Source: Microvirga ossetica
GTDB taxonomy: Bacteria; Pseudomonadota; Alphaproteobacteria; Rhizobiales; Beijerinckiaceae
Reading direction: 5' to 3'
Assembly: GCF_002741015.1 (NCBI RefSeq)
Contig: NZ_CP016616.1
Coordinates: forward strand, 2,451,501 to 2,515,500
Length of the DNA stretch: 64,000 nt
The number at the start of each line of letters is the position of its first letter. Positions within the stretch are counted from its first letter, which is position 1. Shown here one piece after another: positions 1-64,000 of this stretch. The translations under genes were made by a program, and so were the position numbers. The notes beneath the pieces are model-generated. The model was not told the DNA's origin. It saw only the letters and a list, made by a program, of their open reading frames with translations, and searched no databases.

Positions 1-1102
<1,102 letters not shown>

Positions 1103-1160
1103 GGCCTGTCCTGCCTTGAAGATCTTAAGGCACGCCCTGGAAGCGGGACGCACCCCGATG

Positions 1161-1823
1161 TTAGTGATGGGCAGCAGCGAATGCTGTCCGGGCGGCCCTG
1201 ATGAAGGCCTCGATCCGCGCCGGATCCTTGAGACCCGGTCCGCTTTCCACCCCGGTCGACACATCGACGGCCTGCGACTTGGTAAGTCGGATCGCCTCCG
1301 CCACGTTGTCGGGAGTGAGGCCCCCTGACAACATGAAGGAAAGCTTGGGGTCAAGCCCGTTCAGGACCCGCCAGTCGAAGGCGAGCCCGTTGCCGCCGGG
1401 CAGGGCATTCGCCGTGCGGGGCGGCTTGGCGTCGAGCAGGATGCGGTCGACGCCACCGGCATAGGGGGTCAGCGCCTTGAGATCCGAAGGCTCCGCAATG
1501 CCGAAAGCCTTCATGACCGGCCGCCTGACCATCGACCGGATCTCGGCCACGCGCTCGGGCGTCTCGCTTCCATGCAGCTGGATCAGGTCAGGGTTGATGG
1601 CCTCGATGGCCTGGGCGATGTCCTCGTCGCCGGGATTGACCAGAAGAACGACGCGCTGCGCCCGTCCCTTCGCCTGCAGGGAAAGACGGTGGCCGAGATC
1701 GAGGCTCACGTGACGGGGGCTCTTAGGGTACCGCACGAAGCCGACGAGATCCGCGCCCGCTCCAAGGGCGACGTCGAGGGTCTCGGGCGTGGAGAGCCCA
1801 CAGATTTTAATCAGGTTGTCCAT
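1161..1823 (-). CDS. trpF: Phosphoribosylanthranilate isomerase
   Basis: TrpF isomerises N-(5-phosphoribosyl)anthranilate to CdRP in tryptophan synthesis. It is a single (beta/alpha)8 barrel of 220 residues, the normal family length. The N-terminal IKICGLS motif carries the catalytic Cys (residue 8), and [13 protein letters not shown] near the C-terminus carries the catalytic Asp and a phosphate-binding loop. The frame is open further upstream, but ATG at 1823 gives the family N-terminus, whereas an earlier start would add about 52 residues of unrelated sequence running into the neighbour. It lies 10 bp after an ornithine cyclodeaminase homologue and 58 bp before trpB, so the three are probably co-transcribed. 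Confidence 0.96.
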
Positions 1824-1833
1824 AAGGGGTATT

Positions 1834-2781
1834 TTACAACGCTTTTGCCAGCGAGCGCCATACGAGCATTGCCGCAGCCAGATCCTCCAGCGCGGCACCG
1901 ACCGATTTGAAGGCGGTGATGGCTTGAATCTCACGGCGCGGCGGGGTCCGGCACAGGTCGGCAAGCGTGCCGCGCACATGGCTCTCGGAGATGGCGCCGC
2001 CCTGGAGCGACACGGCCACGTCGCCGCCCTCGACCTTGGCGGCGGGCGTATCGATATAGACCTGCGAGCGAAGCAGGGCCTCGTCGTCCGCCTCGCGCAT
2101 CTTGAGATTGAAGGCGCCGACGAGATCGAGATGCGCTCCCGGCTTCAGCCAGGCACCCTTGACGATGGGCGCGCTCGAAAGCGTGGCGCAGGAGACCAGA
2201 TCGGCCGCGCGCACGGCGGCCTCCAGATCCGTCACCGCGGTGACGGGCAGGCCCTCGGCCTTGAGCTCGGCGGCAAGCGTTTCGGCCTTCTCAGCCTTGT
2301 GGTTCCAGAGCGCAACCTCACGGATCGGGCGCTGGCTCATATGGGCGCGGATCAGGAAGGGAGCGAGCGCGCCTGAGCCGACCATCACCATGCGGCTCGC
2401 GTCCTCGCGCGCCAGATGGCGCGCCGCGAGCGCCGAGGCGGCGGCCGTGCGCCAGACGGTGAGGCGCGCGCCGTCGAGAACGGCGACCGGCGCGCCCGTG
2501 GTTCCGTCCATGAGCAGGTAGGAGCCCATCACGCTGGGCAGGCTTCGGGTGCCGTTCTCCGGAAAGACGGTGACGATCTTCACGCCGAGAAAGCCGTCCT
2601 GCATGGCGGGCCCCGTCCAGGACGGCATGAGCAGCAGGGTGCCGTGGGCCCCTTTCCGCTCGATCTCGTGGTGGTGGCGCACCGGCGTGACCATGTCGCC
2701 GCAAAAGGCCTCGGCGAGAGCCTCGATCAGGGCAGGAAAGGTCAGAACCCGATCGATCTCGGCAGATGTCACGACACGCAT
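1834..2781 (-). CDS. Ornithine cyclodeaminase / mu-crystallin family NAD(P)-dependent oxidoreductase
   Basis: A 315-residue member of the ornithine cyclodeaminase/mu-crystallin family. Members include ornithine cyclodeaminases, delta-1-pyrroline-2-carboxylate reductases and alanine dehydrogenases, so the substrate cannot be read from sequence alone. Seen: an N-terminal substrate-binding part with GTLLLMPSW and LGVKIVTVFPEN, a Rossmann loop VMVGSGALAPFLIRAH at about residues 130-145, and the segment GAHLDLVGAF typical of the family. Length is normal for the family. It sits between a LapA-domain gene and trpF on the same strand with only 10 bp before trpF, suggesting one transcript. Its presence inside an otherwise ribosomal/trp block is somewhat unexpected. 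Confidence 0.85.
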   Translation of the reverse strand: MRVVTSAEIDRVLTFPALIEALAEAFCGDMVTPVRHHHEIERKGAHGTLLLMPSWTGPAMQDGFLGVKIVTVFPENGTRSLPSVMGSYLLMDGTTGAPVAVLDGARLTVWRTAAASALAARHLAREDASRMVMVGSGALAPFLIRAHMSQRPIREVALWNHKAEKAETLAAELKAEGLPVTAVTDLEAAVRAADLVSCATLSSAPIVKGAWLKPGAHLDLVGAFNLKMREADDEALLRSQVYIDTPAAKVEGGDVAVSLQGGAISESHVRGTLADLCRTPPRREIQAITAFKSVGAALEDLAAAMLVWRSLAKAL

Positions 2782-2804
2782 GGCAGGGTCTTGGAAGCCT
2801 TCTC

Positions 2805-3164
2805 TTAGAAGCCTTGGCTCTGGGAGGACGGAACCGTTGCCGGCAGGGTCGTGCCCGGCGCGCTCTGCGCCTTCAGGCGCTCGGTCTCATAGCGCAGCTG
2901 ACGCGTCTCGCGCCTGAGCTCGCGGCGGGACTTGCGGTTCTTTCCCTGCGCGAGCCAGCTTGCCACGCCGCCGATCACCACGCCGAGCATGACGGCAGCG
3001 AAGATCACCGCGAAGAGGGGAAGCTGCGTCGCGAATTCCGGTGCATCCTGGGAGAACGGATCGAGCGACAGGGTCACCGGCGCGCGGTTCGCCACGGCGA
3101 GCAGCACGATCAGGATGGCCACCGGCAAAAGAATAAGCGCCTTCAGAAACCGAATCACGGACAC
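2805..3164 (-). CDS. LapA (DUF1049) domain inner-membrane protein
   Basis: A 119-residue protein with two predicted membrane helices (about residues 6-26 and 48-71), the second ending in GVVIGGVASWLAQGK, followed by a basic, charged tail with coiled-coil character (RKSRRELRRETRQ...). This layout matches the lipopolysaccharide assembly protein A domain, whose E. coli member works with LapB in controlling LPS synthesis; a role here is inferred from family only. The start is GTG with GAGAGG upstream. The gene lies 10 bp after ihfB on the same strand, a neighbourhood found in other Rhizobiales. The C-terminal Ser/Thr/Pro-rich end looks disordered. Confidence 0.82.
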   Translation of the reverse strand: MSVIRFLKALILLPVAILIVLLAVANRAPVTLSLDPFSQDAPEFATQLPLFAVIFAAVMLGVVIGGVASWLAQGKNRKSRRELRRETRQLRYETERLKAQSAPGTTLPATVPSSQSQGF

Positions 3165-3174
3165 CTCTCACGAA

Positions 3175-3489
3175 TCACTGGGCGGCCGCGGCCTTGAGCA
3201 CCTTCGGAGCCGGAGCGTTGAGCCGCTGTCGCATTTCCTTGCCCGTCTTGAACACGGGAACGACCTTTTCGGAGATGGAAACGGATGCACCCGTGCGCGG
3301 GTTGCGGCCCGTGCGGGCATCCCGCTTCTTCACGGAGAACGCCCCGAAGCCGCGCAGCTCGACCCGGTCGCCCCTGGCCAGCGCGTCGCCGATGGTGTCG
3401 AGAATCGCATTCACGATCTTCTCGACATCGCGCTGGTAGAGATGCGGATTCTGCTCGGCGATCTTGAGCACCAGTTCGGATTTGATCAT
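3175..3489 (-). CDS. ihfB: Integration host factor subunit beta
   Basis: IHF-beta pairs with IHF-alpha to bend DNA sharply at sequence-specific sites in recombination, replication and transcription. The 104-residue product shows the HU/IHF fold: an N-terminal helical body ([15 protein letters not shown]...), the GFGAFSV turn, and the DNA-inserting arm RTGRNPRTG with the intercalating proline at residue 64. The Ala/Lys-rich C-terminal tail (KVLKAAAAQ) extends beyond the E. coli protein, as is usual in alphaproteobacteria. The gene follows sppA on the same strand after 25 bp and precedes the LapA-domain gene. The order rpsA-sppA-ihfB is conserved in related genomes. Confidence 0.95.
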
Positions 3490-3514
3490 GGGCGGCTATA
3501 TCTTTGACGTTGCT

Positions 3515-4480
3515 TTATTTTTCCGAAGGTTGCCAGACAGCCAGGAGGCCGTCAAGTTGTGCAATCTGCGCATGAGACGATACCCGGCGTAAGCCTTCGG
3601 CCACACGCTCGAAACCGAAGAGATCGGCCAATGTCGCGCTCATGGTGAAGATGGAAAAATCCCGGTCGCTGCTCGGCTTCCAGTCGCGAATCGGCAGGTC
3701 CTTGGCCACGCCCTTCGTCTGCTCGAGCCAGGCGACCGCATCGCGCTCGCCGCCGATCTTGTCGACGAGCTTCATGGGCACGCCCTGACGGCCGCTGAAG
3801 ACCTGGCCGGTGGAGGCAGCACTCAGCTCGCCCTCGTTCAGGCGACGGCGGTCGCGCACCAGGGCCTTGAACCAGTCATAGGTGTCGTTGACCACGGCCT
3901 GCATGGCGGCGCGGGCCTCGGGCGAGGTCGGCTTGAAGGGGCTCGGCTCCGCCTTGAGCGGCGAGGATTTCACCTCCTCCAGCTTCACGCCGACCTGGCC
4001 CATGAGCCCGGACAGGTCGGGATATTGGAAGAGCACGCCGATGGAGCCCACGAGCGAGGTTTCGCGCGCCACGATGTAATCGGTCGCAATCGCCGTGATG
4101 TAGCCGCCAGAGGCCGCCGTGCCGTCGACGAAGGTGACCACCGGCTTCTTCTCGGCAAGCCTGCGGATGTTGCGGTAGATCTCTTCGGATCCCGTCGTGG
4201 TGCCGCCGGGACTGTTGATGGAAATCACGACGCCGGAGACCGCGCTCGAATCGCCCACGCGCTGCATCAGGTCCGCGAGGCGCTGGTTGCCGGTGATCAC
4301 GCCGTCGACGGAGATTCGCGCGATCTGGTTCTGGATCGCGCCGTATCCCGCCCGGTCCGCGGCAGCATAGCCCAGCGCGGCCACGGCGGCGATGAGGCCG
4401 GAGAACCCCAGCACCCGCCAGAAGGAGAGCTTGCGGCGCAGGCGGCGGCGGTCGGCGATGGCTTCGGCATCGATGGACAT
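3515..4480 (-). CDS. sppA: Signal peptide peptidase SppA (S49 family)
   Basis: A membrane-bound serine protease that degrades cleaved signal peptides. The product is 321 residues, the short single-domain SppA form. A basic N-terminus (RRRLRRK) precedes one membrane helix at about residues 22-44; the S49 core follows with INSPGGTTTGSEEIYRNI, FVDGTAASGGYITAIATD, the nucleophile loop VGSIGVLFQYP and the general-base lysine region SSPLKAEPSPF. The open frame extends 59 codons further upstream, but that stretch resembles no family member; ATG at 4480 gives the usual N-terminus. The gene lies downstream of rpsA, but two strong terminators separate them, so it may depend on read-through or its own promoter. 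Confidence 0.93.
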   Translation of the reverse strand: MSIDAEAIADRRRLRRKLSFWRVLGFSGLIAAVAALGYAAADRAGYGAIQNQIARISVDGVITGNQRLADLMQRVGDSSAVSGVVISINSPGGTTTGSEEIYRNIRRLAEKKPVVTFVDGTAASGGYITAIATDYIVARETSLVGSIGVLFQYPDLSGLMGQVGVKLEEVKSSPLKAEPSPFKPTSPEARAAMQAVVNDTYDWFKALVRDRRRLNEGELSAASTGQVFSGRQGVPMKLVDKIGGERDAVAWLEQTKGVAKDLPIRDWKPSSDRDFSIFTMSATLADLFGFERVAEGLRRVSSHAQIAQLDGLLAVWQPSEK

Positions 4481-4644
4481 CGGCGGATCTCTCGGGTTCG
4501 TCTTTTGCTGGTTCCAAGTCGGATGCGAGGGGCAGCACCCTAGATTGGTTTGAATGCATTTTCCAGGCGGCGCATCGGAATCCCCATCGCCTGGGAAAAT
4601 GCTTTGGCGAGAAGGCAGATAGGGCAGCAAGCGAGCCGGCCAAC

Positions 4645-4674
4645 AAAAAACCCGCATGATCGCTCGCGCGGGTT
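4645..4674 (-). terminator. Second intrinsic terminator downstream of rpsA
   Basis: Read leftwards, an imperfect GC stem (aaacccgc ... gcgggttt) is followed by TTTTTT. It stands about 10 bp beyond another terminator, making a tandem pair after rpsA. Confidence 0.8.
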
Positions 4675-4683
4675 TCCTGAAAT

Positions 4684-4712
4684 AAAAAATCCCCGGGCCG
4701 GAGCCCGGGGAT
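4684..4712 (-). terminator. First intrinsic terminator downstream of rpsA
   Basis: Read leftwards, the perfect stem atccccgggc/gcccggggat with a short loop is followed by TTTTTTA, 29 bp after the rpsA stop codon. It is a canonical intrinsic terminator. Confidence 0.88.
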
Positions 4713-4740
4713 CCATCAAACTCTGACGTTCAGAGCCCGA

Positions 4741-6438
4741 TTACTTCTTGTCCTTGGCCTTCAGGGCGGCGCCGAGGATGTCGCCGAGCGACGCACCCGA
4801 ATCGGCCGAGCCGTACTGAGCCATGGCTTCCTTCTCCTCGGCGACCTCGAGGGCCTTGATGGAGACGGTGACGCGGCGGGCCTTGCGGTCGAACTGCGTG
4901 ACGCGGGCATCGAGCTTCTCGCCGGCGGCGAAGCGCTCGGGGCGCTGGTCGGCGCGGTCACGAGCAAGCTCGTTGCGCTTGATGAAGGTGGAGAGGTCGG
5001 TATCGACGATCTTCACTTCCAGGCCGCCGTCCTTCACCTCGAGAACCTCGCAGGTGACGATCTGGCCCTTCTTCAGCTCGCCGGCCTCGGCGAAGGGGTC
5101 GCCGGCCAGCTGCTTGATGCCGAGCGAGATGCGCTCCTTCTCGACGTCCACGTCGAGAACCTGGGCGCGCACGACATCGCCCTTCTTGAAGTCGTCGATG
5201 ACCTGCTCGCCCGGACGGTTCCAGTCGAGGTCTGAGAGATGGACCATGCCGTCGACGTCGTTCTCGAGGCCGATGAAGAGACCGAACTCGGTCTTGTTCT
5301 TCACCTCGCCCTCGACGACGGTGCCGACAGGGTGCTTCTCGGCGAAGGCCTCCCACGGGTTCTGGAGCGTCTGCTTCAGGCCCAGCGAGATGCGGCGCTT
5401 CACCTGATCGACCTCGAGGATCACGACCTCAACCTCCTGCGAGGTGGAGATGATCTTGCCCGGATGGACGTTCTTCTTCGTCCAGGACATCTCGGAGACG
5501 TGGATCAGGCCTTCGATGCCCGGCTCGAGCTCGACGAACGCACCGTAATCGGTGATGTTCGTGACGCGGCCCTTGAGCTTCGCCTGGACCGGGTAGCGGG
5601 CGGCGATGCCCTCCCACGGATCGGCGAGCAGCTGCTTGATGCCGAGCGAGATGCGGTGCGTCTCGTGGTTGATCTTGATGATCTTCACCTTGACCGTCTG
5701 GCCGATGGTTACGACCTCGGACGGATGGTTGACGCGGCGCCATGCCATGTCGGTGACGTGCAGCAGGCCGTCGATGCCGCCGAGATCAACGAACGCACCG
5801 TATTCGGTGATGTTCTTGACCACGCCGTCGATGACCTGACCCTCTTCGAGGTTGGCCACGAGCTCGGAGCGCTGCTCGGCGCGGCTCTCTTCGAGAACCG
5901 TGCGGCGCGACACGACGATGTTGCCGCGGCGGCGGTCCATCTTGAGGATCTGGAACGGCTGAGCCACGCCCATCAGCGGGGTGACGTCGCGGACCGGGCG
6001 GATGTCGACCTGGGAGCGCGGCAGGAACGCCACGGCGCCGTCGAGGTCGACGGTGTAGCCGCCCTTCACCTGGTTGAAGATGGTGCCGTTGACGCGCTCC
6101 TGGGCCTCGAAGGCCTTCTCGAGCTTCACCCACGACTCTTCGCGGCGGGCCTTGTCACGGGAGATGACGGCCTCGCCCAGCGCATTCTCGATGCGCTCGA
6201 CATAGACCTCGACCTCGTCGCCGACGACAACCGTCTGGTCGCGGTTCGGGCCGGCAAATTCTTTCAGGGCGACGCGACCTTCGGTCTTGGCGCCGATATC
6301 GATGACCGCGACGTCCTTTTCGATCGCGACCACCTTGCCCTTCACGACCGAGCCTTCGCTGATCTCGTTCGTGCGGAAGGATTCTTCGAGCAGGGCCGCG
6401 AAATCTTCACGACTCGGCTGTTGCAAAGCTGCAGACAT
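4741..6438 (-). CDS. rpsA: 30S ribosomal protein S1
   Basis: S1 binds mRNA on the 30S subunit and helps unfold structured leaders for initiation. The 565-residue protein carries six S1 (OB-fold) repeats, visible as repeated blocks such as [20 protein letters not shown] and [20 protein letters not shown], with linkers [10 protein letters not shown] and ERISLGIKQ. Length is normal for alphaproteobacteria. The start is ATG at 6438 with a strong AGGAGAACCT ribosome-binding site; upstream in-frame codons do not match the family. It is followed by twin terminators. Cytidylate kinase (cmk), which usually precedes rpsA, is not present upstream here; a frameshifted isomerase gene stands there instead. 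Confidence 0.97.
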
Positions 6439-6736
6439 AGGTTCTCCTGAATGGCCCTCGTTCAAGGGGCAACGCCGGCGGCTCGTGTTAACGGGCCGTT
6501 CCCATCCGCCGCTGCCCGAGGACGCCCCTTTAGGGCCATGTCCGAGGCATGCCGCTCTCGAGAGCGGGCCGGCGTATCGTCGACGGATGAAAACGCTGTA
6601 CCGACAAGACTTTTTCGGGACGCCGCGAGGGCGCGGAACACGCACCCTGACAATCGAAAACCGTCAATGTCCTGTCGGATGGGGGTTTCTTTATCCCAAG
6701 TGGCTTCGGATCACAAGGCTTTCAAGGGTTTGGTCG
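6439..6736. other. rpsA leader region with a 16-bp perfect palindrome
   Basis: No gene is seen in these 298 bases. They must hold the rpsA promoter and leader, but no convincing -35/-10 pair was found by eye. CCGCTCTCGAGAGCGG at 6552-6567 is a perfect palindrome about 115 bp upstream of the rpsA start. Confidence 0.5.
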
Positions 6737-7365
6737 TCAAACCGGCCAATCCGAGCGCCGGGCCTGGGCGAGCGCCCAGTCGAGGGCCTGTTCGAGGCGG
6801 TCGTTGCCCCAGAACATCTCGCCGTCCTCGGTGAAGAAGGTGGGCGCGCCGAAGATGCCGCGCGAGAGCACCTCCTCGCCCATGCGGCGCAGGCGCATCT
6901 TGTTGCAGTCGGTCAGCGCCTCCGCGAGGATCGCCTCCGGATCGAGGCCGAGATCCGTCAGGATCGGGCTCAGGACCTGCGGGTCGGAGATGTCCCGGCA
7001 TTCGCCGAACTCGGCCGTATAGACGGCCCGGGTGAAGGCGGGCGTCCAGCCGCGATCGGCCCCCAGCAGCGCGATGCGCGCGGCGAGGACACCCTTCTGG
7101 GGAAAGGTTTGGGACGGTAGAAGGGCAGCCCGAGCCGGGCGGCCTCGCGCTCCATGTCCCGCCACATGTAGCGGCCCTTGTCGGGATGGAGCGCGAACGG
7201 CGAGGTCTCCCACCCTTGGGCCTTGAACACCGGCCCGAGCAGGAAGGGGCGCCACAGGAGCTGGATTCCCGCCGCCTGCGCCGCCTTCTCCACGCGCATG
7301 GCGGCGAGATAGGAATAGGCCGAGGCGAATTCGTACCAGAATTCGAGAATGGGCTGACGGATCAT
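6737..7365 (-). pseudogene. DsbA-family 2-hydroxychromene-2-carboxylate isomerase, interrupted by a one-base deletion
   Basis: The two halves of one protein lie in different reverse frames. Residues from ATG at 7365 read MIRQPILEFWYEFASAYSY through GLPFYRPKPFP, matching the N-terminal thioredoxin-fold part of the HCCA isomerase/kappa-GST family (DsbA-like). The continuation QKGVLAARIALLGADRGWTP through DRLEQALDWALAQARRSDWPV is in the next frame and ends at 6737. Adding one G/C in the run GGGG at 7099-7102 would restore a single ~209-residue protein of normal family length. It could be a real loss of function or a homopolymer sequencing error. HCCA isomerases act in naphthalene breakdown, but most chromosomal homologues have unknown glutathione-dependent roles. 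Confidence 0.8.
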
Positions 7366-7603
7366 GAGCGTCTCTTGAGGCCAGGCGGTTCCGGCAGCAA
7401 GGCTTGCGCCTCCCTAAGCCGGCTCGTTATTCCCCCGGCAGGGGGCGTACCGCATCCCCTTCGGTTATGGCAGTCCACGGCATTCCGGTCAGGAATGCAG
7501 AGGAAGCATGCCGCCCCGATAAATGCCCGTTGCACGGACAAGGCTTCCGATTTAAGTCGCAGGCATCCTATTCCTGAACCCTTGCACTCTGGAACCCTTC
7601 GCT

Positions 7604-8836
<1,233 letters not shown>

Positions 8837-8861
8837 GCGACAAGCGCAAACGGCTGGCACA

Positions 8862-8894
8862 AACGGCCAGGTCCCTTCCCGGTCGTTTTCTTTT
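8862..8894 (+). terminator. Intrinsic terminator after argG
   Basis: AACGGCCAGG pairs with CCCGGTCGTT (one mismatch, one G-U pair) around a short loop, followed by a T-rich run (TTCTTTT). It starts 26 bp past the argG stop. Confidence 0.65.
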
Positions 8895-8978
8895 GGATTG
8901 CGTCCGACGCCCCAGATGCGGGTCACGATCTTCCAGCCCTGAGAGGCTGGCCCAAGGCAATCAGGGCACGACCGAAGC

Positions 8979-9085
8979 CCTCCTCCCCCTTGTGGGGAGG
9001 AGTTGGAGGGGGGTGTGAGCGATAGCCTTTGAAGGTTGGGCGCCTACATCCCCACCCTTTATCCCTCCCCACCAGGGGGAGGGAG
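8979..9085. repeat. Intergenic inverted repeat (CCTCCCC type)
   Basis: Two inverted copies of a CCTCCCCCTTGTGGGGAGG-like unit (about 8981-9001 and 9063-9083) flank a ~60-bp spacer. Together with the argG terminator, this fills the 317-bp gap between argG and vapB. No gene is seen there. Confidence 0.6.
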
Positions 9086-9153
9086 AATGCGCCGGCATTG
9101 TTTTCGTCATCTTTTGATGCGATGTTCTGTGCCTATCCGATGAGAGGCCGATC

Positions 9154-9351
9154 ATGCGCACGACCATTGCCCTGGATGACAGTCTTGTTGCGAAGGCGCA
9201 GGCGATGACGGGTCTGCGCGAGAAATCCGCCCTGGTTCGAGAGGCTTTGGAAGCCTTGATTCAGCGTGAAAGCGCGCGGCGCCTCGCCAAGCTCGGCGGC
9301 AGCGAGCCGGATCTGCGACCCATCCCGCGGCGGCAGCCCGATCCCGCATGA
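9154..9351 (+). CDS. vapB: VapB-type antitoxin
   Basis: A 65-residue protein beginning MRTTIALDDSLVAKAQAMTG, the ribbon-helix-helix DNA-binding N-terminus seen in VapB antitoxins, followed by an Arg/Pro-rich tail (LRPIPRRQPDPA) that in relatives wraps round the toxin active site. Its stop overlaps the next start in ATGA, the usual arrangement of type II toxin-antitoxin operons. It would neutralise VapC and autorepress the operon. GAGAGG lies just upstream of the ATG. It sits between two repeat-rich intergenic regions, consistent with horizontal acquisition, though its codon use is not obviously different from its neighbours. Confidence 0.85.
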   Translation: MRTTIALDDSLVAKAQAMTGLREKSALVREALEALIQRESARRLAKLGGSEPDLRPIPRRQPDPA

Positions 9352-9716
9352 TCCTGGTCGACACCTCCGTCTGGATCGATCATCTCAAAACGGGCGACGA
9401 CAACTTGGCCCGCCTCCTGGAAGCCGGCCGCGTCCTCATGCATCCTTTCGTGCTGGGCGAGCTTGCACTCGGCAGCCTCCGGAACCGACAAACCATTCTT
9501 GAACTGCTCGGACAATTGCCTCGGGCGGAAATGGCAACGGACCAGGAAGTCTTGAGTCTCATCGAAGCGGAAACCCTCCATGGCACCGGCATCGGCCTCA
9601 TCGATGCCCATCTTCTCGCTTCGGCGAAGCTGACGGCGGGATCATCCCTGTGGACCCGCGATAAAAGGCTCGAGCGTCTGGCCGCACGACTGCACGGGTC
9701 CACGGAGCTTGAATAA
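9348..9716 (+). CDS. vapC: VapC-type PIN-domain ribonuclease toxin
   Basis: A 122-residue PIN-domain protein. The acidic metal-binding residues expected of an active VapC are visible: D5 in MILVDTSVWID, a Glu in VLGELALGS, an Asp in GIGLIDAHLLASA and an Asp in LWTRDKRLERLA. VapC toxins are Mg-dependent RNases that cut initiator tRNA, other tRNAs or rRNA; the target here is unknown. The gene overlaps vapB by 4 bp, so the two are translationally coupled. Length and motifs suggest an intact toxin. A repeat resembling others common in Rhizobiales follows directly downstream. Confidence 0.88.
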   Translation: MILVDTSVWIDHLKTGDDNLARLLEAGRVLMHPFVLGELALGSLRNRQTILELLGQLPRAEMATDQEVLSLIEAETLHGTGIGLIDAHLLASAKLTAGSSLWTRDKRLERLAARLHGSTELE

Positions 9717-9898
9717 GGCTCGCTGGAGCATCTTTCGGCGAAGCGGATCCGGTTGCGGAAAACCAAAGATGACAGATGATTCCACGTCAGTGGAAACAAC
9801 TCTAGCGCTATGCACGATCCTGCAACGCGCTTGCCTCGCGTGGCGCCCGTTCTATCCTTGAACGAACGTTCCCGATACGATGACCGACGAGGCCGAGT

Positions 9899-10756
9899 AT
9901 GGCCCATGCCGAGCCGGACAATTTCACCATCCGCGCGATGACGCGCGCGGATCTCGACCGGGCGGTCGAGTGGGCGGCGGCGGAGGGCTGGAATCCGGGG
10001 CTCGACGATGCCGGGTGCTTTCACGCGGCCGATCCGGCGGGCTTCCTGATGGGTTTTGCGGGCGACGAGCCCGTCGCCTCGATCTCGGTCGTGCGCTATG
10101 CCGACACGTTCGGCTTTCTCGGCCTCTACATCGTGCGTCCGGAATGGCGTGGTCGGGGTTTTGGCTATCGGCTCTGGCAGGCCGGCATGGATCACCTGAC
10201 AGGCCGCATCGTCGGCCTCGACGGCGTCGTCGCGCAGCAGGCGAATTATGCCCGCTCGGGCTTCGCGTTGGCGCATCGCAACGTGCGTTTCGGCGGCGCG
10301 GCGCAGGTGGATGCGCCCGACGACCCGCGCATCCGGCCGGTCGATGCCGCCCTCGTCGAGGCCGTTCTCGCCTATGACCGGGACTTCTTCCCCGCCGCGC
10401 GCGACACTTTTCTGCGCTGCTGGCTTAAGGACGACGCGCGCAAGGCCCTCGCCTTCGTCGAGGAAGGCGCTGTCAAGGGCTATGGTGTCCTGCGCGCCTG
10501 CCGCAGCGGCTTCAAGATCGGGCCGCTCTTCGCCGAGGGCGAGCGCGAGGCCGACTTGCTATTTCGCGCGCTGACCGCGCGGGCCGGGGGCGCCGAAATC
10601 TTTCTCGACCTGCCCGAGCCGAACGAAGCCGCGATCAGACTCGCCGCCCGCCACGGCCTGTCGCCGGTCTTCGAAACCGCCCGGATGTATCGCGGCGAGG
10701 CGCCCGACCTGCCCCTGTCCCGGACCTACGGCATCTCGACCTTCGAGCTGGGATGA
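9899..10756 (+). CDS. GNAT-family N-acetyltransferase with C-terminal acetyltransferase-like domain
   Basis: A 285-residue protein with an N-terminal GNAT domain: the acetyl-CoA-binding beta4-alpha3 region reads LYIVRPEWRGRGFGYRLWQAG (about residues 76-96), containing the R/Q-x-x-G-x-G/A loop as RGRGFG. Residues from about 150 form a second, GNAT-related domain (YGVLRACRSGFKIGPLFAE...) as in the YitH/Acetyltransf_18 two-domain proteins. The substrate is unknown. GAGG lies about 8 bp upstream of the ATG. The gene is solitary, between vapBC and a repeat-rich gap. Function beyond acetyl transfer cannot be stated. Confidence 0.85.
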   Translation: MAHAEPDNFTIRAMTRADLDRAVEWAAAEGWNPGLDDAGCFHAADPAGFLMGFAGDEPVASISVVRYADTFGFLGLYIVRPEWRGRGFGYRLWQAGMDHLTGRIVGLDGVVAQQANYARSGFALAHRNVRFGGAAQVDAPDDPRIRPVDAALVEAVLAYDRDFFPAARDTFLRCWLKDDARKALAFVEEGAVKGYGVLRACRSGFKIGPLFAEGEREADLLFRALTARAGGAEIFLDLPEPNEAAIRLAARHGLSPVFETARMYRGEAPDLPLSRTYGISTFELG

Positions 10757-10787
10757 CGCAGTCGGTCCGCAGATGACAGGCGGCACG

Positions 10788-10937
10788 CGCTCCCTCTCCC
10801 GGCTGGGAGAGGGCTGGGGTGAGGGAAGGCCAGGGTGGAGGGAGGTGCAGCCAGCGGTTCGGCTTTCGGCAAGTCGTGACGCTTTCTCGTCAGGGGCGCT
10901 CCCTCACCCCTGCCCCTCTCCCAGCCGGGAGAGGGGA
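10788..10937. repeat. Large imperfect inverted repeat (CTCTCCC/GGGAGAG type)
   Basis: Arms at about 10788-10826 and 10900-10936 are near-perfect inverse copies, each itself containing the palindrome ctcccggctgggag. The spacer is about 73 bp. No ORF is present. It resembles intergenic palindromes common in alphaproteobacteria. Confidence 0.7.
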
Positions 10938-10960
10938 TGACCGTCTCTGATGCCACCCAC

Positions 10961-11054
10961 CCCGTCATGGCCGGCCTCGTGCCGGCCATCCCGATGCGGA
11001 AAAGCGCGGCACCTCTCAATTCGGGATCACCGGCACGAGGCCGGTGATGACGTG
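10961..11054. repeat. Dispersed palindromic repeat, family A, copy 1
   Basis: The end parts cccgtcatggccggc and ccggtgatgacgtga are inverted and enclose the internal palindrome ggccggcctcgtgccggcc. A second copy, about 85 % identical by eye, lies at 62671-62766. Confidence 0.8.
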
Positions 11055-11102
11055 AGAGGGAGACAAGAAAGTGGCGGGCAATGTTATGTTCTCACTTTGT
11101 TC

Positions 11103-11131
11103 TTGACGGCGGCCATAAGCTCTGCTATATC
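11103..11131 (+). promoter_or_regulatory. Orphan sigma70-type promoter
   Basis: TTGACG (11103-11108) and TATATC (11126-11131) are 17 bp apart, an ideal housekeeping promoter. The next rightward gene, typA, is about 1 kb away, with a leftward gene in between. Confidence 0.5.
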
Positions 11132-11137
11132 GTGAGG

Positions 11138-11447
11138 GTCTCTTCTTCGAGGGGCGCGCTCGCGAGGCGTCGCAGTGTGGGAGCAGACCCGGTCTCGCTG
11201 GTTCGCCTCGCACGCGGGCCAGGCGAGTGGCCCAGGCTGTGCGCCGCTGAATAGGGATTGGGTCGAGGCCGCCGCTGACATTGCGGTCACCGCCTCGGGC
11301 AGTCGCCGAACCGGCGCCGCCTGTCCGCCGAAACAAACCGGACGCGAAGCGGCCTCCCGGCTCTTCCATCACTCTCATGCATCATCGAGCCGGGCTGCCC
11401 TTCGCGCCACCCTCGATACCTGAAAGGCTCGGAGCCCAACGGCTCCG
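11138..11447 (+). ncRNA. Candidate structured RNA downstream of the orphan promoter
   Basis: No convincing ORF is present. Several perfect stems can be read: GGGTCT/AGACCC (11136-11141 with 11185-11190), GCGAGGCG/CGCCTCGC (11162-11169 with 11204-11211; this crosses the first, so a pseudoknot or alternative fold), GGGCCA/TGGCCC (11216-11233) and CGGAGCC/GGCTCCG (11430-11447). No known RNA family was recognised. The 3' end is a guess. It could equally be a decayed leader of a lost gene. Confidence 0.28.
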
Positions 11448-11490
11448 GGCCCCACGGTGCTGGTCCGTCGACACATGCGCGTCGCACAAA

Positions 11491-11870
11491 TCAGGGAAGG
11501 ATCACTTCCCGCGGCGTCGTCCCGGCGCCGTCGAGCACGAACTTCCAGGAGCCGTCCGCCTGCTTCTTCCAGATGCTGACATAGACCCCATGGGCCTTGA
11601 TCGCGCCGCCCTCGCGCAGAATGTAGCGGCCGAAGGAGTAGCCGAGATCCCCGCTCCCGGCGATCTCGGCCCTGAGCGGCTCCCAGGACAGGGCCGGCCC
11701 GGCCCCGCAAAGGCTTCATGAAACGCGGAGCGCCCGATGAGCGGCATGCTGCCCTGACGGATCAGCACCGGATCCTCGGCGGAATAGGCAAGGAACTCGT
11801 CGCCGACGCCCTGCTGCTGGGCCATGGTGTTGAAGGCCTCGTCGGCCTCGATCAGGGGCTGGGCATTCAT
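11491..11870 (-). pseudogene. SnoaL-like / NTF2-fold protein, interrupted by a one-base deletion
   Basis: The reverse strand reads MNAQPLIEADEAFNTMAQQQ through GRSAFHEAFAG from ATG at 11870, then must change frame near 11690-11706 to continue as SWEPLRAEIAGSGDLGYSFG and on to GAGTTPREVILP and a stop at 11491. One extra G/C in the run CCCC at 11703-11706 would restore a ~126-residue protein, the normal length of NTF2-like DUF4440/SnoaL proteins, with the typical WKKQADGSWKFVLDGAG ending. Such domains are small ligand-binding or hydrolytic folds of varied function. Whether the break is real or a homopolymer error is undecided. No ribosome-binding site is obvious. Confidence 0.75.
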
Positions 11871-12119
11871 CGGGATCCGGGACGAGTGAAATTGAACGGG
11901 CGGGCAACCCGGCGGCCGGCAATCGTCGGGTTCCGAGGCTCAAATGAAACAGAATTACCATTATGCGCGAAACAGCCGCGCTTGCAATCCTGTTGCCCGC
12001 CCTATTGCGGCCTTACCTTTCTCCCTATATTGCAGTGCAATCATTTTCGCCCGGTACGAGCCAGGGGCGCGGCTACGCTTGCCGCGTGCCGGGCTGCTTT
12101 GCTTTGAAAGACGCGCCTC

Positions 12120-13946
12120 ATGAAACTCCGCAACATCGCCATCATCGCACACGTCGACCATGGCAAGACGACCCTCGTCGACAAGCTGCTCCAGCAATCG
12201 GGCAGCTTCCGTGAGAATCAGCGCGTGGAAGAGCGCGCCATGGACTCGAACGACCTCGAAAAGGAGCGCGGCATCACCATCCTGGCCAAGGCGACCTCGG
12301 TCGTCTGGAAGGACACCCGCATCAACATCGTCGACACCCCCGGCCACGCCGATTTCGGCGGCGAGGTCGAGCGTATCCTGAGCATGGTCGACGGCGCCAT
12401 CGTGCTGGTGGACGCGGCCGAAGGCCCGATGCCGCAGACCAAGTTCGTGGTGTCCAAGGCCCTCAAGATCGGCCTGCGCCCCATCGTCGCCATCAACAAG
12501 ATCGACCGGCCCGACGCCCGCCATATCGAAGTGGTCAACGAGGTGTTCGACCTGTTCGCGGCCCTCGACGCCACCGACGAGCAGCTCGACTTCCCGATCC
12601 TCTACGGTTCGGGCCGCAACGGCTGGATGGCCAAGACGCCGGAAGGCCCGAGCGATCAGGGCCTCGCGCCCCTGTTCGATCTCGTGCTCGAGCACGTGCC
12701 GCCGGCCAAGACCGAGGAAGGCCCGTTCCGCATGCTCGGAACCCTGCTCGAGGCCAATCCCTTCCTGGGCCGCATCGTCACCGGCCGCATCAGCTCCGGC
12801 ACCGTGAAGCCGAACCAGTCGATCAAAGTGCTCGACCGCAAGGGCAACGTGGTGGAAACCGGCCGGGTGTCAAAGATCCTCGCCTTCCGCGGCTTGGAGC
12901 GCCAGCCGATCGAGATCGGCGAGGCCGGCGACATCGTCTCCATCGCGGGCCTCGTGAAGGGCTCGGTGGCCGACACCTTCTCGGCGCCCGAGAACGACAT
13001 TCCGATCCAGGCCCAGCCCATCGATCCGCCGACTGTAACCATGTCCTTCATCGTCAACGATAGCCCGCTCGCCGGCACAGAGGGCGACAAGGTGACGAGC
13101 CGCATGATCCGCGACCGCCTGTTTAAGGAAGCGGAAGGCAACGTCACGCTCAAGATCGAGGAAGCCGCCGACAAGGATTCGTTCTACGTCTCCGGCCGCG
13201 GCGAATTGCAGCTCGCGATCCTGATCGAGACCATGCGCCGCGAGGGCTTCGAGCTCGCCGTGTCGCGTCCCCGCGTGGTGTTCGAGAAGGACGAGGCCGG
13301 CCAGCTTCTCGAGCCCATCGAGGAAGTCGTGATCGACGTGGACGAGGAATATTCCGGCGTCGTGGTGCAGAAGATGTCCGAGCGCCGCGCCGACATGGTC
13401 GAGATGCGCCCTTCTGGCGGCAACCGCCAGCGCCTCGTGTTCTACGCTCCCACCCGCGGCCTCATCGGCTACCAGGGCGAGCTGATGACCGACACCCGCG
13501 GCACGGCGATCATGAACCGCCTGTTCCACGCCTACGAGCCCTACAAGGGCGAGATCTCGGGACGGCGCAACGGCGTGCTGATCTCCAACGATGCCGGCGA
13601 GGCCGTGGCCTACGCCCTGTGGAACCTGGAAGACCGCGGCCCGATGATGATCGAGCCCGGCTGGAAGGTCTATCAGGGCATGATCGTCGGCGAGCACAAC
13701 CGCGAGAACGATCTCGAGGTGAACGTGCTCAAGGGCAAGAAGCTCACCAACATCCGCACGACCTCCAAGGACGAGGCGGTGCGCCTGACGCCGCCGATCC
13801 GCATGACCCTCGAGCGCTCGCTCGCCTGGATCCAGGACGACGAGCTCGTCGAGGTGACGCCGAAGTCGATCCGCATCCGCAAGGCGATCCTCGATCCGAA
13901 CGACCGCAAGCGCGCCGAGCGCTCTAAGGAAGCGCTGAGCGCATAA
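12120..13946 (+). CDS. typA: Ribosome-associated GTPase TypA/BipA
   Basis: A translational GTPase of the EF-G class that acts on the ribosome during assembly and stress or cold growth. The 608-residue protein shows G1 [10 protein letters not shown] (residues 11-20), the switch region EKERGITI, G3 [15 protein letters not shown]4 [10 protein letters not shown], then domain II and the BipA-specific C-terminal domain including [17 protein letters not shown]. Length is normal. The gene is monocistronic, ending in a strong terminator. The 249-bp gap upstream (11871-12119) holds no gene; an AT-rich patch (ccctatattgcag) near 12030 is a possible -10 region. Confidence 0.97.
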
Positions 13947-13967
13947 TTTTCCTCGCGATCGTCGAAT

Positions 13968-13998
13968 TAAAAGGCCGCCTCCTGAGGCGGCCTTTTTT
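13968..13998 (+). terminator. Intrinsic terminator between typA and the MFS gene
   Basis: AAAGGCCGCCT/AGGCGGCCTTTTTT forms an 11-bp GC-rich stem with a T tract. Its complement also works leftwards for the convergent MFS gene, whose stop overlaps it. Confidence 0.9.
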
Positions 13999-15239
13999 CA
14001 TGGGTTGACAGGCACCGGCTCCGCAACGGGATCCGGCAAGGCCGTCAGCTTCGGCACCGCCGAGGTCAGGATCACGAGGAGCTGCACCAGGAAGCCCAAT
14101 GCTGCAATCACGATGCACGCCTCCGGTCCATAAGCGATCCCGACCGCTGCGCCGATGGCGGCGCCGACCGGGCGCACCCCCGCCGTCGCGGTCATGACGA
14201 GAGCCGAGACCCGCCCGAGAAGCGCACCCGGCGTCACCGTCTGGCGCAGGGTGGTCTGGCTGATGGTCCAGAGGATCGGGCCGGCCCCGAACAGGAAGAA
14301 GGACAGCCCGGCCAGGATGCCGGTCGGCATCCAGAGGGTCGCAACCATCGTCAGGGCGGCGGCGACCGAAACCAGAGGCCCGACGACGATCGCCGCACCG
14401 AAGGCAAGGCGGGCGATCAGACGAGGCGCTACGAGAGCGCCGACGACCATGCCGATGCCATAGGCCGCCAGCGACGTTCCGATGCCCGACGCCGTCAGCC
14501 CGAGCACATGGGCGGCATAAGGCACATAGGCCGCCTGCAGCACGAACCAGGCAAGGTTCCAGGCCACCGCCGTCAGCAGGATCGGCCTGAGCAGCGGATG
14601 AATCCACGCAAAAGCCGCGCCCTCTTTCAGATCACGCCAGAAATGCCGCTCCGGCAGGCTCGGACGCGGCGCTTCGGGCACCTGGATCAGGAACAGAGCG
14701 GCCAGCATGGAAAGCGCGGCCGCGAGCATGAAGGTCTGCGATGCGCCCGCCCATCCGACGAGGGCACCCGCCAGGGCGGGCCCGGCGGCGAAGGCCAGGC
14801 TGCGCGCCAGTTCGAGGGCACCGTTGGCCCGCGCCAGCATTTCGCGCGGCACCAAGCTCGGAACGAGGGCCGGAGCGGCCACGCTGAAGACGACCGTCCC
14901 GGTCGCCGCCGCGAAGCCGAGAACCGCGAGCACCGGAACGGAAAGGAGTTCGAAGGCTGCCAGAATGGGAAGGGTGAGGAGAGCCAGCGCCCGCAGGACT
15001 TCAGCGACCGTCATCAGCACGCGGCGCGGCATGCGATCGGCCAGGACTCCGGCCGGAAACGAGAGCAGCAGGAACGGCAGGGCCTGCATGGCGACGAGCA
15101 GGCCCGTCTCGCCCGTTCCCGCGCCGAGCGCCAGAACCGCGATCATGGGCGAGGCGGCGAGACCGATCTGCTCGGCGGATTGAGCGGCGATATTCGACCA
15201 CGCAAGCCGACGGAAGGAGGGAGGAAGAGGATGGGACAT
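13998..15239 (-). CDS. Major facilitator superfamily transporter (EntS-like/MFS_3)
   Basis: A 413-residue inner-membrane protein with about 12 predicted helices. The loop between helices 2 and 3 reads FPAGVLADRMPRRVLM, the MFS signature G-x-x-x-D-R-x-x-R-R; the second half repeats the fold. It most resembles the enterobactin-exporter-like MFS_3 group of drug or siderophore exporters, but the substrate cannot be inferred. No siderophore or resistance gene is adjacent. The start ATG at 15239 lies within one arm of a perfect 12-bp inverted repeat, which could hide it in an mRNA hairpin; no strong ribosome-binding site precedes it. It converges on typA. Confidence 0.88.
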   Translation of the reverse strand: MSHPLPPSFRRLAWSNIAAQSAEQIGLAASPMIAVLALGAGTGETGLLVAMQALPFLLLSFPAGVLADRMPRRVLMTVAEVLRALALLTLPILAAFELLSVPVLAVLGFAAATGTVVFSVAAPALVPSLVPREMLARANGALELARSLAFAAGPALAGALVGWAGASQTFMLAAALSMLAALFLIQVPEAPRPSLPERHFWRDLKEGAAFAWIHPLLRPILLTAVAWNLAWFVLQAAYVPYAAHVLGLTASGIGTSLAAYGIGMVVGALVAPRLIARLAFGAAIVVGPLVSVAAALTMVATLWMPTGILAGLSFFLFGAGPILWTISQTTLRQTVTPGALLGRVSALVMTATAGVRPVGAAIGAAVGIAYGPEACIVIAALGFLVQLLVILTSAVPKLTALPDPVAEPVPVNP

Positions 15240-15274
15240 GAGGTGGAAGACCTTCGTGAGCGTTCCACCTCATG
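15237..15274 (-). promoter_or_regulatory. Inverted repeat over the MFS start codon
   Basis: CATGAGGTGGAA (15237-15248) and TTCCACCTCATG (15263-15274) are perfect 12-bp inverse copies with a 14-bp spacer. In the leftward mRNA the second arm contains the start codon of the MFS gene. It could be a translation-blocking hairpin or a repressor operator. Confidence 0.55.
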
Positions 15275-15339
15275 AGACAATGTTTCATGAACGGCCGCCA
15301 CCCGATTCCTGTGGGAGGGCGGCTAAGGCCCGGCTTTTT

Positions 15340-15507
15340 TTATCCCTCAGCCTTGTCGCTCTGCCCTTTCTTCGCACCCTCGCCCATCGGGTTCGTCGAA
15401 TCCTCGCCGGAGGCTTCCGGGTTTTCGCGACCCTGAGGGGTCAGCCGCGGAGCATCGATATCCTCCTCGGTCGCCTGACTTGGCTTCTTCTTGTCGGGTT
15501 GAGCCAT
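15340..15507 (-). CDS. Small hydrophilic protein of unknown function (55 aa)
   Basis: A 55-residue protein starting MAQPDKKKPSQATEED and ending KKGQSDKAEG. It has no membrane segment and no hydrophobic core, and is rich in K, E, D, G, P and S, so it is probably intrinsically disordered. A good ribosome-binding site (AAGGAGACGAGA) precedes the ATG, supporting it as a real gene despite its size. It is the last of three leftward small genes in a row (15340-16119), all hydrophilic and Asn/Gln/Pro/Glu-rich. Such proteins in Methylobacteriaceae and Rhizobiales are often stress-induced, but that is only inference. No known domain was recognised. Confidence 0.7.
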   Translation of the reverse strand: MAQPDKKKPSQATEEDIDAPRLTPQGRENPEASGEDSTNPMGEGAKKGQSDKAEG

Positions 15508-15522
15508 TCTCGTCTCCTTATG

Positions 15523-15756
15523 TCAGGAACTCGTCGAATTCGTCGCGTCGTGCTCGCCCGATTCCGGCAATGATCCGGTTCCGGGCGTCGCATCCGGGTT
15601 CGTCAGATGCGGCTGGTCGTGCGGGCCTGCGGCCGGCCTCTTGCCGGAGGCGGGCTTCTGCGGTGCTTTGGACGCGCCTTCAGGCGGCTTCGCGCGCTTG
15701 GAGCCCGCGTCCTTCTCCGTGTCGTCGGTGTGATTGCCGTAGCCTGCGTTGCCCAT
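15523..15756 (-). CDS. Small Pro/Lys/Gly-rich hydrophilic protein (77 aa)
   Basis: A 77-residue protein starting MGNAGYGNHTDDTEKDAGSK, then a Pro/Lys/Ala-rich middle (PPEGASKAPQKPASGKRP) and a Ser/Thr-rich end. There is no hydrophobic stretch, signal peptide or known domain; it is predicted to be disordered. GAGAGGAGA lies just upstream of the start, supporting translation. It is the middle gene of three leftward small genes, 15 bp before the 55-residue gene and 12 bp after the 116-residue gene, so the three probably form one transcript. Function is unknown. Confidence 0.68.
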   Translation of the reverse strand: MGNAGYGNHTDDTEKDAGSKRAKPPEGASKAPQKPASGKRPAAGPHDQPHLTNPDATPGTGSLPESGEHDATNSTSS

Positions 15757-15768
15757 GGCGCTCTCCTC

Positions 15769-16119
15769 TCAGCTCTTGTCCTTGCCTTTGACCGCGGTCG
15801 CCCGCTCGATGGCCTCGGCGGTCGCATCCTTGTCCTTCGGCGACAGGCTGGCATCGCTCAGGTGCTTGGTGGTCTCGGGCGTCTCGGCGGCCGTGAGCTC
15901 ATCATGCCCTTCGTCCCGGTTTCCGGCGCCACCCATGGATTGGCGATAGGCATAGGCCTCGCCACCGGGCTCGTCCCAGACCTCGCGCATCGTGGCATTG
16001 CCCTCGATGCCGCCCTCCCGGTTCGGATCCACCGAGCTGTCGATGACGCCGCGCTGCTCGTTGCGGATCTGGTCCGCAGGTTGATCCTTCAATGAATGAG
16101 GCGCTTTGCGTTCCGCCAT
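15769..16119 (-). CDS. Small charged hydrophilic protein (116 aa)
   Basis: A 116-residue acidic/charged protein starting MAERKAPHSLKDQPADQIRN and including EVWDEPGGEAYAYRQSMGGAGN, ending ERATAVKGKDKS. No membrane helix or known domain was found; the composition (D, E, K, R, G, Q, N) suggests a disordered or stress-protectant type of protein. ATG at 16119 is preferred over one five codons upstream because TGGAG stands at the right distance. It is the first of three leftward small genes. The 154-bp gap upstream, between it and the cysK terminator, would hold the promoter. The function is not known. Confidence 0.72.
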   Translation of the reverse strand: MAERKAPHSLKDQPADQIRNEQRGVIDSSVDPNREGGIEGNATMREVWDEPGGEAYAYRQSMGGAGNRDEGHDELTAAETPETTKHLSDASLSPKDKDATAEAIERATAVKGKDKS

Positions 16120-16225
16120 AATGAACTCCATCAAATCATCTTGGAAACATCGCTTGAATTTGGATGCAGCAGGGAGAACCCGACGAGCGGAGTGAAGTTC
16201 TGGCTAAGCTTGGACGAGCGCAAAC

Positions 16226-16251
16226 AAAAAGGGCGGCTCGAAAGCCGCCCT
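16226..16251 (-). terminator. Intrinsic terminator after cysK
   Basis: Read leftwards, AGGGCGGCT/AGCCGCCCT with loop TTCG is followed by TTTTTG, 23 bp past the cysK stop codon. Confidence 0.9.
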
Positions 16252-16273
16252 AAATCCGTTGATCCAATGAGGC

Positions 16274-17248
<975 letters not shown>

Positions 17249-17322
17249 CCATTTCCTCCTTGAAGTCGGAGAAAACTTAACCTTTCCCGCACAATGTGTC
17301 GATATTTACCTCAATTCACGCA

Positions 17323-17772
17323 TCATATCGTGAAATCAACCGCGGGCATGGCGTCGACGGCCGCTTCGGCCTGCGCCTTCTGGCACAGATCCTCCACCGT
17401 CACCTTGTCGAGCTCGCTCAAAAAAGCCTCGGTTCCGCGCTGGACCAGGGGCGAGACGACAGCCTCCGCGAGACGGGATTCCGGCACCGGCGAGGAACCG
17501 TCCTCCTCCAGCGCCGACATGGCGATGCGCACGATATCCCCGGCCGTGATCCGCCGCCGCTCGCGGGCCAACTCGTAGCCACCGCGCGGCCCGCGCACCC
17601 CCTTCAGGATGCCCTGCCGGACCAGCGCCTGCAGAACCGGCTCGAGATAGCGCGGCGGCAGGTTGTGCCGGCCAGCGAGCGCCTTGGCGGAGACCGGCAT
17701 GGGGCGGGCATGGAGCGCAATGTCGGTGACGGCAGCGATGGCGAGAAGCGAGCGGCGCGAGAGAAAATTCAT
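17323..17772 (-). CDS. Rrf2-family transcriptional regulator
   Basis: A 149-residue winged-helix protein starting MNFLSRRSLLAIAAVTDIAL, with the family helix-turn-helix (VSAKALAGRHNLPPRYLEPVLQ, about residues 27-48) and wing KGVRGPRGGYELARE. Only one Cys (in VEDLCQKAQ) lies in the C-terminal half, so it lacks the three-Cys cluster that holds Fe-S in IscR or RirA; a CymR-like or cluster-free mode is more likely. It stands directly upstream of cysK on the same strand, which fits control of cysteine synthesis, but that is inferred from position. It follows dut after 11 bp. Confidence 0.87.
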   Translation of the reverse strand: MNFLSRRSLLAIAAVTDIALHARPMPVSAKALAGRHNLPPRYLEPVLQALVRQGILKGVRGPRGGYELARERRRITAGDIVRIAMSALEEDGSSPVPESRLAEAVVSPLVQRGTEAFLSELDKVTVEDLCQKAQAEAAVDAMPAVDFTI

Positions 17773-17783
17773 GCGGATGCCCC

Positions 17784-18239
17784 CTAGCCCAGGCCCGTCG
17801 AGCCGAACCCGCCGGCGGCACGCGGCGTCTCGTCGACCAGCTCGACCTCGACCGGCTCGACCTGGAGAACCGGCGCGACGACCAGCTGGGCGATGCGCAT
17901 GCCGCGCGTGACAGTGAAAGGCTCGGAGCCCAGGTTGACGAGCAGCACCTGCACTTCGCCGCGGTAATCCGCATCGACGGTTCCCGGCGCATTGAGCACG
18001 GTCACGCCATGCTTGAAGGCAAGCCCGGAACGGGGCCGCACCTGCGCCTCGAAACCGGGCTCAAGCTGGAAGACGAGACCGGTGGGAACCAGCGCTCGCG
18101 CCAGGGATTCGAGGACGATCGGCGCATCGGACGGATTGGCCGCGACGAGATCCATGCCCGCGGCGCCGGCAGTCTCGTAGCGCGGCAGCGGCAGGTCGGC
18201 GGCATGGGCAAGACGCCGGATGCGCAGTTGGCGGCTCAT
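17784..18239 (-). CDS. dut: Deoxyuridine 5'-triphosphate nucleotidohydrolase (dUTPase)
   Basis: Dut hydrolyses dUTP to dUMP and pyrophosphate, keeping uracil out of DNA and feeding thymidylate synthesis. It is a homotrimer in the cytoplasm. All five family motifs are present in the 151 residues: [43 protein letters not shown] and the C-terminal [10 protein letters not shown]. Length is normal. The start overlaps the stop of coaBC by 4 bp (ATGA type), so the two are translationally coupled, an arrangement common in proteobacteria. It is followed after 11 bp by the Rrf2 gene. Confidence 0.97.
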
Positions 18240-19447
18240 GGTCTTTCGCCTCCCACCAGACCCAGACGTTCAACGAGCTTCTTCGCGACATCGGTCTTCG
18301 ACAGGGTCGGCCAGGTCTCCACATCCGAGGCCGTGACGAGATGCACGCTATTGCTGTCGCCGCCCATGACCCCCGTTTCGGTCGAGACGTCGTTGGCAAC
18401 GATGAGGTCGCAGCCCTTCTTCGCGAGCTTCTGCTTCGCATGCTCGATCACGTTCTCGGTCTCAGCCGCAAAGCCCACCATGAGCGGCGGGCGGTTGTCC
18501 GAGAGGTGCGAAATGGTGGCGAGAATATCGGGATTTTCCGTCAGTGACAGGTTCGGCAAGGCGCCGTCCTTCTTCTTGATCTTCTGCTCGCCCGCATTGG
18601 CAACGCGCCAGTCGGCGACGGCGGCGGCGAAGATGCCGATATCGGCCGGCAGCGCCTTTTCGACGGCCTCGAGCATCTCGCGCGCACTGTCCACATGCAC
18701 GATCGTGACGCCGGAGGGATCGGGCAAGGTGACGGGGCCGGAGATCAGGGTCACGCGCGCGCCGGCCTCTGCCGCGGCTTTCGCGATGGCGTGGCCCTGC
18801 TTGCCGGAGGAGCGGTTGGCGATGTAGCGCACGGGGTCGATGGGCTCATGCGTCGGCCCGGACGTCACGATCACATGCTTGCCGGCAAGCGGTCCCGAGG
18901 GTGCCAGCAGGCGCTCGACGGCCGCCGCGATCTCCAAAGGCTCGGCCATGCGGCCGGGTCCGAACTCGGCCTCCGCCATCGCGCCGTCGTTGGGGCCGAC
19001 CACATGCACGCCGTCAGCCTGCAGGACTTTCAGATTACGCTGCGTCGCCGGGTGCAGCCACATGCGCACGTTCATCGCCGGCGCGATCAGGATGGGAAGG
19101 GTCGTGGCGAGAAGCACCGTCGAGGCGAGATCGTCCGCATGCCCTCCCGCCATCTTCGCCATGAGATTGGCGGTGGCCGGCGCGACGACGACGAGATCCG
19201 CGTCGCGGGCGAGCTTGATATGCCCGATATCGGCCTCGTCTTCGCGGTCGAAGAGATCGGTATGCGAGCGCTGGCCGGTGAGAGCAGACACCGCAAGCGG
19301 CGTGATGAATTGCTGCGCACCGGCGGTGAGCACGCAGCGCACTGAGGCGCCGCGCTCGCGCAGACGGCGGATGAGGTCGAGCGACTTGTAGGCCGCGATG
19401 CCGCCGCCGATGACGAGGAGGATGCGTTTGCCTGAAAGCGCCGTCAT
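18236..19447 (-). CDS. coaBC: Bifunctional phosphopantothenoylcysteine decarboxylase / phosphopantothenate-cysteine ligase
   Basis: CoaBC carries out two successive steps of coenzyme A synthesis. The 403-residue protein starts [20 protein letters not shown]; the N-terminal CoaC flavoprotein domain shows [10 protein letters not shown] and the PAMN motif ([11 protein letters not shown]), and the C-terminal CoaB domain starts near residue 190 with [27 protein letters not shown] in its first strand and a KIKKKDG lysine motif. The reading frame remains open far upstream, but that part is the opposite frame of ubiB; ATG at 19447 gives the family start and overlaps the ubiB stop by 4 bp. Dut follows with another 4-bp overlap. 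Confidence 0.96.
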
Positions 19448-21018
19448 GCGAAGCCCCTGAACAGCATGATCATCAGGGAGGCGGCGATAATCCACAAGGC
19501 CGCCACGCCCCAGCGGTTGCCCCGCGCCTCGGCACGGCCGATGGCGGCGACGCTGTCCTGGTCGAGCATCACGCCCTTGGCCGTCACGTCCTCGAGCTGG
19601 TTGAGCACGCGCTCGGCGCGCAAAGCAAGCTCCGGCAGGTCGCCGATGACGCCGGCCAGCGTCCACAGGCCTCTTCCTGCCTGCTCGGCGCGGCCGAGGG
19701 GGCCGAGATTGCGCTCGATCCAGTCGCGCACCACAGGCTCGGACGTGGTCCACATGTCGAGCTTCGGATCGAGGTTGCGGGCCACGCCCTCCACCACGAC
19801 CATGGTCTTCTGCAGCATGACGAGCTCGATGCGGGTCGCCATGTCGAAGAGCGCCGTGATCTCGAAGAGAAGCGTGAGCAGCTTCGCCATGGAGATCTCG
19901 TCGGCGCGCCGGTCGTGGATCGGCTCGCCGATGGCGCGGATCGCTTGCGCGAAATCCTCCACCGAATGATGCGGCGGCACATAGCCGGCCTCGAAATGCA
20001 CCTGCGCCACGCGCAGGTAATCGCGGCGGATGAAGCCCAAAAGAATTTCGGCCAGGAAGCGCCGCTCCTTCATGCCGAGCCGGCCCATGATGCCGAAATC
20101 GACCGCGACGAGGCGGCCCTCGGCATCCACGAACAGGTTGCCGGGATGCATGTCGGCATGGAAATAGCCGTCGCGGATGGCGTGGCGCAGGAAGGACTGG
20201 ATCACGGTGCGCCCGAGCGCCACCCGGTCGAGGCCCGCCGCCTCGATTCCCGCCAGATCGTTGAGGCGGATGCCGTCGATCCAGGTGGTGGTGAGCACGT
20301 CGCGGGCGGTCAGGTCCCATTCCGGCTTCGGCACGCGGAAATCCGGATCGTCCTTGGTGTTTTCCGCAAGCTCCGAGACGGCGGCGGCCTCGAGCCGCAG
20401 ATCCATCTCGACGGAGACGGAGCGGGCCAGCGCCTCCACGATCTCGAGCGGCTTGAGGCGGCGCGCATCGGGCACCATGCGCTCGAACAGGCGGGCGGCG
20501 GCGCGCATGGCCTGGAGATCGCGGGCGAAGCCCTCGCGCACGCCGGGCCGCACCACCTTCACCGCGAGGATCTCCTCGCCCTCGGCCGTGCGAATGCGGG
20601 CCCTGTGGACCTGCGCGATGGAGGCGGCGGCGATCGGCTCGCTGAATTCGAGAAAAAGCTCGTCGATGGGACGGCCGAGGGCGACCTCGACCATGCGTAC
20701 GGCTTCCGCACGGGGGAAGGGCGGCATGCGATCCTGCAGGCGCTCCAGGTCGCGGGCGGCCGCCACGCCGACGATGTCGGGACGGGTGGCCAGGAACTGG
20801 CCGAATTTCACGTAAGACGGACCGAGCCGCGTCAATGCCTTCGAGAGGCGCGTCGCGCCGTCGCCGGCCTGCGGCCGTTCGATGATCCGCGCGATCCGCA
20901 GACCCAGCCGCGCTGACGGCGGCAGGGCGCTCGGATCGACGAGCGCGAGCGCGCCCTCGCGGGCCAGGACGAAGCCGGCGCGCAGATTGCGGACGAGATG
21001 AACGAGGCTGCCGATCAC
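19444..21018 (-). CDS. ubiB: UbiB protein kinase-like ATPase for ubiquinone synthesis
   Basis: UbiB is an atypical (ABC1/ADCK) kinase-like ATPase needed for ubiquinone synthesis, probably helping to extract lipid intermediates from the membrane. The 524 residues include the family KxGQ motif in GPSYVKFGQFLATRPD (about residues 67-82), the nucleotide-binding VKVVRPGVR, the catalytic-loop-like FHADMHPGNLF, the metal-binding VAVDFGIMG and a C-terminal membrane helix (WGVAALWIIAASLMIMLF). The start is GTG at 21018, 4 bp after the ubiE stop. It overlaps coaBC by 4 bp. Earlier literature called it a 2-polyprenylphenol 6-hydroxylase. Confidence 0.95.
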   Translation of the reverse strand: MIGSLVHLVRNLRAGFVLAREGALALVDPSALPPSARLGLRIARIIERPQAGDGATRLSKALTRLGPSYVKFGQFLATRPDIVGVAAARDLERLQDRMPPFPRAEAVRMVEVALGRPIDELFLEFSEPIAAASIAQVHRARIRTAEGEEILAVKVVRPGVREGFARDLQAMRAAARLFERMVPDARRLKPLEIVEALARSVSVEMDLRLEAAAVSELAENTKDDPDFRVPKPEWDLTARDVLTTTWIDGIRLNDLAGIEAAGLDRVALGRTVIQSFLRHAIRDGYFHADMHPGNLFVDAEGRLVAVDFGIMGRLGMKERRFLAEILLGFIRRDYLRVAQVHFEAGYVPPHHSVEDFAQAIRAIGEPIHDRRADEISMAKLLTLLFEITALFDMATRIELVMLQKTMVVVEGVARNLDPKLDMWTTSEPVVRDWIERNLGPLGRAEQAGRGLWTLAGVIGDLPELALRAERVLNQLEDVTAKGVMLDQDSVAAIGRAEARGNRWGVAALWIIAASLMIMLFRGFA

Positions 21019-21021
21019 GTG

Positions 21022-21771
21022 TCAGATCTTCCAGCCCGAGTGGATGGCGACGACGCCGGCCGTCAGCGCGCGGTGCGTCACGCGCCTGAAGCCCGCCTCC
21101 TCGATCATCTGCGCGAAGGCGGCCGGCGTCGGGAAGCGGCGGATCGATTCCACCAGATACTGGTAGGATTCCGCATCCCCCGTCACCATGCTCCCGAGCT
21201 TCGGGATGACGTTGAAGGAATAGGCGTCGTAGATCCTGTCGAGCACCGGCACGTCGACCTTCGAGAATTCGAGGCAGAGGAAGCGTCCGCCGGGTTTGAG
21301 CACCCGGTGCGCCTCGCGAAGCGCCACGTCGATGCGCGGGACGTTGCGGATGCCGAAGGCGATGGTGTAGGCGTCGAAGGTCTTGGATTCGAAGGGCAGT
21401 TCCTCCGCATTGGCTTCGACGAAATCGATACGGCCTTCATACCGGTGGCCGGCCCGCTCGGCGCCGACTTTCAGCATCTCGCCGTTGATGTCGAGCACGG
21501 TCACGCGGGTCTGCGGGCCGCTCCCGTCGAGGATACGGAAGGCCACGTCACCGGTGCCGCCGGCCACGTCGAGATGGCGGAACGGCCGGTCGCGGGGCGG
21601 ACGCAGGGTCGAGACGAGCGTATCCTTCCAGTGGCGGTGGAGCCCGGCGGACATGAGGTCGTTCATCAGGTCGTAGCGGCTCGCCACCGAGCGGAAGACC
21701 TCGTTGACCTTGCCCTGCTTCTCGCCGAGGGGCACGGACTGGAACCCGAAATGGGTGTTCTCGTCGGTCAT
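21022..21771 (-). CDS. ubiE: Ubiquinone/menaquinone biosynthesis C-methyltransferase
   Basis: UbiE adds a carbon-bound methyl group from S-adenosylmethionine in ubiquinone synthesis. The 249-residue product starts [20 protein letters not shown]; motifs seen are [17 protein letters not shown], the SAM-binding [15 protein letters not shown], the post-motif [18 protein letters not shown] and [20 protein letters not shown]. The frame extends eight codons upstream to a GTG at 21795, so that start is possible, but ATG at 21771 matches relatives better. It is first in the overlapping leftward set ubiE-ubiB-coaBC-dut. A palindromic repeat lies in its leader, between it and divergent mutM. Confidence 0.95.
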
Positions 21772-21798
21772 GATCTGCACCAAAGCTCCCGTCACCTA

Positions 21799-21849
21799 GA
21801 GCATCGGACCCAAAAGTGAATTTGCACTTCTGGGATCGATCCGATGCTC
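21799..21849. repeat. Palindromic repeat, family B, copy 1 (GAGCATCGGA)
   Basis: GAGCATCGGA (21799-21808) and TCCGATGCTC (21840-21849) are inverted ends; inside, CCCAAAAGTG pairs with CACTTCTGGG. A close relative is at 51030-51079. It lies in the ubiE/mutM divergent promoter region. Confidence 0.8.
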
Positions 21850-21928
21850 CACCCTTTGAAGGGCGATCCATAGCGGAAGCGGGACCGGATGGCTATGTAA
21901 GGGGCATCAAGAACCCGAGAGATGGTTG

Positions 21929-22822
21929 ATGCCCGAACTGCCTGAAGTCGAAACCGTGCGCCGCGGCCTGGAGCCCGCCATGGTCGGCGCCCGCTTCACC
22001 AAGGTCGCCCAGCGCCGGCCCGATCTGCGCTTCCCCTTCCCGGAGCGGTTCGCCCAGAGGCTCGAGGGGCAGGAGGTCCAATCCTTGAGCCGCCGGGCCA
22101 AGTATCTGCTGGCCGATCTCTCCTCCGGCGAGGTGCTGGTCATGCATCTGGGCATGTCCGGCCGGTTTCTCGTGACGCAAGGGGGCAAAACCCGCGTGCC
22201 GGGCGAGTTCCACTACGAGCACGGGGGCCTCGGCGCCCATGACCATGTGGTGTTCCAGCTCTCCAACGGCGCGACCATCACCTATAACGACGCCCGCCGC
22301 TTCGGCTTCATGGACCTGGTGCCGCGCTCGGGGATCGAGACCTCGAAGCATTTTTCCGGCATGGGCATCGAGCCTCTCGGCAACGAGCTCTCCGGCGAGA
22401 CCATCGCCCGGCTCTTCCAGGGCAAGCGCACGCCCCTGAAGGCCGCGCTTCTCGATCAGCGCCTGATCGCGGGGCTCGGCAACATCTATGTCTGCGAAGC
22501 CCTGTTCCGCACCGGCCTGCACCCGGAAGCCCCGGCGGGCTCTCTCGCAACGAAAACGGGCAAGCCGACGGAGAAGGCGCACAGGCTCGCCGATATCATC
22601 CGGGACGTGCTCGCGGAGGCCGTGGAGGCCGGCGGCTCGACCCTGCGCGATCATGCTCAGGTCGACGGCTCGCTCGGTTATTTCCAGCACTCCTTCAAGG
22701 TCTATGACCGGGAAGGAGAGTCCTGCGTGACGCCCGCCTGCACCGGCACGGTGACGCGCCTCGTGCAATCCGGACGCTCCACCTTCTATTGCCCGGTCTG
22801 CCAGAAGCGCTCCCGCGCCTGA
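21929..22822 (+). CDS. mutM: Formamidopyrimidine-DNA glycosylase
   Basis: MutM removes 8-oxoguanine and formamidopyrimidines from DNA and nicks the abasic site. The ATG at 21929 places the catalytic proline at residue 2 ([15 protein letters not shown]) with Glu next to it, as the mechanism requires; a TTG one codon earlier would put Met in between and is rejected. Also seen are the lysine in [10 protein letters not shown], the helix-two-turn-helix region ([20 protein letters not shown]) and the C-terminal zinc finger with four Cys (CVTPACTGT ... FYCPVCQK). The 297-residue length is normal. It is divergent from ubiE. Confidence 0.97.
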
Positions 22823-22908
22823 AACGAAAGCCTCTCGTCCGATTTTCTCTTGCCCGGCTTTCCGGCCTCGCCTACCGGTGTCTCATCCAGCGATGAGGAG
22901 ACGCGGGC

Positions 22909-23682
22909 ATGGCTTTTGAGACGATTCTCGTTGAGACGCGCGGCAAGGTGGGGCTGATCACCCTCAACCGGCCCCAGGCCCTGAACGCCCTCAATACGGC
23001 GCTGCTGAACGAGGTGAACCAGGCGCTCGACGCCTTCGACGCGGACGCCGATATCGGCTGCATCGTCATCACGGGATCGGAGAAGGCCTTCGCCGCCGGC
23101 GCCGATATCAAGGAGATGGCGGAACTCGCCTACCCGCACACCTACATGGCCGATCTCTTCTCCGGCTGGGAGAAGGTGTCGGGGCGGCGCAAGCCGATGA
23201 TCGCGGCGGTGGCGGGCTTCGCGCTCGGCGGCGGCTGCGAGTTCGCCATGATGTGCGACTTCATCATCGCGGCCGACAACGCCAAGTTCGGCCAGCCGGA
23301 GATCAAGCTCGGCGTCATGCCGGGCATGGGCGGCACGCAGCGCCTGACGCGGCTCATCGGCAAGGCCAAGGCCATGGAGATGTGCTTGACGGGCCGCCTG
23401 ATGGGTGCCGAGGAGGCCGAGCGCTCGGGCCTCGTCGCCCGCGTGGTGCCGCTCGCGGATCTTCTGAACGAGGCCATGAAGACGGCCGAGACCATCGCCG
23501 CCATGTCGCTGCCCATCGCCATGATGACGAAGGAAACCATCAACCGCGCCGACGAGGTCTCGCTTTCCGAGGGCATCCGCTTCGAGCGGCGCCTGTTCCA
23601 CGCCATGTTCGCCACCGCCGACCAGAAGGAAGGCATGGCCGCCTTCGTCGGCAAGCGCCCGGCCGAGTTCAAGAACCAGTAA
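22909..23682 (+). CDS. Enoyl-CoA hydratase (crotonase family)
   Basis: A 257-residue crotonase-fold enzyme that hydrates trans-2-enoyl-CoA in fatty acid or amino acid breakdown. Both catalytic glutamates are present: E111 in [15 protein letters not shown] and E131 in [20 protein letters not shown]; the oxyanion-hole segment [12 protein letters not shown] is also intact. Substrate range cannot be set from sequence, but it groups with short-chain enoyl-CoA hydratases. The order mutM-ech-...-rpsT-dnaA recurs in Rhizobiales, so position is conserved rather than informative. A GTG-started transporter gene begins only 3 bp after its stop, so the two are probably one transcript. Confidence 0.93.
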
Positions 23683-23685
23683 ACT

Positions 23686-24489
23686 GTGATCGATATCGGC
23701 TTCGACATGATCGCGGCGCTTGCCGCGGTCTCCTTTCTTGCGGGCTTCGTGGATTCCATCGCCGGAGGCGGCGGGCTTCTGACCGTGCCGGCCCTCCTGC
23801 TCGCGGGCCTCGATCCGGCCCAGGCGATCGCCACCAACAAGGTCCAGGGCTCGGTCGCTGCCGCTTCCGCCACCTACACCTTCGGCCGCAAGGGGCTGAT
23901 CGAGTGGCAGAAGGCCTGGGGCTTCACCTTGGTGGCTTTCCTGAGCAGCATCGCCGGGGCCCTGTGCGTCCAGTTCCTGCCGCGCTCCGTGCTCGAAGTG
24001 CTGATCCCGCTGCTGCTCATCGCCATCGCCTTCTACTTCGCCCTGTCGCGCAAGATGAAGGACGAGGACGCCCATGCCCGCATGACGGCCCTGGCCTTCG
24101 GCCTGACGGCACCGGTCGCCATCGGCTTCTACGACGGCATCTTCGGGCCGGGCGCGGGCTCCTTCTATATGCTCGCCTTCGTGACGCTGCTCGGCTACGG
24201 CGTGGTGAAGGCGACCGCCCATACCAAGCTTGTCAATCTGGCGAGCAATTTCGGCAGCCTTCTCCTTTATTCCGCAACCGGTGCCGTGGTGTGGCCGATC
24301 GGGCTCGTCATGGCGGGAGCCTCGCTGCTGGGAGCCCAGATCGGCTCGCGTCTCGCCATGCGGCTGGGGGCCCGGATCATCCGGCCGCTCCTGGTCCTGG
24401 TGTCGAGCCTCATGGCGCTCAGGCTCCTTCTGGATCCCGCCAATCCCTGGCGCCAGGCCCTTCAGAAGGCGGCGCTGGCGCTTTTTTGA
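23686..24489 (+). CDS. TSUP (TauE/SafE) family membrane transporter
   Basis: A 267-residue inner-membrane protein with about eight helices in two repeated halves. Family motifs seen: FVDSIAGGGGLLTVPALLLAG near the N-terminus (residues about 17-37) and YDGIFGPGAGSFYMLAFV in the second half. TSUP proteins export or import sulfite, sulfoacetate, taurine-derived or other small organic anions; the substrate here is unknown. The start is GTG at 23686, 3 bp after the enoyl-CoA hydratase stop. It lies ahead of the rpsT promoter region. Its close position to a hydratase gene does not itself indicate the substrate. Confidence 0.9.
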   Translation: MIDIGFDMIAALAAVSFLAGFVDSIAGGGGLLTVPALLLAGLDPAQAIATNKVQGSVAAASATYTFGRKGLIEWQKAWGFTLVAFLSSIAGALCVQFLPRSVLEVLIPLLLIAIAFYFALSRKMKDEDAHARMTALAFGLTAPVAIGFYDGIFGPGAGSFYMLAFVTLLGYGVVKATAHTKLVNLASNFGSLLLYSATGAVVWPIGLVMAGASLLGAQIGSRLAMRLGARIIRPLLVLVSSLMALRLLLDPANPWRQALQKAALALF

Positions 24490-24509
24490 CGCGCAAAGGC
24501 CCACGGACG

Positions 24510-24538
24510 TTGACGTTCGCAGGTATCGCGTCTATAAG
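24510..24538 (+). promoter_or_regulatory. rpsT promoter
   Basis: TTGACG (24510-24515) and TATAAG (24533-24538) lie exactly 17 bp apart, giving a leader of about 120 nt before rpsT. This is one of the best promoter matches in the window. Confidence 0.7.
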
Positions 24539-24549
24539 CCGCCTCACAT

Positions 24550-24572
24550 GAGCCCGCGCGTCCCGCGGGCTC
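24550..24572 (+). promoter_or_regulatory. Perfect hairpin in the rpsT leader
   Basis: GAGCCCGCG/CGCGGGCTC forms a 9-bp perfect stem with loop CGTCC a few bases after the expected transcription start. No T tract follows, so it is not a terminator. A role in rpsT control is only a guess. Confidence 0.45.
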
Positions 24573-24664
24573 TTCGGTTTCCATGCAATCACCCGATCGG
24601 CGCCGAAGCTCTCGACAGGCTTGGGCTTGGCACATCGGGATTTTGAAAAGAACGAGGATGGGCC

Positions 24665-24931
24665 ATGGCCAACACCGTGTCCGCCAAGAAGATGACCCGC
24701 AAGATCGCAAAGCGCACCGCGATCAACAAGTCGCGTCGTAGCCGGATGCGGACCTTCGTCCGCAAGGTTGAAGAGGCGATCGCTGCCGGTAATCAGACCG
24801 AGGCCGCGGCCGCTCTGCGCGCCGCCGAGCCGGAGATGATGCGCGCCGCCCAGAAGGGCATCGTGCACAAGAACACCGCGTCGCGGAAGGTCTCGCGTCT
24901 GGCGAGCCGCATCAAGACGCTGAGCGCTTAA
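24665..24931 (+). CDS. rpsT: 30S ribosomal protein S20
   Basis: S20 binds 16S rRNA early in small-subunit assembly. The 88-residue basic protein starts [20 protein letters not shown] and contains the family core [20 protein letters not shown] and [20 protein letters not shown], predicted as a three-helix bundle. Length is normal. GAGGAUGGGCC precedes the start. It has its own promoter with 17-bp spacing and its own strong terminator, so it is monocistronic. Its place just before dnaA is conserved in Rhizobiales. Identification is firm. Confidence 0.97.
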
Positions 24932-24970
24932 GAAGCAGCTTCGACAGCTGTCTTTTTCATCGTCGATCAG

Positions 24971-24996
24971 ACCCGGCCGAGAGGCCGGGTTTTTTC
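24971..24996 (+). terminator. Intrinsic terminator after rpsT
   Basis: ACCCGGCC/GGCCGGGT with a short loop is followed by TTTTTC, 39 bp past the rpsT stop. Confidence 0.9.
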
Positions 24997-25710
24997 GTAT
25001 CCGAAGCCGGAATCCGCATCCAAATTTTATCCACACGGGAGCTTGACTTTATCCCCGACTGACCGGTTGAAAGCTCCACAGTTCGGTTTCAAACCGCACA
25101 TAAAAGAACCAGCCCGCTCAATAGGTTAGCAGGCAAAGCATCGCGAAGCATCAGAATCACCTACCGAGTCGAGGCGAATCGGTTCTGAATCAAGGTTGCG
25201 GAAAGACTCTTTTTTCAGGCCTGCGGACCGACTGTAGCGACACAGTGAATCAGTTGAAGAGTCAGGACTTTAAAGCCCCGATTCAAAACCTGTGGACGAG
25301 GCTGTGAACCCGATTGGAGGCTTGCAATGGCTCGCGACTCGACTCGGCCGTATTGCACCCCGTCGCGCACCCTGTGTAAGGTCAACCTGCTTCAACGGCT
25401 CGCCGTTAAGTCCTCACTCAAAGATCGAACTAAAACACCATAAGCGGGGGATCGGCCGTTGTTTCATTCTCTCAAGAAGCAAGCGAAGGCCCGTCCTTTA
25501 CCGAGAGGTAAACTTGATAGACCTTGAGTGAAGATAAAGGGGACGACAGTCAGTGAGCGTCTCCACTTAAAAGTGATCATATAATCTTTAGTACAATTGG
25601 GGGCGCCGCGCTTTGAATAACCTGTGAGCCATCTGTGCCTTGGTGTTCAAAGCGGGTCATGCGTGGGGGTTTCCGGCCTTGTAGGGTCGGGACCTCGTGG
25701 AGGAACATTG
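24997..25710. other. Gene-free region upstream of dnaA, candidate replication origin (oriC)
   Basis: About 714 bp without a convincing gene. It holds a perfect DnaA box TTATCCACA (25027-25035), a near-match TTATCCCCG (25049-25057), and the weaker reverse-strand match tgtggacga (25291-25299). It also holds ten GANTC sites at 25154-25345 and a TATAAT at 25580-25585 that may serve dnaA. A 79-codon open frame at 25292-25531 has no family features and looks accidental. The rpsT-dnaA gap is a likely origin in this lineage, but GC skew could not be computed. Confidence 0.5.
25154..25345. promoter_or_regulatory. Cluster of ten GANTC (CcrM) methylation sites
   Basis: GANTC occurs at 25154, 25166, 25176, 25187, 25205, 25247, 25259, 25280, 25336 and 25341, plus one outlier at 25010. 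By base composition one would expect about one per 250-300 bp. GANTC is methylated by CcrM in alphaproteobacteria. Confidence 0.7.
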
Positions 25711-27213
25711 ATGTATCGCAGCGAAGATCACCGCACCTTTGCCGCTCCCAGCGAGAACGGCAAGGAAGCTCCCGGCGAACAAATGGCATCGGATGTATGG
25801 GCGCGGGTGAAGCGCCGCCTCCGGGCCGAACTGGGCGAGGACATCTTCGCCAGCTGGTTCGGTCGCCTGGAGCTGGATTCGGTGGTCGAGGGCTGTGCCT
25901 ATCTGACGGTTCCCACCCGCTTCCTGAAGAGCTGGATCGAATCCCACTATGCCGATCGGGTGCTGGCGGTTTACCGCTCCGAGGCCGGCGATGTGGGGCG
26001 CATCTCCATCGGCGTGCGCAACACGCTTGGACGCGATCCGGCCGCCCAGCGCCGGACGAGCGAAGCCCCGCGCACGACACCGACCGCTTCGATGGCGATG
26101 CCCAGCATGACAAGCGAGATCAAGTCTCCCTCCATGGCGTCCGCCCACGAGGACCGCAGCGAGTCCGGCGATCTCGGCGGCGCGCCGCTCGATTCCCGCC
26201 TGACCTTCGACAGCTTCATCGTCGGCCGCTCCAATGCGCTCGCCCATGCGGCCGCCGACCGCGTCGCCCATGCCCAGAACGGCCAGGCCATCTACAACCC
26301 GCTCTATCTCCATGCGGGTGTGGGCCTCGGCAAGACGCATCTTCTGCATGCTATCGGCCACGAGGTGCGCGCGCAGGGACGCAGGGTGATCTATCTCACC
26401 GCCGACCGCTTCATGTACGGTTTCGTCGCCTCCCTGAAGGCGCAGACGTCGCTCGCCTTCAAGGAGCGCCTGCGTGGCATCGACCTGCTCGTCATCGACG
26501 ACGTGCAGTTCATCCAGGGCAAGCAGATCCAGCAGGAATTCGGCCACACGCTGAATGCCCTGATCGATGCGGGCCGCCAGATCGTCATCGCCGCGGACCG
26601 TCCGCCGGCCGATCTGGAAAATCTCGACGAGCGCGTGCGCTCGCGTCTTGCCGGCGGTCTCGTGGTCGAGGTCAGCGCGCTCGACGAGGCGCTGCGCACC
26701 TCGATCCTCACCACGCGCATCGATGCCCTGAAAACGATCCACCCCACCTTCGAGGTCGGCTCGAGCGTCATCGCCTATGTCGCCCGTGCCATCACCGCCA
26801 ACGGGCGCGATCTCGAAGGCGCGGTCAACCGCCTGCTCGCCCATGCGACGCTCACCAGTTCCGCGATCACCCTGGAAACCGCCGAGACCGCGATCCGCGA
26901 TCTCGTGCGCAACCGGGAGCCCAAGCGGGTCAAGATCGAGGATATCCAGAAGCTGGTGGCGTCCCGCTACAACGTCTCCCGCTCCGACATCCTGTCGGAG
27001 CGCCGCACCGCCGCCGTGGTGCGCCCGCGCCAGATCGCCATGTACCTGTCCAAGGTGCTGACCTTGCGTTCCCTGCCTGAGATCGGCCGCCGCTTCGGTG
27101 GGCGGGACCACACCACGGTGCTCCACGCCGTGCGCAAGATCGAGAAGGCCTTAGGCGAGGACCACGCCCTCTCCGACGAGGTCGAGCTCCTCAAGCGGAT
27201 GCTGCAGGAGTAA
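25711..27213 (+). CDS. dnaA: Chromosomal replication initiator protein DnaA
   Basis: DnaA binds DnaA boxes and opens the origin. The 500-residue protein has all four domains: domain I ([28 protein letters not shown]), a long Ser/Met/Pro-rich linker domain II (about residues 110-160), the AAA+ domain III with Walker [11 protein letters not shown] and Walker [10 protein letters not shown], and domain IV with the DnaA-box reader [15 protein letters not shown]. The open frame extends 29 codons further upstream, but ATG at 25711 has a strong GGAGGAAC site and gives the family start. The preceding 0.7 kb holds DnaA boxes. dnaN follows after 136 bp, which contains a GC hairpin at 27222-27241. Confidence 0.97.
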
Positions 27214-27221
27214 GCCTTCCG

Positions 27222-27241
27222 GGCCGGGGGCTGCCCCGGCC
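27222..27241 (+). terminator. Hairpin between dnaA and dnaN
   Basis: GGCCGGGG/CCCCGGCC is a perfect 8-bp stem with loop GCTG, 9 bp after the dnaA stop. Only a weak T-rich stretch (TTGCTTTCT) follows, so it may terminate partly or stabilise the dnaA mRNA 3' end. Confidence 0.5.
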
Positions 27242-27349
27242 TTGCTTTCTCGGGCGACAAAAGCCAATCTGCTGCCCTGCTTGTCCCGCCCGGAGGCGTC
27301 GTCCTTCATGGGATCGGCCAAGAATTTCACCGAAACCAGGTGCTAGGTT

Positions 27350-28468
27350 ATGAGAGTTACCGTTGAGCGCGCCGCTCTGCTGAAGGCGCTGGGGCATGTG
27401 CACCGCGTCGTCGAGCGTCGCAACACCATCCCGATCCTCTCGAACGTCCTGTTGCGGGCGGATGAGGGTTCCCTGCGCCTGAAGGCGACCGACCTCGACA
27501 TCGAGGTGACGGAAACGATCCCCGCCGAGATCACCGAGGCAGGCTCCACCACCGTTCCGGCCTACATGATCTACGACATCGTGCGCAAGCTCTCGGACGG
27601 CGCGCAGGTCTCGCTCGAGATGAGCCCCGACATGGGCCAGATGCAGATCCGTTCCGGCCGCTCGCGCTTCATGCTGCAGGCGCTGCCGGAGAGCGACTTC
27701 CCCGATCTCGCCGCCGGCGACCTGCCGCATCGCTTCACGCTCACTGCCGCCGATCTCAAGCGTCTGATCGAGAAGACGCAGTTCGCGATCTCGACGGAAG
27801 AGACGCGCTACTACCTCAACGGCATCTATCTCCACACAATCGATGCGGGCGGCTCCATTGTCATGCGCGCGGTCGCCACCGATGGCCACCGCCTCGCCCG
27901 GGTCGAGATCCCGGCGCCGAACGGTTCGGAAGGCATGCCCGGCGTGATCGTGCCACGCAAGGCCGTGGCCGAGATCGTCAAGCTCGTGGAAGACGGCTCC
28001 GAGAGCGTCACCATCGAATTGTCCCCCGCCAAGGTGCGGCTGACCTTCGACGGCGTGGTGCTGACCTCCAAGCTCATCGACGGCACCTTCCCCGATTACC
28101 AGCGCGTCATCCCGGCCGGGAACGACAAGGTTCTCGTGGTCGAGCGCGGCGAGTTCTCGAAGGCCGTGGACCGCGTCTCCACCATCTCGTCGGAACGCGG
28201 CCGCGCGGTGAAGCTCGCGCTGGGCGACGGACGCCTGACTTTGACCGTCAACAACCCGGATTCGGGCAGCGCGACGGAAGAGCTCGAGGTCGATTACGAT
28301 GCGGCGCCAATCGATATCGGCTTCAACGCCCGCTACCTTCTCGACATCGCAAGCCAGCTCGACGGCGACACGGCCCTGTTCAAGCTCGCCGATCCCGGCT
28401 CCCCCACCATCGTCCAGGACCGCGAAGGCGCCCCCGCGCTCTACGTCCTGATGCCGATGCGGGTGTAA
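27350..28468 (+). CDS. dnaN: DNA polymerase III subunit beta (sliding clamp)
   Basis: DnaN is the ring-shaped dimeric clamp that tethers DNA polymerase III to DNA. The 372-residue product starts MRVTVERAALLKALGHVHRV, has three similar clamp domains, and shows the conserved ETRYYLNGIYLH and ATDGHRLARVEIPAP of the middle domain and the C-terminal ALYVLMPMRV that lines the protein-binding pocket. Length is normal for alphaproteobacteria. It lies 136 bp after dnaA in the same direction. A repeat-rich gap then separates it from recF. No unusual features were seen. Confidence 0.97.
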   Translation: MRVTVERAALLKALGHVHRVVERRNTIPILSNVLLRADEGSLRLKATDLDIEVTETIPAEITEAGSTTVPAYMIYDIVRKLSDGAQVSLEMSPDMGQMQIRSGRSRFMLQALPESDFPDLAAGDLPHRFTLTAADLKRLIEKTQFAISTEETRYYLNGIYLHTIDAGGSIVMRAVATDGHRLARVEIPAPNGSEGMPGVIVPRKAVAEIVKLVEDGSESVTIELSPAKVRLTFDGVVLTSKLIDGTFPDYQRVIPAGNDKVLVVERGEFSKAVDRVSTISSERGRAVKLALGDGRLTLTVNNPDSGSATEELEVDYDAAPIDIGFNARYLLDIASQLDGDTALFKLADPGSPTIVQDREGAPALYVLMPMRV

Positions 28469-28535
28469 GCCGCTAGAGATTGGTCATCCCGGACGGAGCA
28501 GAGCGACGATCCGGGATCGCGAAAACCAGTCTAGC

Positions 28536-28680
28536 ACTGTCATTCCGGGGCCGCGCAGCGAAGCCCGGAATCCATAACCATCGACGTTGCAAAACGAGAC
28601 ACGGCTCCCATCGTCCTTTGTTGAAATGTCATGCTTATGGATTCCGGGCTCGGCTCTACGCGCCGCCCCGGAATGACAGT
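28536..28680. repeat. Palindromic repeat, family C, copy 1 (dnaN-recF gap)
   Basis: The 145-bp element has perfect inverted ends ACTGTCATTCCGGGG (28536-28550) and CCCCGGAATGACAGT (28666-28680), with inner inverted parts CCCGGAATCCATAA/TTATGGATTCCGGG. A small related hairpin (atcccgga...tccgggat) lies at 28487-28518. It fills most of the 265-bp gap. Confidence 0.85.
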
Positions 28681-28733
28681 GCGGAGGATCTCGTGCTTGA
28701 TCTTTCGCGCCCGCTCCTGAATGAAGGGGGCGC

Positions 28734-29915
28734 ATGTCCTCCTCCCCCGCCGCCGCTTCCCGAATCGCCCGTCTGATCCTCCAGGATTTCCGCACCTATG
28801 CGAGCCTGGATCTCTCGGTCGCACGCCCGCTTGTGGCGCTGGTGGGCGAGAACGGGGCCGGCAAGACCAACGTGCTGGAGGCGATCTCGCTCTTCATGCC
28901 GGGGCGCGGCTTGCGGCGCGCGGAACTCGCCGACATGGCGCGCGACGAGGGACCGGGATCCTTCGCCGTTTCCGTCACCCTCGATGCGCCTTACGGCGAG
29001 CATCGGCTCGGCACGGGAATCGAGCATCAGAATGAAGGCTCCCGCGCCTCGCGGGAAGGGTCCCGTGCCTCACGGGTCTGCCGCATCGACGGCATGCCGG
29101 CTTCCTCGCCCACGGCGTTTGCCGAATACCTGCGCGTCGTCTGGCTCACCCCGGATCTCGACGCGCTGTTTCGCGGACCTGCCGGCGACCGGCGCCGTTT
29201 TCTCGACCGATTGGTTCTTGCGGTCGATGCGGAGCACGGCACGCGAGTGAACGCGTTGGAGCGGGCGCTGCGCTCGCGCAATCGGGTGCTCGAGGAGAAC
29301 CCCGACGACCGTCTCTGGCTCGATGCGCTGGAGCGCGAGGTGGCGGAACTTGCCATCGCGGTCGCCGCCGCCCGCCGCGAGACCGTGGAGCGGCTTGCTG
29401 CGCTGGTGCTCGAAACCCGCGAGGAGGAATCCCCCTTCCCCTTCGCCACGCTGAACCTGGAAGGCGAGATCGACGCGCTCGTGGCGACGCTTCCCGCCGT
29501 CGACGCCGAGGACCGCTACCGGGCGACCTTGCGCGATCACCGCCACCGCGACCGCGCCGCCGGGCGCACCCTCGTCGGCCCCCAGGCCTCCGACCTGCTC
29601 GTGCGCCACGGCCCGAAGGATATCCCCGCCAACACCGCTTCCACAGGCGAGCAGAAGGCCCTTCTCATCGGCCTCGTCCTCGCCCATGCCCGGCTCGTCG
29701 CCAGCATGAGCGGCATCGCGCCCTTCGTGCTCCTCGACGAGGTCGCCGCTCATCTCGACCCCCGCCGCCGGGCCGGCCTCTACCACGCGCTGGAATCGCT
29801 CGGCGGGCAGGTCTGGATGACGGGGGCGGACCCGAGCCTTTTTGCGGAACTTGAGGGCCGGGCCGACGTGCTGCAGGTGTCACCCGGCGTGATCGAACCC
29901 ATCACAAGAGCTTAA
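28734..29915 (+). CDS. recF: DNA replication and repair protein RecF
   Basis: RecF is an SMC-like ATPase that helps load RecA at gaps during recombinational repair. The 393-residue protein shows Walker A in VGENGAGKTNVLEA (about residues 36-49), the ABC signature in NTASTGEQKALLIGLVLAHA, and Walker B in VLLDEVAAHLDPRRR. At residues about 101-115 it carries a tandem seven-residue repeat (EGSRASR twice), encoded by two adjacent 15-bp palindromes; relatives usually have nothing repetitive there. The repeat keeps the frame, so the protein may still be active. The gene follows the 145-bp palindromic element after dnaN. Confidence 0.95.
   Translation: MSSSPAAASRIARLILQDFRTYASLDLSVARPLVALVGENGAGKTNVLEAISLFMPGRGLRRAELADMARDEGPGSFAVSVTLDAPYGEHRLGTGIEHQNEGSRASREGSRASRVCRIDGMPASSPTAFAEYLRVVWLTPDLDALFRGPAGDRRRFLDRLVLAVDAEHGTRVNALERALRSRNRVLEENPDDRLWLDALEREVAELAIAVAAARRETVERLAALVLETREEESPFPFATLNLEGEIDALVATLPAVDAEDRYRATLRDHRHRDRAAGRTLVGPQASDLLVRHGPKDIPANTASTGEQKALLIGLVLAHARLVASMSGIAPFVLLDEVAAHLDPRRRAGLYHALESLGGQVWMTGADPSLFAELEGRADVLQVSPGVIEPITRA
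29037..29078 (+). repeat. In-frame tandem palindrome within recF
   Basis: Two adjacent 21-bp units each contain a perfect hairpin: CCCGCGCCTCGCGGG (29041-29055) and CCCGTGCCTCACGGG (29062-29076). They encode EGSRASR twice. The differences between units sit mostly at third codon positions. Confidence 0.8.
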
Positions 29916-29977
29916 TGGCGGGACGGGCCGGTTCGATCTATGCTGACCGGCACCTTGTCGCTCGTCGGTAGAGAACC

Positions 29978-30592
29978 ATGGATCTCGCAGGCCTTCTGCT
30001 CTTCTCCTCCGCCCTCTTCATCGCCGCAGCCTCGCCGGGACCGGGAATCGCCGCCATCGTGGCGCGGGTTCTGGGACGGGGCCCGAGGGACGCCATCGCC
30101 TTCAGCATCGGCGTGGCCCTGGGCGACGTGGTCTGGCTGACCTTCGCGATTCTCGGCCTCGCCGCCCTGGCCCAGGCGTTCCACGAGGTGTTCCTGGTCA
30201 TCAAATATGCCGGCGCGGCCTACCTGCTCTACATTGCCTACAAGATCTGGACCGCGCCTGCGGTCGCCAAGGACGTGACGGCGGAGGAGCGAGCCGAGCA
30301 TCCGGCCAGGCTTCTTCTGGGCGGGCTGGCGCTGACGCTCGGCAATCCGAAGACCATCGTGTTCTACCTCGCGCTCCTGCCCACGATCCTCGACCTGACC
30401 CGCATCACCGTGCTGGGCTTTGCCGAACTGGTGGCGGCGACCTTGACCGTTCTGGGCGTGGTCTTTGCGGGCTATATCGTGCTTGCCGCCCGCGCCCGGC
30501 AGCTCTTTACGACGCCCAAGGCCATCCGGATCCTCAACCGGACCACCGGCGCCATGCTGGCGGGCGCCGCGGCCGCCGTTGCGTCACGCTGA
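29978..30592 (+). CDS. LysE/RhtB-family amino acid exporter
   Basis: A 204-residue inner-membrane protein with about six helices. The N-terminal SPGPGIAAIVARVLGRGPRDA (about residues 20-40) holds the family SPGP signature, and GLALTLGNPKTIVFYLALLP holds the conserved NPK motif. LysE/RhtB proteins export amino acids such as lysine, threonine, homoserine or leucine; the substrate here is unknown. It stands between recF and gyrB, 62 bp after recF, on the same strand. Insertion of an unrelated gene between recF and gyrB is common in Rhizobiales. Length is normal. Confidence 0.9.
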   Translation: MDLAGLLLFSSALFIAAASPGPGIAAIVARVLGRGPRDAIAFSIGVALGDVVWLTFAILGLAALAQAFHEVFLVIKYAGAAYLLYIAYKIWTAPAVAKDVTAEERAEHPARLLLGGLALTLGNPKTIVFYLALLPTILDLTRITVLGFAELVAATLTVLGVVFAGYIVLAARARQLFTTPKAIRILNRTTGAMLAGAAAAVASR

Positions 30593-30651
30593 CGGGGACC
30601 GCCCTTCGGCCCCGATTCGGCAATTTTTGGTGGATTTTCCGCCCGTTTTTA

Positions 30652-30669
30652 CGCGCGCATATGCGCGCG
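30652..30669. promoter_or_regulatory. 18-bp perfect palindrome upstream of gyrB
   Basis: CGCGCGCATATGCGCGCG reads the same on both strands and lies about 98 bp before the gyrB start. It could be an operator or a structured leader element. Confidence 0.4.
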
Positions 30670-30706
30670 GGGGTGAAATTTCAACCATTCATCCCTAAAT
30701 AATTGA

Positions 30707-33193
<2,487 letters not shown>

Positions 33194-33220
33194 GCCCGGT
33201 TCGCAGTTTTTCGTTAGGCC

Positions 33221-33257
33221 AAGGGCGGCGCGTCTCTCGCAGGTGCGCCGCCCTTTC
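33221..33257 (+). terminator. Intrinsic terminator after gyrB
   Basis: AAGGGCGGCGC/GCGCCGCCCTT forms an 11-bp stem with a 13-nt loop, 28 bp after the gyrB stop, followed by a short T stretch. Confidence 0.8.
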
Positions 33258-33274
33258 ATTTCCGGGTAAGGATC

Positions 33275-33661
33275 ATGCTGAAAACCGATCTCTCAGCCCT
33301 CTACCGCGACTACATCGCCTGCCTGAACGAGCAGGACTGGCCGAAGCTGAAAAACTTCGTTCATGACGAGGTGTCCCACAATGGTCGGCGGATCGGGATA
33401 TCAGGCTATCGCGAGATGCTGGAGCAGGACTTTCAGGACATCCCGGATCTTCACTTCAGCATTCTTCTGCTGATGTCCGATCCGCCTTACATCGCGAGCC
33501 GGCTGGGCTTCGACTGTACGCCAAAGGGAAATTTCCTTGGCCTCGATGTCAATGGGAAGAGGGTGTCCTTCACCGAGAACGTGTTCTACGAATTCCGGCA
33601 AGGAAAGATTGTGCAAGTCTGGTCGGTGATCGACAAGGCGGCCATCGAAGCTCAGATTTAA
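33275..33661 (+). CDS. SnoaL-like ester cyclase family protein
   Basis: A 128-residue NTF2-fold protein resembling SnoaL-like polyketide/ester cyclases: ALYRDYIACLNEQDWPKL opens the fold, followed by the GYREMLEQDFQDIPDLHFSI cone-forming region and the C-terminal strands FTENVFYEFRQGKIVQVWSV. In secondary-metabolite clusters these close polyketide rings, but most chromosomal members have no known role. The gene is solitary, just after the gyrB terminator, with AAGGATC before the ATG. No polyketide genes lie nearby. The nearest relative in the window is the frameshifted gene at 11491-11870, which is only distantly similar. Confidence 0.8.
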   Translation: MLKTDLSALYRDYIACLNEQDWPKLKNFVHDEVSHNGRRIGISGYREMLEQDFQDIPDLHFSILLLMSDPPYIASRLGFDCTPKGNFLGLDVNGKRVSFTENVFYEFRQGKIVQVWSVIDKAAIEAQI

Positions 33662-33885
33662 TCACGCATCTCGCCGCCGGGCGCGATGGCGGCCGGCTCT
33701 CGGCCTTCGCCTTCGGATCATCGCCATCGTCAGCTCCCGCGCGGGGCGCAGCCGTGCCGGCATGGCCGAGAACGGCCGGCAGCACGCCGGCCGGGGAGCC
33801 ATCGTGAACAGGTGCCGTACATGCCGTCTCCCATCCCGGAGACCATGCGGGCGTCCGATCATGACGGACCCTGGCCGGCGCAGGC

Positions 33886-34068
33886 CTATTCCGGCTCGCC
33901 GATCTCGTCGGGGAGATCCGGCGATGCAACCATCGAGCCGCGCGGAAGCGGATCTTGCGTGAGCTGCGACTCGACATAGTTCGGCGGGCGGTCCGCACTG
34001 CTCGACATGCAGCCCGAAACCAGGGCCGCGATTGTAGCGAGAACCAGGAACGACAGCTTGACTTGCAT
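33886..34068 (-). CDS. Small predicted lipoprotein (60 aa)
   Basis: A 60-residue protein with a lipoprotein signal: MQVKLSFLVLATIAALVSGC ends in the lipobox LVSGC, so lipidation at Cys20 is expected. The mature part is short, acidic and rich in Pro/Ser (SSADRPPNYVESQLTQDPLP...). AAGGGAGAAGTCG upstream supports the ATG at 34068; the frame is open further upstream but without family features. Function is unknown. It is solitary; the 224-bp gap on its left (33662-33885) holds no gene that could be supported. Confidence 0.72.
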   Translation of the reverse strand: MQVKLSFLVLATIAALVSGCMSSSADRPPNYVESQLTQDPLPRGSMVASPDLPDEIGEPE

Positions 34069-34311
34069 CGACTTCTCCCTTGTCAGACCGAATTTCTCGA
34101 TTGTTGGTGGTGCATCGAAGCGGCAGGCTTTGAACTGGTACAGGCTGGCGGGCTCTGGACCCTGTTCGGACGAGTGTGCTCGGCGAGGACACATTCGGTC
34201 AAGCTTTTCCGTCCGAGGAAATATGCTGCCGAGCAAAGGACGTTATCGACTTGTGACCGGATGTGAGGCCGTTCATCCTTCGTCTCGGGATCCAGAGGGA
34301 CACAGCAAGAG

Positions 34312-34947
34312 ATGCTGGAAGATCAAGGCCTGCTGCTGAACCAGTTCTTCACACTCTGGGCGATGCTCGACCCGATCGGGCATCTGCCGCTGTTCTTAGG
34401 GGCCACGGAAGAGCTCGCGCGCCAGGAACGACGCCGGGCAGCGGCTCTCGCCGTCGTCATCGCCTTCTGCATTCTCATCTTCTTCGGCGTGGCGGGCCAG
34501 TTCCTGCTCCACGCCATGGGCATATCGCTGCTGTCCTTCCAGATCGCAGGTGGGATCATCCTGCTCCTGTTCTCCATCTCCATGGTGCTGGGAGAGCCCC
34601 GATCCGGCGCATCATCTCCGGACGAACCGGGCAACAACGCGTTGAGGGTCGCCATCTATCCCCTGGCGACGCCGATCATTGCCGGTCCGGGCTCCATGCT
34701 GGCGATCATCATCCTCACCGACAATCACCGATTCACGCTTCCCGAGCAGGTCGTCACCTACGGCGTCCTCGCCGCAGTCCTGACCTTGATGCTCGTCGTC
34801 TTTCTGCTGGGCAACGCGATCGGCAGAATCATCGGTCATGGCGGCGCCAATGTCATCCGCCGCATCATGGGGGTGATCCTCGCGGCTCTGTCCGTCAACC
34901 TCATCGTCAGTGCCCTGGCGCAATGGCTCAAGCTGCCTCCGATCTGA
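34312..34947 (+). CDS. MarC-family membrane protein
   Basis: A 211-residue inner-membrane protein with six predicted helices. It matches the MarC/UPF0056 family: NQFFTLWAMLDPIGHLPLFLG at the N-terminus, the central RVAIYPLATPIIAGPGSMLAI motif and the closing GANVIRRIMGVILAALSVNL. The family was once linked to multiple antibiotic resistance, but that link is disputed and its transport role is not established. The gene is solitary between a divergent small lipoprotein gene and a patatin gene. AAGAG lies just upstream of the ATG. Length is normal. Confidence 0.9.
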   Translation: MLEDQGLLLNQFFTLWAMLDPIGHLPLFLGATEELARQERRRAAALAVVIAFCILIFFGVAGQFLLHAMGISLLSFQIAGGIILLLFSISMVLGEPRSGASSPDEPGNNALRVAIYPLATPIIAGPGSMLAIIILTDNHRFTLPEQVVTYGVLAAVLTLMLVVFLLGNAIGRIIGHGGANVIRRIMGVILAALSVNLIVSALAQWLKLPPI

Positions 34948-35138
34948 CAGAGTGCGGGTGGGCGCAGGCAAGTGGTGCCTCCCAAGAGCCATTGCGGTGC
35001 ATGCCCTCTCGTGTCAGTCTCGTGGGGTCACCCCTACGACCTGTGTTGCCCTTCATGCCGATCGCTCATCACGAACGGACCATCTGAGCGCTGGACCCTG
35101 ATCGGCGCGGGCGGTCCTTCGTTCTTGTGAGGTTTTTC

Positions 35139-36308
35139 ATGACGACGAGAACCGGGGTCAGGCCCGTCACCGAACGCCCGCAATTCGAGCGCCTCGCGCT
35201 GGTGCTCCAGGGCGGCGGCGCTTTGGGCGCGTATCAGGGCGGGGTCTATCAGGCGCTGGCCGAGGCGGATCTGCACCCGAACTGGATCGGTGGCATCTCG
35301 ATCGGGGCGATCAATGCGGCGATCATCGCCGGCAACCCGCCGAAAGAGCGCGTTGCGCGCCTGAGAGCATTCTGGGAGCGCATCACCGCGCCGCCGCCAT
35401 GGATGCCCTCGATCGGAACGTCGATGCTGGGTGCCCTCGAATTCGGCAGCGAGTTCCTCCATACCCTCGTCAACCAGACGCAGGCCTGCACGACGCTCAT
35501 GAACGGGGCGCCCGGCTTCTTCTTTCCGCGGCAGCTCCCTCCCTTTCTCGGCTCCGCGAATATCGAGACCAACAGCTTCTACGATGTCGGCCCGCTACGG
35601 GAGACGCTGGAGGAGCTGGTGGATTTCGACCGCATCAATGCGCAGGAGACCCGCTTCGCCATCGGAGCCGTGAATATCCGCACGGGCAATCTCGAATTCT
35701 TCGACAATGCCGAACGCACTCTCGAGCCGGAGCACATCATGGCGAGCGGTGCGCTTCCCCCAGGCTTTCCCGCCGTCCAGGTCGGCGGAGACTATTACTG
35801 GGACGGGGGGCTCGTCTCCAACACGCCGCTGCAATGGCTGCGCGATTCCAGGCCGCGGCAGGATTCGCTGGTGTTCCAGGTCGATCTCTGGAGCGCCAGA
35901 GGCGAGATCCCGCACGACCTCGTCGGCATCGACCTGCGGCAGAAAGACATCCGCTTCTCGAGCCGCACCCGCAAGAACACCGATCAGTTCAAGCAGGAGC
36001 AGCGCCTGCGCCGCGCCGCCCACCGGCTGCTCCAGTTGGTGTCGGACCAGGACCTGCTGAACGCCGATTCCGAAATGGCATTGCTGCGGGCAAAGGCCGA
36101 CGAAACGGTGCACAACATCGTCCACCTGATCTACCGCGCCAAAAGCTACGAAGGCTCGTCCAAGGATTACGAGTTCTCGCGCGAGACCATGGAGGAGCAC
36201 TGGTCCGCGGGCTACGAGGACACCGCACGCACTCTGCGCCATCCCGATATTCTGAAGCGGCCTGTCACGCCGGACGGGGTTGCGACCTTCGACCTCTCCG
36301 AGCCCTGA
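35139..36308 (+). CDS. Patatin-like phospholipase (DUF3734 type)
   Basis: A 389-residue patatin-fold lipid acyl hydrolase. The oxyanion-hole motif is [20 protein letters not shown], the nucleophile elbow is [15 protein letters not shown] (GxSxG), and the catalytic Asp lies in [13 protein letters not shown]. The C-terminal ~120 residues ([20 protein letters not shown] through [16 protein letters not shown]) correspond to the DUF3734 extension. Members act on phospholipids; some bind polyhydroxyalkanoate granules or act as bacterial effectors, so the target is open. GAGG precedes the ATG at 35139; a GTG four codons earlier is also possible. It precedes the acetoacetate decarboxylase-family gene by 32 bp, so the two may be co-transcribed. 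Confidence 0.9.
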
Positions 36309-36340
36309 TCCACCATGCCGACCGACCTCATGAGGAAGCC

Positions 36341-37093
36341 ATGAAGATCTCCGACGTTCGCGATAAAGCCTTCGCCATGCCGCTCAACGACCCGGCCTAT
36401 CCGAAACCGCCCTATCGCTTCTACAACCGGGAATTCGTCGTCATCACCTATCGCACCGATCCGGAGGTGCTGCGCGCCGTGGTGCCGGAGCCGCTCGAGG
36501 TCATCGGCGACACCGTCGCCTATGAGTTCATCCGCATGCCCGACTCGACGGGCTTCGGCGACTACACCGAAACCGGACAGGTGATTCCCGTGCGCTTCAC
36601 CACGCCGTCCGGCGAGGTGCAGGAAGGCGGCTACGTGCATGCCATGTATCTCGACGACAACTCGCCGATCGCCGGCGGACGCGAGATCTGGGGCTTTCCG
36701 AAGAAGCTCGCGAGCCCCAAGCTCGCGCACGAGCAGGAGACGCTCGTCGGCACCCTGCACTACGGATCGGTGCTCTGCGTCACCGCCACGATGGGCTACA
36801 AGCATCGGGAGATCGATCTCGCGACGATAGCCAAGGGCATGGCCAAACCGGCCTTCATGATCAAGATCATCCCGCATGTGGATTGCACGCCGCGGATCTG
36901 CGAACTCGTCCGATACTACATGGAGGACGTGCAGCTGAAGGGCGCCTGGACCGGGCCTGCCGCGCTGCAGCTCTTCGAGCACGCCATGTGCGACGTCGCC
37001 CGCCTGCCGGTGCGCGAAGTCGTCTCCGCGAGCCACTACATCGCCGACCTCACCCTCGGCCTTGGCGAGGTGGTCTACGACTACCTGAAATAG
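36341..37093 (+). CDS. adc: Acetoacetate decarboxylase family protein
   Basis: Acetoacetate decarboxylase converts acetoacetate to acetone and CO2 through a Schiff base on a lysine. The 250-residue product has the active-site pair K121-K122 in [15 protein letters not shown], matching K115-K116 of the Clostridium enzyme, as well as the [20 protein letters not shown]-terminus. TGAGGAAGCC precedes the ATG at 36341. An adjacent patatin gene and distance of 32 bp suggest co-transcription; in several Rhizobiales patatin, adc and a hydroxybutyrate dehydrogenase gene occur together, but no dehydrogenase is seen here. Acetone formation or a role in polyhydroxybutyrate turnover is possible. Confidence 0.9.
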
Positions 37094-37395
37094 GATATCG
37101 CGCGTGCCTCGATATCCGCATACGAACCGTTAACCTTTTGAACGGACCGGGCGCCGAGGCGCAGCGTCTTGCGTTGACTCGCCATGCCCATCGCAGAATA
37201 GTTCGGCGCTAAGAACAAAAACCAAAGATGGCGGATTGGACGTCGCTCAAGAGACGCCGGTCCAAAGGCATGATGCTGCTCCGCCATACCGGTGCGAACC
37301 CGGTATATTTCCCATGTGCCATTTTCAGGATCGAAGCTTCGAATCGAACCGCCCTGCGCCGGGCCGTCTCGAGGACGGAGGCGTTAAGGTTTGTC
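37094..37395. other. 302-bp gap without a gene
   Basis: No gene is seen. GGATATCG/CGATATCC (37093-37100 and 37110-37117) is a perfect 8-bp inverted repeat directly at the adc stop, possibly an mRNA-end hairpin. TACCGG/CCGGTA (37287-37305) is a second small hairpin in the leader of the next gene. Confidence 0.4.
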
Positions 37396-39795
37396 ATGCT
37401 GACGGTCTATAACTGCATCGTTGAGGAGCACGACCTCCGGCTCGTTGCCCTGGCAGCACTGGTGTGCGGTCTTGCATCCCTCACGGCAGTTCATCTTCTC
37501 CACCACGCACCCCGATCCGTGGGCAGCCGGCAGGGCCTTTGGCTTGGGATCGCTGCCATCTCCACCGGGTTCGGCATCTGGGCAACGCATTTCATCGCGA
37601 TGCTGGCCTTCGCTCCCAGCCTGCCCACGGGATACAACGTCGCGCTGACGATCCTGTCCCTGCTGGCCGCCGTCTCCCTGACAGGTGTCGGATTCTGCGT
37701 CGCTCTCATGCCCGGACGTGTGTGGGCAGGTCTCGGGGGGGCCGTTGTCGGAGGCGGCATCGCCACGATGCACTACACCGGCATGGCCGCCTTCGAAGTG
37801 GCCGGCACCATCGCGTGGAATCCCGTACTGGTCATCGTCTCGATCCTGCTCGGTGCGCTCCTCGGCGCTCTCTCCCTGTTCACGGGTCTCAAAGGCCATA
37901 CGATGCGCCGGAAATTGATCGGCGCGGGACTGCTGACGCTGGCGATCTGCAGCCACCATTTCACGGCCATGGGTGCTGCAGCGATCACGCCCGATCCCAG
38001 CATCGAACTTTCGTCTTTGGCCCTTCAGTCCGAATGGCTTGCCATCGGCGTGGCCTTCATCAGCTTGGTCATCCTCCTGCTCGCCGTCGCAGCCTTGAGC
38101 CTCGACCTGCGGGAGCGACGGCGCGAAGCGCTCGAGATGGAGCGAATGCGGGACCTCACCGACGCAGCTGTCGAGGGCCTCGTGCTCTGCAAGGGAGAGA
38201 CCATCGTCTCCGTCAACCAGAGCTTCGCACGGCTTGCAAATCTGGCCCCGGAGCAGATCTGCGGACGGGAACTGGCCGCCTGCCTGCCGAACGCCAAGAG
38301 GCGCGAAGCGCTTTTTGCGGTTGCCGGACAAGCCATCGAAGCCGATCTGCTGGACGGTGACGGAACCTTGATTCCTGTCGAGCTGATCACGCGGCAGATC
38401 ACCTATAACGGCGAGTTGCACAATGTCGTGGCGTTCCGCGACCTGCGCGACCGCCGCAATGCCGAGGCGCAGATCCGCTATCTCGCGCATCACGATCCGT
38501 TGACCGGGTTGGACAACCGCGCGAGTTTCGACCAGCGGCTCAATCGCGAGATCAAGCTGCATCGCAGAACCAGCCAGCAGCTTGCTTTGCTCTGCCTGGA
38601 CCTCGACGGCTTCAAAGACGTCAACGATCTCTACGGACATTCGGCGGGAGATCAGCTGCTTCAGCACATCGCCCAGCAGTTCTCGTCCGTCCTGGCCGAA
38701 GACCACATGCTTGCGCGCCTCGGCGGCGACGAGTTCGCCATCATCGTTCCGCAGGCCACCGATCCCGCCCAGGTCGGACAGCTGGCTGAGAGCTTGCTGA
38801 AATCCCTCAAGGGCCCTGATACGGACAAGACGCCCGCCGGCGTCGTCTCGGTCAGCATCGGCATTGCCCTGTACCCGTCCGACGCACGGGACCGCACGGA
38901 GCTTCTCTCCAGCGCCGACACCGCTCTCTATCGCGCAAAAGCCGAAGGGAAAGGCGCCTATCGCTTCTTCGAGGCGGGGATGGGAGCGCAGATCCGCGAA
39001 CGCCGCAGCATCGAGCACGACCTGCGGCATGCCATCGACAACGACGAGCTGCGTCTGGTCTTCCAGCCGCAGGCGCAGGTCGACACCGGCGAGGTGCTCG
39101 GCTTCGAGGTTCTGCTGCGCTGGACCCATCCGGTGCGAGGCAGCGTCTCACCGTCCATCTTCATCCCCATCGCCGAAGAAAGCGGGCTGATCCTGAAGAT
39201 CGGCGAATGGGTCCTGCGCGAGGCCTGCCGGGAGGCCGTCGGATGGATGCGCCCGCTCAATGTCGCCGTCAACGTCTCGGCCCTGCAGCTGAGCAGCGAC
39301 GGCTTCGTCGAACTGGTGCGCAGCATCCTCGAAGAGACGGGCCTTTCATCCAAGCGGCTCGAAATCGAAATCACCGAGACGGCCCTCATCCGCGATCCCA
39401 ACCGGGCGCTTCTGGCTCTGCAGAAACTCAAGACGCTCGGCGTCAACATCGCCATGGACGATTTCGGCACCGGCTATTCGTCGCTGTCCAATCTGCAGGC
39501 TTTTCCGTTCGACAAGATCAAGATCGACAGGTCCTTCATTCAGGCCGTCCACACCAAGCCGCAGGCTGCGGCCATCGTCCGGGCCGTCCTCGGCCTCGGC
39601 CGAGGTCTCGGGCTTCCGGTCATCGCCGAAGGCGTGGAGACGGCCGAAGAGCTGAGCTTCCTCGGCCTCGAGGGATGCACCGAGGCTCAGGGCTATCTCG
39701 TCGGTCATCCGGCGCCGATTCATGAGCTGAGCTCGCTGATCTGCGACAACATCGTCGCGCTTCCGAAACCTCTTCTTAGAGCTGTGGCGGAGTGA
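37396..39795 (+). CDS. MHYT-PAS-GGDEF-EAL membrane protein (cyclic-di-GMP turnover)
   Basis: A 799-residue protein. Residues 1-235 form seven membrane helices of the MHYT sensor domain, with the repeated motif as WATHFIAML (61-70), TMHYTGMAAF (124-133) and CSHHFTAMGA (185-194), suggested to bind copper and sense gases. A PAS-like segment follows (about 250-370), then a GGDEF domain with intact LARLGGDEFAI near residue 442 and an EAL domain with EVLLRW near 570, EITETAL, DDFGTGYSS and AEGVETAEE. The inhibitory I-site Arg is not present upstream of GGDEF (LAEDHMLARLGGDEF). It may make and/or degrade c-di-GMP. ATG at 37396 is the first Met ahead of the helices; an earlier in-frame start is possible. 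Confidence 0.92.
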   Translation: MLTVYNCIVEEHDLRLVALAALVCGLASLTAVHLLHHAPRSVGSRQGLWLGIAAISTGFGIWATHFIAMLAFAPSLPTGYNVALTILSLLAAVSLTGVGFCVALMPGRVWAGLGGAVVGGGIATMHYTGMAAFEVAGTIAWNPVLVIVSILLGALLGALSLFTGLKGHTMRRKLIGAGLLTLAICSHHFTAMGAAAITPDPSIELSSLALQSEWLAIGVAFISLVILLLAVAALSLDLRERRREALEMERMRDLTDAAVEGLVLCKGETIVSVNQSFARLANLAPEQICGRELAACLPNAKRREALFAVAGQAIEADLLDGDGTLIPVELITRQITYNGELHNVVAFRDLRDRRNAEAQIRYLAHHDPLTGLDNRASFDQRLNREIKLHRRTSQQLALLCLDLDGFKDVNDLYGHSAGDQLLQHIAQQFSSVLAEDHMLARLGGDEFAIIVPQATDPAQVGQLAESLLKSLKGPDTDKTPAGVVSVSIGIALYPSDARDRTELLSSADTALYRAKAEGKGAYRFFEAGMGAQIRERRSIEHDLRHAIDNDELRLVFQPQAQVDTGEVLGFEVLLRWTHPVRGSVSPSIFIPIAEESGLILKIGEWVLREACREAVGWMRPLNVAVNVSALQLSSDGFVELVRSILEETGLSSKRLEIEITETALIRDPNRALLALQKLKTLGVNIAMDDFGTGYSSLSNLQAFPFDKIKIDRSFIQAVHTKPQAAAIVRAVLGLGRGLGLPVIAEGVETAEELSFLGLEGCTEAQGYLVGHPAPIHELSSLICDNIVALPKPLLRAVAE

Positions 39796-39938
39796 GAGCG
39801 CGTGGCGCAGGCGCCTGAGGCCGGCAGGGTTCCGAGACGCAACCGGTCGTTCCCGCCCGTCCTTTCGAGACCTTGACGCGGATGGGCTGAAGCCCCCTAA
39901 TGCCTGACGCGCAAGGATCGGAGGATGCAGGCCTGCTC

Positions 39939-40694
39939 ATGAATTCCGTGGTGGTCAGCCTGCTCACCTTCTTCGCGATCTTCTGCGGCGCCCTGCTCGG
40001 ATTGGGGCTCTCCCGCCAGCTTCCCACGAATCATCTGAGCGTCGAGTCGCGAACGGCCGTCTCGGTGTCCATGGCCGTGGTGGGCACGCTTGCGGCGCTC
40101 GTGATCAGCCTGATGATCAGCACGGCCAATACGGCGTTCAGCGCCCGGACCAACGCGATCACGACATTGGCGATCGATATCGTCAAACTCAACCGGGTCC
40201 TGGTCCGATATGGCCCCGACGCCTCCGGCATCCGAGACGAGCTGCGCAAATACGCTGAGGCGAAGGCATATGAATTGTCCATGGGCCGCAGCGACGATCG
40301 TTTGAGCCTCGACAACCTCTATATGCTCGAGGCCATCAACGACCGGGTCGCCGAGTTGCGTCCCGGCGACGATCGGTTGCGCATGATCCAGTCGCAGGCC
40401 CTGCAGCTGATCGATGCGATCTCGGATGCGCGCTGGATTCTCGTGGAGAGGACAAGCGTTTTCACCCCGCCTCCCTTTCTGATCCTCGTCATCTTCTGGC
40501 TGTCTCTGCTGTATGCGAGCTTCGGCCTTTTCGCTCCCAGCAACAAGACCGTAATCACCATCCTGCTGTTGTCCGCGCTGGCCATCTCCGGAGGGATCTT
40601 CCTGATCCTCGAGCTCGGCTCTCCGACACGCGGATTGATCCGGGTCTCCGTTTCTCCGATATCCGATGCCATCGCCGAAATCGAAGCGCGCTGA
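39939..40694 (+). CDS. DUF4239-type membrane protein
   Basis: A 251-residue protein with two helices at the N-terminus (MNSVVVSLLTFFAIFCGALL and SMAVVGTLAALVISLMIS) and two near the C-terminus (LILVIFWLSLLYASFGLF and ITILLLSALAISGGIFLILE), separated by a ~110-residue soluble helical part. This matches DUF4239, a bestrophin-like family of unknown function. The frame also starts 13 codons earlier at 39900; the downstream ATG places Met next to the first helix and is preferred. It precedes a DedA gene by 15 bp on the same strand, so the two are probably an operon. The role is unknown. Confidence 0.8.
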   Translation: MNSVVVSLLTFFAIFCGALLGLGLSRQLPTNHLSVESRTAVSVSMAVVGTLAALVISLMISTANTAFSARTNAITTLAIDIVKLNRVLVRYGPDASGIRDELRKYAEAKAYELSMGRSDDRLSLDNLYMLEAINDRVAELRPGDDRLRMIQSQALQLIDAISDARWILVERTSVFTPPPFLILVIFWLSLLYASFGLFAPSNKTVITILLLSALAISGGIFLILELGSPTRGLIRVSVSPISDAIAEIEAR

Positions 40695-40709
40695 CGAGAG
40701 CGATATCCG

Positions 40710-41228
40710 ATGAGCCTGTTCCAGGAGGCGCTTGCATGGATCGAGCCGGCCATCGTGAGCTATGGCGCCTTCGCCCTGTTCCTGATCATCTATTTCGAGT
40801 CCTTCGGCGTTCCGCTTCCGGGCGAAAGCGCACTGATCGCCGCCGCTCTTCTGGCGGCCCGTGGTGACCTTGCCATCGTGCACGTCTTCCTCGCCGCCTG
40901 GATGGGCGGCGTGCTCGGCGACAGCACGGGATACCTGATCGGCCGCTTCGGCGGACGCCTGCTGCTCCAGCGTTTCGGATCGCTGGTCAAGTTGACCCCG
41001 GAGCGTCTGGCTAATGTGGAGGCGATGGCTCGGAAGAGAGGTTTCGTCATGGTCCTGACCGCCCGGTTCGTCGTGCTGCTGCGGCAGCTCAATGGACTCG
41101 TGGCCGGATCGGTCGGCATGCCGTGGAGCCACTTCGTCGTCGCCAATGCCCTCGGCGCTTCGCTCTGGGCGGGCTTCTGGACGTTCGGGCCCTATCTCTT
41201 CACCGACCTGTTCCACAAGATGGTGTAA
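40710..41228 (+). CDS. DedA-family membrane protein
   Basis: A 172-residue inner-membrane protein of the DedA/SNARE-associated family. Hallmarks are YFESFGVPLPGESALIAAALLAARG near the N-terminus (E/G/P signature), the GDSTGYLIGRFGGR loop, and TARFVVLLRQLNGLVAGSVGMPW, which contains the conserved RxxPxxR-type region in modified form. DedA proteins are thought to be lipid (undecaprenyl phosphate or phosphatidylethanolamine) transporters or scramblases. It follows the DUF4239 gene by 15 bp and converges on the RND pump gene with an 11-bp gap. Length is at the short end for the family. Confidence 0.88.
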   Translation: MSLFQEALAWIEPAIVSYGAFALFLIIYFESFGVPLPGESALIAAALLAARGDLAIVHVFLAAWMGGVLGDSTGYLIGRFGGRLLLQRFGSLVKLTPERLANVEAMARKRGFVMVLTARFVVLLRQLNGLVAGSVGMPWSHFVVANALGASLWAGFWTFGPYLFTDLFHKMV

Positions 41229-41239
41229 AGCCCAGGCGA

Positions 41240-44200
41240 TCAGGCCGCTTCGCCGCTCGAAGCAGGCCGTGCGTCGGCTGCCGCTTTCGGCTCGTCGGGC
41301 ACCCCGAAGGCCTTGTCGCCCATCCACTGGAACATGACGTAAAGGCCCGGAACGACGAGAATGCCGAAGAGCGTTGCCGCCACCATGCCGCCCAGCACCG
41401 TAAAGCCCAGATGGATGCGGCTGTTAGCGCCCGCACCCGTCGCGATCACGAGGGGGACAAGACCGATGATGAAGGCGATGGCGGTCATCACGACGGCGCG
41501 AAAACGCATTCCGGCCGCAGCCAACGCCGCGTCGTAACGGGTCTTTCCGGCATCCCGCTGCTCATGCGCGAACTCCACGATAAGGATCGCATTCTTCGCC
41601 GACAGCCCGATCAGGAGCACGAGGCCGATCTGCGTATAGAGATCGTTGCCGAGACCCAGGACCGTGACGGTCAGAACAGAGCCGAGAACGGCGATCACAA
41701 TGGAAGTGACTACGGCAAGCGGCACCATCCAGCTCTCGTAGAGGCCGACAAGGAACAGATATCCGAATATCAACGCGAGGGCGAAGATGAGAGCGGTGCC
41801 CGCCCCGGTTTGGCTGGCCTCCTGGAAGGAGAGCCCCGACCAGTCGAAATTGTAGCCGGAAGGGAGCGTCTTATCGAAGGCGGCGGTCATGGCTGCCATC
41901 GCATCGCCCGAACTGTAGCCGGGTGCGGAATCGCCGGAGATCTGGGCCGACGGGAACTGGTTGTACCGGTAGACGAGATCGGCCCCGAGCTGCGTGCGGA
42001 TATCGGCAACGGTTCTCAACGGCACCATCGCCCCGCTCCTGTTACGGACGTAGAGGCGGGAGATGTCGCTGACCCGTGAACGGAAGGAGGCATCCGCCTG
42101 AATGTTGACCTGGAACGTCCGGCCCAGATAGTTGAACTGGTTGACATAAAAGGACCCGAGCATCGCCTGCATCGTCGCGAAAAGATCGCCGACGGACACA
42201 CCGAGGCTCTCGGCCTTTACGCGGTTCAAGTCCATGAAGAGGCGGGGAACCGATGCCGAATAGGTCGAATAGGCGTGCGCGATGCGCGGGTCCTGGTTGG
42301 CGGTGGCGATAACGGAGCGCAGCGCGATGGCAAGATCCTCCGGCGTTTGATTGCCCACCGCCTCCAGCCGGAAATCGAACCCGCCCGAAGCACCGAGTCC
42401 TGGAATGGCCGGCGGCGGGAAGGGCGTGACATTGGCTCCGGGCAGCGCTGCATATTCGCTGCGGAGCTTCTGATAGATCGCCCCGAGGCTCGTCTCGGCG
42501 CTGGTCCGCTCCGACCAGGGCTTGAGGACCACGATGCCAAGACCGCTGCTCGATGAGGGCGCACTCGTCAGAAGGCTGAAGCCGGAGACGGTGATGACAT
42601 TGGCCACGCCCGGGAGCGAGCGCGCAATCGAGTCCACCTCGCCCATGATCGCTTCCGTCCGCGGCAGGGCGGCAGCGTCCGGCAGCTGGACGTCGACGAA
42701 CATGACGCCTTGATCCTCGCTCGGAAGAAACGAGGTCGGCAGCCGGATGAAACCCAGCGCCGCGGCGGCGCCCGCGACGAGGACGATCAGCCCCGCCACC
42801 ACGGACCGGCGCGCGATCAGTCCGGCAATACCGACATAACGATGCCGGATCCGGTCGAGACCGCTGTTGAACAGGGCGAAGGGACCGCTCGTGCGATGCT
42901 TGGGCGGCCTTAAGACGACGGCACAGAGCGCAGGAGAGAGGGTCAGCGCATTCACGGCCGAGATGGCGACCGCCGCCGAGATGGTGACGGCGAACTGCCG
43001 GTAGAGTTCACCGGTGATGCCGGGAAGAAAGGCGACGGGCCCGAACACCGCAAACAGCACGAGAGTCGTCGAGACGATGGGACCCGTGACCTGCTCCATG
43101 GCCCTCAGCGCGGCCTCGCGGGGGGAAGCCCCCTCCTCTTCCATGATACGCTGCACGTTCTCGACGACCACGATCGCATCGTCGACCACAAGGCCGATGG
43201 CGAGCACGATGGCGAACAGGCTGATCGTGTTGGCCGAATAGCCGGCGATCTGGAAGATCGCGAAGACGCCGATCAGCGACACCGGAATCGTCACCGCGGG
43301 GATGATCGTGGCGCGCAGGTCCTGGAGGAAGATGAAGACGACCAGCAGCACGACGATGGCCGTCAGCCCCAATGTCTCGGCGATCTCCTTGATGGAGGCG
43401 GACACGAACAGGGTCGAATCGTAGATGACTTCCGCCTTGAGGTTCGGGGGAAAGCGGCTCTGCAGCTGCGCCAGCTGCGTGCGCACCTGCCTGGCGACGC
43501 TCAGCGCATTGGCGTTGGGAAGCTGGTAGATCGCCAATGTCGCTGCCGGCACCCCGTTGAGTCGCGAGGTTTGATTGTAGGATTGTGCGCCGAGCTCGAC
43601 CCGTCCGATATCGCGGATGCGCACGACGGCGCCATTGCCGCCGGATCGCAGCACGATGTTCTCGAACTCGGACGGTTCGAGAAGCCTGCCCTTCGTTTCG
43701 ACCGTATACTGGAGGACCTGGTCGGAAGCGATCGGCGCGCCGCCGATCTGGCCGAGCGAGGCCTGGATGTTCTGCCCCTCGATGGCCGCCGCCACATCGC
43801 CGGGCGTAATCGAAAGAGCCGTCATCCTGTCGACGTCGAGCCAGATGCGCATCGAGTAGTTGAGAGCGCCGAACAGGGTCGTCGATCCGACGCCGGGCAC
43901 CCGCGCCAGCGCCGGCTGCAGGTTGATGCTCGTGTAGTTGGAGATGAAGATCGGGTCCTGGGACGGGTCGTCGGAAGAGACGTTGATGACGGCCAGCATG
44001 CTGGTCGATTGCTGCTGGACGTTGACGCCGAGGCTGTTGACGATGGCCGGAAGCTGCGACGTGGCCAGGGCCACCCGGTTCTGGGTGTTGACCTGGGCGA
44101 GGTCGGGATCGGTGCCGAGCGCGAACGTCACCTGGAGCGAGTATGTGCCGGAGGACGAGCTCGTCGACGACATGTACATCATGCCCTTGACGCCGTTCAC

Positions 44201-44407
44201 CTGCTGCTCGATCGGCGCTCCCACCGTCTGTGCGATCGTCGAGGCGTCGGCCCCCGGATACGAGGCGCTCACCTGAACGACGGGCGGCGTGATGTTCGGG
44301 TATTGCGCGACGGGGAGCGTGAACAGGCTCAGAAGGCCGGCGATCGTGATGACGAGGGAGATGACGATGGCCAGACGCGGCCGCGCGATGAAGACACCCG
44401 AAATCAT
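41240..44407 (-). CDS. RND multidrug efflux pump, inner-membrane permease (AcrB/MexB type)
   Basis: A 1055-residue proton-driven drug exporter of the HAE-1 group. Twelve membrane helices in two repeated halves and two large periplasmic loops are seen; the relay Asp pair lies in [20 protein letters not shown] (about residue 408), the start is [20 protein letters not shown], and [24 protein letters not shown] is the typical first periplasmic segment. The start overlaps the adaptor stop by 4 bp, so the two are coupled. No TolC gene is near; a genome-encoded TolC homologue would complete the pump. No TetR or other local regulator is adjacent either. Substrates cannot be predicted. Confidence 0.95.
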
Positions 44408-45648
44408 CGGCGGGGTCCCGCAGGATCCGGTGCTGCGGCCGCGACCGGCTGCACCACGATTCCCGGACGGGCTTTCTGGATGCCGTCGACGATGACGGTT
44501 TCGCCCTCCTGCAATCCGCTCTCGACCGCATAACCGGTATCGGTGCGGATGCCGGTCTTGATCGGACGCTTCTGGACCCGGTTGTCCTTGTCCACGAGAT
44601 AGACGTAAGGCCCCTGGTCGTCCCTCATGATGGCCGATTGAGGCACGTTCGGAAGCATTTGCGGACGCCCGATCTGCACCGTGACGGACACGAACTGGCC
44701 GGGCAGGAGGAGGTTGTCCGGGTTCTCGAACACGGCCCGCACCGCGACCGTGCCGGTCGAGGGATCGATCTGATTGTTGATGAATTCGATCTTTCCGGAC
44801 TTCCCGTAATCGGTGCCATCGGGCAGGAGAAGATGCGGTGCGAACAGATCGAACGGGTTCGCGGCTGCGCGCCCGTCCGGTCCGGACAGATACTTCATGA
44901 GAGCGACGTAGTCCCGTTCCGGGATCGAGAAGACGACACGGATCGGCGACATCTGGACGATGGTGGCGAGCACGCCGGTGCTGGGGGAGACGAGATTGCC
45001 GATTGTGACCGCGGACTTACCGATGCGGCCGGCAATCGGAGCCATGACGGTCGTGTAAGAGAGGTTCAAGGTCGCGGTGTTGATCTGCGCCTGCGCCGAT
45101 TGAATCTGCGCCTTTGCCTGCTGCACGGCGGCGGCGGCCTCGTCCCGCTGGGCGGTTGCCTGGTCGAGAACCGCCTGCGAGGCGAATTGCTGCCGCGCCA
45201 GAGTCGTCTGGCGATCGAGCTCGGCCTGCCTCGCCGTCAAGGTCGCCTGCGCGGATGCGAGCTGCGCCTCGGCCGATGCGAGCCCCGCCTTGGACTGGTC
45301 GAGCGAGGCCTGATACGGCCCCTGCTCGATCTGATAGAGCATCGTTCCCGCTTCGACGAAGCTGCCCTCGGCGAAGGCCACCTTGTCGAGAAAGCCCTCC
45401 ACGCGGGCTCTCAGCTCGACCTGCTGGGTCGCCTCGACATTGCCGATGAAATGGACGCGGTCGGTGACGTCCTGCGCACGAATCGGCGCAACGACGACCG
45501 ACGGGGGCGGTCCCGCCGGCTGGGCCGAAACGGGGCTATGAGGGGTGCAGCAGCCGAGCAATATCACGACGGCCAGAAGCTTCCACGATCGCCGGCCCTG
45601 GAGAGACAGGGCCTCGGGACTTCGAGCCGGAAACGGCAATGGAGCCAT
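44404..45648 (-). CDS. RND efflux periplasmic adaptor subunit (AcrA/MexA type)
   Basis: The 414-residue adaptor links the RND permease to the outer-membrane channel. After an N-terminal signal with a lipobox-like LLGCC (about residues 30-34), the barrel-sandwich hybrid ([20 protein letters not shown]), a long alpha-hairpin rich in Ala/Gln (about residues 105-190), the second lipoyl half ([20 protein letters not shown]) and the beta-barrel and membrane-proximal domains follow. GGAG stands 8 bp before ATG at 45648; an ATG two codons earlier is too close to that site. The gene overlaps the permease by 4 bp. A small secreted-protein gene ends 30 bp upstream. Confidence 0.94.
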
Positions 45649-45678
45649 TGTCATCGCTCCGGCACGGCCCCTCGCGCC

Positions 45679-45990
45679 TCACATCGGTTTCGCGCTAGCG
45701 CCGAATCGGAGGCATTCGAGGATGTCCACATAGCTCGGGCCGCCGCCGACCTGAGTCTCATCGATGCAGCGATCGCGAAGGCTTGCCGCGAAGGTTCCCC
45801 ATTGCCTTTCGATTTCCGCCCGCGCGCTTCTTTCGTCGGCAATGCATTGCTGCACGGTCTGGATCTGCGAACCGCCCACCGCCTTCATGGCGGCCTCGCA
45901 ATTCCGGGGGGTATCGAATTCGGGAAGTGTATCGGCCACGCCGATCGACAGCGAAGCGATGAGGGAAAGCACTGGTGGGATGATGGACAT
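45679..45990 (-). CDS. Small secreted protein of unknown function (103 aa)
   Basis: A 103-residue protein with a signal-like N-terminus (MSIIPPVLSLIASLSIGVAD) and a mature part with four Cys (in RNCEAAMK, VQQCIADER, DRCIDETQ and ILECLRFG), which may form two disulfide bonds in the periplasm. AAGGA lies seven bases ahead of ATG at 45990; a longer start at 46032 is less likely. It ends 30 bp before the RND adaptor gene on the same strand, so it may be co-transcribed with the pump. The Cys spacing resembles short Rhizobiales periplasmic proteins, but no named family was recognised. Confidence 0.7.
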   Translation of the reverse strand: MSIIPPVLSLIASLSIGVADTLPEFDTPRNCEAAMKAVGGSQIQTVQQCIADERSARAEIERQWGTFAASLRDRCIDETQVGGGPSYVDILECLRFGASAKPM

Positions 45991-46104
45991 CGAACCGTCC
46001 TTTGATGCGAAGAGCATGCTTCGGAGGGGCACCGTACGATTTTCCTATCCTGCCATTCAGCGCCCTAGGATTCAATAGCGTCGAACTTGGGAACATCGTC
46101 CGGT

Positions 46105-46572
46105 TCAAGCGCGCTGAAGGAAGATTGCGGCAATCGCGATGCCGACGATCAGCGCGACAAGCAGGTCGGTCACCATCGCGATGGTCTCTTCACGCGTGCG
46201 ATTCTTCGATGCGATGTGCTTGAGGCCCGCCAGGCCGAGATAGAGCCCGCCTGCCACACCGCTTGGGACCAGCCAGTTTGGGACCGCTAGCGACAGGATG
46301 CCGATGAGGCCCATGGACAGATTGCCGAAGCCGATCTCGGTGACGAGTTTTTCGGCCTCGGGATCCTTGATCTTGAAGATCGTCACGGCGGTGAAGGACG
46401 GTTGCAGGACCTGGCGTATGCCCGCCATAAACAGGCGGATTCCGACGGCCCAGAACACGAACCATTTCCCGACAAGCGGCAGGGTGATTGCGCTTCCGGC
46501 CAGGGTCATGTCGAGCAGGATGGAGACAATGGGAAGAACAACCGCCAATCCCAGGACGCTGACAAGATACAT
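46105..46572 (-). CDS. Predicted four- to five-helix membrane protein of unknown function
   Basis: A 155-residue very hydrophobic protein starting MYLVSVLGLAVVLPIVSILL, with helices near residues 3-22, 28-48, 80-105, 107-120 and 135-152. A conserved-looking soluble stretch TIFKIKDPEAEKLVTEIGFG lies between helices 2 and 3; it resembles the DUF6790 family, but the assignment is tentative. GGAGGTCCA stands immediately before the ATG at 46572. It is on the same strand as the RND block but 114 bp upstream of it. The function is unknown. Confidence 0.7.
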   Translation of the reverse strand: MYLVSVLGLAVVLPIVSILLDMTLAGSAITLPLVGKWFVFWAVGIRLFMAGIRQVLQPSFTAVTIFKIKDPEAEKLVTEIGFGNLSMGLIGILSLAVPNWLVPSGVAGGLYLGLAGLKHIASKNRTREETIAMVTDLLVALIVGIAIAAIFLQRA

Positions 46573-46630
46573 TGGACCTCCAACGGACCTCAAAACGCCG
46601 CGACCGTTGTCCATCGAAGCCGGAGGAGCC

Positions 46631-47110
46631 TCAGCTCGCGGGCCTCAACTCGATGGTTCGGACTCCCGCGGCGATGTTGACGCCGACCTCGCCCTCGACC
46701 GAGACCGGTTGGAGCGAGAACGCTCGACCGGTTCCACCGATGAGCACGCTGGCACCGGCCCCGGGACCGAAAGCGGCATCCGCGGCAACGCCCGCATAGG
46801 TTCCGGCAAGCGCGCCGGCGGGAATGCCCTGCGTTTCGGCTGCAACGGCCCAGACGAGATGTCCTCTCGCAACGCCGCCGAGTTCGATGCCGTATTCGTT
46901 GATGGTTCCCGTATATCTTTCGACGGGGCCGCCGCCCGTGCGCCGGAACGTGCATGTCATCGATTGCCTCTGCATCAGGATCAGACCGATCCCGGCCGAA
47001 AGATCGCATGACAGCAGGCCGACCTGCGCGGCCGCGCGCGTGTCGGCAGGAGATGCGGCGGCGAGTACGGCGAGAACGGGAACGGTTGTTACAAGATGAC
47101 GCAATGCCAT
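46631..47110 (-). CDS. DUF992-domain periplasmic protein
   Basis: A 159-residue protein with an N-terminal signal peptide (MALRHLVTTVPVLAVLAAAS, cleavage near TRAAA) and a mature part starting QVGLLSCDLSAGIGLILMQRQ. This matches DUF992, a family of about 150-residue alphaproteobacterial periplasmic proteins with a conserved Cys pair (LLSCDLS and SMTCTFR) and a Gly-rich C-terminus. The function of the family is unknown; similar folds relate to lipid- or YSIRK-like binding, but nothing firm is known. It is solitary on the reverse strand. Length is normal for the family. Confidence 0.85.
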   Translation of the reverse strand: MALRHLVTTVPVLAVLAAASPADTRAAAQVGLLSCDLSAGIGLILMQRQSMTCTFRRTGGGPVERYTGTINEYGIELGGVARGHLVWAVAAETQGIPAGALAGTYAGVAADAAFGPGAGASVLIGGTGRAFSLQPVSVEGEVGVNIAAGVRTIELRPAS

Positions 47111-47230
47111 GGCAAAAACCTCCGGTTCGAATGTCCTACTTCATGATGTGATGCACGCTCCAGCTTACCCGCTGAGAGATTTTTGCAAGGTACTCTTAAG
47201 GATAAGCTTGCAAGGCGTCGCGTGAACGTC

Positions 47231-48607
47231 TCAGATCGCGGGCTTCAGGTCGCCCAGAACGGTCGGGATCAGTTCCGAGACGGTCGGGTGGATCGGCACC
47301 GCCCATTGCAGCGTCGGATAGGCTGTCTTGGCATTCATCATGTCGAGTACGCCGTGGATCGCCTCGTCGCCGCCGGTTCCCAGGATCGCGGCCCCGAGGA
47401 TCTCCTTCGTCTCGGCATCGGCGACGACCTTCATGAAGCCTTTCGTCTCGTCCTTCTCGATCGCACGCCCGACCCGCGTCATGGGGCGCTTGGAGACGAG
47501 AAGCCTGCGGCCGCTCTTGCGGGCTTCCGTCTCCGTCACGCCGACGCGGCCGAGCGGCGGGTCGATGTAGAGCGCATAGCCGAGGATCCGCTCGCTGACG
47601 CGGCGCGCGGCGCCGTCGAGCAGGTTGGCGGCGACGATTTCGTAATCGTTGTAGGCGGTGTGCGTGAAGGCGCCGCGGCCGTTGCAGTCGCCGAGCGCCC
47701 AGATGCCGGGCACGGTCGTCGCAAGCGACTCGTCCACGACGATGTTGCCGCGCGCATCAGTCGTTACGCCTGCCTTGTCGAGATCGAGATCGTCGGTGTT
47801 GGGCCGGCGTCCGACGGCAAGCAGCACATGCGAACCGACGACGAACGGATCGCCGGAGGTGCAGTCGACATCGACCGCGACGCCGTCCGCATGCGGCTTG
47901 AAGCCGATGCAGGTGGCATTCGTGCGGATAGCGATCCTCTCGGCGGAAAGGATGTCGCGAATGGCCTCCGAGACATCCTCGTCCTCGCGGGCGATCAGGC
48001 GCGGCCCCTTCTCGACGATGGTGACCTCCGCGCCGAAGCGGCGGTACATTTGCGCGAATTCAAGGCCGATATAGCTGCCTCCGACCACGACCAGATGCCG
48101 AGGAACCGCATCGAGCTGAAGGATCGATGTGTTGGTGAGGTAGTCGACCGTGCCGACGCCCGGCATGTCGGGAACGCTGGCCCGGCCGCCCACATTGAGG
48201 AAGATGCGCGGCGCCTGCAGCAACTCGTCTCCGACGCGCAGCGTGTCCGGCCCCTCGAAACGGGCATGGCCCACGATCACGGTAACGCCGTCCATGCCGC
48301 GCAGCCATGTCTCCAGATTCGTGCGCGCATTCGTCGAGACGGTGTCGGCGCGGGCCTTGACCTTTTTCATGTCGATACCGACCGGGCCGGTCGCGATCCC
48401 GTAATCCGCGCCCCGTCGCGCGAGATGGGCGGCGTAGGCGCTCGCCACCAGCGTCTTGGTCGGCATGCAGCCGGTGTTGACGCAGGTCCCGCCGATCAGC
48501 TTACGCTCGACGACGGCGACCTTCATGCCAGCCGCAACCAGCCGTGCGGCCAGCGAAGGCCCCGCCTGTCCGGCGCCGACGACGATGGCATCGAAGGTTT
48601 GCGTCAT
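47231..48607 (-). CDS. FAD-dependent pyridine nucleotide-disulfide oxidoreductase (MerA/Lpd-like)
   Basis: A 458-residue flavoprotein. It has the FAD-binding AIVVGAGQAGPSLAARLV, the redox-active disulfide in GGTCVNTGCMPTKT, the NAD(P)-binding LVVVGGSYIGLEFAQMYRRF, the second FAD motif PGIWALGDCNGRGAFTHTAYND and the dimerisation domain with HPTVSEL (catalytic His-Glu). Databases often call such proteins mercuric reductase, but there is no N-terminal heavy-metal domain and no C-terminal Cys pair, so mercury activity is unlikely. The physiological substrate is unknown. The start at 48607 overlaps the stop of a DUF4126 gene by 4 bp, indicating translational coupling. Confidence 0.9.
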   Translation of the reverse strand: MTQTFDAIVVGAGQAGPSLAARLVAAGMKVAVVERKLIGGTCVNTGCMPTKTLVASAYAAHLARRGADYGIATGPVGIDMKKVKARADTVSTNARTNLETWLRGMDGVTVIVGHARFEGPDTLRVGDELLQAPRIFLNVGGRASVPDMPGVGTVDYLTNTSILQLDAVPRHLVVVGGSYIGLEFAQMYRRFGAEVTIVEKGPRLIAREDEDVSEAIRDILSAERIAIRTNATCIGFKPHADGVAVDVDCTSGDPFVVGSHVLLAVGRRPNTDDLDLDKAGVTTDARGNIVVDESLATTVPGIWALGDCNGRGAFTHTAYNDYEIVAANLLDGAARRVSERILGYALYIDPPLGRVGVTETEARKSGRRLLVSKRPMTRVGRAIEKDETKGFMKVVADAETKEILGAAILGTGGDEAIHGVLDMMNAKTAYPTLQWAVPIHPTVSELIPTVLGDLKPAI

Positions 48608-49068
48608 GGCAGCGCTCCCACGATCAGCACCGCTCCGAGAATCGCGACAGCATCCTCGATCAGGGCGGCGGGACGGTCCTTGCCGAAGGCGGCGGCGAGA
48701 CGCGCGCGGCCCTCCGCTCCTCCCAATGTCCCGATGATACCGCCGAGTGCGCCGGCAACAAGGCCGCCGAGGAAGGAACCGCCCTGCACCGCGATGGCGC
48801 CGCCGCACAGGCCGCCCATGATGATCCTGGTGGCGAAAGGCATCAGCGTCTTGCGGCTCGGCGTGGTGGGAAGCTGATCGCCGATCAGTTCGCCGATAGC
48901 GAGGACCGTCATGATCCATGGCGTCCACCGATAGCCCAGAAAGGCGAGCCAGGTTCCTTCGAGATTGAGGAGGCCGAGAGAGGCCGCCCAGCTGATGGCT
49001 GCCGGCGCCGTCATCGCACGCAGGCCGGCTATCACTCCGATCAGGAGCGCCAAGACATAGAGGATCAT
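48604..49068 (-). CDS. DUF4126-family membrane protein
   Basis: A 154-residue protein with about four helices and Gly-rich segments: MILYVLALLIGVIAGLRAMT, SLGLLNLEGTWLAFLGYRW, and GGSFLGGLVAGALGGIIGTLGG. This matches DUF4126, a widespread membrane family of unknown function. GGAAG precedes ATG at 49068; an in-frame GTG/ATG five codons earlier is possible. Its stop overlaps the start of the flavoprotein gene by 4 bp, so the two are co-expressed, which suggests a shared redox role, but that is inference. It is divergent from a diguanylate cyclase gene. Confidence 0.85.
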   Translation of the reverse strand: MILYVLALLIGVIAGLRAMTAPAAISWAASLGLLNLEGTWLAFLGYRWTPWIMTVLAIGELIGDQLPTTPSRKTLMPFATRIIMGGLCGGAIAVQGGSFLGGLVAGALGGIIGTLGGAEGRARLAAAFGKDRPAALIEDAVAILGAVLIVGALP

Positions 49069-49246
49069 CGCTCTTCCCCGCAATCGCGCGAAGCTTGCAT
49101 GGCCAAGCTGAATTTTTCAATCCTGCCCGGAATCGCCGCCGGGAGACCCCAACCATAACTTTCCGCGTAATAGGGTGACACGCGCAAGCTTATGCCGATA
49201 TAAGGCTCACCGTTTCGGTTCTCATCTCCCTTGGCGAACGGCTTTC

Positions 49247-50941
49247 ATGATAGCGATGCGGCATTGGTCTCTCCGGCAGCAGGTCACTCTGCTGGTCGGC
49301 GTGCTGTGTCTGGCCCTCGTCTGCATCCTGGCTGCGGGGGCGGCTTACATCGCCCAGAGCCGGGTCCGGCAGATCGTCATGGAGAACGAGACCCAGGATG
49401 CGGTTCTCACCGCGAGCCTTCTCGACCGCGGCATGTTCGAGCGGTTCAGGGAAGCCCGCAATCTGGCCGCCATGCCGCCCCTGAAGGACATCTGGGCCGG
49501 TGATCCGGCGGTGATCCGTCAGGTGCTCGAGCAGCTGCGGACCTCCTATCCCGATTACGCCTGGATCGGATACGCGACGCCCGACGGGACGGTCCGCGCG
49601 GCGACGAAGGGCATGCTCGAGGGGCAGTCGGTCCGTGAGCGTCCGTGGTTTCAGGACGGGCTCAAGGGGCCGGCCGTCGGCGACGTGCATGAAGCGAAGC
49701 TCCTCGCCACTCTTCTGGGGCCTGCGCCGAACAACGAGCCCTTCCGCTTCGTCGACGTGGCGGCGCCCGTGCGCGACGAAACCGGTCGCGTCATCGGCGT
49801 GGTCGGCGCCCATCTGAGCTGGACCTGGGCCGAAGAGCGGCGGCGGGCCGTGCTCGGCAGCCAGAGCCTATCCGGCGGAAAATCGCTCTGGATCCTCTCC
49901 GGCGACGGCACGATGTTGCTCGGGCCGGATATCGGCAGCAAGCCGTTTCCGGAGGAGCGCGTCCGCGCCATGCGCCAAGCCACGGCGGGGGCCTTCGAGG
50001 ATCCGTCGGGCACGGAGCCCATGCTCACCGGCTTCGCCGTCGCGGGCGGCTACCGGGATTATCCGGGCCTCAACTGGATCGTGATTGCACGCCAGCCGGA
50101 CAGCGTCGCCTTCGCGGCGACCAAGGGCATCGTCTGGACGATCATGGGCCTCGGTCTCGTCATCGCTCTGATCGGACTCATCTGCGCCCGCTTCATCGCC
50201 AGGGGCGTCGCACGCCCCTTGCAGACCATCATCGAGGCGGCCGACAAGATCGGTCGCGACCCGACGATCTCGCAGGTGCCCCGCGTTTCCGGGTCGGCGG
50301 AAATCGTCAGGCTCTCGGCGGCACTCCGCTCGCTTCTCCGGCGGGCCGGCGCGGCAGAGCAGCAGGTGATCGAGGCGTCGTCGCAGCATGAGAAGGACAA
50401 GATGGCCCTGCGCCAGCTTGCTGAGACGGATCCCCTGTCGGGCCTGCTCAATCGGCGCGGCTTCGCGCTGCTCGCCGATGAGGCCTTCGGCCTGCATCGG
50501 CGCCACGGGCATTCCCTCGCCGTGCTGCTTCTCGACATCGACTTCTTCAAGGCGGTCAACGACACCTATGGGCACGCGGCCGGCGACGTGGTGATCCAAG
50601 CCATCGGAACCGCGCTGAACGGAACCCTGCGCGCCACCGACAAGATCGCCCGCTTCGGCGGCGAGGAGTTCATCGTCCTCATCCACGAAGTGGACGAGAC
50701 CGGGATCATCACCGTCGCCCAGAACCTGCGCCGCGCCGTCGAGGCGCTCGCGATCGCGTACCAGGACCGGACGCTGTCGGTGACCGTCAGCGTCGGCGGC
50801 GCCCTGGCCGGGCCCGACGACCGGGATATCCAGGACGTGATCGAGCGCGCGGACGACGCGCTCTACAAGGCCAAGGCCGCCGGGCGCAACCGCGTGACGA
50901 TCGACGGGCTGCAGATCCAGCTCGCCTCCGCGGTCGCCTGA
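49247..50941 (+). CDS. Diguanylate cyclase with dCache sensor and HAMP domain
   Basis: A 564-residue membrane protein that should make c-di-GMP. An N-terminal helix (LLVGVLCLALVCILAAGAAY) leads to a ~240-residue periplasmic dCache-type sensor (YPDYAWIGYATPDGTVRAAT, FRFVDVAAPVRDETGRVIGV), then a second helix (IVWTIMGLGLVIALIGLICA), a HAMP linker (ARGVARPLQTIIEAADKIG) and a GGDEF domain. The active site is ARFGGEEFIVL near residue 470 (GGEEF is an active variant), and the I-site RxxD is present as RATD five residues upstream, so product inhibition is likely. The start is not certain: ATG at 49247 and 49256 are both plausible. The ligand is unknown. Confidence 0.92.
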   Translation: MIAMRHWSLRQQVTLLVGVLCLALVCILAAGAAYIAQSRVRQIVMENETQDAVLTASLLDRGMFERFREARNLAAMPPLKDIWAGDPAVIRQVLEQLRTSYPDYAWIGYATPDGTVRAATKGMLEGQSVRERPWFQDGLKGPAVGDVHEAKLLATLLGPAPNNEPFRFVDVAAPVRDETGRVIGVVGAHLSWTWAEERRRAVLGSQSLSGGKSLWILSGDGTMLLGPDIGSKPFPEERVRAMRQATAGAFEDPSGTEPMLTGFAVAGGYRDYPGLNWIVIARQPDSVAFAATKGIVWTIMGLGLVIALIGLICARFIARGVARPLQTIIEAADKIGRDPTISQVPRVSGSAEIVRLSAALRSLLRRAGAAEQQVIEASSQHEKDKMALRQLAETDPLSGLLNRRGFALLADEAFGLHRRHGHSLAVLLLDIDFFKAVNDTYGHAAGDVVIQAIGTALNGTLRATDKIARFGGEEFIVLIHEVDETGIITVAQNLRRAVEALAIAYQDRTLSVTVSVGGALAGPDDRDIQDVIERADDALYKAKAAGRNRVTIDGLQIQLASAVA

Positions 50942-50974
50942 GAGGCGACCTTTGGGAGCAACCGGCGAGGCGCT

Positions 50975-51017
50975 AGCGCATCGTGCGGACCCGAAGGGCC
51001 GCGTTCAACGATGCGCT
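50975..51017. repeat. Inverted repeat next to family B copy 2
   Basis: AGCGCATCGT (50975-50984) and ACGATGCGCT (51008-51017) are perfect 10-bp inverse copies. The element sits directly before a family B palindrome, so the two occur in tandem. Confidence 0.7.
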
Positions 51018-51029
51018 CTTCAAGGAGTG

Positions 51030-51079
51030 GAGCATCGGATTGGATCCCAAAAGTGGGTCCACTTTTGGGTCCGATGCTC
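51030..51079. repeat. Palindromic repeat, family B, copy 2 (GAGCATCGGA)
   Basis: GAGCATCGGA (51030-51039) and TCCGATGCTC (51070-51079) bound an inner perfect palindrome CCCAAAAGTGG/CCACTTTTGGG. The same ends occur in copy 1 at 21799-21849. Confidence 0.85.
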
Positions 51080-51504
51080 TAGCGCGCCATCGGCAGCAGA
51101 GCCCGCACACGCGGATCGCGCAGCCAGAGACCTCCCCACAGGATGATGCCGAGATAGACGCCGAACAGGGTGTGGCTGAACAGGGGGGAGCCCACCCGCA
51201 TCTGGGTGGCGACGGCGCCGCCGAGATAGGCCGTGATCAGGATCGCGCCGAGCACCGAGGTGCGCGGATAGGCATAGAGCAGGGCGGAGGCGATCAGCAC
51301 GATGCCGAGCGCACGCCAGGTTGTGGCGTCGGTCGGCCAGCCGAGCGGGATGACCGTATCTGTCACCACCTGAAGCGGAACCAGCTTGATCGCTCCGTCG
51401 AACAGAAGAAACAGAACGACGAGGCCGCTCAGGATTCGTCCGGTCCAGACGATGGCACCTTTCGACTCCGCCGGTGCGGTTGCCATGTGCTGCGCTGCCG
51501 TCAT
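51079..51504 (-). CDS. DoxX-family membrane protein
   Basis: A 141-residue protein with four predicted helices (about residues 22-40, 65-82, 87-105 and 112-130) and the family-like features GRILSGLVVLFLLFDGAIKL and AILITAYLGGAVATQMRVG. DoxX proteins include thiosulfate:quinone oxidoreductase subunits and many of unknown role; this short form is usually of unknown function. It lies at the end of the leftward set VOC-SRPBCC-DoxX that is divergent from an HxlR regulator gene, a recurring arrangement in Rhizobiales. The gene ends right at a family B palindrome, which may act as its terminator. Confidence 0.85.
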   Translation of the reverse strand: MTAAQHMATAPAESKGAIVWTGRILSGLVVLFLLFDGAIKLVPLQVVTDTVIPLGWPTDATTWRALGIVLIASALLYAYPRTSVLGAILITAYLGGAVATQMRVGSPLFSHTLFGVYLGIILWGGLWLRDPRVRALLPMAR

Positions 51505-51514
51505 CGCATCCTCC

Positions 51515-51990
51515 TCACGCTGCCGAGGCTGCGGACCGGCCTTCGGCCAGATCCGCCAATTGGCCTGCCACGATGCCCCAGCCCTCGTGAAAGCCCATCT
51601 CCTCGTGCTGCTTCATGGCCTCCTCGCTCCAATGCAGCACGCGGGCGGTGTAGCGCGTGCCCGAGCCTTCGGGTTCGAAGGTGATGATGGCGACCATGAA
51701 TGCCTCCTGCGGAATCCAGCCCGGCTTGAGGGCATCGGTCATGACGATCCTGCGGTTGGGCACGACCTCCAGGAACACGCCGCCATGGGGCATGTCGGTG
51801 CCGTCGGGCGAGCGCATCACCGTGCGGGCGCTGCCGCCGGGACGAAGATCGAATTCGACGACAGGCGTCGTGTAGGGGCGAGGCGCCCACCATTCGCCGG
51901 TGCGCTCGGTCCAGACCTTGAGACGGCTTCCGGCGAGGCCGCGATGAAACGCGTGATCGAGAGTTCGTGCTTGGCGTTTGGGTCGGTCAT
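51515..51990 (-). pseudogene. SRPBCC/AHSA1-domain protein, interrupted by a one-base deletion
   Basis: From ATG at 51990 the reverse strand reads MTDPNAKHELSITRFIAASP then EAV, after which the frame must shift near 51917-51924 to continue KVWTERTGEWWAPRPYTTPV through LADLAEGRSAASAA. One extra base in the sequence gtctcaag (for example a second T, giving AVFKVW) would restore a 158-residue protein of normal length. AHSA1-like SRPBCC proteins are ligand-binding folds often adjacent to VOC and DoxX genes. An open frame starting at 52018 covers most of the gene in the second frame, but its N-terminus is not family-like. Whether the break is biological or a sequencing error is undecided. Confidence 0.78.
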
Positions 51991-52018
51991 GTCTCTGCTC
52001 CCTGGAAGCTCTCTTCAC

Positions 52019-52450
52019 TCACGCAGCGGTGTTGGCGCCCATGGCCTCCTGCGCGGCCGCCAGATCCATCCACATGATCTCCCAGATGTGGCCGTCGGGA
52101 TCCTCGAAGCTGCGGCCATACATGAAGCCGTAATCCTGCTGCGGACCCGGATCGGCCTTGCCGCCGGCAGAGGTCGCCTTGGCGAGCGTCGCGTCGACCT
52201 CGTCGCGGCTGTCGGCAGAGAGGCAGATCAGCACTTCGCTCGTCTTCTTCGCGTCGGCGATCGCCTTGGGCGTGAACTGGCGGAACTTCTCGTGGGTCAG
52301 AAGCATCGCATGGATGGTCTCGGAGAAGACCATGCAGGCGGCGGTATGGTCGGTGAACTGCTCGTTCTTCACGGCGCCCAAGGCCTCGTAGAAGGCAATG
52401 GACTTGGGAAGGTCGGCAACGGGCAGGTTCACGAAGATCAGCTTGGGCAT
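52019..52450 (-). CDS. VOC-superfamily (glyoxalase/bleomycin resistance) protein
   Basis: A 143-residue VOC-fold protein starting MPKLIFVNLPVADLPKSIAF and ending with RSFEDPDGHIWEIMWMDL, whose Glu may bind metal. The second half carries GRSFEDPDGHIWE, typical of this family; the N-terminal metal ligand of true glyoxalases is not obvious. A good GAGGAAGAGCCCG site precedes ATG at 52450. It is the first gene of a leftward set VOC-SRPBCC-DoxX divergent from an HxlR regulator. Such sets are widespread and probably protect against or modify electrophilic or oxidised compounds, but no substrate is known. Confidence 0.88.
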   Translation of the reverse strand: MPKLIFVNLPVADLPKSIAFYEALGAVKNEQFTDHTAACMVFSETIHAMLLTHEKFRQFTPKAIADAKKTSEVLICLSADSRDEVDATLAKATSAGGKADPGPQQDYGFMYGRSFEDPDGHIWEIMWMDLAAAQEAMGANTAA

Positions 52451-52474
52451 CGGGCTCTTCCTCTGGCTTGTGAT

Positions 52475-52503
52475 TTGACATTGATTCCACGGAAAGTTAT
52501 AAA
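52475..52503 (+). promoter_or_regulatory. Promoter of the HxlR gene with overlapping operator-like repeat
   Basis: TTGACA (52475-52480) and TATAAA (52498-52503) are 17 bp apart. The -10 lies only 8 bp before the ATG, so the mRNA would be almost or completely leaderless. AGTTATAAATAGCAACT (52495-52511) is an imperfect palindrome like HxlR/DUF24 operators. Confidence 0.7.
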
Positions 52504-52511
52504 TAGCAACT

Positions 52512-53210
52512 ATGCCGTTAGAAAAAATAACTGAACCTGCTGAGGCCCGCACCAAGCGTCATTACGAGGACGCCTGCGCTGCGGCTCACGCCCTCGACCT
52601 CGTCGGCGAGCGCTGGGCGCTCCTGGTGATGCGCGAGCTGATGCTGGGCCCGAAGCGCTTCAGCGACCTGCGCGAGAGCCTTCCCGGGATCAGTGCCAAT
52701 GTCCTCACCCAGCGCCTCGAGAGCCTGGAAGCGGCCGGCGTTCTCCTCAAGCGCCGGCTGCCGCCGCCGGCGGCCTCGCAGGTCTACGAGCTGACCGAGT
52801 GGGGCTATGAGAGCGAGCCGATCTTCCAGGCTCTCGGACGCTGGGCCGCGCGCTCCCCGTCGCACAACCCGGCCCTGCCGTTCAGCGCCGCCTCGTTCTT
52901 TCTCTCGCTCAGGACGATGCTCGATGCGGAACGGGCGAAGGATGTTGCAGGAAGGATCGGCTTTTGCCTCGGCGAAGAAACATTCCTCGCGCATCTGGCC
53001 GACGGGAAAATCGAGATCGCACGCGGCTCCATCGAGGAAGCAGACTTGGTTCTCACCGGCACGCCGCCGGTTCTCGCCGGCGCGATCTATGGCGGCCAGC
53101 CGCTCGAGGTGCTGGAACAGGCCGGCGTGCTCCAGGTCGAGGGCGACCGGGCGTTGGCGAAAACGTTCACCGGTCTGTTTCCGCTTCCCGCTAAAGCCTC
53201 CCTCACCTGA
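52512..53210 (+). CDS. HxlR-type winged-helix regulator with C-terminal SCP2-like domain
   Basis: A 232-residue protein. Residues about 20-110 form the HxlR winged helix (ALDLVGERWALLVMRELMLG, FSDLRESLPGISANVLTQRL, then the wing); from about 130 onward a separate SCP2-like/sterol-carrier fold follows (ALPFSAASFFLSLRTMLDAE ... VLTGTPPVLAGAIYGGQPLE), as in YodB relatives with an added ligand domain. It is divergent from the VOC-SRPBCC-DoxX set across 61 bp that contain a good promoter overlapping a palindrome, so autoregulation and control of those genes are likely. The Cys typical of redox-sensing YodB (near residue 6) is absent. Confidence 0.88.
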   Translation: MPLEKITEPAEARTKRHYEDACAAAHALDLVGERWALLVMRELMLGPKRFSDLRESLPGISANVLTQRLESLEAAGVLLKRRLPPPAASQVYELTEWGYESEPIFQALGRWAARSPSHNPALPFSAASFFLSLRTMLDAERAKDVAGRIGFCLGEETFLAHLADGKIEIARGSIEEADLVLTGTPPVLAGAIYGGQPLEVLEQAGVLQVEGDRALAKTFTGLFPLPAKASLT

Positions 53211-53216
53211 GAGGTT

Positions 53217-53942
53217 TCAGCGCAGCGTCTCGTCGAAGAAGGTGAGCAGGCGCGTCCAGTGCCGCTCGGCGCCGCGCTCGTCGTAGACGCTGTGGTCGGG
53301 GACGGCCCAGCCATGGGCCATACCGACATAGTTTTCGATGATGTGATCGATCTCGGCCCGGCGCAGGGCCTCCGCCAGCAGGGCGGACTGCTCGGGCGGG
53401 AAGCTGCCATCGACGCCCGCGCTGCCGACATAGACGCGCCCCTTGATCGTCGCCACGTGACGATGGGGGCTGTCCGGCGCATCGCTGGCGAGGCGACCGC
53501 CATGGAAGCTCGCCGCGGCGGCGATGCGGTCGGGATAGGCCGCCGCCGCACGGATGGCGCGGCTGCCGCCCATGCAATAGCCGACCGTGCCGATGCGCCC
53601 GGTTGCGCCCGCCTCCGTTAGGGCAGCGATGAAGGCGCCCGAATCGCGCCGGGTCATGTCCTGGCTCGTGCCGTCGATCATGCTCCGCAATGCGCTGCGG
53701 CTGGGCTCTTCGGCAAAAGCCGTCCTGGCATCGAAGGGGCCGTAATCGCCGAAGCGGTAGAAGAGATCGGGAACCAGGACGAGATAACCCTCGCCGGCAA
53801 GACGCTCGGCCATGGCATCGAGGGCAGGGCGCGGCCCGAAGGCATCCATGTAGAGGATGACGCCGGGCGCGGTTGCCGTCGGTTTCGCGCCTGGGTGGAA
53901 CAGCCCCGCCTTGGCGTTTCCGTCCTCCGTCCGAATGGTCAT
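53217..53942 (-). CDS. Dienelactone hydrolase family protein
   Basis: A 241-residue alpha/beta hydrolase of the dienelactone hydrolase family, with the Cys nucleophile in GTVGYCMGGSRA (G-x-C-x-G), Asp in YVGSAGVDGSFPPE and His in GMAHGWAVPD, so the Cys-Asp-His triad is intact. The opening MTIRTEDGNAKAGLFHPGAK matches relatives that act on dienelactones or related esters. AGGCAGGAC stands before ATG at 53942. It converges on the HxlR gene with a 6-bp gap. No aromatic degradation operon surrounds it, so the natural substrate remains open. Length is normal. Confidence 0.9.
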   Translation of the reverse strand: MTIRTEDGNAKAGLFHPGAKPTATAPGVILYMDAFGPRPALDAMAERLAGEGYLVLVPDLFYRFGDYGPFDARTAFAEEPSRSALRSMIDGTSQDMTRRDSGAFIAALTEAGATGRIGTVGYCMGGSRAIRAAAAYPDRIAAAASFHGGRLASDAPDSPHRHVATIKGRVYVGSAGVDGSFPPEQSALLAEALRRAEIDHIIENYVGMAHGWAVPDHSVYDERGAERHWTRLLTFFDETLR

Positions 53943-54033
53943 GTCCTGCCTGGCCAAGATGCGCTCCCTACGTCGTCCCGACACGTCTTACGGCACGAAC
54001 GTGGTCTTTCAAGCCTGACATTGTTGCAGAGGC

Positions 54034-54213
54034 TTAAGGACCGCCGGCGAGAGATCCAACCACCGCCATGGTCAGCTCGTCGAGATTGACCTTTCCCTCG
54101 ACGGTAATCATCTCGGCGTCGCCCGATCTGACGCGAAGCCCCTGCTCGCCTACCTCCGACTGGCGCTTCAGTTCGGCGACGATGGCGTTGCGCACTTGAT
54201 CCTCGATATTCAT
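54034..54213 (-). CDS. Small protein of unknown function (59 aa)
   Basis: A 59-residue protein starting MNIEDQVRNAIVAELKRQSE and ending VNLDELTMAVVGSLAGGP. It appears to be a compact helix-rich or small alpha/beta domain with no signal peptide or membrane segment. GAAAGGACTGGG stands before the ATG. The frame continues upstream but without coding character. It is solitary, between the dienelactone hydrolase gene and an HNH nuclease gene on the same strand. No family was recognised; the regular pattern and good ribosome-binding site support it as real. Confidence 0.6.
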   Translation of the reverse strand: MNIEDQVRNAIVAELKRQSEVGEQGLRVRSGDAEMITVEGKVNLDELTMAVVGSLAGGP

Positions 54214-54293
54214 CGACCCAGTCCTTTCGCCTTGAAACGATCCTGCTGTCGAACGTCGATGCGAAGGACCCTGTTCCACGCCGATGCCGGCCC

Positions 54294-54566
54294 TCACCCG
54301 TCCCGTCGCACCGCCTTCAGCGCCCGGAAGGTCTCGGCATCCATGGTGCCCCGCTCGTTGTTGCAGGCGGAGCAGGCGAGCACGAGGTTGTCTCGCGCGA
54401 GCGGGCCTCCGGTGGACTTGGGAACCACATGATCGAGGGTCGCGAGGTCGGGCGCGCGTTTCACGCCCCGTCCCGGACGGCGCGCGGGCTTGCAGCAATA
54501 GACGCAGCGCCCCTCGTCGCGGGTATAGATATCCTCGAAGAGCTTGATGCGATGCGCTGCCTTCAT
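54294..54566 (-). CDS. HNH endonuclease
   Basis: A 90-residue stand-alone HNH nuclease. Two Cys in GRCVYCCKPA and two in LACSACNNERG form the zinc site, and the catalytic histidine lies in ATLDHVVPKSTGGPLARDNL, followed by the Asn of DNLVLAC. Such small HNH proteins are found near phage, restriction and toxin loci, but also alone in chromosomes; no such partner is adjacent. The start MKAAHRIKLFEDIYTRDEGR is typical. Function may be nicking or cleavage of DNA; the target is unknown. Confidence 0.9.
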   Translation of the reverse strand: MKAAHRIKLFEDIYTRDEGRCVYCCKPARRPGRGVKRAPDLATLDHVVPKSTGGPLARDNLVLACSACNNERGTMDAETFRALKAVRRDG

Positions 54567-54636
54567 GTGCGGGAAGCCGCCTCCGTGCCAGTACCGTCAT
54601 GTCGCACGTTCGGAACGATCCGGGGAGCCCGAATCC

Positions 54637-54876
54637 TCACGGAACTTCGGGCGGCAGCATCGGGTGGAGCACCGGCTTTTCGGACTCCGGCGGCTGCTCC
54701 GGAAGGGATGAGGGCGCGCTTGGCGGAACCGACGGCAGAGGCGTCTCGGGAGGGATCGGCATGGCGGGCAGCGGCTCGGTCGGGGGAGGCTTGGGGTAGA
54801 ATTCATCAGGCTGTTGCCGGCTGTCGTTTCTTGCAGACAAGAAGCTCTCCCATTGCAACGATCTATCCGTCGTCAA
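54637..54876 (-). CDS. Possible Pro-rich protein with TTG start (79 aa)
   Basis: A 79-codon open frame starting at TTG and reading MTTDRSLQWESFLSARNDSR, then a Pro/Glu/Ser-rich run (PPPTEPLPAMPIPPETPLPS...). No ATG or GTG start precedes the stop codon upstream in this frame, and the ribosome-binding site is weak. It may be a disordered Pro-rich protein or only an open frame in GC-rich sequence. Otherwise 54567-55013 holds no gene. Confidence 0.3.
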   Translation of the reverse strand: MTTDRSLQWESFLSARNDSRQQPDEFYPKPPPTEPLPAMPIPPETPLPSVPPSAPSSLPEQPPESEKPVLHPMLPPEVP

Positions 54877-55013
54877 CCGCTCGGCTCCCCGAAAGTTCTC
54901 GGCTCCCGCTCATCCCTTGCGTCACGATAGCGAAACCATAGGCGCAACGGATGCTTGACCTTACGGCCGTTTGAGGCCACCACGGCAGGGTGGAGTCTCG
55001 AAACGGAAGAGCT

Positions 55014-55829
55014 ATGCGCGCTGCCCCATCCCTTGCCCTCCTCGCCGCCCTCACGACCGGTGCCACCGCAGCTCAGGCGGCCGATCTCTTCTCCCCTGAG
55101 CCGATTCAATCCTCCCAGGGCTGGATCGTCACCGTAAAGGGCAATGTGAGGGTCGGGCCGTCCTATCCGGGCTCGGACGAATACGGCTTCATCGGCTATC
55201 CCTCGCTCAGCTTCCGCCGCCCCGGTACGGTCGAGCGCTACAGCGCCCCCGATGACGGCCTGAGCTTCTCGTTCCTGGATGAATCCGTGCTCCGCATCGG
55301 CGTCGTCGGCCGCTTCCAGGGCGGTCGCTACCTGCAGGACAATCGAGAGCTTTACGGCCTGGCGAAGGTCGACTGGGCGATCGAGCCCGGTGTCTTCGTG
55401 GAATATTGGCCCCTGGATTTCCTGCGCGCCCGCGCCGAGATCCGGCGCGGCTTCAACGGGCATGAGGGCTTCGTCGCCGATTTCGGCCTCGACGCCGTCC
55501 AGAGGTTCGGCGCCTTCACGGTTTCGATCGGTCCCCGGCTAGCGCTCGGCGACAGCGAGTTCACCCAGACCTATTTCGGCGTGACGCCCGCCGAGGCGGC
55601 GCTGAACGGCCAGGTGACGCCTTACGACCCCTCGGGCGGCATCACATCGGTCGGCGCGACGGGCGCTCTCACCTACACCTGGTCTCCGGAATGGTCGACG
55701 ACCGCCTTCGTGACCTACAAGCGCCTCGTGGGCGACGCCGCCGACAGCCCGATCGTCAAGCAATTTGGCTCGGAGAACCAGTACGGCTTCGGCCTGACCG
55801 CCTCCTATTCCTTCGCCTACACGCCCTAA
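55014..55829 (+). CDS. MipA/OmpV-family outer-membrane protein
   Basis: A 271-residue beta-barrel protein with an N-terminal signal (MRAAPSLALLAALTTGATAA, cleavage near AQAADLF) and alternating amphipathic strands ending in the aromatic-rich YGFGLTASYSFAYTP. This matches the MipA/OmpV family of small outer-membrane proteins; members include MltA-interacting scaffold proteins, but most are porin-like with unknown role. The start at 55014 has GGAAGAGCT upstream; an earlier in-frame start is less likely. It ends at a bidirectional terminator shared with the convergent PTPS-like gene. Length is normal. Confidence 0.9.
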   Translation: MRAAPSLALLAALTTGATAAQAADLFSPEPIQSSQGWIVTVKGNVRVGPSYPGSDEYGFIGYPSLSFRRPGTVERYSAPDDGLSFSFLDESVLRIGVVGRFQGGRYLQDNRELYGLAKVDWAIEPGVFVEYWPLDFLRARAEIRRGFNGHEGFVADFGLDAVQRFGAFTVSIGPRLALGDSEFTQTYFGVTPAEAALNGQVTPYDPSGGITSVGATGALTYTWSPEWSTTAFVTYKRLVGDAADSPIVKQFGSENQYGFGLTASYSFAYTP

Positions 55830-55853
55830 AGGCTGGAGCCACACGGCAAATGG

Positions 55854-55885
55854 AAAAAGCCGCCCTTTCGGGCGGCTTCTTTTTG
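55854..55885. terminator. Bidirectional terminator between MipA and PTPS-like genes
   Basis: AAAAAGCCGCCC/GGGCGGCTTCTTTTT forms a strong stem with a T run on the right and an A run (U on the reverse strand) on the left, serving both convergent genes. Confidence 0.88.
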
Positions 55886-55903
55886 CTCCGGATGACGAAT
55901 GCG

Positions 55904-56293
55904 TCAGGCCGCGAGGCTGCCGGCCCGGGCCGCTTCCTCACCGCGGTAGATGCAGCCTTCCTGCGAGCCGGCCATGCCGCGCTTGAGCTCGACCTCCTCC
56001 AGCCCCGGGAAGCGCTCCTTCACCAGCTTCCAGACGTATTTGGTGACGTTCTCGAGCGAGGCGACGCCGATCGCGGGGTTGAGATCGAGGTTCCCGTGAT
56101 CCAGGCCCGATCCATGCTCGCCCTTGATTTCCTTGATGTAGTTTTCGACGTCGTAGAGGTTGACCGGCCAGCCATAAACCTCATCGACGGCTCCGCCGAA
56201 GGTCAGCTTCACGATGAAGGTATGTCCGTGCAGCCCGGAATAGGGAGCCACCGAATGCGCCGCATCGAACGTGAACTCGCAATATGTCTTCAT
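55904..56293 (-). CDS. 6-pyruvoyl tetrahydropterin synthase / QueD-like protein lacking the usual catalytic Cys
   Basis: A 129-residue T-fold protein starting MKTYCEFTFDAAHSV, with the zinc motif HGH in YSGLHGHTFIVKLTF, then LYDVENYIKEIKGEHGSGLDHGNLD and the C-terminal GSQEGCIYRGE, which matches QueD/PTPS. In QueD the catalytic Cys precedes HGH by four positions (C-x3-HGH); here Tyr is in that place (Y-S-G-L-HGH). Therefore it may not make 6-carboxytetrahydropterin; a different pterin reaction or a changed active site is possible. GGGAGCAGG precedes ATG at 56293. It is solitary, convergent with the MipA gene. Confidence 0.82.
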   Translation of the reverse strand: MKTYCEFTFDAAHSVAPYSGLHGHTFIVKLTFGGAVDEVYGWPVNLYDVENYIKEIKGEHGSGLDHGNLDLNPAIGVASLENVTKYVWKLVKERFPGLEEVELKRGMAGSQEGCIYRGEEAARAGSLAA

Positions 56294-56457
56294 CAAACCT
56301 GCTCCCACGAATGGCTATCGTCTGTTTTCTCGGCGTGAAACGCGGCCAGCCCCCACGCGCTCATGCCGGAATGACGCTCCGGCAGGTTGATCCTGCGTAA
56401 CATAGGACACCGATTCCGGCAAAGTGCGGCGAGGTATTTTCTCTCATGGCCTTTCGG

Positions 56458-57108
56458 TCATATGGTGTCTGGCATCCGCACCTCCCGCTCGCGCCAGAAG
56501 CGATGGAGCCCGGCAATATCGGACGCGCAGAGAAGCGGCATTGCATCCTTGATCTGCTCGACGGGCCAGTCCCACCAAGCCATCTCGAGCAGCATGGCGA
56601 TCTCCACTTCGGAGAAGCGCTTGCGGATCGGCTTCGCCGGATTTCCGGCAGCGATGGTGTAGGGTTCCACATCGCGGGTCACCACCGCCCGGCTTCCGAT
56701 GATGGCGCCATGGCCGATCGTAATGCCCGGCATGATCATCGCCTCGGCGCCGATCCAGACATCGTTGCCGACCACCGTGTCGCCGGCGGGAACGAACGGA
56801 TCCTGCGGATTCCCGAACGCGCCGTCCCCGTTCATGTAGAAGAACGGGAAGGTGGAGGCCCAGTCGCGCCGATGGCCCTGATTGCCGTGCATCATGAAGG
56901 TGACGCCCGTCGCGATGGAGCAGAAGCTGCCGATGATCAGCTTGTCGACCTCCGGCTCGTCGGCCAGCAGGTAGAGGGCGCAGTCGTCGAAGGAATGGCC
57001 GTGGTAATAGCCGGAATAATAGCTGTACCGTCCGACCTTGATATGCGGATTGGTCACCTGCTCCGACAGGGGGATCCCCTGCAAAGGGCTTTCGAAGAAA
57101 TTCGTCAT
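56458..57108 (-). CDS. CatB-related O-acetyltransferase (left-handed beta-helix)
   Basis: A 216-residue xenobiotic acetyltransferase of the CatB/Vat type, which transfers acetyl groups from acetyl-CoA to hydroxyls on compounds such as chloramphenicol or streptogramins. The catalytic His lies in [20 protein letters not shown], and the hexapeptide repeats of the left-handed helix are seen in [38 protein letters not shown]. The frame also has a GTG directly before the ATG at 57108; the ATG is preferred. Chromosomal CatB homologues often act on unknown sugars, so resistance is not certain. It is solitary and follows the GGDEF-EAL gene. Confidence 0.9.
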
Positions 57109-57186
57109 CACGCCCCATCTTAGGAGAGGAGCCTGGCGCAGCCAAGCTTGGGGATCCCGTCTCTCGCCGCTTTCGGATCGTTTCCG

Positions 57187-59118
57187 TTAGGCCACCTTGG
57201 CCTTGTGCTTGAGGGCGGCGAGCGTGTGAACCAGCTCCCGCGCCGGCTTGGGCCGCCCGAAGTAATAGCCCTGGGCGTCGGTGCAGCCTGCGGCCTGGAT
57301 CTGGCGCAACTGGTCCTCCGTCTCGATGCCTTCGGCCACGGTCGGCATGCCGAGGCTCGCGCCGAGACTGGCGACGGATTGCACGATCGCCAGGCAGTCG
57401 GTGCGCTGGGACATCTCCCGCACGAAAGACTGGTCGATCTTGATCTTGTCGAACGGAAAGCTGCGCAGGTAGCTCAGGGACGAATAGCCGGTTCCGAAAT
57501 CGTCCATGGCGATGCGCACGCCGAGACGGCGCAGCTGATGAAGCGTGGACACGGTGGTTTCGCTGTCCTGGAGAAGGACCGACTCGGTGATCTCCAGCTC
57601 GAGCCGATGCGGCGCAAGTCCCGACACCGCGAGAGCCCGGGTGACGCTTTGCACGAGGCCGCGGTTGCGGAACTGGATCGGCGAGAGATTGACGGCGACG
57701 TTGATGTCCCGCGGCCAGGAGGCCGCTTCCCTGCAGGCCTCCTCGATGATCCAGTCGCCCAGGGGCGAGATGAGGCCGGTATCTTCGATGACGGGGATAA
57801 ACTCCGCCGGCGGAACCAGGCCGCGCTCGGGATGATGCCAGCGCAGAAGAGCCTCGAAGCCGCCGATCTCGTTGGCCTCGATGTTGATCTGGGGCTGGTA
57901 GAAGAGCTCGAACTCTCCGTTGCCGATCGCCTTGCGCAGATCCACTTCCAGCACCCGGCGGGCCTGGAGCTGGGCATCCATCTCCGGCTCGAAGAAGCGG
58001 AACGTGCCGCGCCCGTCCGCCTTCGCATGATAGAGCGCCATGTCGGCATTCTTCAGGATCTGGCTCGAGTTCATGTGCCGCTGCGCCAGGGCGATGCCGA
58101 TGCTCGTGCCGATGAAAATCTCCTGGCCGTTCACGCTGAACGGCTCCTGCAGGGCTTGAACGACGCGCGAGGCCAGGGCGGCGCTCTCCTCCGGCCTGCG
58201 GATCCCGGTCTGCAGGATGGCGAATTCGTCGCCGCCGAACCGGGAGATCAGGTTGCGAACCTGGCCCTCCCCGGGGGGAATGCAGGCGCGCAGCCGGTCG
58301 GCCACCGCCTTGAGCAATTCGTCGCCGGTTTCGTGGCCGAAAGAATCGTTCACGTCCTTGAAGTGATCGAGATCGAGATAGGAAACGGAGACGGTGCGGC
58401 CCTGCGGCCTCATCCCTGCGAGGGCCTGTTCCAGCTTTTCGCGCAGCACCACCCGGTTGGGAAGGCCGGTAAGCGCATCCTGGTGGGCTAGGACGTGCAG
58501 TTCCTGGTGGGCGCGCCCGAGCAGGCGGTTGTGGCGGTTGAGAAGCGCGATCAGCACAATTCCGATGAGGATCAGGCTGGCGGCGATGGCGGAGAAGACC
58601 CAGTGCAGGCGAATGAGTTCCTGCTGATCCCTGCGGATCACCTCCGAGCCATACATGAGCGCCGTCGACGCGATCTGCGACAGGCTGCCCTCGAACGGCT
58701 GCAGGACCTCCATGATCTTCCTGACGGTGCCGGGACGGTCCAGCTCCTTGATCAGCGGCTCGATGGAGGTGAGGGCCTTTTCCAGCCCGCGGAGGGTGAC
58801 CTGATGTTCGGGATCGCGCCGGAGCAGCTCGTGGAAATCGCCCTCGTTGAGCATGTGCACACGCCCGGCGAGGATGTCGTAGCGCAGCTCGACCTCATCC
58901 TTGTCGACGCCGCTGTCCGGCCGCTCGACCTGCGCAAGCCGATGCTCGAGGCGAATGAATTCGGATGCCGCCTGACTGGCCTCCCAGGCGGGGTTATAGG
59001 CGGAGATCTGCCGCAGCGCACCCTGGCGTTCGACCACCAGCACCGAAATATAGGCGCCGGCGACCATGAAGCCGCCAATCACGATGGCAATGACCGTTTT
59101 GAACGTGCGCAGCGACAA
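57187..59118 (-). CDS. Membrane-bound GGDEF-EAL protein
   Basis: A 643-residue protein with two helices (about residues 8-28 and 173-193) enclosing a ~140-residue periplasmic sensor rich in helices (QISAYNPAWEASQAASEFIR...), then GGDEF (SRFGGDEFAIL near residue 293) and EAL (FEALLRWHHPE near 420) domains. EAL catalytic motifs are intact: FYQPQINIE, NVAVNLSPIQF, EITESVLLQD, DDFGTGYSSLSYLR, KIDQSFV and AEGIETEDQ. It can plausibly make and degrade c-di-GMP. It begins 32 bp after a periplasmic molybdopterin-fold gene, with which it is probably co-transcribed, and might sense its partner through the periplasmic part. Confidence 0.94.
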   Translation of the reverse strand: MSLRTFKTVIAIVIGGFMVAGAYISVLVVERQGALRQISAYNPAWEASQAASEFIRLEHRLAQVERPDSGVDKDEVELRYDILAGRVHMLNEGDFHELLRRDPEHQVTLRGLEKALTSIEPLIKELDRPGTVRKIMEVLQPFEGSLSQIASTALMYGSEVIRRDQQELIRLHWVFSAIAASLILIGIVLIALLNRHNRLLGRAHQELHVLAHQDALTGLPNRVVLREKLEQALAGMRPQGRTVSVSYLDLDHFKDVNDSFGHETGDELLKAVADRLRACIPPGEGQVRNLISRFGGDEFAILQTGIRRPEESAALASRVVQALQEPFSVNGQEIFIGTSIGIALAQRHMNSSQILKNADMALYHAKADGRGTFRFFEPEMDAQLQARRVLEVDLRKAIGNGEFELFYQPQINIEANEIGGFEALLRWHHPERGLVPPAEFIPVIEDTGLISPLGDWIIEEACREAASWPRDINVAVNLSPIQFRNRGLVQSVTRALAVSGLAPHRLELEITESVLLQDSETTVSTLHQLRRLGVRIAMDDFGTGYSSLSYLRSFPFDKIKIDQSFVREMSQRTDCLAIVQSVASLGASLGMPTVAEGIETEDQLRQIQAAGCTDAQGYYFGRPKPARELVHTLAALKHKAKVA

Positions 59119-59150
59119 ATGGGCAGCCTCCGGAAGCAGCCTTGCCTTCG

Positions 59151-59669
59151 CTATCTCACATCGATCTTGGCAACCTGCCAGGCCGAGCGGGCATAATAGG
59201 TCTGGCTCTTCAGCTCGGGATCGCTGTCATAGGGATAGATGATGAACAGGGGACCTTTGTCGCGCACAGGCATGTATTCGCCGTTGCGCTTGATTGCCAA
59301 GATCACCTTGTACTTTGCGAAATCCTCCATCGGGATCTCGGTGGTGTAATCGTTCAGGGCCGTCACGACGACGCGGTCGCCCGTCGCGCCGACCTGCTTC
59401 ATCAGCTTGTCGACCGGAACGCCTTCGAACTTGACCTTGCCTTCATGCCAGGGCGTCGTCGTTTCGACGGCCACCATGCCGAGCGATTCCAACATCGGGC
59501 GGTCGAACTGCGCCGTGTTGTCCTTGTTGGTCACGCCGATCTTGCCCGTGATCGTCAGGACCGGCCGCTCCGTCGGGGCGGCGAGCGTCGCGGCGTAAGC
59601 CGCACCTACGATTCCGACGAACGCGACAAGCGCCCCCATCAGACCTGTTTTCACCTTGGCCCCAAGCAT
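59151..59669 (-). CDS. Periplasmic protein with molybdopterin oxidoreductase-like fold
   Basis: A 172-residue protein with a signal peptide (MLGAKVKTGLMGALVAFVGI, cleavage near AAYAA) and a mature part resembling the oxidoreductase molybdopterin-binding (sulfite oxidase) fold: LTITGKIGVTNKDNTAQFDR, TTTPWHEGKVKFEGVPVDKL, LNDYTTEIPMEDF and MPVRDKGPLFIIYPYDS. The Cys that binds molybdenum in the true enzymes is absent, so it is likely a non-catalytic ligand-binding or signalling relative. It is the first gene of a two-gene unit with the GGDEF-EAL protein, an association seen elsewhere. Its promoter region contains repeated TTACA elements. Confidence 0.85.
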   Translation of the reverse strand: MLGAKVKTGLMGALVAFVGIVGAAYAATLAAPTERPVLTITGKIGVTNKDNTAQFDRPMLESLGMVAVETTTPWHEGKVKFEGVPVDKLMKQVGATGDRVVVTALNDYTTEIPMEDFAKYKVILAIKRNGEYMPVRDKGPLFIIYPYDSDPELKSQTYYARSAWQVAKIDVR

Positions 59670-59812
59670 GCGGATCCCCTACGGAAAAGTATTACAAGCG
59701 ATAGCAACACATAAATTTGAGCAAAGTGTTACACAACTCTGTCTCGCAAGTAAAAGCGACGAATCTGCCGGTGTTATTTTGTAATAGTTATCGAAGCGTA
59801 GCGGAAACGTGC

Positions 59813-59847
59813 AAAGGCCGCCTCAGCGCTAGGCGGAGGCGGCCTTT
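59813..59847. terminator. Hairpin terminator downstream of the dioxygenase gene
   Basis: AAAGGCCGCCTC/GAGGCGGCCTTT is a perfect 12-bp stem with an 11-nt loop, 25 bp past the dioxygenase stop read leftwards. T tracts on either side are short. Confidence 0.7.
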
Positions 59848-59872
59848 GTTCAGGAAGGATATGAGGCCTGAC

Positions 59873-60811
59873 CTAGAGCGGCTTGAGGCCGGCTTCGATC
59901 TCGGCCCGCCGCGGCTCCAGGAACGGCGGCAGGGCAAGGCTCTCGCCGAGCTTGTCCATGGGTTCGTCGGTGGCGAAGCCCGGACCGTCGGTGGCGATCT
60001 CGAACAGGATGCCGTTCGGCTCGCGGAAATACAGGCTCTGGAAGTAATAGCGGTCCACCGGGCCGCTCGACGGCGCCTTCAGGGATTGCAACCTCTCCCA
60101 GCATTCCTGATAGGTCTGCTCGTTGGGCGTGCGGAAGGCCACGTGATGCACGCCGCCCGCGCCGGGACGCCCCGGTGACAGGCCGGGCTCGACCGCCACA
60201 TGCAGCTCGGCTGCAGGTCCGCCCTCGCCCATCTCGAACACATGAACCGGTGTATCGCCGATGCGGTATTCGCGGGCGGCGCGCATGTCCATGGCCTCCG
60301 TCAGCACCCGGGCGGTGCGCTCGAGCTTCGGCACGCTGATGCGGATCGGGCCGAGCCCGCGGATCTGGTGCTCGACCGGAACCGGGCTGCGCTCCCAAGG
60401 ATGGAACTCGCCCTTGCCGCCATCGTCGACGAGGCTCAGGCGCTGGCCCTCGAAATCCTCGAAATCGAGGGAGAGCCGCCCATCGCGCTCCACGATCTCA
60501 TCGCTGCGGACATTCAGGCTGCCGAACCGATCCTTCCACCATTTCAGAGCCGTCTCGCCGTTCACGCGCAGGGCGGTCTGGGCGATGTTGTGCGTGCCGC
60601 GCTTCTCGCGCTCCACCGGCCAGTCGAAGAAGGTGATGTCGGTGCCGGGCGAGGCCTTTCCGTCCGCATAGAACAGGTGATAGGCGCTCACGTCGTCCTG
60701 GTTCACCGTCTTCTTGACGAGGCGCAACCCTAGGGACTGCGTGTAGAAGGCGTGGTTGCCCGGTGCATTGGCCGTCACGGCCGTCAAATGGTGAATTCCC
60801 GTCAGCTTCAT
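59873..60811 (-). CDS. Ring-cleaving dioxygenase (VOC superfamily, PcpA-like)
   Basis: A 312-residue two-module VOC protein. Likely iron ligands are His8 ([13 protein letters not shown]), His in [14 protein letters not shown] and Glu in [17 protein letters not shown], matching the extradiol/hydroquinone dioxygenase group including PcpA and LinE. Such enzymes cleave hydroquinone or catechol rings, but many chromosomal members have unproved substrates. The frame is open about 40 codons further upstream without family similarity, so ATG at 60811 was chosen. It is preceded by a small palindrome (60938-60970) and an M20 amidohydrolase gene on the same strand. No aromatic pathway genes flank it. 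Confidence 0.88.
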
Positions 60812-60937
60812 GGTGCTGTCTCCATCAGTGTTGCGATGAAGATAGACCTGCAAGCATGCCGTTACGAGCCAGCGCCACGCCAAGGCGATCTTGCCGAAAT
60901 GCAAGCGCAAGGATCGCATGCGAATGCGCACCCTTCC

Positions 60938-60970
60938 ACGTCATGGTCGGCACAGGCCCGGCTATGACGT
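60938..60970. repeat. Short palindrome related to family A
   Basis: ACGTCAT (60938-60944) and ATGACGT (60964-60970) flank a GGTCGGCACAGGCCCGGCT centre resembling the ends of the family A repeats. It may be a truncated copy. It lies in the 167-bp gap between dioxygenase and amidohydrolase genes, which holds no gene. Confidence 0.6.
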
Positions 60971-60978
60971 TGAAAGGA

Positions 60979-62415
60979 TTAAGCCGCTTTCGCGCGCAGG
61001 TCGTCGGGCGTGACGTCCGCCGGGATCGGGCAGAGATAGTCGCGCCCGCCGTTGCGCTCCTTCAGCTCCGCCTTGGCGCGGGCGACGAGTTCCGGATTGC
61101 GCAGGACATCGGCCGCGGTGGCAGCCATGGCCTTGGCGGCGAGCACCATGCCCTTATGCGCGGCCGGCAGATTGCCCTGAGTCACGAGCTGCCAGGTGTG
61201 GAACGGCGTGCCGATGGCAAAGCACGCCGTGTGGCATTGCACCGTAGGTACGATCCAGCTGACATCGCCGACATCGGTGGTGCCCATCATGACCTCTTCC
61301 CGCGCCGGCATGGCCAGCACGCCGTCGTGCAGCACCTTGCTCTTCAGCGACAGATCGTGCGGCTTCACGCTGGCCAAGATCTCCTCCTCGGTCAGCGCCT
61401 CCCTCTGCAATTTTTCCGCGAAGGCGACGTCGGCCGCGTCGAAGGCGGGCGGGCCGAGGCGGCGCATGTTCTCGTACATGGCCTCCTGCAGCGCCTTGTT
61501 CGGCAGCACGTTCGAGGTGGCATCGGTGATCTGCACCGTGACCGAAGTCTCAGTCATCAGCGCGGCGCCTTCGGCGATCTTCTTCACGCGCTCGAACAGG
61601 CGCTCCGCATCGGGCAGATGCGGCGAACGCACGAGATAGAGCGATTCGGCAAAGGCCTGCACCACGTTCGGCGCGCTGCCGCCGGTATTGGTGGTGGCGT
61701 AATGCACGCGCGCATCGGAGGGCATGTGCTCGCGCATGTAGTTGACGCCCACATTCATCAGCTCCACCGCATCGAGCGCGGAACGGCCCACATGGGGCGC
61801 CGCCGCCGCATGCGCCGCGCGGCCCTTGAAGCGGAAATAGGCCTGGATGCAGGCGAGCGACGAGCTAGTCTGCACCTCGTTCACGAGGCTCGGATGCCAG
61901 CAGAAGGCCGCATCGAGATCGTGAAACAGGCCGGCCCGGGCCATGAAGGTCTTGCCGGAGCCGCTCTCCTCCGCCGGGCAGCCGTAATACCGCACCGTGC
62001 CGGCGATGCCCTCACGCTCCAGCGCATCCTTGAGGGCGACGGCGGCCAAGGCGGAGCCGGCTCCCAGCAGGTTGTGGCCGCAGCCATGGCCCGGCGTTCC
62101 GCCGGTGGTCGGCTTATGTTCGGTGACGCCGGAGACCTGCGCGAGATCGGGCAGGGCGTCGAACTCGCCGAGGATGCCAACCACCGGGCCGCCCGAGCCC
62201 CATTCCGCGACGAAGGCGGTGGCCATGCCGCCCACATTCCTGGCGATGCGGAAGCCCTCGCGCTCGAGCATGGCGATCTGCTCGGCGACCGCACGATGCT
62301 CCTCGAAGGCGAGCTCCGGTGCGGCCCAGATGCGGTCGCTCAAGGCGCAGTAATCGTCGGCCTTGGCATCGACATGGCGGGAAATGGCTTCAAGGCTCAG
62401 GCGATCGTTGTTCAT
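60979..62415 (-). CDS. M20-family amidohydrolase (AbgB-like)
   Basis: A 478-residue zinc amidohydrolase. The metal-binding motifs of the M20D/AbgB-like group are visible: GEFDALPDLAQVSG (around residue 83), GHGCGHNLLGAGS, YGCPAEESGSGKTFMARAG and CWHPSLVNEV, as well as the dimerisation lid KGRAAHAAAAPHVGRSALDAV. Close relatives include p-aminobenzoyl-glutamate hydrolase subunit B and various N-acyl amino acid hydrolases; the substrate is uncertain. No AbgA or AbgT gene is next to it. ATG at 62415 is preferred because the frame extends upstream without similarity, though its ribosome-binding site is weak. Confidence 0.88.
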   Translation of the reverse strand: MNNDRLSLEAISRHVDAKADDYCALSDRIWAAPELAFEEHRAVAEQIAMLEREGFRIARNVGGMATAFVAEWGSGGPVVGILGEFDALPDLAQVSGVTEHKPTTGGTPGHGCGHNLLGAGSALAAVALKDALEREGIAGTVRYYGCPAEESGSGKTFMARAGLFHDLDAAFCWHPSLVNEVQTSSSLACIQAYFRFKGRAAHAAAAPHVGRSALDAVELMNVGVNYMREHMPSDARVHYATTNTGGSAPNVVQAFAESLYLVRSPHLPDAERLFERVKKIAEGAALMTETSVTVQITDATSNVLPNKALQEAMYENMRRLGPPAFDAADVAFAEKLQREALTEEEILASVKPHDLSLKSKVLHDGVLAMPAREEVMMGTTDVGDVSWIVPTVQCHTACFAIGTPFHTWQLVTQGNLPAAHKGMVLAAKAMAATAADVLRNPELVARAKAELKERNGGRDYLCPIPADVTPDDLRAKAA

Positions 62416-62554
62416 AATGTTATTATGTCTCGCAATAGATGAACGGCGCGACAATATCAGGTTCGTGCCGACGTGAAAGGGAGAAGGCCGTTCGCCTTTC
62501 GCAGTGCAGACGAGCCGACGCTGCATAAGGTCTCCAGCCAGGGGAGCATGCGCT

Positions 62555-62652
62555 TGTCATCCCCGGCGGCCGCAGGCCGGTAAGGGGATCCACCCACACG
62601 CTCAGCGCTATGGATTCCCTTCCCCTTCGCTGCGCTCTGGCCGGGAATGACA
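62555..62652. repeat. Palindromic repeat, family C, copy 2
   Basis: The ends TGTCATCCCCGG and CCGGGAATGACA are inverted, as in the family C element at 28536-28680; the inner part differs and is GC-rich. It occupies the 62416-62796 gap together with a family A copy. Confidence 0.65.
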
Positions 62653-62670
62653 CTGTGGCGTCCTCACTCA

Positions 62671-62766
62671 CCACGTCATGGCCGGCCTCGTGCCGGCCAT
62701 CCCGATGCGGTGAAGCGCGGTGTTCCTCGTATCGAGATCACCGGCACAGGGCCGGTGATGACGTGG
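62671..62766. repeat. Dispersed palindromic repeat, family A, copy 2
   Basis: The ends CCACGTCAT and ATGACGTGG are perfect 9-bp inverse copies around GGCCGGCCTCGTGCCGGCC and its partner. It is about 85 % identical to copy 1 (10961-11054) by eye. No gene is seen in this gap. Confidence 0.85.
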
Positions 62767-62796
62767 TGAACATCTCGGCCTGGCGCAATCGAACCT

Positions 62797-64000
62797 CTAA
62801 ACCGCCTCGTCCGCCACGCCCTTGCGCGCCGAGAGAAACCCGCCGGACTGGCGCGACCACAGGCCGGCATAGAGGCCGCCGTTTTCCAGCAGTTCCTCGT
62901 GCGTGCCCTCCTCGACGATGCGCGCGTCATCCATGACGATCAGGCGGTCCATGAGCTGCAGGGTCGAGAGCCGATGCGCAATGGCGATCACCGTCTTGCC
63001 TTCCATCAGGGTGGCAAGCGATTCCTGGATCGCGGCCTCGACCTCGGAATCGAGGGCCGACGTCGCCTCGTCCAGCACCAGAATCGGCGCATCCTTGACG
63101 ATCACGCGGGCGATGGCGATGCGCTGGCGCTGACCACCTGACAGCTTCACGCCGCGCTCGCCCACATGCGCCTCGAACTCGCGCCGTCCGCGCCCGTCGG
63201 CGAGCCGCTCGATGAAGTCCGTGGCATGCGCCTGGCGCGCTGCCGCGGCCATCGCGTCGTCGCCGGCCTGTGGCCGCCCGTAGAGGATGTTCTCCTTGAT
63301 GGAGCGGTGCAGCAGGGAGGTGTCCTGCGTCACCACGGAGATCTGCGCGCGCAGGCTCTCCTCCTTGACGCCGGCGATGTCCTGACCGTCGATCAGGATG
63401 CGGCCCTCCTGCGGCTCGAAGAAGCGCAGGAGCAGGTTGACGAGCGTGGTCTTGCCGACGCCGGAGCGGCCGACGAGGCCGATCTTCTCGCCCGGGCGGA
63501 TGGTGAGGTCGAGCCCGTCGATGACCGTATCGCCTTCGCCGTAGCTGAAGCTGACATTCTCGAAGCGGATCTCGCCGCGCGACACGTTCAGCGGTTTCGC
63601 GTCGGGCAGGTCCTGCATCGCGAGCGGGCGCGAGATCGTCTTCATGCCCTCCTGCACCGTGCCCACATTCTCGAAGATGCTCATGACCTCAAAGGCGACC
63701 CAGCCCGACATGGAGACGATCTGCGTGGAGAGCAGAAGCGCCGTGGTCATGGTGCCGGCATCGATCCGGTTGGCGCTGAACAGCCACACCGCCATGGCAC
63801 CGGTCGCCACCAGGAACACCGCATTGATGAGGGTGAGCGCGGCGACATAGACCGTGTTCACCCGCTGCTGGCTCATGAAGGCGTCGTTGAGCCTGCTATA
63901 GCCCTCGCTGATGTAGTCGTCCTCCTCCTTTCGGCGCCCGAACAGCTTCACCGTCATGATGTTGGTGAAGCTGTCCACCACCTTGCCGGTCACGGCGGAA
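62797..64000 (-). CDS. ABC transporter permease/ATP-binding fusion (partial, N-terminus cut by right edge)
   Basis: The C-terminal 401 residues of an exporter of the MsbA/McjD half-transporter type. The visible part starts within the membrane domain (AVTGKVVDSFTNIMTVKLFG), has two or more helices, then the ATPase with Walker A LVGRSGVGKTTLVNLLLRF, Q-loop SVVTQDTSLLHRS, signature VKLSGGQRQRIAIARV, Walker B ILVLDEATSALD and the H-loop AIAHRLSTL. It lacks the first ~200 residues beyond the window. The substrate may be lipid, drug or peptide. Family A and C repeats lie downstream. Confidence 0.94.
   Translation of the reverse strand, partial: SAVTGKVVDSFTNIMTVKLFGRRKEEDDYISEGYSRLNDAFMSQQRVNTVYVAALTLINAVFLVATGAMAVWLFSANRIDAGTMTTALLLSTQIVSMSGWVAFEVMSIFENVGTVQEGMKTISRPLAMQDLPDAKPLNVSRGEIRFENVSFSYGEGDTVIDGLDLTIRPGEKIGLVGRSGVGKTTLVNLLLRFFEPQEGRILIDGQDIAGVKEESLRAQISVVTQDTSLLHRSIKENILYGRPQAGDDAMAAAARQAHATDFIERLADGRGRREFEAHVGERGVKLSGGQRQRIAIARVIVKDAPILVLDEATSALDSEVEAAIQESLATLMEGKTVIAIAHRLSTLQLMDRLIVMDDARIVEEGTHEELLENGGLYAGLWSRQSGGFLSARKGVADEAV

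Follow-up and report, generated by a model that had tools for sequence, protein, structure and literature searches.

A genus-wide cluster of GANTC sites upstream of dnaA in Microvirga: a candidate control region for the CcrM system

The dnaA promoter of Caulobacter crescentus contains about two GANTC sites. Excerpts of two studies place GANTC within the regulatory region of this gene, together with CcrM, GcrA and DnaA boxes nearby (PMC2217572, PMC3973325), an arrangement shared by the Microvirga locus described here; unlike Caulobacter, Microvirga carries ten sites in 192 bp, situated well ahead of the inferred proximal promoter, and their putative role is read from sequence. The methylation state of GANTC was reported to act directly on dnaA transcription in Caulobacter (PMC3973325), and PMC2217572 and PMC4287350 likewise describe this transcription as dependent on it (all as excerpted). 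According to the excerpts of PMC2217572, dnaA is seemingly activated by full methylation, the effect being minor and DnaA nearly constant, and is repressed by GcrA, while the portion of PMC3667746 consulted gives steady-state DnaA as unchanged upon the loss of CcrM. The GcrA-CcrM promoters ctrA P1, mipZ and podJ also carry GANTC, and half of the Microvirga sites fit the extended motif YGAKTCK, but those promoters have only one or two sites, close to the transcription start (excerpts of PMC4287350 and PMC3667746).

Two further systems link clustered methylation sites to replication. At the Agrobacterium repABC/ori2, where CcrM and GcrA operate, several GANTC in replication-control DNA have been tied to timing, although this origin is of the plasmid type, its three parts each containing three GANTC, and does not concern dnaA (PMC11514494, in excerpt). 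In E. coli, dense methylation sites occupy the same two kinds of locus as in Microvirga, about ten at each, the dnaA promoter having eight GATC and oriC eleven (PMC10073500, in excerpt). The Dam/SeqA system nevertheless differs in its methylase, its motif (GATC versus GANTC) and its cell-cycle logic, and a search of the host genome for SeqA (PF03925), whose control recovered the E. coli protein, returned no match in Microvirga. Alphaproteobacterial genomes have been reported to be depleted of GANTC with a relative excess between genes (PMC3973325), and in a survey of 37 such genomes, cell-cycle genes averaged 0.4-1.5 sites in their 500-bp promoters (PMC2877005), both statements being taken from excerpts. 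No paper dealing with Microvirga together with GANTC was found in the literature searched, and the titles and abstract openings of part of the literature matches held no description of a GANTC cluster at dnaA.

The locus lies in a window of 64,000 nucleotides, this being the whole stretch of DNA analysed, which corresponds to positions 2451501-2515500 of a 5.84 Mb contig in the six-contig, 9.63 Mb genome of Microvirga ossetica. The dnaA gene occupies 25711..27213 on the plus strand, counted from a conserved ATG at 25711 (the longest frame begins at a GTG at 25624), and its product shares 95% identity with DnaA of Microvirga lupini Lut6. Its co-directional upstream neighbour is an open reading frame at 24665..24931 (plus strand), which by its sequence is probably rpsT, encoding ribosomal protein S20. 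An intrinsic-terminator-like hairpin follows at 24969..24992 (plus strand; 10 pairs, 7 of them G-C, with a T-rich tail), as a consensus match only. An earlier note on this DNA had counted ten GANTC in 192 bp and a perfect DnaA box some 120 bp away. All ten are present within 25154-25345 (at 25154, 25166, 25176, 25187, 25205, 25247, 25259, 25280, 25336 and 25341), and the box, TTATCCACA, stands at 25027..25035 on the plus strand, 118 bases ahead of the first site. The rpsT-dnaA gap holds an eleventh GANTC at 25010. The word TTNAA was also seen nine times in the gap at 24932-25623, against 0.94 predicted from the window rate, and its copies within 25140-25350 are poorly kept among relatives (0.25).

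The cluster is real, unusual and conserved. The motif is generally depleted in the window, where 134 GANTC were counted in total and dinucleotide shuffles averaged 375. Simulated Markov sequences never reached ten sites per 192 bp: the largest count was 8 among 2000 built on the gap and 7 among 2000 built on the window. The density of GANTC in the genome was sampled from 80 stretches of 20 kb plus the window, amounting to 1.66 Mb or about 17% of the genome, with 73 stretches drawn from the 5.84 Mb contig and 7 from the other five, and one 8.5 kb overlap counted twice. Among the 3101 sites of this sample, the next densest 200-bp stretches held five GANTC, a number attained only in the hemE gap and at L195:9636, L136:9317 and L115:7277; counting by 200-bp windows, a check suggested in the earlier note for the whole genome, produced no rival above five within this sample. 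The GcrA motif YGAKTCK, read on one strand, was matched by 5 of the 10 cluster sites versus 469 of 2228 sites in 60 of the 80 genome stretches. No preference for YGAKTCK was found in Brevundimonas (PMC7987155), and the extended motif is thus not universal.

Comparison of the rpsT-dnaA gap among related genomes revealed that the cluster is kept across the genus. The gap was readable in 39 of 40 Microvirga-labelled loci (L014 starts at dnaA), and its densest 200 bp held 4-10 GANTC in each of these and in the window (40/40). With the exception of L034, L035 and L039, this stretch starts 544-560 bp ahead of the dnaA ATG. The maximum in the rest of each locus is 2-5 GANTC, which equals the cluster in L031 and L032. 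Of 48 genus genomes, 47 gave a single match to the cluster element, some of the matches being short. Across the 40 aligned sequences, window included, the four sites of the first subcluster (25154..25191) are intact in 34, 28, 39 and 39, and the two of the second, 12 bp apart (25247..25263), in 39 and 38. The site at 25205..25209 is less conserved (9/40), that at 25280..25284 is intact in 18, and the pair at 25336..25345, which adjoins the sequence TTGCAC at 25353, in 18 and 28, respectively; none of these sites is assigned a strand. A further GANTC, at column 25086, is missing in the window and present in 24 of the 40. The DnaA box at 25027-25035 has a mean column identity of 0.997 over 37 aligned Microvirga rows (L034, L035 and L039 excluded).

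Given that the whole gap is conserved, with a mean column identity of 0.78-0.81 in most blocks, the retention of GANTC is partly shared with the neighbouring bases. The four outer bases were retained at a mean of 0.74 at GANTC sites versus 0.49 elsewhere in 25100-25420. In 21 diverged relatives, GANTC was the commonest of 256 gapped words (mean of 6.0 per 211 bp, the next word having 3.2). Four gapped words were present in four or more copies, and their retention was 0.65 for AANCA, 0.60 for GANTC, 0.40 for GANGC and 0.25 for TTNAA. At site 25166, the four outer bases are retained in 30-36 of the 40 sequences whereas the middle base varies (G16 T12 C8 A4), a pattern that suggests selection acting on the methylation motif as such; the middle base of site 25187 is A in 33 and T in 7. 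The middle base is invariant at 25247 and 25259, as are the following two bases at 25259, so that no signal of motif selection is seen there and these sites could belong to longer ones.

The earlier note had also read helical phasing into the distances between sites. The spacing of the first four, being 11 or 12, 10 and 11 bp (12-10-11 in the window), recurs in 26 of the 40 aligned sequences, the remainder displaying a 22-11 remnant (eight), a 10-11 spacing (two) or a different one (four). This spacing is conserved, partly by descent. A period test returned P values of 0.015 at 10.5 bp, 0.22 at 10 bp and 0.99 at 11 bp, and P 0.24 once the period was scanned from 9.5 to 11.55 bp. The recurrence of the first spacing within the genus was hence upheld, and helical phasing of all ten sites in whole turns across the cluster was set aside as not established.

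Outside the genus, the 800 bp ahead of dnaA contained no 200-bp stretch with more than four GANTC in 28 readable loci (P 0.135 or more), drawn from an order sample of the best-scoring 30 of 120 genomes, host included, from which L148 was dropped since its contig starts at dnaA. In a set of 40 loci tested (L039-L078 and L080, leaving out L073 for its short upstream sequence), P fell below 0.05 in five (L055, L060, L061, L078 and L080) where two were expected by chance, so that some Methylobacteriaceae and Bosea may have weaker clusters upstream of dnaA. L039, a locus labelled Microvirga, had 4 sites, with P 0.11.

Both CcrM and GcrA, the methylase and reader that the earlier note had invoked, are encoded in the genome. 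The one CcrM orthologue is a 398-amino-acid frame (L087:598-1794) with a RAMA domain and a DPPY motif, which aligns with the solved CcrM structure PDB 6pbd over residues 46-395 (E 1.7e-148) and scores 605.9 bits against the NCBIfam CcrM model, under its cut-off of 830. A full-length GcrA at C1:1707617 scored above the cut-off for PF07750 (188 bits) and under that of 280 for NCBIfam GcrA (178.5 bits). As both proteins score below their NCBIfam cut-offs, they were called from alignment and domain content. Nine partial GcrA-like matches were observed beside the full gene, on contigs C1 to C5, two of them with an internal stop, and the beginning of the gcrA frame, at 1363, is surrounded by four GANTC in a span of under 200 bp (L083:1194-1390). 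The earlier note had named three observations that would speak against its reading, namely comparable density elsewhere, a lack of conservation in relatives and the absence of a CcrM gene; each was looked for and none was found, the first within about 17% of the genome.

The promoters of dnaA bear on how the cluster could act. A TATAAT...TACAAT block at 25580..25603 (plus strand) is the inferred proximal promoter, proposed from its conservation in the alignment and a promoter-like score. The putative mRNA leader at 25604..25710 (plus strand) carries hairpins up to the ribosome-binding site, for which compensatory changes were recorded: across 23 sequences, 12 of 20 predicted pairs change on both sides at least once, as a raw count not set against shuffles. 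Single-sequence fold z-scores of the leader were mixed (0.37 for the window, then -1.11, -2.23 and -2.44), and no Rfam family reached gathering scores in 24500-26200; the conserved hairpins may represent a translational control element. A sigma-70 consensus scan of 24900-25800 returned no match, and a conservation-weighted promoter scan gave weak candidates only, the best-scoring one on the minus strand from 25296, inside the cluster. The conserved TTGCAC at 25353 is a weak candidate for a distal -35 element on the plus strand. The cluster sits about 240-440 bp upstream of the inferred proximal promoter, within about 50 bp of which (25580-25603) no GANTC occurs, the pair 25336/25341 adjoining the weak distal candidate; the excerpts of a Caulobacter start-site study counted GANTC only up to 50 bp from the start (PMC4287350). 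Because the proximal promoter and the leader lie about 235 bp or more 3' of the last site, either a further promoter exists or the array acts at a distance, and no precedent for the action of GANTC from such a distance was found in the literature searched. A possible inverted repeat, CACTCAA / TTGAGTG (25415-25423 and 25522-25533, about 100 bp apart), was noticed by eye between the cluster and the inferred promoter, and is longer in the alignment consensus.

Chromosome origins in alphaproteobacteria typically lie beside hemE, with CtrA boxes, a DnaA box, an AT-rich end and a GC-skew minimum. In the host genome, hemE is found at 2728442, 251 kb from dnaA, and the gap upstream of it features two TTAA-N7-TTAA CtrA boxes, a perfect DnaA box and an AT-rich end. 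The cumulative GC skew, a noisy curve spanning 2.30-2.92 Mb of the 5.84 Mb contig with 4501 bases uncovered, reaches its minimum at 2718198, which is 10 kb from hemE and 241 kb from dnaA. The chromosome origin is probably on the hemE side. Nine GANTC were observed at L082:1105-1480, before hemE and outside the window, three of them 8 bp apart near the AT-rich end. The 450 bp ahead of the hemE match contained 5-13 GANTC (median 10) in all 31 Microvirga loci compared, these being the best 30 of 40 matching genus genomes plus the host locus; a CtrA box was present in 27 of them and a DnaA box in 17. The corresponding gap in 30 loci from other families of the order (the best 30 of 59 matching genomes among 61, full upstream flanks confirmed, L284 included) had 0-7 GANTC (median 2), five or more being present in 7; the difference gave a Mann-Whitney P of 5e-11 with kinship ignored. 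By these counts, Microvirga is enriched for GANTC at both its probable origin and dnaA. The Caulobacter origin is likewise described as containing several GANTC motifs (PMC3973325), making the origin-side enrichment a matter of degree. With the hemE-side gap having a conserved cluster of its own, the comparison with E. coli GATC clusters drawn in the earlier note fits better than first thought, and the arrangement, judged by its layout, resembles the replication-limiting one of E. coli.

With CcrM and GcrA encoded, the densest cluster found and its conservation throughout the genus, a control region of dnaA of the CcrM type is the best reading, and the cluster is somewhat more probably than otherwise a CcrM-dependent, replication-timed control region of Microvirga dnaA. 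The sites, conserved and unmatched within the sample, the genes for CcrM and GcrA and the hemE-side cluster are observed; the methylation itself, its timing, its reader and the direction of its effect we infer. Every site of the cluster would be methylated on both strands at cell birth. Once replication had started from the hemE-side origin, the fork would soon reach dnaA, 251 kb away, and its passage would leave the entire cluster hemimethylated at once, until CcrM works late in the cycle. The two states would be occupied differently by a methylation-sensitive reader, for which GcrA together with sigma-70 RNA polymerase is the likeliest candidate, and this change of occupancy would shift dnaA transcription in step with replication. 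Many clustered sites would be expected to give a steeper response than one.

The earlier note had left room for the zone to belong either to the origin or to the dnaA promoter. Its methylation-sensitive control of dnaA stands as the best reading, backed by CcrM, GcrA, density and conservation; its origin half does not, as the hemE gap and the skew minimum lie some 240-250 kb away, which makes the dnaA cluster very unlikely to be the chromosome origin. The perfect DnaA box, TGTGGA words at 25075 and 25291 and a lower GC content of 0.51 could be cited for an origin in the rpsT-dnaA region itself, but the skew minimum at a distance of 241 kb and the CtrA boxes, DnaA box and AT-rich end before hemE oppose it, no TTAA-N7-TTAA was found in the rpsT-dnaA gap, and this highly improbable candidate was rejected on these grounds. 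That the cluster arose by chance carries a negligible probability in view of the 0/2000 simulated gaps and its conservation across the genus. It is also quite unlikely that the GANTC sites are incidental, lying within the sites of other proteins such as MucR, DnaA or a repressor, with methylation either irrelevant or prevented by a bound protein that shields them. The conservation of the entire gap, and of 25247 and 25259 past the motif, agrees with such incidental sites, as do six MucR-type matches in the genome, MucR being a protein that shields GANTC in Caulobacter and Sinorhizobium (PMC5172544, in excerpt). The free variation of the middle base at 25166, the A or T at 25187 and the extra GANTC at other columns such as 25086, despite the depletion of the motif measured in the window, argue the other way.

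The clusters at both loci bring in sequestration as another explanation, whereby a protein would bind hemimethylated GANTC cooperatively at the hemE-side origin and at dnaA and silence both after firing, in the manner of SeqA. Dense conserved clusters at both Microvirga loci, which most of the compared loci from other families of the order are without, and the E. coli precedent with its GATC counts speak for it, and the close spacing of the sites would suit cooperative binding. It is nevertheless unlikely: with no SeqA match in the genome, the reader is purely hypothetical; in minimal medium, replication is normal in Caulobacter cells lacking CcrM, and the authors of that study concluded that CcrM does not have this role of Dam (PMC3973325); and late-cycle CcrM alone would keep the sites hemimethylated, so that shielding seems needless. 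A broader idea, which we hold to be somewhat unlikely, is that Microvirga has evolved, independently of SeqA, a clustering of another methylation motif at origin and dnaA as a joint once-per-cycle switch, read by a sensor of hemimethylation or by cooperative GcrA.

Returning to CcrM-dependent control of dnaA, the Microvirga cluster is most likely a variant of the control known in Caulobacter. The density of CcrM-type sites at both loci, dnaA and the probable origin, would offer a natural test of whether a CcrM system can be recruited to the role of Dam in replication control. Set against the one or two sites of the known examples, Microvirga would show an array of sites serving as the unit of control.
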